This document shows positions 1-21,608 of a DNA stretch of 21,608 bases, piece after piece. Position 1 is the first letter of the stretch. Every line of letters begins with the position of its first letter. The notes under the pieces are model-generated. The model did not search any database, was not told where the DNA came from, and saw only the letters and a list, made by a program, of their open reading frames with translations. Source of the stretch: a virus. The stretch spans positions 1-21,608 of the IMG/VR virus record IMGVR_UViG_3300046810_000241. One strand, written 5' to 3'. The position numbers were made by a program, and so were the translations under genes.

Positions 1-1253
1 GTACCGGCCATCACACCCTTGAGCAGCTCGGCGAGCACCTGGGCGTCGACCACCGGGGTCACGAACTCAGGGTTCACCTTGAACTTGATCTGCTTGGGGT
101 CGTAGCCCCTCCACTCGGCGACATACCGGAGACCTTGCTCCACCGCCTCGGCCACCGTGATGACAATGCTGTGCAGCGTGGCGTGCTGGTCGTTCTGACG
201 CGTTTTGCGCGCCTCACCCGATTCCGTGCCTGCAACGTCCATAACCTTGGCGCCAGCCTCAAGCGCGGCGTTCTTCTGGTCATCCATGGCCTTGCGCACT
301 GCTTCGACGCCGGCGCCTTGGAACTCCAGGTAGCCACAGGACCCGCTAGGCCCAAGATCCCAAGCCGCTGATGGACCTGTGACGCTCAGCTCTACCGATT
401 CATCCATCCCAGCCACCCAGGGTTGCGGGTGGCTGGTCTGGTGCAGCGAGGTGAAGTAGTCAGCGCTCAACTGGTAGGACTTCAGCGCGGCCCGCGCCAT
501 GGTCAGCAGCGGCACCTCGTCGACGTCCGGCGAGTTGTCTGTCGACCCGCAGTAGATTACGGGCAAATAGGCCAGGCCTTTGACCAGACGGTTGTCGGTG
601 CCGGTAGTGCCCAGCGGCCGTTCGTTGTCGATCAGTTCGCCAGCCTCGTTGCGCACCGCGGTGTAGCAAACATCGCCCAGCATGAAGAACTCACGGAAAA
701 CGGTGTCGCAGTCATGGCTGTAGCGATCGCCACCCTTCTTGCGAAATTCACGAAACACCGAAAGGACCAGATCTTGCCGTCCGCCTTGATCAGCGGTGTC
801 CCAGTTGATCGCGTTGCGCGTGGCGTACGTCGAGAAGTACGGCTCGCCACGGTCATCGATGTTCGCCACCAGCGGCACCCGCCCATGGGAAATAGCCTGC
901 CGCACCATTCGGAAGAAAAGCTGCTTCAAGCCGAAGCCATCGGAGGTTGCGTTGTCAAGCAGACCCTTCAAGCCGTCGGGCAGCTCAATCTCCGGGATTA
1001 GGCGGGACACCAAGCCCATCATCGAGCGCAGCGAATCACGCACCCAGTGTTCGTACTGAGCCCGGTTCGTGTAGTTCTCGTAGAGGTACTTGTTGGCGGC
1101 AGCATCGATCTTCTCGGCCTCAACCATGCCGCTCGGCTTTGGCAGGTTGCGCTCAGTGCGCTTTACGGCGCACTCACCCTCGAGCGCGTCGTCCATCATC
1201 TCCCACTCGGCGATGTGCGCGTCGTAGTCGGGGTTTGTCGATTGCACTGGCAT
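1..1253 (-). CDS. Phage portal protein, DUF4055 family (partial, C-terminus beyond window)
   Basis: An open frame runs from an ATG at 1253 to the window edge, giving 417 residues with no stop. The protein starts MPVQSTNPDYDAHIAEW and resembles the DUF4055 family, which are phage portal or head-tail connector proteins. A portal forms the dodecameric ring at the capsid vertex through which the terminase pumps DNA. The segment near residues 325-375, with a GAGVEAVRKAMDD-like helix and an ESGEARKTRQND-like stretch, resembles the late portion of other portals. The start overlaps the terminase stop by one base (TGATG), so the two are probably translationally coupled. The terS-terL-portal order is the usual packaging order. 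The call rests on family resemblance plus position. The missing C-terminus lies left of base 1. Confidence 0.83.
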   Translation of the reverse strand, partial: MPVQSTNPDYDAHIAEWEMMDDALEGECAVKRTERNLPKPSGMVEAEKIDAAANKYLYENYTNRAQYEHWVRDSLRSMMGLVSRLIPEIELPDGLKGLLDNATSDGFGLKQLFFRMVRQAISHGRVPLVANIDDRGEPYFSTYATRNAINWDTADQGGRQDLVLSVFREFRKKGGDRYSHDCDTVFREFFMLGDVCYTAVRNEAGELIDNERPLGTTGTDNRLVKGLAYLPVIYCGSTDNSPDVDEVPLLTMARAALKSYQLSADYFTSLHQTSHPQPWVAGMDESVELSVTGPSAAWDLGPSGSCGYLEFQGAGVEAVRKAMDDQKNAALEAGAKVMDVAGTESGEARKTRQNDQHATLHSIVITVAEAVEQGLRYVAEWRGYDPKQIKFKVNPEFVTPVVDAQVLAELLKGVMAG

Positions 1254-2590
1254 CAGGCCAAGCCTCCAATTCGGCGTGTTCCGCCTGTGCGTTTGATGCA
1301 CGGCCACTCAACGTCGATGCAATACCCGATCGCCGTGGTGATGTGCTGGTAGTCGTTTTTCTGGTCTTCCTGGAAGGTCGAACCCATTTGGAGCTGAACC
1401 GTGCTCAGCCCCTTGTGGCACCAGGGAGCGGTAGCCGGGTTGATGAATAAGCTGGTTTCTCCTGACGCTGTCAGGATCTTCGCACGCACGGCGTTCTGCC
1501 GATCCTTGATGGATGGGTGAGCAGGCTTGACCTTGCGCGTATACGTCCAGCCATTGGCCTTCAGCACGCTCTCGATGTCGGTGTAGTCAGATGCGTGACC
1601 ATGCTTCTCGCCCGCCTTGCCCGCCGGGTCACCGTAGATCAGCACATGCTTGTTCTTGTGGTCCTTGAACTTGTCCACGAACTCAGCAGCCGACTGCTTC
1701 GAAACCGCGCTGATCAGCACGATCTCATCAAGCAGATAGAGGTCCTTGCCGTCGTTTCGCCGGACACCGATCGCGGATGACAGAGGCGTGAAGTTCTGGT
1801 CGTGCATCCACATCAGCTGCTCGTGCGGCTCAATGGCTGCATCCGTGGTGTTCGCCTTGCTGTAGTCCTCGTAGATACGGCCAGACGCCGTTTCGAACGA
1901 TGCTTCAAATTCCTGCTTGAATTGCTTGGCGGACATAGCCCGCTTCATTGCATCCATTACGTCTGCCGGAAGAATCTCGGCCGATTTCCAATGGAACACC
2001 CGGAAGTTGGGGTCATTGCCCGACTCCGCCTGCATGCACAGGTCGTAATAGTGGTTCAGGCCGTCCGGCACGCCGAGCAACCAGCACCAGGCCCGGTAAT
2101 CCGGCATGGTCGGGTTGACGGTGTTCAGCGCCGGGAGAATGTTTGCCTCCCAGGCATCCGGCTTGATGTCGGCAAACTCGTCGATGCCGCCACCAGTCCA
2201 CGGGATACCCTCGATCCGCTGCGGTTTATCCAGGCCAATGACGTGAATCTCGCTGCCATTGTCCAGATAGATGATCAGGTCCGACTCGGACGGCCGGCGG
2301 CTGTGCATGCAGCACAGCGTGAAGGCCTTGAGGTCATCCCAGAAGATCTTCTTGGCCTGGGCGTGCGTTGGTGCGGCGGCGAAGTACATGCCGCTGTACG
2401 CCGATGCCTGCTTCACCACGAAGCGCTTGAAACGCTCGGTCTTGCCGCTACGACGACCAGCAGGCACCAGCGGGAAGCGAATGCCTTCAGACACAGCGGC
2501 CACCAAGGCGAGCTGCACTGGGTGATCCTTTAGCGGGTACCAACGAGACAGCTGACGATCCAGCATCAGGTTGCCAGTGTTCGCGATCAT
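1253..2590 (-). CDS. terL: Terminase large subunit
   Basis: The 445-residue product is the ATPase/nuclease motor that cuts concatemeric phage DNA and packages it through the portal. A Walker A-type motif PAGRRSGKTE lies at residues 43-52. An adenine-motif-like segment AAAPTHAQAKKIFW lies at about 71-84. Walker B is GGGIDEF at 133-139, with D137 and catalytic E138. The C-terminal half has the acidic RNase H-like nuclease strands, including LYLLDEIVL and LIYGDPAG. The length is typical of the family. The start follows a GAGG ribosome site by 8 bases and overlaps the terS stop by 4 bases. The stop overlaps the portal start by 1 base. Nothing appears broken. Confidence 0.93.
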   Translation of the reverse strand: MIANTGNLMLDRQLSRWYPLKDHPVQLALVAAVSEGIRFPLVPAGRRSGKTERFKRFVVKQASAYSGMYFAAAPTHAQAKKIFWDDLKAFTLCCMHSRRPSESDLIIYLDNGSEIHVIGLDKPQRIEGIPWTGGGIDEFADIKPDAWEANILPALNTVNPTMPDYRAWCWLLGVPDGLNHYYDLCMQAESGNDPNFRVFHWKSAEILPADVMDAMKRAMSAKQFKQEFEASFETASGRIYEDYSKANTTDAAIEPHEQLMWMHDQNFTPLSSAIGVRRNDGKDLYLLDEIVLISAVSKQSAAEFVDKFKDHKNKHVLIYGDPAGKAGEKHGHASDYTDIESVLKANGWTYTRKVKPAHPSIKDRQNAVRAKILTASGETSLFINPATAPWCHKGLSTVQLQMGSTFQEDQKNDYQHITTAIGYCIDVEWPCIKRTGGTRRIGGLA

Positions 2591-3102
2591 GACGGCAGCC
2601 TCGCGATCAAATCGGCCAGCAGTTGAGCGTTGGAGTTGCCGCCGCCCTTCTCTATCAGCTTGAGCTCGGCCTTACGCTTCTCGATCTCAAGCAGTTTGAT
2701 TTCTTCATCCAGCGACTTGTCAGGCTCAACTCGGCGATTGACATAGACGTCACCCGTCTCTTTGGCTGCTTGCTCGTAAAGCTGGGCAGTCAGCGCCAGG
2801 TTGCGCATGTTCTCGGCCTTCTCGGCCAGCCGCCCAAGGCCGCGAAGTCGGTACGCGCGATTGGCAATGGGGATATCGGTTGTCTCTTCACGGAATCGCT
2901 TGCGAGCAGCGTGGAACAGGTTCACCCAGGTCTTGCCGAGCTTCTGCCCGGCAAACTTTGTCGGGTCGTGCGTTTCGCATTGCTGGCGAGTGATCTCGAT
3001 CCCGAATTCTGTCTTGACCGCCGCTACCACCTGGGAAGGTGTATCGAAGCAGGCCAATGCCTGAACGATAAAGGCTTTGACCTCGCTTCGTAGTACTGCC
3101 AT
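2587..3102 (-). CDS. terS: Terminase small subunit, DUF2280 family
   Basis: The 171-residue product resembles the DUF2280 family, found next to terL in Pseudomonas and other phages and taken as the DNA-recognition subunit of the terminase. The N-terminal half (KAFIVQALACFDTPSQVVAA, then ITRQQCETHDPTK) looks like a helix-turn-helix that would read the pac or cos site. The middle (IANRAYRLRGLGRLAEKAE) and the charged C-terminal helix (EEIKLLEIEKRKAELKLIEK) suggest an oligomerising coiled coil. I chose the ATG at 3102. An in-frame TTG at 3120 would add six residues, but its only ribosome-site match is too close to it. The gene overlaps terL by 4 bases. Confidence 0.85.
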   Translation of the reverse strand: MAVLRSEVKAFIVQALACFDTPSQVVAAVKTEFGIEITRQQCETHDPTKFAGQKLGKTWVNLFHAARKRFREETTDIPIANRAYRLRGLGRLAEKAENMRNLALTAQLYEQAAKETGDVYVNRRVEPDKSLDEEIKLLEIEKRKAELKLIEKGGGNSNAQLLADLIARLPS

Positions 3103-3134
3103 AGGGTTGTCATCCGTCAATACCTGTCATGGAA

Positions 3135-3758
3135 TCAGGCCGACTTGAGCAGACAGGTTCCGCAGGCCCTCGCAATGTTCAATTTCCCCACCTCAGCAGG
3201 ACTGTTTGCTGCATCCACCAACGCTTGAACGTCAGGGCTTGCACCGTACCGGCGGACGACGCCGACGAACTCTTCGACGTCGTGGCCGCGCATCTCAAGC
3301 TTAGGCGCGCCCTCCTTGTTGAAGGCTGGCTGGCCGTACTTATCGTTGGCGTGTGCGATGTGATAAAGCTCGTGCTCTACCAGCGCGCAGAAGTCGGTGT
3401 CGCTGCACTGGGCGCAGTAGTCAGCAGCCAAGGTGATGATGAAGGCCGGCACATCGCCGAACCAATCACGCATCTGTTGTTCCATTCGAGCCTTCTGCCA
3501 ACCGCCGGCGCGGAAAGCCACTTGCTCGGCCTGGCCCAGGACTGTGCGGCCCTGCTTGTTGAAGCTCGACGACGCCCACATGACCCGGATGTCTGCATCC
3601 AGTAGGTGGGCATGGTCTTCGTTGTGAATGCTGCCGGTGCTGGCAAGGATCTCGGCTTGGAGCCATTCCCATACTTCAGGGGCTGGAGTCAGGCGGATAC
3701 CGAAGTCGGAGAGGTCGGACAGATCAGGCAGGGATGTTGGAGGACATGGCCTGTTCAT
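3135..3758 (-). CDS. Putative phage metallopeptidase
   Basis: The 207-residue product carries a zinc-binding HELYH motif at residues 129-133 (HExxH form) in the context CALVEHELYHIAHA. A conserved-looking MRGHDVEEF follows at 156-164 and could supply the third ligand or a structural element. This matches the putative phage metallopeptidase domain often found beside terminase genes. Its substrate is unknown. No signal peptide is visible, so it should act in the cytoplasm or on the virion. The start has a GGAG ribosome site 6 bases upstream. The gene lies 32 bases upstream of terS in the same direction, so it is probably cotranscribed with the packaging genes. The family is well supported; the function is inferred. 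Confidence 0.8.
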   Translation of the reverse strand: MNRPCPPTSLPDLSDLSDFGIRLTPAPEVWEWLQAEILASTGSIHNEDHAHLLDADIRVMWASSSFNKQGRTVLGQAEQVAFRAGGWQKARMEQQMRDWFGDVPAFIITLAADYCAQCSDTDFCALVEHELYHIAHANDKYGQPAFNKEGAPKLEMRGHDVEEFVGVVRRYGASPDVQALVDAANSPAEVGKLNIARACGTCLLKSA

Positions 3759-3876
3759 GGGTCACTCCCTCATAAGATATCTGCGAATGAAAGAAAACTT
3801 CCATAGATCCTATATTAGGGTTACGATCCTGATATCGGATTCGAATGACGGATCTGAAAAGCACCTGGAGAGGCTC
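3759..3876. promoter_or_regulatory. AT-rich divergent intergenic region
   Basis: This 118-bp gap separates the minus-strand metallopeptidase from the plus-strand gene at 3877 and is clearly richer in A/T than its flanks. On the plus strand a -10-like TATATT lies at 3811-3816, but no good -35 sits at standard spacing. On the minus strand the overlapping TAATAT is equally incomplete. A promoter for the plus-strand gene is expected here because no other gene reads into it. The exact boxes are not resolved. Confidence 0.35.
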
Positions 3877-4236
3877 ATGCGCACACCAATTCAAACAGCA
3901 ATACTTTTGTCAGTACTTTTCAAACGGTCAGAGCTCAGCCGCGTACGGATTAGCCAAAAAACCTTGAAGCTTCTGTCGTACCGGTTCCGGTTGAAATCAG
4001 CTTTTGTCGTTTCCGTTTCTGACGCCCTTGCCGACTTTGGCTTGTATCTGATCGAGTTGGACACTGGCGGTTACGCCCTTGTATCGGCAAAAAGTCTGGA
4101 AGGCGCTAAAGCCGTCACGGCAAAACGTCTGATGGGGGATATCCTGAAGCGGCTTGTTGACGGCGCTGAGTTGGACTTCGAATCCCTTGAGGAAGAGGCT
4201 CTTGCGGAAGCTGAAGATCCGGTTGAGGAAGACTAA
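3877..4236 (+). CDS. Unrecognised small protein on the strand opposite to the late operon (moron candidate)
   Basis: The 119-residue product starts MRTPIQTAILLSVLFKRSEL and ends in a strongly acidic tail (about residues 95-119: FESLEEEALAEAEDPVEED). The body is basic and hydrophobic, with no motif or signal peptide I can name. The ATG at 3877 has a GGAG ribosome site 6 bases upstream. Longer in-frame starts to the left would run antisense through the metallopeptidase gene, so I rejected them. It is encoded against the direction of the surrounding late genes and has its own AT-rich upstream region. That is the usual arrangement of a lysogenic-conversion gene expressed from the prophage. The function is unknown. 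Confidence 0.7.
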   Translation: MRTPIQTAILLSVLFKRSELSRVRISQKTLKLLSYRFRLKSAFVVSVSDALADFGLYLIELDTGGYALVSAKSLEGAKAVTAKRLMGDILKRLVDGAELDFESLEEEALAEAEDPVEED

Positions 4237-4271
4237 CTTCATAACCCGTGCCGCACTCACCTGTGGCACAC

Positions 4272-4526
4272 CTACCCTTCCGCGTTATCCAGCAGCACAT
4301 CAATTAGCTTCTGCTCACCCAGGCGCATCGCACCCAGACATTGCAAGTCGTCGCACTTAGGGCCAAGACCGAACACGGTCACCTCCCCCTTCGCGCCGAT
4401 CAGCGTCAAGGCGCCTACGGTGCACTCTGGGTGCTCACCCGCGTCGAGGTCATCGGCAATCTTGCGCAGGGTCTTGGCAGCATCGCGCCAGTCCTCCCTC
4501 TTGAACTCCAGAACCTTGACTGTCAT
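4272..4526 (-). CDS. Hypothetical phage protein, 84 aa
   Basis: The 84-residue product starts MTVKVLEFKREDWRDAAKTL. An amphipathic N-terminal helix (REDWRDAAKTLRKIADDL) is followed by short beta-type segments (TVGALTLIGAKGEVTVFGLG) and a closing helix (RLGEQKLIDVLLDNAEG). I do not recognise a family with a known function. The ATG overlaps the stop of the preceding gene by 4 bases (ATGA), so the two are coupled. It sits between the lysis-type genes and the metallopeptidase. Its stop converges with the plus-strand gene ending at 4236, leaving a 35-bp gap. Confidence 0.72.
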   Translation of the reverse strand: MTVKVLEFKREDWRDAAKTLRKIADDLDAGEHPECTVGALTLIGAKGEVTVFGLGPKCDDLQCLGAMRLGEQKLIDVLLDNAEG

Positions 4527-4714
4527 ACGGTCACCATCTGGTGTGTCTGTGCATGGGCGTGACCGTGGAGCAATCCAACGATCAGGCCCTGGGGCAGTCC
4601 GGCAGCCTTGGCAGCGTCCACGGCATCAGCAATGGCCTTGTCGAGAGCGCTTACAGCAGTGTTGATGTCCTGGCTCATCGGTAGCGCATGACGCAGGCGT
4701 GTAACGTTGCTCAT
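4523..4714 (-). CDS. Hypothetical phage protein, 63 aa
   Basis: The 63-residue product starts MSNVTRLRHALPMSQDINTA. It is predicted to be largely helical (AVSALDKAIADAVDAAKAAGL), with a histidine-rich stretch near the end (LLHGHAHAQTHQM). I chose the ATG at 4714, which has a GAGG ribosome site 8 bases upstream. An upstream in-frame ATG would add only seven residues and has no such site. The gene overlaps the next gene by 4 bases. The function is unknown. The histidines could bind metal, but nothing else supports that. Confidence 0.68.
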   Translation of the reverse strand: MSNVTRLRHALPMSQDINTAVSALDKAIADAVDAAKAAGLPQGLIVGLLHGHAHAQTHQMVTV

Positions 4715-4763
4715 CTGCAGAACCTCGCGCCACAATTTGGCGAACTCGAAAACGTGGCGCGGA

Positions 4764-5108
4764 TTATTGCTTCCGACGATCGATGCCTTCAGGCGCCTTC
4801 GGGCAGTTCATGCAGTGTTCGCAGCTGAGCGTCCGGCAGAGCCAGACCTTCACCCGCTGCCAGTACGTGACCATGAAGATGTGGCGGGCGCCTGCCAGGG
4901 CCAGGGCGACGTGCAGCGTCAGGCCGGCGGTGGTCGGGCCGAAAAATATGTTCTGGCTGCGTACTGAAACGACGAAGCCTGTGATGGCGATCGTGGTGTA
5001 GATCAGCTTCCCGAGGATGCCGTCCCTCACCTTCCCGCTCAGCACGCACCAGGTAGCCCACAGCGCGATAAGGCCGCAGGCGATGGAGTTGATCAATTCA
5101 AGATTCAT
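4764..5108 (-). CDS. Three-segment membrane protein with cysteine-rich tail, next to the holin
   Basis: The 114-residue product has three hydrophobic segments at about residues 5-23, 33-50 and 60-80. A short charged C-terminal tail carries a cysteine cluster (CRTLSCEHCMNC, about residues 91-102). It overlaps the upstream holin-like gene by 4 bases, so the two membrane proteins are probably made together. Pairs of small membrane proteins are typical of lysis cassettes. This one could be a second holin, an antiholin or a lysis regulator. I cannot name the family with confidence. The cysteine cluster is unusual for a holin. Confidence 0.72.
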   Translation of the reverse strand: MNLELINSIACGLIALWATWCVLSGKVRDGILGKLIYTTIAITGFVVSVRSQNIFFGPTTAGLTLHVALALAGARHIFMVTYWQRVKVWLCRTLSCEHCMNCPKAPEGIDRRKQ

Positions 5109-5443
5109 GGTGGATTGCCTCCCCCGAACCGCTGGCGGATAAGCGCCCAGAGGTCAGCGGCTTTGATGGCTCGGTTGATTGCTGCCAGGAGCGAGCCGCC
5201 GAAGGTGCCCAGCAAAAAGCCAATCCCGGCAACGATCTTCGGCTCGGTGACATTCAGGTAGGCGCTTACCATGCTCGTCAGGTAAAGAGAGCAGGCTACC
5301 CCGGTGACCAAGAACACCAGCCAGGCGCGCCAGTCGGACAAGTCGTCCTTGTGCCACCAGCTCGCAACAACGGCCCCAATCAGGCCCGCAATCAACAATT
5401 CGAACCTGTCGATCTTGTCGAGCAGGCGCTGTAGATACTCCAT
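5105..5443 (-). CDS. Putative holin (class I-like, three membrane segments)
   Basis: The 112-residue product starts MEYLQRLLDKIDRFELLIAG and has three hydrophobic segments at about residues 18-32, 43-60 and 73-92. They are separated by short polar loops, and the C-terminus is basic (RQRFGGGNPP). The size, topology and position as the first late gene after the Q-like gene match a phage holin, which opens the inner membrane at the end of infection. I chose the ATG at 5443 because GGAG lies 8 bases upstream. An ATG at 5464 has no ribosome site. No endolysin gene is in the window, so the rest of the lysis module must be elsewhere. Confidence 0.75.
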   Translation of the reverse strand: MEYLQRLLDKIDRFELLIAGLIGAVVASWWHKDDLSDWRAWLVFLVTGVACSLYLTSMVSAYLNVTEPKIVAGIGFLLGTFGGSLLAAINRAIKAADLWALIRQRFGGGNPP

Positions 5444-5478
5444 GCGCTCGACTCCGTGGGGCATGTTTGGGAATTAAA

Positions 5479-5528
5479 TCGGCTCACACAGCACTCCCAG
5501 CTCGGAGCAATGGGTGTGGTGGAGCCGA
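5479..5528 (-). repeat. Inverted repeat in the holin leader
   Basis: TCGGCTC at 5479-5485 and GAGCCGA at 5522-5528 are perfect 7-bp arms with 36 bases between them. The repeat lies in the minus-strand transcript between the terminator-like hairpin at 5538-5559 and the holin start. It could fold as a long-loop stem in the leader. A role in lysis timing is possible but unsupported. Confidence 0.35.
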
Positions 5529-5530
5529 AA

Positions 5531-5559
5531 ACGAAAAGGCCCCCACATGTGCAGAGGCC
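5531..5559 (-). terminator. Intrinsic terminator upstream of the holin gene
   Basis: Read on the minus strand, GGCC at 5559-5556 opens a 9-bp stem (three G-T wobbles) with a 4-base ACAT loop, closing at 5538. It is followed by TTTTCGTTTTC. It lies between the Q-position gene and the holin, where lambda-type phages place the late terminator that Q overrides. The wobbles make it weaker than the hairpin at 5843-5863. Confidence 0.55.
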
Positions 5560-5573
5560 CTGAATAGGTGCGC

Positions 5574-5579
5574 TACAAT
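5574..5579 (+). promoter_or_regulatory. -10-like box before the zinc-ribbon gene
   Basis: TACAAT lies 30 bases upstream of the plus-strand ATG at 5609. No convincing -35 is present at 16-18 bp spacing, so this is only a partial promoter match. The downstream gene needs its own promoter because everything around it is on the other strand. Confidence 0.35.
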
Positions 5580-5608
5580 TCATTGAAATTGTATTGAGGT
5601 GAATTTCT

Positions 5609-5836
5609 ATGCGATCCATACCTAACTCGGCCTGCAGATCATGCGGTCGACCTAGCACCAGGCATTCAAACGATGCTTGCTTGTCAGATATTGGAGGCGG
5701 CCAACGCTGCAAGGCTGCGCTTCATTCCATTGGACCGAATGATTTGCATACCTGCACCCGATGCGCAGGATCTGGTCGTGAAGACGGCCGTACCTGCCCG
5801 TTATGCGCAGGATTCGGACAAGAATACCGTCCATAA
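5609..5836 (+). CDS. Small zinc-ribbon protein with paired DnaJ-type CxxCxGxG motifs
   Basis: The 75-residue product has an N-terminal CRSCG and two C-terminal motifs of the DnaJ zinc-finger form, CTRCAGSG and CPLCAGFG, separated by a short loop. Together they should bind one zinc ion, with further cysteines available for a second. There is no J-domain, so it is not a DnaJ. GAGGTGA lies 6 bases before the ATG and is an excellent ribosome site. The gene sits alone on the plus strand between the Q-position gene and the holin, and ends 6 bases before a strong hairpin. A role in protein or nucleic-acid binding is plausible, but the function is unknown. Lysogen expression is inferred from its orientation. 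Confidence 0.75.
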   Translation: MRSIPNSACRSCGRPSTRHSNDACLSDIGGGQRCKAALHSIGPNDLHTCTRCAGSGREDGRTCPLCAGFGQEYRP

Positions 5837-5842
5837 ACGAAA

Positions 5843-5863
5843 AACCCGGCGCTTGGCCGGGTT
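5843..5863 (-). terminator. Strong hairpin terminator, tR'-like on minus, possibly bidirectional
   Basis: AACCCGGC (5843-5850) and GCCGGGTT (5856-5863) form a perfect 8-bp stem with a 5-base loop. On the minus strand it is followed by a T-rich run (TTTTTCGTTT). On the plus strand it follows the stop of the zinc-ribbon gene by 6 bases, but its T-run is poor there. On the minus strand it lies about 36-56 bases downstream of the start predicted for the promoter at 5906-5934, as expected for a Q-dependent late terminator. Confidence 0.75.
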
Positions 5864-5905
5864 CAGGTTTTCGTGTGCGTTTCGCGTTACTTGTGCACTA
5901 TGGGA

Positions 5906-5934
5906 AAAGTACGCGCAAAACCCCGTCATGTCAA
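5906..5934 (-). promoter_or_regulatory. pR'-like late promoter candidate
   Basis: Reading the minus strand, a perfect -35 TTGACA (5934-5929) is followed by a 17-base spacer and a weak -10 TACTTT (5911-5906). The -35 starts 6 bases after the stop of the Q-position gene. Transcripts would run into the two terminators and then the holin, terminase and portal genes. This is the arrangement of the lambda late promoter. The weak -10 keeps confidence moderate. Confidence 0.5.
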
Positions 5935-5939
5935 TATGA

Positions 5940-6617
5940 TTATGCCGCCTCTTGATCTTTTTCCGCGTGGATCACCTGCCATAGTGGTTGTTGAGCCTGA
6001 ATATCCACTTCCTTGATCACTTCTTTCAGGGATTGCCACAGGTCGAGCCAGTCACGCGTCCAGTTCTTCGGATCGATGGTGACGCCAAAGAATGTCAGCA
6101 TCTCAGCCGCAACACGGGCAGGCCCCCACTCTGCCGATCCGGCTACCTCCCCCTTGTACGATTGCAGGGCCAGAGTCACCAGGTACTGCGCCTTAACGCG
6201 CTTGGCTGATGTCAGGTCAGGCAGCGCCGCCTTGGCGGTGATCAGCAACACCGCGTTCAACAGGTGCCGCATGTTCATCGCCGGGTGGTACAGGTAGTGC
6301 CCGAACTGCTGCACCTGGAACGGCAAGGTGTCGATGGCGCGCAGTACCTTGCCGATGGTGGCCAGGTGCGCGGCGCGGGCGGTGGAGCGGCCAGCGGGCG
6401 TTCCGCGCGTCTCGCTGATGCTGATCTTCTGGCGCACAACCTGAATGCGCTCCTCCTTGTCTTCCCCCAGTGCAGCGAACACGGCCTCGGCGCGGCGCAT
6501 GCGCTGCCCCCTCTTGATCGGTGCCGATTGCGCCTTGTCGATGGCCACAGCGCTGATCGACGCGTTCGATTCGTGCTGAGCCTCAGTCCACACCTGCCTT
6601 GCGTTGATCAGTTTCAT
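5940..6617 (-). CDS. Q-position protein, putative late antiterminator
   Basis: The 225-residue product starts MKLINARQVWTEAQHESNAS. It has a basic segment near residues 33-48 (APIKRGQRMRRAEAVF) and another near 70-86 (ETRGTPAGRSTARAAH). A C-terminal half rich in aromatic and leucine residues ends WQVIHAEKDQEAA. It is the last gene of the early operon, directly after ninG (4-base overlap) and directly before a pR'-like promoter and two terminators. That is exactly where lambdoid phages encode Q. Similar Pseudomonas phage proteins have been labelled antitermination proteins, but I see no diagnostic motif, so the function rests on position. The frame stays open upstream into ninG; the coupled ATG at 6617 is the sensible start. 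Confidence 0.62.
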   Translation of the reverse strand: MKLINARQVWTEAQHESNASISAVAIDKAQSAPIKRGQRMRRAEAVFAALGEDKEERIQVVRQKISISETRGTPAGRSTARAAHLATIGKVLRAIDTLPFQVQQFGHYLYHPAMNMRHLLNAVLLITAKAALPDLTSAKRVKAQYLVTLALQSYKGEVAGSAEWGPARVAAEMLTFFGVTIDPKNWTRDWLDLWQSLKEVIKEVDIQAQQPLWQVIHAEKDQEAA

Positions 6618-7219
6618 GCTGCGAGCCCCTTTTTCAGTTCTTTGGCCATTGCCCGGTATTTGGCCTTGATGGCCTTGATCTCTTCCACGGTGTACTTGCA
6701 GGGCGGGTGCAGGCCTTCCAGCCAGGCCACCTTCTCGGCGCCGATGCGCTGAACCAGGCGAATGCGGTACTCCACGGCGTTGCCGGACAGGTTGCGGTTG
6801 CACTTCACACACTGGCGGTGGATGTTCAGCGGCTCGAAGCGCAGCTCCGGGCAGGCGCCAACGGATCGGTAATGCCCAGCGTCCCAGCGGCTGCCGGTCA
6901 TGAGGTCGTTGTCGTTCGGCATCGAGTCGCAGCTGATGCACGGCAGGTGCGCGTCCCGCAGGCGCACGTACTCGTTCACCGCCGCCTGGGCTTCGCGCAG
7001 GTGATCCGCCCTACTCTTCAGCTTCTCCTTGCGGACCTTGATGTCCCTGCGCTCGATATCGGCCAGGGCCTTGCGGGCCTTCGGCTCATGCCTGGGCGCA
7101 TCGATCATTGCGCATGCCGGGCTGCATACCGCCTGGCCCATCCGCGAAGGGACGAATAAGGCCCTGCACGTAGCAACGAGGCATTTCTTCGGCTTGGCCG
7201 GCTTCCGCTCGATGGTCAT
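6614..7219 (-). CDS. ninG: Recombination protein NinG (Rap)
   Basis: The 201-residue product matches the NinG/Rap family, a structure-specific endonuclease that acts on recombination intermediates in lambdoid phages. The N-terminal zinc-binding cysteines are C13, C18, C32 and C36. A long charged helix spans about residues 50-90. The C-terminal nuclease-like region has DAGHYRS, LRFEPLNIHRQCVKCN and LSGN, patterns shared with lambda NinG. The length is close to the lambda protein. The gene overlaps the genes on both sides by 4 bases and sits in the nin region, as in lambda. Confidence 0.92.
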   Translation of the reverse strand: MTIERKPAKPKKCLVATCRALFVPSRMGQAVCSPACAMIDAPRHEPKARKALADIERRDIKVRKEKLKSRADHLREAQAAVNEYVRLRDAHLPCISCDSMPNDNDLMTGSRWDAGHYRSVGACPELRFEPLNIHRQCVKCNRNLSGNAVEYRIRLVQRIGAEKVAWLEGLHPPCKYTVEEIKAIKAKYRAMAKELKKGLAA

Positions 7220-7485
7220 ACAGCCTCCTTGGCTTTCTGCTTCTCATGGGTGAAGTCGCCGCGAAGGGGCATCAGCTCACCGTCTTCATACAGACTGCAT
7301 TGGGGGGCATTGGGGTGAATCACAAACCAGCCGTTCGCATCAGCTGTCGATGCCTGGTCATCCCATGTGAAACACGGGGCGCCCTTGAGAATCCGCGAAT
7401 CAATAGTGACCACGCTGTATGCGGGGATGTCATCGTCATCAACCAGAGTGAGTGCCAGATCGCCCGGCTTGAAGTTATGGATCAT
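7216..7485 (-). CDS. Hypothetical nin-region protein, 89 aa
   Basis: The 89-residue product starts MIHNFKPGDLALTLVDDDDI. It looks like a small beta-rich fold (LALTLVDDDDIPAYSVVTID, then WFVIHPNAP) ending in a basic helix (THEKQKAKEAV). I do not recognise it. It is coupled by 4-base overlaps to ninB upstream and ninG downstream, so it is certainly part of the same transcript. A recombination role is suggested only by its neighbours. Confidence 0.72.
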   Translation of the reverse strand: MIHNFKPGDLALTLVDDDDIPAYSVVTIDSRILKGAPCFTWDDQASTADANGWFVIHPNAPQCSLYEDGELMPLRGDFTHEKQKAKEAV

Positions 7486-7952
7486 GCGGCCTCCTGGCTA
7501 AGCAGGTCAGAGAAGTACACGCCCTGCGGAGCAAAGCGCGCGACGATGCGGTCGGTGTAAGCGATGCCCTGGGCTCGATTGAACAGGCTGGTAACCGGGA
7601 ATCCGTCCGGTCCGAACAGGTGGCACTCGCCCATCATGTCCAGCTTGGTTTCGTACGGGAGGTGACGCATCACCCGGTACCACTCAGCCTGGAACCCGGC
7701 GTCATCGTTCAGCAGGATCTGCACGCCGACGTGCAACTTGCAGTACTTGCGCGCCTCGGCCGGGTCGCCCAACTGGGTCATCTCGGCGATGCGCTTGTAC
7801 ATCGAAAACCACAAACGGTTCTGGTCCAGGGTTCGGTCCTTGCCCGGGCGCAGGGAGACAACCACGAAGTGCTTGTCCTCGAACATCTTGGACATGCGGG
7901 TGATGGCCTCGGTGAGCATGGAGCGGCAGTTGACGCTGATCTTGTCAGTCAT
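7482..7952 (-). CDS. ninB: Recombination mediator NinB (Orf family)
   Basis: The 156-residue product resembles lambda NinB/Orf (146 aa), which binds single-stranded DNA and helps load the phage annealing protein onto SSB-coated DNA. Family-like signatures are KDRTLDQNRLWFSMYKRIAE at about residues 38-57, EARKYCKLHVGVQILL at about 66-81 and FNRAQGIAYTDRIVARF near the C-terminus. It overlaps the preceding gene by 8 bases and the next by 4. Together with ninG here, and the ERF annealase and exonuclease on the other arm, the phage carries a full recombination set. Confidence 0.92.
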   Translation of the reverse strand: MTDKISVNCRSMLTEAITRMSKMFEDKHFVVVSLRPGKDRTLDQNRLWFSMYKRIAEMTQLGDPAEARKYCKLHVGVQILLNDDAGFQAEWYRVMRHLPYETKLDMMGECHLFGPDGFPVTSLFNRAQGIAYTDRIVARFAPQGVYFSDLLSQEAA

Positions 7953-8148
7953 AGCCGACCTCCTGGCGCGATGGCGCTTTCCACTCCCAGAATGGGCCTT
8001 TGTTTTTCATGACGCCTTTGCGCTTGAGGCGCTGCAGAGCTTTGCTCACGTCTTCCCGAGTAGCATTCAGGGCTCCCGAGCAAATCCAAGCAGTAGCGCC
8101 GCCCTGCTCTTGGTAATACGCGAGGACGGATTGGTCGAAGTCAGTCAT
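7945..8148 (-). CDS. Small winged-helix-like protein, 67 aa
   Basis: The 67-residue product starts MTDFDQSVLAYYQEQGGATA. The pattern of helix, then ICSGALNATREDVSKALQRLKRKG, then a short hairpin (GVMKNKGPFWEWK) looks like a minimal winged helix-turn-helix, which would make it a DNA-binding protein. The start overlaps the preceding stop by 4 bases, and its stop overlaps the ninB start by 8 bases. The fold is inferred from the helix-turn-helix-like pattern only. Its target is unknown. Confidence 0.7.
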   Translation of the reverse strand: MTDFDQSVLAYYQEQGGATAWICSGALNATREDVSKALQRLKRKGVMKNKGPFWEWKAPSRQEVGYD

Positions 8149-8639
8149 GACTGCTCTCCCTTGCCCATGGCTGACAGGATGTCGTGTAGATACCCTGTCG
8201 CCACACTTGGCTGCTTTCCTGCGGAATCACAAAGTTTCTGCGCGAAAGCGGTAGCGCTCTGCAGTCTCTCTGCATCCTTTATCGCCGCATCCAGCGCCGG
8301 CAGAATCTCGCTGGCAAACACCTGCATCGGCGAATCAGGGCGTGGACCAGTAATACCAAGCCGATCGGCGACCATGTAGAACGCGTCACCAAAACCTCCA
8401 AGATTCATACTGCCAGCAGCTCTACGAAATTCATTGTTATGAGACCGCAGCGCCTCGCACTCAGTCTTCAACTGATCACGCTCAATCTCCACGGACAGCA
8501 TCAGCCGAAAGCGAGCCTCCAAAAGCTCGATGAGGTGGTCGTTATGTCCGAGCAAGTCTTGGGCGTCGCGCGCCTTGAGCGGATAACCACTGCGCACCAG
8601 ATCGCGTATTTTCCCGATGTTTTCTGCGGAGAGATTCAT
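8145..8639 (-). CDS. Hypothetical phage protein, 164 aa
   Basis: The 164-residue product starts MNLSAENIGKIRDLVRSGYP. It is mainly helical: a short N-terminal domain (about residues 1-35), a charged helix likely to form a coiled coil (residues 35-75: LLEARFRLMLSVEIERDQLKTECEALRS), then a C-terminal helical domain. I chose the ATG at 8639, which has GGAG 8 bases upstream and overlaps the preceding stop by 4 bases. An upstream ATG at 8675 would add 12 residues with no ribosome site. Related helical proteins are common in Pseudomonas phage early regions, but no function is known to me. Confidence 0.72.
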   Translation of the reverse strand: MNLSAENIGKIRDLVRSGYPLKARDAQDLLGHNDHLIELLEARFRLMLSVEIERDQLKTECEALRSHNNEFRRAAGSMNLGGFGDAFYMVADRLGITGPRPDSPMQVFASEILPALDAAIKDAERLQSATAFAQKLCDSAGKQPSVATGYLHDILSAMGKGEQS

Positions 8640-9178
8640 GGCTTCAACTCCGGCTCTATCGGAAGCGGCATCCAATGTGTCGGCCTCTCGCTACCATCGC
8701 AGCGGCAAACACCCCAATCACCAAAGCCGAAGGCATCAAGATCGAACATCTCTTGCTCAGTGCCCGACCATTCATCACGCTCTTTGTCGGACATGAAGTG
8801 ATCAGCATCGGTGATCATCCCGGAGAAGACTCCAGCGTCACTGCGATAGAACAGGACCTCGGTATGCTGTGGGCACGTATCGATGCCCTGCCATACACGA
8901 ACAGAATCAGCCGCGCGGCCAGTAAGGAATAATTCTCTACCGGCATTTCCGCGCTCTACCGCTCGCAGCATTTCGAAGTAGGACTGCACCTTCGTGCGCA
9001 TCTGAGTGAACACGCTTGCGCCACCCATCTGTGTGGCATGCAGTTCAAGCTCGTCGAAGTGCCAGCGCAGCCACATTGGGATGGCATGGCCCGTGACCGG
9101 CGGCAAATCAACCTTTGGCTGACATTCCATGCATGTTTCGCCAAGCTCTTTGCAGATTGAGCAATTGATGTCAGTCAT
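8636..9178 (-). CDS. Phage protein with N-terminal zinc knuckle and DUF551-like C-terminus
   Basis: The 180-residue product starts MTDINCSICKELGETCMECQ, a run of four cysteines (CSIC and CMEC) likely to bind zinc. The C-terminal half follows the DUF551 pattern seen in many phage proteins: VWQGIDTCPQHTEVLFYR near the beginning and THWMPLPIEP at the end. The central part is helical (FTQMRTKVQSYFEMLRAVE). The ATG at 9178 was chosen because GAGG lies 9 bases upstream and the zinc motif starts there. It overlaps the preceding gene by 8 bases. DUF551 has no established function. Confidence 0.75.
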   Translation of the reverse strand: MTDINCSICKELGETCMECQPKVDLPPVTGHAIPMWLRWHFDELELHATQMGGASVFTQMRTKVQSYFEMLRAVERGNAGRELFLTGRAADSVRVWQGIDTCPQHTEVLFYRSDAGVFSGMITDADHFMSDKERDEWSGTEQEMFDLDAFGFGDWGVCRCDGSERPTHWMPLPIEPELKP

Positions 9179-9401
9179 GGAGAGTGTCCTCTGGCTCGAA
9201 GTCGGCAAGGTGGGCAAGGAATTCTTCTTGTTCTTTGGCTTGCTGTTTCAGCAGCGCCGAGTGGGACTGACTCCACCCCTTCTGGAACGACTCCCAATCG
9301 GCCTGCGCCATCGGATCGATGTAGCTGTTACCCTTCGGAGGCTGGCGGCGATGATCTCGGCCATTGGTTCGCTCAAACTCTTCACGCATCTTGTCGGTCA
9401 T
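9171..9401 (-). CDS. Hypothetical phage protein, 76 aa
   Basis: The 76-residue product starts MTDKMREEFERTNGRDHRRQ. It contains DWESFQKGWSQSHSALLKQQ, a pattern seen in many small phage early proteins, and ends in an acidic tail (FEPEDTLHD). I chose the ATG at 9401 because it overlaps the preceding stop by 4 bases. The frame upstream of it is only an antisense-free shadow of the previous gene. The function is unknown. Confidence 0.7.
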   Translation of the reverse strand: MTDKMREEFERTNGRDHRRQPPKGNSYIDPMAQADWESFQKGWSQSHSALLKQQAKEQEEFLAHLADFEPEDTLHD

Positions 9402-9670
9402 GTCCGCTTCTCCGCTGCTTCTGCGATCAATGCCATGCGCTCCGACTTGCGGGCCTGGAGCCACGCCTCTGACATGCGATCTTTCTCGCCGCCCTTGTCG
9501 ACCCACTCCCACACCGGACGGCCGTTGCTGACCATGTAGGCCCGGTACATCTGGCTGTACTGCTGCTGGCGGATTTGCTGGACGCCACGGCCCTTCAGGA
9601 AGCGCTCGTCCCCGGCCTGCGGCTTTGGCTTGGTCTGTGCGGTGCTGTATCGAATGCTGGTTACGGTCAT
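9398..9670 (-). CDS. Hypothetical phage protein, 90 aa
   Basis: The 90-residue product starts MTVTSIRYSTAQTKPKPQAG. The centre, RGVQQIRQQQYSQMYRAYMV followed by GRPVWEWVDKGG, resembles small proteins found next to the P-like replication gene in Pseudomonas phages. I know of no assigned function. The ATG at 9670 overlaps the P-like stop by 4 bases. A longer in-frame ATG at 9691 would overlap it by 25 bases and is less likely. The protein is basic and could bind nucleic acid. Confidence 0.7.
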   Translation of the reverse strand: MTVTSIRYSTAQTKPKPQAGDERFLKGRGVQQIRQQQYSQMYRAYMVSNGRPVWEWVDKGGEKDRMSEAWLQARKSERMALIAEAAEKRT

Positions 9671-10395
9671 GTCCGTTTCTCCGCGCCGCACACCGGCTCG
9701 CGCTTGATGTTCATTTTTGCCAGCAGCAACTCGCGGGCGGATTTGCCGTCGGCCGGTATGCCTTGCTGAAGGATTCGTGCTTGGGTTTGCTGGTCTGCCA
9801 GCTCGTTGGCTAGTTCAAATTCAGTCTTCTGGCTGTCGCGGCCTATGCCAGCGGCAATCCGGCCGTCGAGTGGCTGCCCGGCCTGAGCCCGACGAAGGAT
9901 GATTTCGTAGTTGCGGTCGAACCGCGCCCGCAAGCCCTTGTCTTCCTGGCGCGCGCCGCGCAGATCGAAAAGACCGGTAGCCTCGGCGGCGAGCTTCACC
10001 GCTTCGTGGCTGTAAGTGGTCATCAGCGCTTCGATCCAGGCGTCACGAGCAGCCGGCATTCCGAAATCTTCCGGGCTGGGCACGCACATGGCGATGAACT
10101 CACCAACGCTCGGCGCGAAAGGCTTCTTGAGCTTGCGGCACTTCTGGATACCGAACTCGATCTGCTCCAGCGTGCGGATGCCCTCGTCTGCGAATTCCTT
10201 GATCCATTCGGCCTTGGCAGCGTCGAGCGCTTCGGTAGACGGCCACGCCTGGCGCCATGCAGGGAAGATCCCGCGCAGCCGGCGGAACAAGTCGTTAACC
10301 ACTTCGACCGTCTGCGGCGTGATGTCGAGCGGCTGGACATGGCTTTCCGCAGGCAGGTTGCCCATGGTTGCCATCAGCTGGTTGACTGGCTTCAT
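9667..10395 (-). CDS. Replication protein P (helicase loader family)
   Basis: The 242-residue product resembles the lambda P family (P is 233 aa), which recruits host DnaB helicase to the phage origin. Family-like segments are VVNDLFRRLRGIFPAWRQAW at about residues 32-51, EWIKEFADEGI at 63-73, and QKCRKLKKPFAPSVGEFIAM at about 84-103. The C-terminal third is helical and charged. It overlaps the upstream O-like gene by 4 bases, giving the O-P order of lambda. The length and segments look complete. Confidence 0.9.
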   Translation of the reverse strand: MKPVNQLMATMGNLPAESHVQPLDITPQTVEVVNDLFRRLRGIFPAWRQAWPSTEALDAAKAEWIKEFADEGIRTLEQIEFGIQKCRKLKKPFAPSVGEFIAMCVPSPEDFGMPAARDAWIEALMTTYSHEAVKLAAEATGLFDLRGARQEDKGLRARFDRNYEIILRRAQAGQPLDGRIAAGIGRDSQKTEFELANELADQQTQARILQQGIPADGKSARELLLAKMNIKREPVCGAEKRT

Positions 10396-11186
10396 GGGCG
10401 AGCCACAAGGCCGTCAGCCCAAGCGTTGCTGTTGAAGTCTGGTTCGCCGGACTGAGGGCGCGGCGTGAACTGGTGGACGTTGCTACCGGCCGGCGCCGGA
10501 TCTGGCACTTCGTCTTCCCAGCGCTTGCCGTTGATCCATGTCGATGGGTGCGGGATGAACCGGCCGTCGTCCTTGATCCAGTCTGTTGTGAGGCACTGCG
10601 TACCCAGGGCCTGAACCAAAGAATCGAAAAGCTCGTTGGTCAGCTTGAGCTTGTCCCACGCCTTGCGTGCAGCCTCCTTGCCCACCTTGCGTGGATACAG
10701 GGCCCAGAACCGCGCGAACAACTCAGCGTGATCGACCTCATCTTCGCCATAAGGCTTTTGTTCTTTATCTTCTCTTCTCTTCTCTTCTCTGGTCCGCAAT
10801 TTGTCCGCATCACTGGCGGACGCACTGCGGACACTCTTCGCCTTCCTGTCGTTGCGCTTGCGCTCGTTATCGTTGGCGCGGCGCTTAGCGCTGGCCCCGT
10901 TATGCTCTTCAAAGCGAGGCATTACGAGGCTTCCGTCGTCTTGGATGCCCGCCCACTCCACATCAATCATGGCTTGTGTAAAGCCTGGCCAGCCCACCAC
11001 CGCATCCATCGCGTCGACGGTGTAGCCCACCAGCACACCATCATCACAATGGGTGTCGAAGATGCTCCAAGCGATGTGCAGTCCGCCGATGATCCGCAAC
11101 CTGTCCGCTTTCAATGCGGACACCATGCGGAATACTTTCGGATGCGTCTGAAGGTCGATGCGCATTTTTATCCAATCTCCGGCCAT
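10392..11186 (-). CDS. O-like replication initiator (replisome organizer)
   Basis: The 264-residue product has an N-terminal winged-helix-like domain (residues 1-95) starting MAGDWIKMRIDLQTHPKVFR. A highly charged linker follows (about 96-148, with a RTREEKRREDKEQK stretch). The C-terminal domain (about 150-225) has ELFARFWALYPRKVGKEAAR and FIPHPSTWINGKRWEDE, typical of phage replisome organizers. By position it is the counterpart of lambda O: it should bind the origin and bring in P and DnaB. The gene contains two clusters of phased repeats, at 11081-11131 and 10792-10832, and a TTCTC tract, so the origin is probably inside it. Its ATG overlaps the antirepressor stop by one base (TAATG). Confidence 0.85.
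   Translation of the reverse strand: MAGDWIKMRIDLQTHPKVFRMVSALKADRLRIIGGLHIAWSIFDTHCDDGVLVGYTVDAMDAVVGWPGFTQAMIDVEWAGIQDDGSLVMPRFEEHNGASAKRRANDNERKRNDRKAKSVRSASASDADKLRTREEKRREDKEQKPYGEDEVDHAELFARFWALYPRKVGKEAARKAWDKLKLTNELFDSLVQALGTQCLTTDWIKDDGRFIPHPSTWINGKRWEDEVPDPAPAGSNVHQFTPRPQSGEPDFNSNAWADGLVARP
10741..10790. repeat. AT-rich and polypyrimidine tract beside iteron cluster 1 (possible unwinding element)
   Basis: On the plus strand this holds an A/T-rich stretch (to about 10768) followed by five repeats of TTCTC ending at 10790. It is therefore a homopyrimidine/homopurine mirror-type tract. It touches iteron cluster 1 at 10792. In lambda the origin iterons in O are followed by an A/T-rich, purine-asymmetric stretch where the helix opens, and this fits that role. 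It encodes the charged KRREDKEQK linker. Confidence 0.5.
10792..10832. repeat. Iteron cluster 1 inside the O-like gene
   Basis: Four copies of a TCCGC core are present: forward at 10793 and 10804, inverted (GCGGA) at 10816 and 10827. The start-to-start spacings are 11, 12 and 11 bp. The fuller motif is GTCCGCA, perfect in three copies. The spacing is not a multiple of 3, so codon repetition alone does not produce it. Phased iterons in an initiator gene are the hallmark of lambda-type origins. Confidence 0.65.
11081..11131. repeat. Iteron cluster 2 inside the O-like gene
   Basis: Five TCCGC cores are present: forward at 11082, 11093 and 11104, inverted (GCGGA) at 11116 and 11127. The spacings are 11, 11, 12 and 11 bp. 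The last four sit exactly 300 bp from the four cores of cluster 1, with the same orientation pattern. The spacers between cores differ from those of cluster 1. The cluster lies in codons for the winged-helix domain, so coding constraint contributes to some identity. Confidence 0.6.
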
Positions 11187-12043
11187 TACTTGGCTCCTTT
11201 GCCGACAAGGCCGGCCAATTCAAGGAAGCGATCCACGTACCAGTGAGGCTGCGTCTCGCGGGGGCATTGAGGGCTGGTGAGGTTCTTGCCGTAGGCCATG
11301 CCCTTCTCCGTCACAGACCAGAAGTCGACAGTTTCCTGTTTGGAGTTTTTGCGCTGGAGCAGGGCCAGGAAGCCGTGGGTCTTGAGTGCGATATTGAAGG
11401 CCCGCGCAGTGCTGGCGATGGCGTGATCTTTGATCAGGGCGGTGATTGCCTTGGTCGGCATGGAAGAGCCGCCAGCGGCATCTGGCGCGGCATCAACGGC
11501 ATAGCCAGGCAGGAACTTGGCATCCAGACCGTTGTTGGCGGCGATCTTGGCCAGCATCAGCATCTTGCTGGAGTTGGCGGGCTTCAACAGGCGGTCAAAG
11601 CACTCAAGAATGGCCAGCTCTCCGACGATTTTGGAGTTGTTCGGGCTCTGGGCAGAAAAGGTGCCGGTCTTGCGGATGCTCGGCAGGACCTGGCCCACCA
11701 CCCACTCTTCGAACCTCTCGGCGGCCGGCAGCTTGGACTTCATCACCAGCCGGTACAGGTCCCGCTCCGGGATGATGGTCATGAAACCACCACCCTGTTT
11801 CGGGGTAGTGGTCGCGGCCTTGCAGTGACGGGCCACGGCGTTCTCCGGCTTGGAGTAGCCCAGAGCATCAGCGACGTCGCGGGCAACAAACCACGGGTCG
11901 CCGAGCTTGTCTGTGATAACCCGGATTGCGGCGCCGTCGAAGTCGAAAGGGATAACTGAGGAGTTGCGCGCCACGTTTTCAGATTGCGAAAATCGTGGCG
12001 CGAGATTGGTGGGGCTATTGATCGATTCTGTGTGTTGGTGCAT
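11186..12043 (-). CDS. BRO-N domain antirepressor
   Basis: The 285-residue product has a BRO-N domain at about residues 28-125, with IRVITDKLGDPWFVARDVAD, ALGYSKPENAVARH and RLVMKSKLPAAERFEEWV as recognisable segments. The C-terminal region (about 185-285) contains FWSVTEKGMAYGKNL and PRETQPHWYVDRF, a pattern seen at the ends of other phage antirepressors. Such proteins bind phage or host repressors and favour lytic growth. The start has GGAG 6 bases upstream. It lies between the CII-like gene and the O-like gene, behind a terminator at 12072-12095, so its expression may depend on read-through. The family is clear; the target repressor is unknown. Confidence 0.88.
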   Translation of the reverse strand: MHQHTESINSPTNLAPRFSQSENVARNSSVIPFDFDGAAIRVITDKLGDPWFVARDVADALGYSKPENAVARHCKAATTTPKQGGGFMTIIPERDLYRLVMKSKLPAAERFEEWVVGQVLPSIRKTGTFSAQSPNNSKIVGELAILECFDRLLKPANSSKMLMLAKIAANNGLDAKFLPGYAVDAAPDAAGGSSMPTKAITALIKDHAIASTARAFNIALKTHGFLALLQRKNSKQETVDFWSVTEKGMAYGKNLTSPQCPRETQPHWYVDRFLELAGLVGKGAK

Positions 12044-12071
12044 GATTCGCTCCAGATGTTTACCGCTGTAG

Positions 12072-12095
12072 AAAAAGCCACCCTCGTCCGGTGAC
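12072..12095 (-). terminator. Intrinsic terminator between the CII-like and antirepressor genes
   Basis: On the minus strand GTCACC (12095-12090) pairs with GGTGGC (12082-12077) through one G-T wobble, with a 7-base loop and TTTTTC after it. Outer A/T pairs extend the stem. It sits in the only sizeable gap after the CII-like gene and would separate early regulators from the antirepressor and replication genes. Confidence 0.65.
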
Positions 12096-12112
12096 TTTTT
12101 TGTGTTTGAAAT

Positions 12113-12538
12113 TCAGGCTGCCTTCACGGACTGCTTGAACACTTCCAGGCTGACGATCACCTCCTCAGCCTCCTTGAGCAGTTCCGACTTCTCGCGAGTG
12201 CATACGCGGCCATCGGCCTGGGCGTCGAACGCAAGGCGGGTCACGTCAGCCAGATCGGCGTGCAAGCGCAGCAGCGCAGTGTTGAGGTTGATCCCCTCAG
12301 GCTTGTCCTTCGGCACCAGGTCGAAACCAAATGCCTCGGCCCATGCCTTCAGCGGGCGGAAGTCCTGGGTGAACTTCATAATCCGGTGCAGCTCCTGGAC
12401 GTTCAGCTTGTGGCTGTCGTAGTCCGGGTTCGCTTTCTGGGAAAGCAGTGTCTTCGAAGAGAAGCTGGCACCCTCTGCAATCCGCCCTGCCCCGTGGTCG
12501 TCCACCACGTCATAGATCGCCTTCATCAAGTCCTGCAT
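12113..12538 (-). CDS. CII-family regulator (Phage_CP76-like)
   Basis: The 141-residue product matches the phage regulatory CII family (CP76 type) rather than lambda CII itself. Signatures are AIYDVVDDHGAGRIAEGASF near residues 7-26, then TLLSQKANPD and HKLNVQELHRIMKFTQDFRP, forming the DNA-binding part. A C-terminal helix (REKSELLKEAEEVIVSLEVF) probably oligomerises. It should control the lysis-lysogeny choice. GAGG lies 6 bases before the ATG. It follows cro by 80 bp, as cII follows cro in lambda. The promoter it activates is not identified. Confidence 0.86.
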   Translation of the reverse strand: MQDLMKAIYDVVDDHGAGRIAEGASFSSKTLLSQKANPDYDSHKLNVQELHRIMKFTQDFRPLKAWAEAFGFDLVPKDKPEGINLNTALLRLHADLADVTRLAFDAQADGRVCTREKSELLKEAEEVIVSLEVFKQSVKAA

Positions 12539-12603
12539 GTAACACCTCGAAATTCTTTACGTGGCGCCCTGCAGGTGCAGAGGCGATCATTTGCTTAATG
12601 GAA

Positions 12604-12643
12604 CGGCGGACAGGGATGTCAGGCGGCGGACTGGGATGAAACG
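12604..12643. repeat. Two 20-bp tandem units at the end of cro
   Basis: CGGCGGACAGGGATG at 12604-12618 and CGGCGGACTGGGATG at 12624-12638 match at 14 of 15 bases, with a 20-bp period. They span the cro stop codon (12621-12619). The core contains GTCCGC on the minus strand, the same six bases as in the origin iterons, but at a different spacing. It could be a small tandem duplication or a protein site. Confidence 0.6.
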
Positions 12644-12846
12644 CCCGCAGGCGGAAATGCCTCATCAAGAACGCACTTGGCACCCAAGGCGTTCAATGCA
12701 GACACGATCAGTCGTGCCTCGCTGAGCCCAGGACAGCGAAGGCCGGACTCGTAATTAGCAAGGCGTGATTGATTCCACCCAAGCGACCGCCGAAGGGCAG
12801 CCTGGGTAATCCCGGCTTTCTCTCGAATGTTTCGGACGTGGTTCAT
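12619..12846 (-). CDS. cro: Cro-like repressor (Xre-type HTH)
   Basis: The 75-residue product starts MNHVRNIREKAGITQAALRR and carries a five-helix Xre-type DNA-binding domain (about residues 5-60) with recognition helix NQSRLANYESG. The CI protein has SQSRVGNYEAG at the same place, so both should read the same operators. It is divergent from cI and is the first gene from pR, so it is the Cro counterpart. I chose the ATG at 12846 because GGAG lies 8 bases upstream. A longer frame to 12978 would run through the operators and the cI start. The C-terminal tail (PPAGVSSQSAA) is unstructured. Confidence 0.9.
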   Translation of the reverse strand: MNHVRNIREKAGITQAALRRSLGWNQSRLANYESGLRCPGLSEARLIVSALNALGAKCVLDEAFPPAGVSSQSAA

Positions 12847-12874
12847 GAAAATCGCTCCTATAGCTCTTGGCCCA

Positions 12875-12903
12875 AGGATAAACACGCATCGTGTTAAAGG
12901 CAA
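12875..12903 (-). promoter_or_regulatory. pR promoter for cro and the early operon
   Basis: On the minus strand, -35 TTGCCT (12903-12898), a 17-base spacer and -10 TATCCT (12880-12875) precede the cro start by about 30 bases. The operator at 12881-12895 lies entirely in the spacer, so a bound repressor would block polymerase directly. The promoter call rests on this geometry and on position. Confidence 0.72.
12881..12895. promoter_or_regulatory. Operator OR site 1 (perfect palindrome)
   Basis: AACACGCATCGTGTT is a perfect 6-bp palindrome around a 3-bp centre. It matches the reverse complement of the operator at 15626-15640 in 14 of 15 positions. It lies between the -35 and -10 of pR and is probably the strongest CI/Cro site. 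Confidence 0.82.
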
Positions 12904-12917
12904 ACACAATAAGTGAA
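12903..12917. promoter_or_regulatory. Operator OR site 2
   Basis: AACACAATAAGTGAA has a perfect left half (AACAC) and a right half matching GTGTT at 3 of 5 positions. It starts 22 bp from site 1, about two helical turns, so dimers on the two sites would face the same way. This middle site would be where CI touches polymerase at pRM. Confidence 0.6.
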
Positions 12918-12925
12918 AGCCGGGT

Positions 12926-12940
12926 ATTTCAATACGTGAT
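12926..12940. promoter_or_regulatory. Operator OR site 3 (degenerate)
   Basis: ATTTCAATACGTGAT keeps the outer bases of the operator pattern (right half GTGAT as at 15636-15640) but its left half is poor. It starts 23 bp from site 2. It touches the predicted pRM -10, where lambda has OR3. The regular spacing is the main support. Confidence 0.45.
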
Positions 12941-12945
12941 TGAAT
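12940..12945 (+). promoter_or_regulatory. pRM -10 element, possibly giving a leaderless cI mRNA
   Basis: TTGAAT matches the -10 consensus at 4 of 6 positions. It would start transcription at or next to the A of the cI ATG at 12953. No ribosome site precedes that ATG. The -35 is unrecognisable, as expected for a promoter that needs CI bound at site 2. Confidence 0.45.
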
Positions 12946-12952
12946 CCCGCGC

Positions 12953-13783
12953 ATGACCGAATTAGCTGAGCGCATCAAACGCGCACGTAAAAATGCTGGA
13001 AAATCACAGGCTCAACTGGCTGAGGCTTGCGGCTGGTCGCAATCCCGAGTGGGAAACTACGAGGCCGGGACGCGAGAGCCGTCTTTTGCAGATATAGAAT
13101 TGATGGCCAAAGCGCTACGCGTGGAGAAGTCCGAACTTCTTCTAGATACGCAAACTGCGTCGACAGCTCCAGGCCAGGCAGACGATCAGGCTGTTCGCCC
13201 GTCCACTGCTGAAATTGTGAATCTGATGCTGGCAAAGCATGGCAAGAATCTCACTGATGACGCGCGCAGGATGATCTCTGACGCCGTCAACGAGACCGCG
13301 CGGGAGCTTGGTTCGAGCAACGTCATAACCGTCGACTTCTCCCGCCCAGGCCAGGTCGGTGATGAGGTATGGATTGCCCACTACGACGTGCGGGCGGCGA
13401 TGGGTGGCGGGCAGATCCCGCACGAATACCCGGAAATGCTCCAGGACATAAGGGTAAGCCCCAAGCACCTGCGTGACTTGGGCCTAACGTTCAAAGAACA
13501 CTTCCACCTGAAGATGATCACCGGGTGGGGGCAGTCAATGGCGCCGACGATCAAGGATCGCGACCCGCTGCTCGTTGACATTACGATTCGGGAGTTCACA
13601 GGCGACGGTATCTACCTCTTCTCCCACGACGAAATGCTTTACGTGAAGCGCCTGCAAAAGAAAGGCAAGGATCGCTTCAAGATGATTTCGGACAACAAGC
13701 ACCACGACCCCGAGGATATCCGGGTGGACGACACCCACATCTTGGCCCGGGTGCTTTACGTATGGAACGGAAATCCGGTGTGA
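12953..13783 (+). CDS. cI: CI repressor (Xre HTH plus S24 LexA-type peptidase)
   Basis: The 276-residue product is the prophage repressor. The N-terminal HTH domain covers about residues 6-60 (SQAQLAEACGWSQSRVGNYE). A linker to about 125 follows, and the C-terminal S24 domain has the catalytic serine S195 in GWGQSMAPTI and the lysine K232 in MLYVKRLQ. Self-cleavage stimulated by RecA is expected for this family. A possible cleavage region is VRAAMGGG at about 146-153, though the exact bond is uncertain. It maintains lysogeny by binding the operators at 12881-12940 and 15602-15640. The ATG at 12953 has no ribosome site, suggesting leaderless translation from pRM. Nothing looks broken. Confidence 0.93.
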   Translation: MTELAERIKRARKNAGKSQAQLAEACGWSQSRVGNYEAGTREPSFADIELMAKALRVEKSELLLDTQTASTAPGQADDQAVRPSTAEIVNLMLAKHGKNLTDDARRMISDAVNETARELGSSNVITVDFSRPGQVGDEVWIAHYDVRAAMGGGQIPHEYPEMLQDIRVSPKHLRDLGLTFKEHFHLKMITGWGQSMAPTIKDRDPLLVDITIREFTGDGIYLFSHDEMLYVKRLQKKGKDRFKMISDNKHHDPEDIRVDDTHILARVLYVWNGNPV

Positions 13784-13863
13784 CACCCCGATTCACGCAT
13801 AACGGCTTATCTACTCGCCTAATGCTGTGAGGCTCCTTGCGAAAATATACCTAGGACGATATA

Positions 13864-14286
13864 TTGTACGAGCTTATAGTTGGTGACGAGGCGACTCAAG
13901 ACGTTGAAGATATCCTGGTTGCTGAACCGGTAGCTGGATATCGAGTAATCGCGATGCTCGAGGAAATTTCTGGAAGCCAGGAAATTCTCGAGCGATTGTC
14001 GTGGGACGGGTACGGGGGCAAACCGCATGCTCCCGAGGGTGACGCAACTCTGAGTGTTGCCAAATGGATAGGGCCATACCGTAAAGGGAAGAACATCTGG
14101 AGGCTTCGAGACTTTGAGCTGTCCAAGCTCGGTCACGAGTACCGGATAATTTATGCTTTCATTCCTTCCAAAGATCTCTATTACGTACTCGCAGTTGTCG
14201 AAAGGGCATTCAATTATGATTCAACACATTCAATCACACAGCGCGTCTTCGCAACCTACGACAGCCTGGAAGCAGACGGCTGGTGA
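13864..14286 (+). CDS. RelE/HigB-type toxin
   Basis: The 140-residue product resembles RelE/ParE-superfamily toxins of the HigB type, which cleave mRNA. Supporting segments are RKGKNIWRLRDFEL and HEYRIIYAFIPSKDLYYVLA near residues 75-115, the usual core strands, followed by FNYDSTHSITQRVFATYDSL. The start is a TTG at 13864 with AGGA 7 bases upstream; there is no ATG before residue 31. It lies 80 bp after cI in the same direction and 52 bp before its probable antitoxin. This is the toxin-first order of higBA. The lambda rex genes occupy the same position. The family call is good; toxicity is not shown by the sequence. Confidence 0.8.
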   Translation: MYELIVGDEATQDVEDILVAEPVAGYRVIAMLEEISGSQEILERLSWDGYGGKPHAPEGDATLSVAKWIGPYRKGKNIWRLRDFELSKLGHEYRIIYAFIPSKDLYYVLAVVERAFNYDSTHSITQRVFATYDSLEADGW

Positions 14287-14338
14287 ATCTTCGGGGACCG
14301 CTTACAAAGGTGTTGTTGTTCGCTTTGAAATCGCGGTT

Positions 14339-14698
14339 ATGCCCATACCGCTAGCGCAAAAAAACACCGCCTTCTCGAAACTCGTCGCCAGACTTGAATC
14401 GCATGAAGAACATAAGCAAGGCATGGCGGAAGCAAGAAGCTGGTTCGCAGAAAAGGTGCTATCCGATGAAGGTGACACCATTCGTACCTTGCGACTAAAA
14501 AAGGGCATGAACCAAACGAAATTCGCCGAGCTCCTTGGGACGACTCAGGCCCAGGTCGCTCGCTTAGAGAAAGGGAACACCGATCCTCAACGGTCCACCT
14601 GCAAGAGACTGCGCGAGGTCCTAGGCATATCTGCAGACATGCTTGAGGAAATCATGGACAGGCAAGAAAGAGCCTACTCAGCCAAGGCAAAAAAATGA
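14339..14698 (+). CDS. Xre-family antitoxin
   Basis: The 119-residue product starts MPIPLAQKNTAFSKLVARLE. It has an N-terminal helical part (about residues 1-45), likely the toxin-binding portion, and a C-terminal Xre HTH domain (about 48-110: TIRTLRLKKGMNQTKFAELL, then TTQAQVARLEKG). Antitoxins of HigA type neutralise the toxin and repress their own operon. The start is uncertain. The ATG at 14339 leaves no overlap with the toxin but has a weak ribosome site. In-frame starts at 14153 and near 14220 would overlap the toxin heavily. The stop overlaps the next gene by 4 bases. Confidence 0.82.
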   Translation: MPIPLAQKNTAFSKLVARLESHEEHKQGMAEARSWFAEKVLSDEGDTIRTLRLKKGMNQTKFAELLGTTQAQVARLEKGNTDPQRSTCKRLREVLGISADMLEEIMDRQERAYSAKAKK

Positions 14699-15132
14699 CC
14701 AGATTTGCATATTCGATTTTCTGCGATGACATCAGAAATGAAGTCAACGGAAAACATTCAATTATGGGGGTACTAGGAAGCCTAATGTACCTCGGAGAAT
14801 TCCCAGCCGTACTGCCCAAGTTGTGCGCGCTTTTAAGTGCTAGCACACCTCACGATCAGCCATTCAAAACGGTGAGTTTTAAAGGCACCATGGATGGAGC
14901 AGTGCTCTTCGAAATCGGGCTGGATAGCGTCCAGATAGAGCAAATGCAAAAACAAAATGAAGGCCTTATAGAAGACCCTAAACGGTACGAGGCAAAAGCC
15001 ATCGTCGTGCTATCTCCACTGCACCTCGCAGCCCCAACCAAGATCAAAGTTAGCGTCCTTGCTGATGGCGAGGAGATTGAATGTACTGGTATTCAAATCT
15101 CCAAAGCTCCTGAAGGCTTTCAAATTCTCTAA
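14695..15132 (+). CDS. DUF6941-family protein, third gene of the toxin-antitoxin operon
   Basis: The 145-residue product starts MTRFAYSIFCDDIRNEVNGK and matches the DUF6941 pattern: FCDDIR and HSIMGVLG near the start, then SPLHLAAPTKIKVSVLADGE and SKAPEGFQIL at the end. It looks like a single beta-sandwich domain without membrane segments. No function is established to my knowledge. It overlaps the antitoxin by 4 bases and is followed by a strong terminator, so it belongs to the toxin-antitoxin transcript. In a lysogen it would be made together with CI and the toxin pair, which suggests a superinfection or defence role, but this is inference. Confidence 0.8.
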   Translation: MTRFAYSIFCDDIRNEVNGKHSIMGVLGSLMYLGEFPAVLPKLCALLSASTPHDQPFKTVSFKGTMDGAVLFEIGLDSVQIEQMQKQNEGLIEDPKRYEAKAIVVLSPLHLAAPTKIKVSVLADGEEIECTGIQISKAPEGFQIL

Positions 15133-15147
15133 GTCTCCTTGAGGCTG

Positions 15148-15174
15148 AAGCCCGCTTTTTAGCGGGCTTTTTTT
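15148..15174 (+). terminator. Intrinsic terminator of the cI/accessory operon
   Basis: AAGCCCGCT (15148-15156) and AGCGGGCTT (15161-15169) form a perfect 9-bp stem with a TTTT loop, and T's run on to 15173. It follows the DUF6941 stop by 15 bases and ends plus-strand transcription before the convergent DUF1654 gene. Confidence 0.92.
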
Positions 15175-15181
15175 GTGCCGA

Positions 15182-15493
15182 TCAGAAAGGTGCTGCCTCT
15201 TCTTCTGGCTCAAACTCAACCTTCCCCCTGCCCGCCAACTCGACCTCCTGCTGCTCCCACCTCACCGTCACGCTGCCGTCGTCATTGAGTGTCAGCTCGA
15301 GTTCGTCAGTATCAGCGATAACGCTCAACACCTCTTCCCACTCCCGATCCCCATCCGTGTCCAAACGATGAATCGTGACCCAGCGCTGCGCCTGCGCCAC
15401 TGGGTGATTAATCATCGACGATACGCGTAGCGCAAGGCGCTCCATGCCACTCACTTCCTGCCGTGCCGCCGGATCTGCCTGCTTCTTCGCCAT
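15182..15493 (-). CDS. DUF1654 protein under a LexA box
   Basis: The 103-residue product starts MAKKQADPAARQEVSGMERL and matches DUF1654, a family found almost only in Pseudomonas and its phages. Signatures are SGMERLALRVSSMINHPVAQ, RWVTIHRLDTDGDREWEEVL and LELTLNDDGSVTVRWEQQ. The C-terminus is acidic. I know of no established function. I chose the ATG at 15493, with GGAGG 8 bases upstream; a GTG three codons earlier overlaps that ribosome site. A LexA box lies 23 bp upstream. The gene is isolated on the minus strand between the toxin operon terminator and OL, so it is probably switched on by DNA damage. Confidence 0.86.
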   Translation of the reverse strand: MAKKQADPAARQEVSGMERLALRVSSMINHPVAQAQRWVTIHRLDTDGDREWEEVLSVIADTDELELTLNDDGSVTVRWEQQEVELAGRGKVEFEPEEEAAPF

Positions 15494-15515
15494 AAAAACC
15501 ACCTCCGCCGATTGA

Positions 15516-15531
15516 CTGTATATCCGTACAG
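15516..15531 (-). promoter_or_regulatory. LexA (SOS) box for the DUF1654 gene
   Basis: CTGTATATCCGTACAG matches the gammaproteobacterial LexA consensus CTG-N10-CAG, including the outer CTGT and ACAG and an alternating T/A left half. It lies 23 bp before the DUF1654 start, where the promoter should be. The core promoter boxes overlap it and are not individually clear. Confidence 0.78.
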
Positions 15532-15601
15532 TATTAAAGAATCATATCCCACGCACCCCGAAAACGTAACCGAGAACAGGCGTGTTAATTTGCAAAAATA
15601 A

Positions 15602-15616
15602 ATCACATTTCGTGTT
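15602..15616. promoter_or_regulatory. Operator OL site 2
   Basis: ATCACATTTCGTGTT matches the operator halves ATCAC and GTGTT (9 of 10 arm bases against site OR1). It overlaps the first bases of the pL -35 and starts 24 bp before the next operator. A further lone GTGTT half-site lies at 15582-15586. Confidence 0.7.
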
Positions 15617-15643
15617 GACTAAATAAACACGATGCGTGATAGT
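15615..15643 (+). promoter_or_regulatory. pL-like promoter of the recombination operon
   Basis: A -35 TTGACT (15615-15620), a 17-base spacer and a -10 GATAGT (15638-15643) are followed by a long leader and the plus-strand early genes. Both operators at 15602-15640 overlap it, so CI and Cro should repress it. It is the mirror of lambda pL. Confidence 0.75.
15626..15640. promoter_or_regulatory. Operator OL site 1
   Basis: AACACGATGCGTGAT differs from the reverse complement of OR site 1 at only one of 15 positions. It lies in the spacer and -10 of pL. This near-identity 2.7 kb from OR is the best evidence that the two regions share one repressor. Confidence 0.82.
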
Positions 15644-15674
15644 TCATCCATCGCAGCGACACACAGCCACTGCG

Positions 15675-15702
15675 AAGGGCCTTCGCCCGCCGCTCTTTAA
15701 CA
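15675..15702 (+). promoter_or_regulatory. boxA-type antitermination site with preceding hairpin
   Basis: CGCTCTTTAACA at 15691-15702 matches the boxA consensus bound by NusB/NusE in lambda nut sites and rRNA leaders. Just before it, GGGC and GCCC arms (about 15677-15688) form a short hairpin with a CTTC loop, in a boxB-like role but upstream of boxA as in rRNA leaders. It lies about 40 bases into the pL transcript, ahead of a terminator at 16737-16764. Confidence 0.65.
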
Positions 15703-15768
15703 GCCAGACGTGACCACCGCGACGTACCCAGGCCATTACCTGCGTCGGAAGAAGCTAAATCGCCGCCC

Positions 15769-15924
15769 ATGCAGCCTCTGGATAGCTGCCGTACTCCCTC
15801 ATGTGAGTACGCGAAACCACGCAAGCCAGCCAGGAAGAACACCGGACACGAAATGTGTGACCTGGCCAGAGATATGAATCGGGCGATGCGCGTGGTGGAG
15901 ATGAAACACCCACAGATTTACTGA
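15769..15924 (+). CDS. Small basic protein in the lambda N position (51 aa)
   Basis: The frame from the ATG at 15769 encodes 51 residues: MQPLDSCRTPSCEYAKPRKP and on, ending VVEMKHPQIY. Three cysteines (C7, C12, C33) and a basic stretch YAKPRKPARKNTGH (about residues 14-27) stand out. The region upstream has no stop in frame for a long way, so the start is uncertain. The nearest ribosome-like sequence (GGAAGAAG) is 14 bases from the ATG, which is far. A shorter product could start at the internal ATG at 15853. It is the first gene after boxA, where lambda has N. An RNA-binding role is conceivable but not shown. Confidence 0.45.
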   Translation: MQPLDSCRTPSCEYAKPRKPARKNTGHEMCDLARDMNRAMRVVEMKHPQIY

Positions 15925-15946
15925 TGCCGCTTCTATGAGGCGGCAT
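15924..15946 (+). repeat. Hairpin before the first zinc-protein ribosome site
   Basis: ATGCCGCTTC and GAGGCGGCAT pair over 10 bp (one G-T) around a TAT loop, beginning at the stop codon of the small gene ending at 15924 and ending 12 bases before GGAGG. No T-run follows, so it is more likely an mRNA structure than a terminator. It could affect translation of the gene at 15971. Confidence 0.5.
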
Positions 15947-15970
15947 TGGAAATCAACGGAGGGCAACACG

Positions 15971-16159
15971 ATGACCGATGCAGCAGCAACACAAACGAAG
16001 TGCACGTACTGCGGCAAGCCAGCCGAAAAGGTGGTGCGCCGCAACATTCACGACCGCACCCGCGACCCATACACCAATCGGCAGGTGCTTCGCACTCGAG
16101 AGTTGTCGTTTTGCAGCGCCGAGCATGCAAGCAACTACCAGATGGGCTGCGAAGGCTGA
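15971..16159 (+). CDS. Small treble-clef-like zinc protein, 62 aa
   Basis: The 62-residue product starts MTDAAATQTKCTYCGKPAEK. It has CTYC near residues 11-14 and a second ligand pair in LSFCSAEHASNYQMGC near 47-60. This is the arrangement of treble-clef zinc fingers such as the MYND/TRASH type. GGAGGGC lies upstream of the ATG at 15971 with 9-base spacing from GGAG. It is an early pL gene, before the internal terminator, so it would be made without antitermination. Small early zinc proteins of phages often target host proteins. Its own target is unknown. Confidence 0.78.
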   Translation: MTDAAATQTKCTYCGKPAEKVVRRNIHDRTRDPYTNRQVLRTRELSFCSAEHASNYQMGCEG

Positions 16160-16170
16160 GCAACCACCAC

Positions 16171-16202
16171 AGATGGCTCCCTGCTGATTCAGGTAGCCAT
16201 CT
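16171..16202 (+). repeat. Inverted repeat between two small pL genes
   Basis: AGATGGCT (16171-16178) and AGCCATCT (16195-16202) are perfect 8-bp arms around a 16-base loop, in the 106-bp gap between the genes at 15971 and 16266. It is followed by GGTTTCAC rather than a T-run. It is possibly an mRNA processing or stabilising structure. Confidence 0.5.
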
Positions 16203-16265
16203 GGTTTCACAAATGCCTCTAGACCCCCTGGAGGTATTTGGAAGTCCTATCACCGGAGAATCTAC

Positions 16266-16472
16266 ATGGCGTTCAAGAAAGGCGACAAAGTTACGTGGAG
16301 CAGCGCCGCAAACGGCAGCTGGAAAACCAAAACCGGCGTTATCACTCATGTGTACAAAAGCTCTCGGGGCGAACCCGAGCGCTATGACGTTACGGTTCCA
16401 CCGCCAGAAGGTAGCCAAGCGAAGCCAAAGGTTTATTACCCGCGCACATCTGCGCTGCAGCCCGCCGACTGA
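16266..16472 (+). CDS. Small SH3/Tudor-like barrel protein, 68 aa
   Basis: The 68-residue product starts MAFKKGDKVTWSSAANGSWK. GDKVTW, then TGVITHVYKSS, ERYDVTVPPPE and KVYYPRTSALQP outline a small five-strand barrel of the type found in DUF2945/hypervirulence-associated Tudor-like proteins. Such folds often bind nucleic acid or proteins. GGAG lies 7 bases before the ATG. It stands alone between an inverted repeat and a 396-bp gene-free stretch. The function is unknown and the fold assignment is by pattern only. Confidence 0.75.
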   Translation: MAFKKGDKVTWSSAANGSWKTKTGVITHVYKSSRGEPERYDVTVPPPEGSQAKPKVYYPRTSALQPAD

Positions 16473-16662
16473 TCAACCCTCTCCTTGCACGTCAGCCAGA
16501 CGAAAATTGGCCCGATCCTTTCCTTGGGGTGGCTCGTATAGAGAGAGGGCTTCGGAGTGGACGTTGTGACATGCCGGCGGTTGCCTTGCGGTGACTTAGC
16601 TTCAGCGTCCAGCCCGATGCAGACTCAATAGGTGGCCGCTGCCTTCCCAGCGAGCGGACAAC

Positions 16663-16684
16663 GGAGGGATTCATCATGGACTAG
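16663..16684 (+). other. Two-codon minigene (ATG GAC TAG) with strong ribosome site
   Basis: GGAGGG at 16663-16668 lies 7 bases before ATG GAC TAG at 16676-16684. It resembles in form the lambda bar minigenes, which are two-codon ORFs also in the pL operon that sequester tRNA as peptidyl-tRNA. It could equally be the remnant of a lost gene. Confidence 0.3.
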
Positions 16685-16736
16685 CCAATAGCTGCCCGAC
16701 GCCACATGCGCCCGGCAGGCTTGTACGTAAAGAGGG

Positions 16737-16764
16737 AAAAGCCCGGTTTCGACTGGGCTTTTTT
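16737..16764 (+). terminator. Strong intrinsic terminator within the pL operon (tL1-like)
   Basis: AAAAGCCCGGT (16737-16747) pairs with ACTGGGCTTTT (16752-16762) over 11 bp with one G-T, a TTCG loop and T's continuing to 16764. It lies in the direction of pL transcription between early small genes and the recombination genes. Those genes should therefore need read-through past this point or a separate promoter downstream. Confidence 0.85.
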
Positions 16765-16868
16765 ACGGCTCGCCTTTACCCGTCAGCACTCCTCCCCCGC
16801 GCCCATCGGCAACCAGCGGGAGGCATGAGTGTTGACGAATACAGGTGAACCAACGAATGGAGAGAGTC

Positions 16869-17144
16869 ATGAGTAGAGAAGACGGCGGTCCAGCTTTCCC
16901 GCTTCCCGAGGGTCAGGTCCTGCATAACCCTGAGCATGGTTTTGTTCAAGCAGAAGACCACTCTCGATATCACGAAAGCGGTATGAGCCTTCGTGATTAC
17001 TTTGCCGCGAAGGCGCTCCCGACAGCCTGGACAGCATTCGCTGATGGTTACTTTGAAGCGGATGGCTGGGACAGCATCAATCAAGGCGTTGCGGTATGTG
17101 CCTACCAGATGGCCGACGCAATGCTCGCCGCCCGTTCCGCCTAA
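16869..17144 (+). CDS. Conserved small phage protein (GGPAFP...GMSLRDYFAAKAL type), 91 aa
   Basis: The 91-residue product starts MSREDGGPAFPLPEGQVLHN. It carries the pattern GGPAFP, then HESGMSLRDYFAAKALPTAW, then QMADAMLAARSA, which recurs in a widespread group of small phage proteins of unknown function encoded in early regions. I chose the ATG at 16869 because GGAG lies 6 bases upstream. An earlier in-frame ATG at 16845 lacks a site. It is the first gene after the internal terminator. No catalytic motif is visible. Confidence 0.82.
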   Translation: MSREDGGPAFPLPEGQVLHNPEHGFVQAEDHSRYHESGMSLRDYFAAKALPTAWTAFADGYFEADGWDSINQGVAVCAYQMADAMLAARSA

Positions 17145-17165
17145 CCCCAAACACTGGAGGTCGCC

Positions 17166-17321
17166 ATGCTCAAGCGGCGAAAAGTCGTCGGCTTACCACA
17201 AGCCACTGGCGACCACGACAAGCAAGGGTGGTACTGCAAGTTGTCTTGCGGACATTCAACTGTAACCAGCGGCAAGGGATGGCGCCGACCGAAGACGGCG
17301 CGCTGCCCTCTCTGCCCATAA
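17166..17321 (+). CDS. Small zinc-ribbon protein, 51 aa
   Basis: The 51-residue product starts MLKRRKVVGLPQATGDHDKQ. It has two cysteine pairs, CKLSC near residues 24-28 and CPLC at 47-50, as in a zinc ribbon, with a basic segment between (KGWRRPKTAR). GGAGG lies 5 bases before the ATG, an ideal site, and it is spaced 21 bp after the preceding gene and 12 bp before the next. The basic zinc-ribbon form suggests nucleic-acid binding, though no function is known. Confidence 0.75.
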   Translation: MLKRRKVVGLPQATGDHDKQGWYCKLSCGHSTVTSGKGWRRPKTARCPLCP

Positions 17322-17333
17322 CTGGAGGCGACC

Positions 17334-17771
17334 ATGAACGCAGCATTGAAGATTTGCCAAGAGCGTTACGACGCTCAGTTGCCTCCAGAGGTCAGCGATA
17401 GCGACGAGGTGACGGACTGGCTTGAGCATTCGGCGGAGCGCCTGGTGTGCGGCATGGACATCAAGTGGAAGCGGCGCTACGGCCAGCCGCAGGTGGTGAC
17501 GTTCGACCGGTTCTGCACTTACCTGCAGGGCCACTTGAATCAACGCCAGATCGACGGACTGGACGAGCGCGACTCACTTGCCCGGCTGTTCCTGTCCTCG
17601 ATCATCGGCAGCCAGGCGGATTCGCGCGGCCACGCTGCTGACTTGATCGGCCAGCCACGACCCATCGAGGCCGCCGAGAAGATCGCCATGGACCTGCTCA
17701 GGCCCTATGCCGAAGAAGCTGTAGCAGCGGAGCGGGAAGCGGCCGAAGACGACGTGGATGCCGACCTGTGA
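17334..17771 (+). CDS. Hypothetical phage protein with acidic tail, 145 aa
   Basis: The 145-residue product starts MNAALKICQERYDAQLPPEV. It is helical with a conserved-looking middle (WKRRYGQPQVVTFDRFCTYL, then GHLNQRQIDGLDERDSLARL) and a strongly acidic end (EREAAEDDVDADL). I do not recognise its function. GGAGG lies 5 bases before the ATG. Its stop overlaps the GTG start of the next gene. It could be a DNA mimic or an inhibitor given the acidic tail, but that is speculation. Confidence 0.78.
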   Translation: MNAALKICQERYDAQLPPEVSDSDEVTDWLEHSAERLVCGMDIKWKRRYGQPQVVTFDRFCTYLQGHLNQRQIDGLDERDSLARLFLSSIIGSQADSRGHAADLIGQPRPIEAAEKIAMDLLRPYAEEAVAAEREAAEDDVDADL

Positions 17772-17959
17772 GCCCGCACATCCTGATCGATGAGGCACTC
17801 GAGGCCCTGGAGCATCCCGCTAGCGAGCCCGGCGCCCAGCGCGTCGTCCTGAACATGATCACGAATATGCTCACCGGCAACGCGATCACCACCGAAGAGT
17901 TCAACCACTACTGCCAGCGCCTCCTGAAAGTCACCAGGCAGCGCAAGGAGGCCGCATGA
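17768..17959 (+). CDS. Hypothetical helical protein, 63 aa (GTG start)
   Basis: The 63-residue product starts with GTG (MSPHILIDEALEALEHPASE) overlapping the previous stop by 4 bases (GTGA), so it is translationally coupled. It is all-helical and has an HTH-like end (TEEFNHYCQRLLKVTRQRKEA). No earlier start exists and the next ATG is 30 codons in. The function is unknown. Confidence 0.7.
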   Translation: MSPHILIDEALEALEHPASEPGAQRVVLNMITNMLTGNAITTEEFNHYCQRLLKVTRQRKEAA

Positions 17960-18150
17960 CCACGCCCATCGTGAAAACGCTGGCTGATGAGCAGCTCGAC
18001 GATATCGAGCGCCGCATCGCCATCCTCGGCTTCGGCCTTCCCTTCAATGAACTGATAGGTCGCAAGCGTGAAGACCTGGTGCGGGATCTGCCGCAGCGCC
18101 TGGCGCCGACAATGAAGGGTGGCCGGATTGCGGTGAGGGTTCGGCCGTGA
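17956..18150 (+). CDS. Hypothetical phage protein, 64 aa
   Basis: The 64-residue product starts MTTPIVKTLADEQLDDIERR. A long amphipathic helix (residues 8-24) is followed by a short turn and a basic end (KGGRIAVRVRP). It overlaps both neighbours by 4 bases, so it is made from the same coupled message. I see no motif to suggest a role. Confidence 0.7.
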   Translation: MTTPIVKTLADEQLDDIERRIAILGFGLPFNELIGRKREDLVRDLPQRLAPTMKGGRIAVRVRP

Positions 18151-18266
18151 CCACCCACCAGCGGCACCGGCGCCGTGCCATCCGCGCTCTGTCTGCCATC
18201 GTTGGCCTGACCTTCCTCACCATCGTTCTACTGGGCCCCGCTATCGGCGGCCTGATCACCAACTAA
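18147..18266 (+). CDS. 39-residue single-pass membrane protein
   Basis: A GTG start at 18147 overlaps the previous stop by 4 bases and opens 39 codons. The product has a basic N-terminus (MTTHQRHRRRAIRALSA) and one hydrophobic segment of about 20 residues (IVGLTFLTIVLLGPAIGG), followed by LITN. The positive-inside rule predicts an inner-membrane protein with a cytoplasmic N-terminus. The overlap with the preceding gene and the clean hydrophobic segment support a real gene. Its role is unknown; phage membrane peptides of this size can exclude other phages or modify envelopes. Confidence 0.6.
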   Translation: MTTHQRHRRRAIRALSAIVGLTFLTIVLLGPAIGGLITN

Positions 18267-18310
18267 AACCGTTACACAGCGCCCCGCAAGGATGGCGCGG
18301 GAGCATTGCC

Positions 18311-19468
18311 ATGTCCGCGAAACAGCAAGTAATCACCATCGACGACATCAGCGCCGACAACGCGCCGGCTATCTACGTAGCTGGCGGCCTTGGCCAGTTC
18401 TTCGACGCGGTGAAGGCCGAAGTAACAGCCGAGGTGCCCGACCTGACCACCCGCAAGGGGCGCGAGCGCATTGCTTCTCTGGCCGCAACGGTGAGTAAGT
18501 CCAAAAAGGCAGTCGAGACACCCGGCCGTGATTACCTGAAACGCCTTAAGGAAATGCCCAAGGTGGTCGAGGCTGAGCTACGCGAGTTCGTGACCAAGAT
18601 GGATGCGCTGCGCGATGCCACCCGGCAGCCGCTGACGGATTGGGAAGATGCCGATCAGGCCCGCAAAGACAAGCACGTCGATGGCATCCAGGCTATGAAG
18701 GACTTTTTGATTTTTGAAGGTGCGCCGAGTGCCGACCAGGTCGGCCACATCATCGCCATCCTTGAATTGGTTGCGATCAACGACAGTTGGGAAGAGTTTC
18801 TGCCCGAGGCTGCGCAGGCGAAGGACGAAACGCTGGTGAAGCTGCGCACCCTGCACACTGACCGCGTTCAGTACGAAGCCGAACAGGCTGAATTGGTGCG
18901 CCTGCGCGCCGAGGCAGAAGCACAGGCCCAGCGCGATCGTGACGCCGCTATCGCCCAGGCCGCCGCTGATCAGGCCCGCCGTGAAGCAGCAGAGCGTGCC
19001 GAGGCCGAACGCTTGGCCGCCGCCCGCCGCGAACAGGATCTGCTTGATCAGGCCGCCGCCGCCCAGCGCGCTGCCGCACAAGCAGCGCTGGACGCCGAGG
19101 CAGCCGCCGAACGCCAACGCCTGCAACTGGAACTGCAAGCCGAACAGTCCCGAGCAGCAGCGGCACAGGCCGAGACGAACCGAATCGCCGCCGAGCAGCG
19201 CGCCGAGCAAGACCGGCTTGCGGCCATCCGTCGTCAGGAAGAGGCAGTCGAGCGGGCGCGTCTGGACGAGAAAGCCCGTGCCGATGCCGCAGCAGACGAA
19301 ATTCTGCGCCAGGCGGAAGCCCGCGAAGCTGACAAGGCCCACCAGGCAAAGGTCAATCGCGCCGCCCTGGAAGCATTCATTGCCGGCGGCATGCCAGAGG
19401 CTTGTGCCAAGCAGGCGGTCACCCTGATCGCCCAGCGCAAGATTCCAGCCGTTTCCATTTATTACTGA
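18311..19468 (+). CDS. Coiled-coil phage protein upstream of ERF
   Basis: The 385-residue product has an N-terminal domain (about residues 1-180) that includes TPGRDYLKRLKEMPKVVEAE. It is followed by a very long Ala/Glu/Arg coiled coil (about 185-350) and a small C-terminal domain (about 350-385: ALEAFIAGGMPEACAKQAVT, ending KIPAVSIYY). Similar proteins lie next to annealing-protein genes in other phages and prophages and may organise or regulate recombination. This is positional evidence. GGAG precedes the ATG by 8 bases. The coiled coil makes TolA-like matches in searches unreliable. The long antisense frame across this gene is a compositional artefact. Confidence 0.82.
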   Translation: MSAKQQVITIDDISADNAPAIYVAGGLGQFFDAVKAEVTAEVPDLTTRKGRERIASLAATVSKSKKAVETPGRDYLKRLKEMPKVVEAELREFVTKMDALRDATRQPLTDWEDADQARKDKHVDGIQAMKDFLIFEGAPSADQVGHIIAILELVAINDSWEEFLPEAAQAKDETLVKLRTLHTDRVQYEAEQAELVRLRAEAEAQAQRDRDAAIAQAAADQARREAAERAEAERLAAARREQDLLDQAAAAQRAAAQAALDAEAAAERQRLQLELQAEQSRAAAAQAETNRIAAEQRAEQDRLAAIRRQEEAVERARLDEKARADAAADEILRQAEAREADKAHQAKVNRAALEAFIAGGMPEACAKQAVTLIAQRKIPAVSIYY

Positions 19469-19475
19469 GGTCGCC

Positions 19476-20237
19476 ATGAACACAGACATCATCATGCCGG
19501 AAGAGCGCCATCAGGCCGTCGCGATCCATCAGCAGGGGCAAGAGATCAGCATGTTATCGACGATCAGTCGACTTGCCCTAGACCCTCGCTGCGACATGGA
19601 CAAGCTGGAGCGCCTGATCAGTCTTCAGGATCGCATGGAAGCCAAAACCGCTCTCGAGGCCTTCAACGCTGCCTTCGCTGAAATGCAGTGCGAAATGCCC
19701 TCTGTTGAGAAGCGCACCGAGAACACGCACACGAAGAAGATGTACGCCGATCTGGACGACATCAACTACGCAGTCCGCCCGATCATGGCCAAGTTCGGAT
19801 TTGGCGTGTCGTTCAAGATCGTCAACCAGGCCGCCGGCGTCAGCATTACCGGAATCCTGATGCACAAGGGCGGGCACCGAGAAGAAACGACCATGATCCT
19901 GCCGCTTGATACCGGTGCAGGACGCAGCGCTGTGCAGTCGGTTGGCTCGACCACCACCTACGGCAAGCGCTATGTCATGTGCGCCCTACTCAACATCACC
20001 AGCGGCGATGACAACGACAATGACGGCTACGTCGAACCATCCGATCAACTGGTCACGCCCGCCCAAGCAAGGCAGGTTCAAGCGCTGCTGGATAAGTGCA
20101 GCGAGGCTGTTCACGCCAACTTCGAAAAGATGTACGGCGACCCCGGGCAGATCGCGAAGTCAGCGTTTGACGGCGTGGTTGCGGGGCTGAACAACTCAAT
20201 CTCGAAAGCGGCCAAGGCCGCGCAGCAAGCGGGGTAA
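19476..20237 (+). CDS. erf: ERF-family single-strand annealing protein
   Basis: The 253-residue product matches the ERF superfamily of phage annealing proteins, which pair single strands during phage recombination and circularisation. Signatures are TKKMYADLDDINYAVRPIMA at about residues 86-105, then FGVSFKIV, MILPLDTGAGRSAVQSVGST and TTYGKRYVMCALLNI at about 160-175. The C-terminal part (residues 195-253) is variable. It follows the coiled-coil gene by 7 bases and precedes the exonuclease by 6, forming an annealase-exonuclease pair. GAGG precedes the ATG. Confidence 0.93.
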   Translation: MNTDIIMPEERHQAVAIHQQGQEISMLSTISRLALDPRCDMDKLERLISLQDRMEAKTALEAFNAAFAEMQCEMPSVEKRTENTHTKKMYADLDDINYAVRPIMAKFGFGVSFKIVNQAAGVSITGILMHKGGHREETTMILPLDTGAGRSAVQSVGSTTTYGKRYVMCALLNITSGDDNDNDGYVEPSDQLVTPAQARQVQALLDKCSEAVHANFEKMYGDPGQIAKSAFDGVVAGLNNSISKAAKAAQQAG

Positions 20238-20243
20238 ACGGAC

Positions 20244-20861
20244 ATGCAGATCATCACTGAGGTAGAACAGGGTTCACCGGAATGGTTGGCCCTGCGCCTG
20301 GGTATAGTCACCTGCTCCGAGCTGGAATGCCTGCTCACCAACGGTAAGGGCGAAGCCGGGTTCGGCGTTGGCGCTTTCACCTACATGAACACGCTGATCG
20401 GTGAGCGCATCACTGGCGAGGCTGCTGACCCGTTCACGGGCAACCGGCACACTGAGCGCGGTCACGAGCTGGAAGGCATCGCCCGCAAGCTATACGAGCA
20501 GCGCGAGGAAGTCGAAACCAACCAGGTGGCGATCATCCTGAACCACGGCGCTGGCTATTCGCCTGACTCCCTGGTGGGCAAGCACGGCTTGACGGAAATC
20601 AAAACCAAACTGCCGAAATTCCAGGTCGAGGTAATCCTGTCCGGCGAGATTCCAAAAGAACACGTCGCCCAGTGCCAGGGCGGCCTGTGGATTTCTGAGC
20701 GTGAGTGGATCGACTTTGTTTGCTACTGGCCAGGTATGCCTCTGTTCATCAAGCGCGCATACCGCGACGAAGCGATGATCCGCAAGCTGTCGGAGCGGGT
20801 GCGCACCTTCTACGAAATCTTAGATGACCGCATGAATCGGGTCTTGGGGATCGCAGCATGA
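20244..20861 (+). CDS. YqaJ/lambda-type exonuclease
   Basis: The 205-residue product is a PD-(D/E)xK exonuclease of the YqaJ/lambda Exo family, which resects double-stranded ends to supply single strands for the ERF protein. The motifs are QGSPEWLALRLG near residues 9-20, RGHELEGIAR at about 72-81 with E75, SPDSLVG with D108, and the catalytic EIK (E118, K120) in GLTEIKTK. A conserved QCQGGLWIS follows at about 163-171. All catalytic residues appear intact. It overlaps the next gene by 4 bases. Confidence 0.92.
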   Translation: MQIITEVEQGSPEWLALRLGIVTCSELECLLTNGKGEAGFGVGAFTYMNTLIGERITGEAADPFTGNRHTERGHELEGIARKLYEQREEVETNQVAIILNHGAGYSPDSLVGKHGLTEIKTKLPKFQVEVILSGEIPKEHVAQCQGGLWISEREWIDFVCYWPGMPLFIKRAYRDEAMIRKLSERVRTFYEILDDRMNRVLGIAA

Positions 20862-21454
20862 TCAGCATCCTACAGGACGAAGTAGAGCGCCTTCGGCCGG
20901 CATCGAATGAACTAGCCGCCGCGGTCGAGCAGTTCATTGCTGTCGGTGGGCGGATCGAAGAAGGCCCGGCCAGCGGCTACATCCCCAAGCCCATCACCTA
21001 CAGCAACCAGATGCCGCCAGCGCCGAAGCCGTTTGTTCGGCGCCGAATAGAGCCAGTCGAACCGCCGCCACCCACTCCACTTGAGCGCCAGGAAGAACAG
21101 CGGCGGCAGCGCGTGGCAAAGGTCATGGAGCTGGCTCCGACTCACACGCAGAAGGAAGTCGGCCTGGCTACGGGGATCGGCCGTCGAACCCTGCTGAGCA
21201 TGTCCAAGGAATTCGGGTTCAGCTTCAAGCGTGTGCATCACTCACGCAACCCCAGCCCCGAACAGCAGGCGGCAATCGCCAAGCATGAACTGATTCTGGC
21301 AGAGCGCATCAAGGCTTACAGGGACCTTGGAATCAGCCGTCACCAGGTCTGCGAGAAGCTCCACATCACCAACACCACGCTGAAGCGCTTGCTTGAAGAT
21401 CATTCGATTGACTATCCGAAGTCCAGTGCAGGCGGTAATCGATGCGCCGCATAG
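20858..21454 (+). CDS. Putative double-HTH DNA-binding protein
   Basis: The 198-residue product has a helical N-terminus and a proline-rich linker (about residues 43-75). Two helix-turn-helix-like segments follow, about 96-121 (HTQKEVGLATGIGRRTLLSM) and 155-182 (RDLGISRHQVCEKLHITNTT). It is probably a DNA-binding regulator or replication/recombination accessory. It overlaps the exonuclease by 4 bases and is the last complete gene of the operon in this window. I do not recognise the family; the HTH assignments are by pattern. Confidence 0.75.
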   Translation: MISILQDEVERLRPASNELAAAVEQFIAVGGRIEEGPASGYIPKPITYSNQMPPAPKPFVRRRIEPVEPPPPTPLERQEEQRRQRVAKVMELAPTHTQKEVGLATGIGRRTLLSMSKEFGFSFKRVHHSRNPSPEQQAAIAKHELILAERIKAYRDLGISRHQVCEKLHITNTTLKRLLEDHSIDYPKSSAGGNRCAA

Positions 21455-21523
21455 CCCGCATCCAGCAACGCAAACGACAAGCCTGGCTCGCACTGCCGGC
21501 CAGCGGAATAGAAGAGGTAGGCC

Positions 21524-21608
21524 ATGGCTGCCGAACAGAAGGAACGCACGGCCAAGCTTGCCGAGAAACGGCAGGGGTTGGGCGAGCAGGAGTTGCGGCA
21601 CACGGTAC
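21524..21608 (+). CDS. Small phage protein, start only (cut by window end)
   Basis: An ATG at 21524 with GAGG upstream (spacing about 6) opens a frame reading MAAEQKERTAKLAEKRQGLG that is still open at the last base; 28 codons are visible. The charged, helical beginning resembles small proteins found in the early regions of Pseudomonas phages, but too little is present to name it. An overlapping frame from 21442 is also open to the edge and is considered less likely. Confidence 0.5.
   Translation, partial: MAAEQKERTAKLAEKRQGLGEQELRHTV

Follow-up and report, generated by a model that had tools for sequence, protein, structure and literature searches.

The stretch of DNA analysed, hereafter the window, comprises 21,608 nucleotides and is a viral contig, apparently from a Pseudomonas-type phage, an assignment based on near-identical genes in Pseudomonas genomes. 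The gene of an O-like initiator (10392–11186, minus strand, 264 aa; PHROG 9474, 6e-86; PHROG 2509, replication initiation protein) is overlapped at its end by the gene of a lambda P-like helicase loader (9667–10395, minus strand; PF06992, 3.3e-30; PHROG 109). Upstream of the initiator gene, a Bro-N antirepressor, a CII-like activator and a divergent CI-type repressor are encoded in what is a lambda-like control region. Homologues of the NinG/Rap endonuclease and of the NinB/Orf recombination mediator are found downstream of the replication genes (6617–7952, minus strand), an arrangement shared with lambdoid phages. Elsewhere in the window, a terminase large subunit and proteins of PHROG 546 and PHROG 513, the latter labelled 'transposase', are coded in a row (1256–3758, minus strand), and an Erf-like annealing protein is followed by a RecE-like exonuclease (19476–20858, plus strand).

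The initiator has no family match in Pfam or NCBIfam. By fold it matches viral replisome-organizer, primosomal and DUF1376-type proteins; no solved structure matched its fold with E < 0.001, and a profile search of solved sequences yielded weak DnaT matches only. In the structure model the folded part spans residues 10–96 and is followed by a basic helix of residues 98–116 (codons at 10839–10895, minus strand; pLDDT ~70–74). This is the proposed recognition helix, in which positions 102, 106 and 110 (here R, D and K) vary with the class of the DNA boxes described below. The carboxyl-terminal part of the protein is exchangeable among relatives: the initiators of L004, L223, L229 and L418 carry there the DnaT DNA-binding domain (PF17948), which was not detected in the window's initiator.

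Two clusters of short boxes lie inside the initiator gene. The linker cluster (cluster 1, 10793–10831), the proposed origin core, has boxes at 10793 and 10804 on the plus strand facing boxes at 10816 and 10827 on the minus strand. The N cluster (cluster 2, 11082–11131) has plus-strand boxes at 11082, 11093 and 11104 facing minus-strand boxes at 11116 and 11127, the one at 11082 being a fifth box placed one 11-bp step outside the set of four. The order in each four-box cluster is TCCGC, TCCGC, GCGGA, GCGGA, with steps of 11, 12 and 11 bp. These cores, and their spacing with two boxes facing two, had been described in an initial annotation; every core was found at the base given for it, the fifth included, and the spacing was confirmed in both clusters. 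The 39-bp pattern TCCGC-N6-TCCGC-N7-GCGGA-N6-GCGGA has exactly two matches in the window (10793–10831 and 11093–11131) and none in 100 dinucleotide-preserving shuffles of it.

The linker cluster abuts a tract of 23 bases (10768–10790, minus strand; TCTTCTCTTCTCTTCTCTTCTCT) that reads on the gene strand as a purine tract, AGAGAAGAGAAGAGAAGAGAAGA, of the form (GAGAA)n. It is the sole pure purine/pyrimidine run of 15 bases or more in the whole window, and the TTCTC polypyrimidine tract formerly noticed next to cluster 1 is thus real. The least stable 40 bp of the gene according to nearest-neighbour stability (10749–10788) define a candidate DNA unwinding element; 0.22% of the window segments are as unstable. 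What adjoins cluster 1 is a purine tract, not a plainly AT-rich one; its segment is only moderately AT-rich (40% GC at 10742–10791), which counts against an origin at this place. The tract occurs behind several box classes in relatives, and the reading frame of its DNA is 0 in 89 of them, 2 in 18 and 1 in 2. Its region is likely an unwinding element, at which the DNA would melt.

The layout is widespread. A scan of viral contigs by DNA pattern alone found at least 120 stretches with at least 163 clusters; among the matches listed, 162 of 163 clusters are inside an ORF related to the window's initiator and the remaining one is at a locus edge. When the central gap was freed to 0–30 bases, 105 of the 120 stretches listed were already known from the gap of 7 bases; the 15 new ones include several simple palindromic repeats. 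In L210, L216 and L218, facing pairs of TCCGC boxes are separated by a central gap of 6 bases, not 7. Of 138 spacings between TCCGC-class boxes that point in the same direction, 134 are of 11 bp. Both clusters are found in phiPSA1, 300 bp apart and one of them with a degenerate outer box, and in epsilon15 and SPN1S, 279 bp apart. The exact 300-bp offset noted at the outset is true in the window but not general, the dyad-to-dyad distance being 276–342 bp in TCCGC-class relatives (279 and 300 are commonest) and 189–231 in the TAACG class. A fixed 300-bp rule was rejected on this ground, the distance being lineage-specific, and no common helical phase between the clusters is apparent by eye.

Some phages depart further from the window. 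MT839586 is without TCCGC clusters and belongs to the TAACG class instead. In Aurca01, whose initiator has an unrelated amino-terminal part, neither a TCCGC cluster nor any significant four-box cluster was found. The initiator of psageK9 (L237, 1036–1830) combines an unrelated amino-terminal part with a carboxyl-terminal part resembling that of the window's initiator, and has GTGCAC boxes at 11-bp steps at the equivalent place in its gene, without purine tract; 3 of 300 codon shuffles gave equally good boxes. The layout was not found described in the literature searched, which is weak evidence of novelty as subscription journals were mostly outside its coverage.

Both window clusters encode a SA..AD.LR peptide, and the initial annotation cautioned that an old in-frame duplication, or constraint on the protein, might be the cause of their likeness. 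The linker cluster, however, has a score of 36, which none of 300 codon shuffles that preserve protein and codon usage could equal (mean 24.4, maximum 33), and the best cluster also beat all 300 shuffles in most of 57 non-redundant relatives. This set and the first codon-column test contain sequences picked by DNA pattern, a bias favouring the clusters, and the column test was therefore repeated on 40 relatives that had been collected through protein similarity. The fraction of relatives using the same codon is 0.80 in the N cluster, 0.81 in the linker cluster and 0.985 in the tract, as compared to 0.46 in the rest of the gene (p of 2e-4, 1e-3 and 1e-5, respectively, values that are indicative since neither columns nor relatives are independent). 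The cores and their spacing thus outlast synonymous change in the alignment of homologues, the check that had been suggested. In L124, L070 and their kin the linker cluster is located at offset 342 of the gene, where its frame differs from that at 334 or 355, and encodes another peptide. This contradicts the caution, because the same linker DNA is read there in a different frame. Duplication or protein constraint, opposed also by the frame-shifted copies of the tract, was rejected and its probability is practically negligible. Codon choice fails to account for the linker cluster, its conservation is at the DNA level, and the repeated peptide is a consequence of the DNA, not its cause.

Other boxes take the place of TCCGC in relatives that retain layout and tract, namely TAACG, TCACG, TAGAC, TCCCG and TGACG, the classes with one to four members being tentative. 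A four-box search de novo revealed that GTCCGC is replaced by GTAACG, with the layout unchanged and a tract of the same kind after it, in a set of phages that includes ydaU of the Rac prophage. In a scan with the TAACG pattern, the dominant spacing (TAACG-N7-TAACG-N7-CGTTA-N6-CGTTA) accounts for 83 of 178 matches; 129 of the 178 lie in related ORFs and most others are palindromic runs. A genome scan by protein added the TCACG, TAGAC, TCCCG and TGACG classes. On a tree of the amino-terminal part (112 columns, few well-supported branches) box class switches 9 times, where shuffling gives a mean of 35, a clustering of the kind inflated by near copies.

Residues 102, 106 and 110 of the basic helix were singled out by two comparisons, one between the WDDPRV-type proteins of the two classes and one between the two main clades. 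TCCGC boxes go with an acidic residue at 106 and K110 in 82 of 82 rows and TAACG boxes with neither in 29 of 29 (111 rows in total, L431 left unscored), an association found and counted in the same data. The window, with TCCGC boxes, D106 and K110, follows the class rule; within TAACG, L417 and ctnlZ23 deviate from T106/V110. A tree built without the helix requires five switches for each of the two traits, box class and helix residues. There are five pairs of rows of unlike class whose paths on the tree are separate, the branches being well supported for two of these pairs, and five independent contrasts are too few for a sign test to reach significance. Box class thus follows the residues of helix 98–116 in the sequences compared, as an association. 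Recombination could have moved helix and linker jointly, as one block, because they are close together; the class match of the distant N cluster is not exposed to these weaknesses to the same degree.

The box classes bear on two further explanations. Conservation might act on the mRNA, the facing boxes forming a regulatory stem-loop: the window clusters fold well as RNA (z of −5.2 and −3.4) and their arms change together between classes. In many relatives, however, the arms are unequal (><<, >><, >>><), and L406, whose three boxes all point the same way, forms no hairpin (z of +1.7), for which reasons the hairpin was rejected despite its good folding in the window. A hairpin also has no need for the 11-bp spacing of same-direction boxes, nor for a box class that follows protein residues, and this explanation is very improbable. 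Alternatively, the boxes could be sites for a different protein, for example a phage repressor or antirepressor; the CI-type repressor, CII-like activator and Bro-N antirepressor encoded nearby provide candidates. Against them, the box sequence tracks the initiator's own helix in hosts from several phyla, and relatives sharing the clusters have different genes upstream, so that binding by such a protein is extremely improbable.

The N cluster is a separate, lineage-variable element, usually nearer to the gene start than the linker cluster, whose occurrence is the more general. Of the 89 TCCGC-class genes, 71 carry at least three in-phase own-class boxes in the amino-terminal part, nearly always from offset 55. 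Nearly all DKPEV-type TAACG genes have a facing pair at 149/161, while Rac has two boxes in one direction at 149 and 161 and a facing one at 173. Genes of the TCACG, TCCCG, TAGAC and TGACG classes, L437 excepted, carry own-class boxes near 138–164. Note that single facing pairs in this part are weakly significant gene by gene, and that WDDPRV genes have no amino-terminal cluster. The N cluster is probably bound by the same initiator and is a candidate looping partner, operator or reservoir. Initiators that bind their own genes often repress them, and the N cluster lies a long way from the purine tract, beginning 55 bases after the gene start; the clusters might then all be operators by which the initiator controls its own transcription, with replication starting elsewhere. 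This is unlikely, as it leaves unexplained both the invariant purine tract and least stable segment abutting the linker cluster and the greater generality of that cluster.

The clusters and tract are best read as the replication origin of a lambda-like temperate phage, placed inside its own initiator gene, with a probability of about 0.83; linker cluster and tract look like the origin core. The origin proposed in the initial annotation is thus well supported by comparison of sequences, namely by the confinement of the clusters to related ORFs, the constraint at the DNA level, the copies in other frames, the adjoining unstable tract, the layout of Rac ydaU, the helix association and the loader. 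Some relatives, nevertheless, have no loader gene beside the initiator, which counts against an origin: the gene after the initiator is P-like, DnaC-like or neither. At such an origin the initiator would bind the short boxes of the linker cluster, one DNA turn apart and two facing two, probably via its basic helix 98–116 (R102, D106, K110). Bound initiator would help to open the unstable purine tract adjoining this cluster, and the lambda P-like loader from the next gene would recruit the host helicase.

A broader proposal, tentative and as a whole somewhat doubtful, is that of a large phage group, not found described in the literature searched, whose origins share a fixed chassis of turn-spaced boxes and purine tract with specificity swapped through a few residues of the basic helix. 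These origins would be bipartite, the N cluster looping to or pairing with the origin, and oriJ would be the Rac member of the group, inside ydaU. The sequence signature would locate likely origins in numerous temperate phages and prophages that have yet to be studied, it proposes the site of E. coli oriJ, and it would offer a compact case of an initiator and its DNA sites switching specificity together.

The SV40 core origin has four short boxes, two of them facing the other two, beside a melting element; the likeness is of layout only, spacing, proteins and host being unrelated. Lambda iterons are of ~18 bp, each with internal symmetry. In the lambda origin four iterons, and in Stx phages six, form one array next to an AT-rich tract (PMC7466680). 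The window resembles these origins in the position of the boxes in the middle of the initiator coding sequence, beside an easily melted element and with a P-type loader gene next (PMC7466680). It differs from their larger iterons by boxes of 5–6 bp, 11–12 bp apart and two facing two, and from the single array and AT-rich tract by a period-5 purine tract and, usually, a second cluster near the gene start. The initial claim that the layout departs from the single lambda array is borne out by these short facing boxes in two separate clusters, and no array of ~18-bp iterons was found. The initiator likewise matches no Pfam family, that of lambda O included, and no homology to lambda O was found in the family searches. 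In Gram-negative phage-inducible chromosomal islands, an AT-rich region 3' of the rep gene has an iteron set on either side, and the initiator is of the primase type (PMC6092414); the two sets are shared with the window, whereas position and initiator type differ. The features of the window's own group, namely linker boxes of their own class at 11–12 bp steps, followed by the purine tract, and class-matching residues 106 and 110, are all present in the window. The Rac prophage, which has an active origin, oriJ (PMC3945230), carries boxes at both positions in ydaU, together with a (GAGGAA)n tract, with the differences that its boxes are of the TAACG class and that its linker set is partly degenerate. 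A placement of oriJ within ydaU was not found in the literature searched; the shared layout suggests that oriJ lies there.
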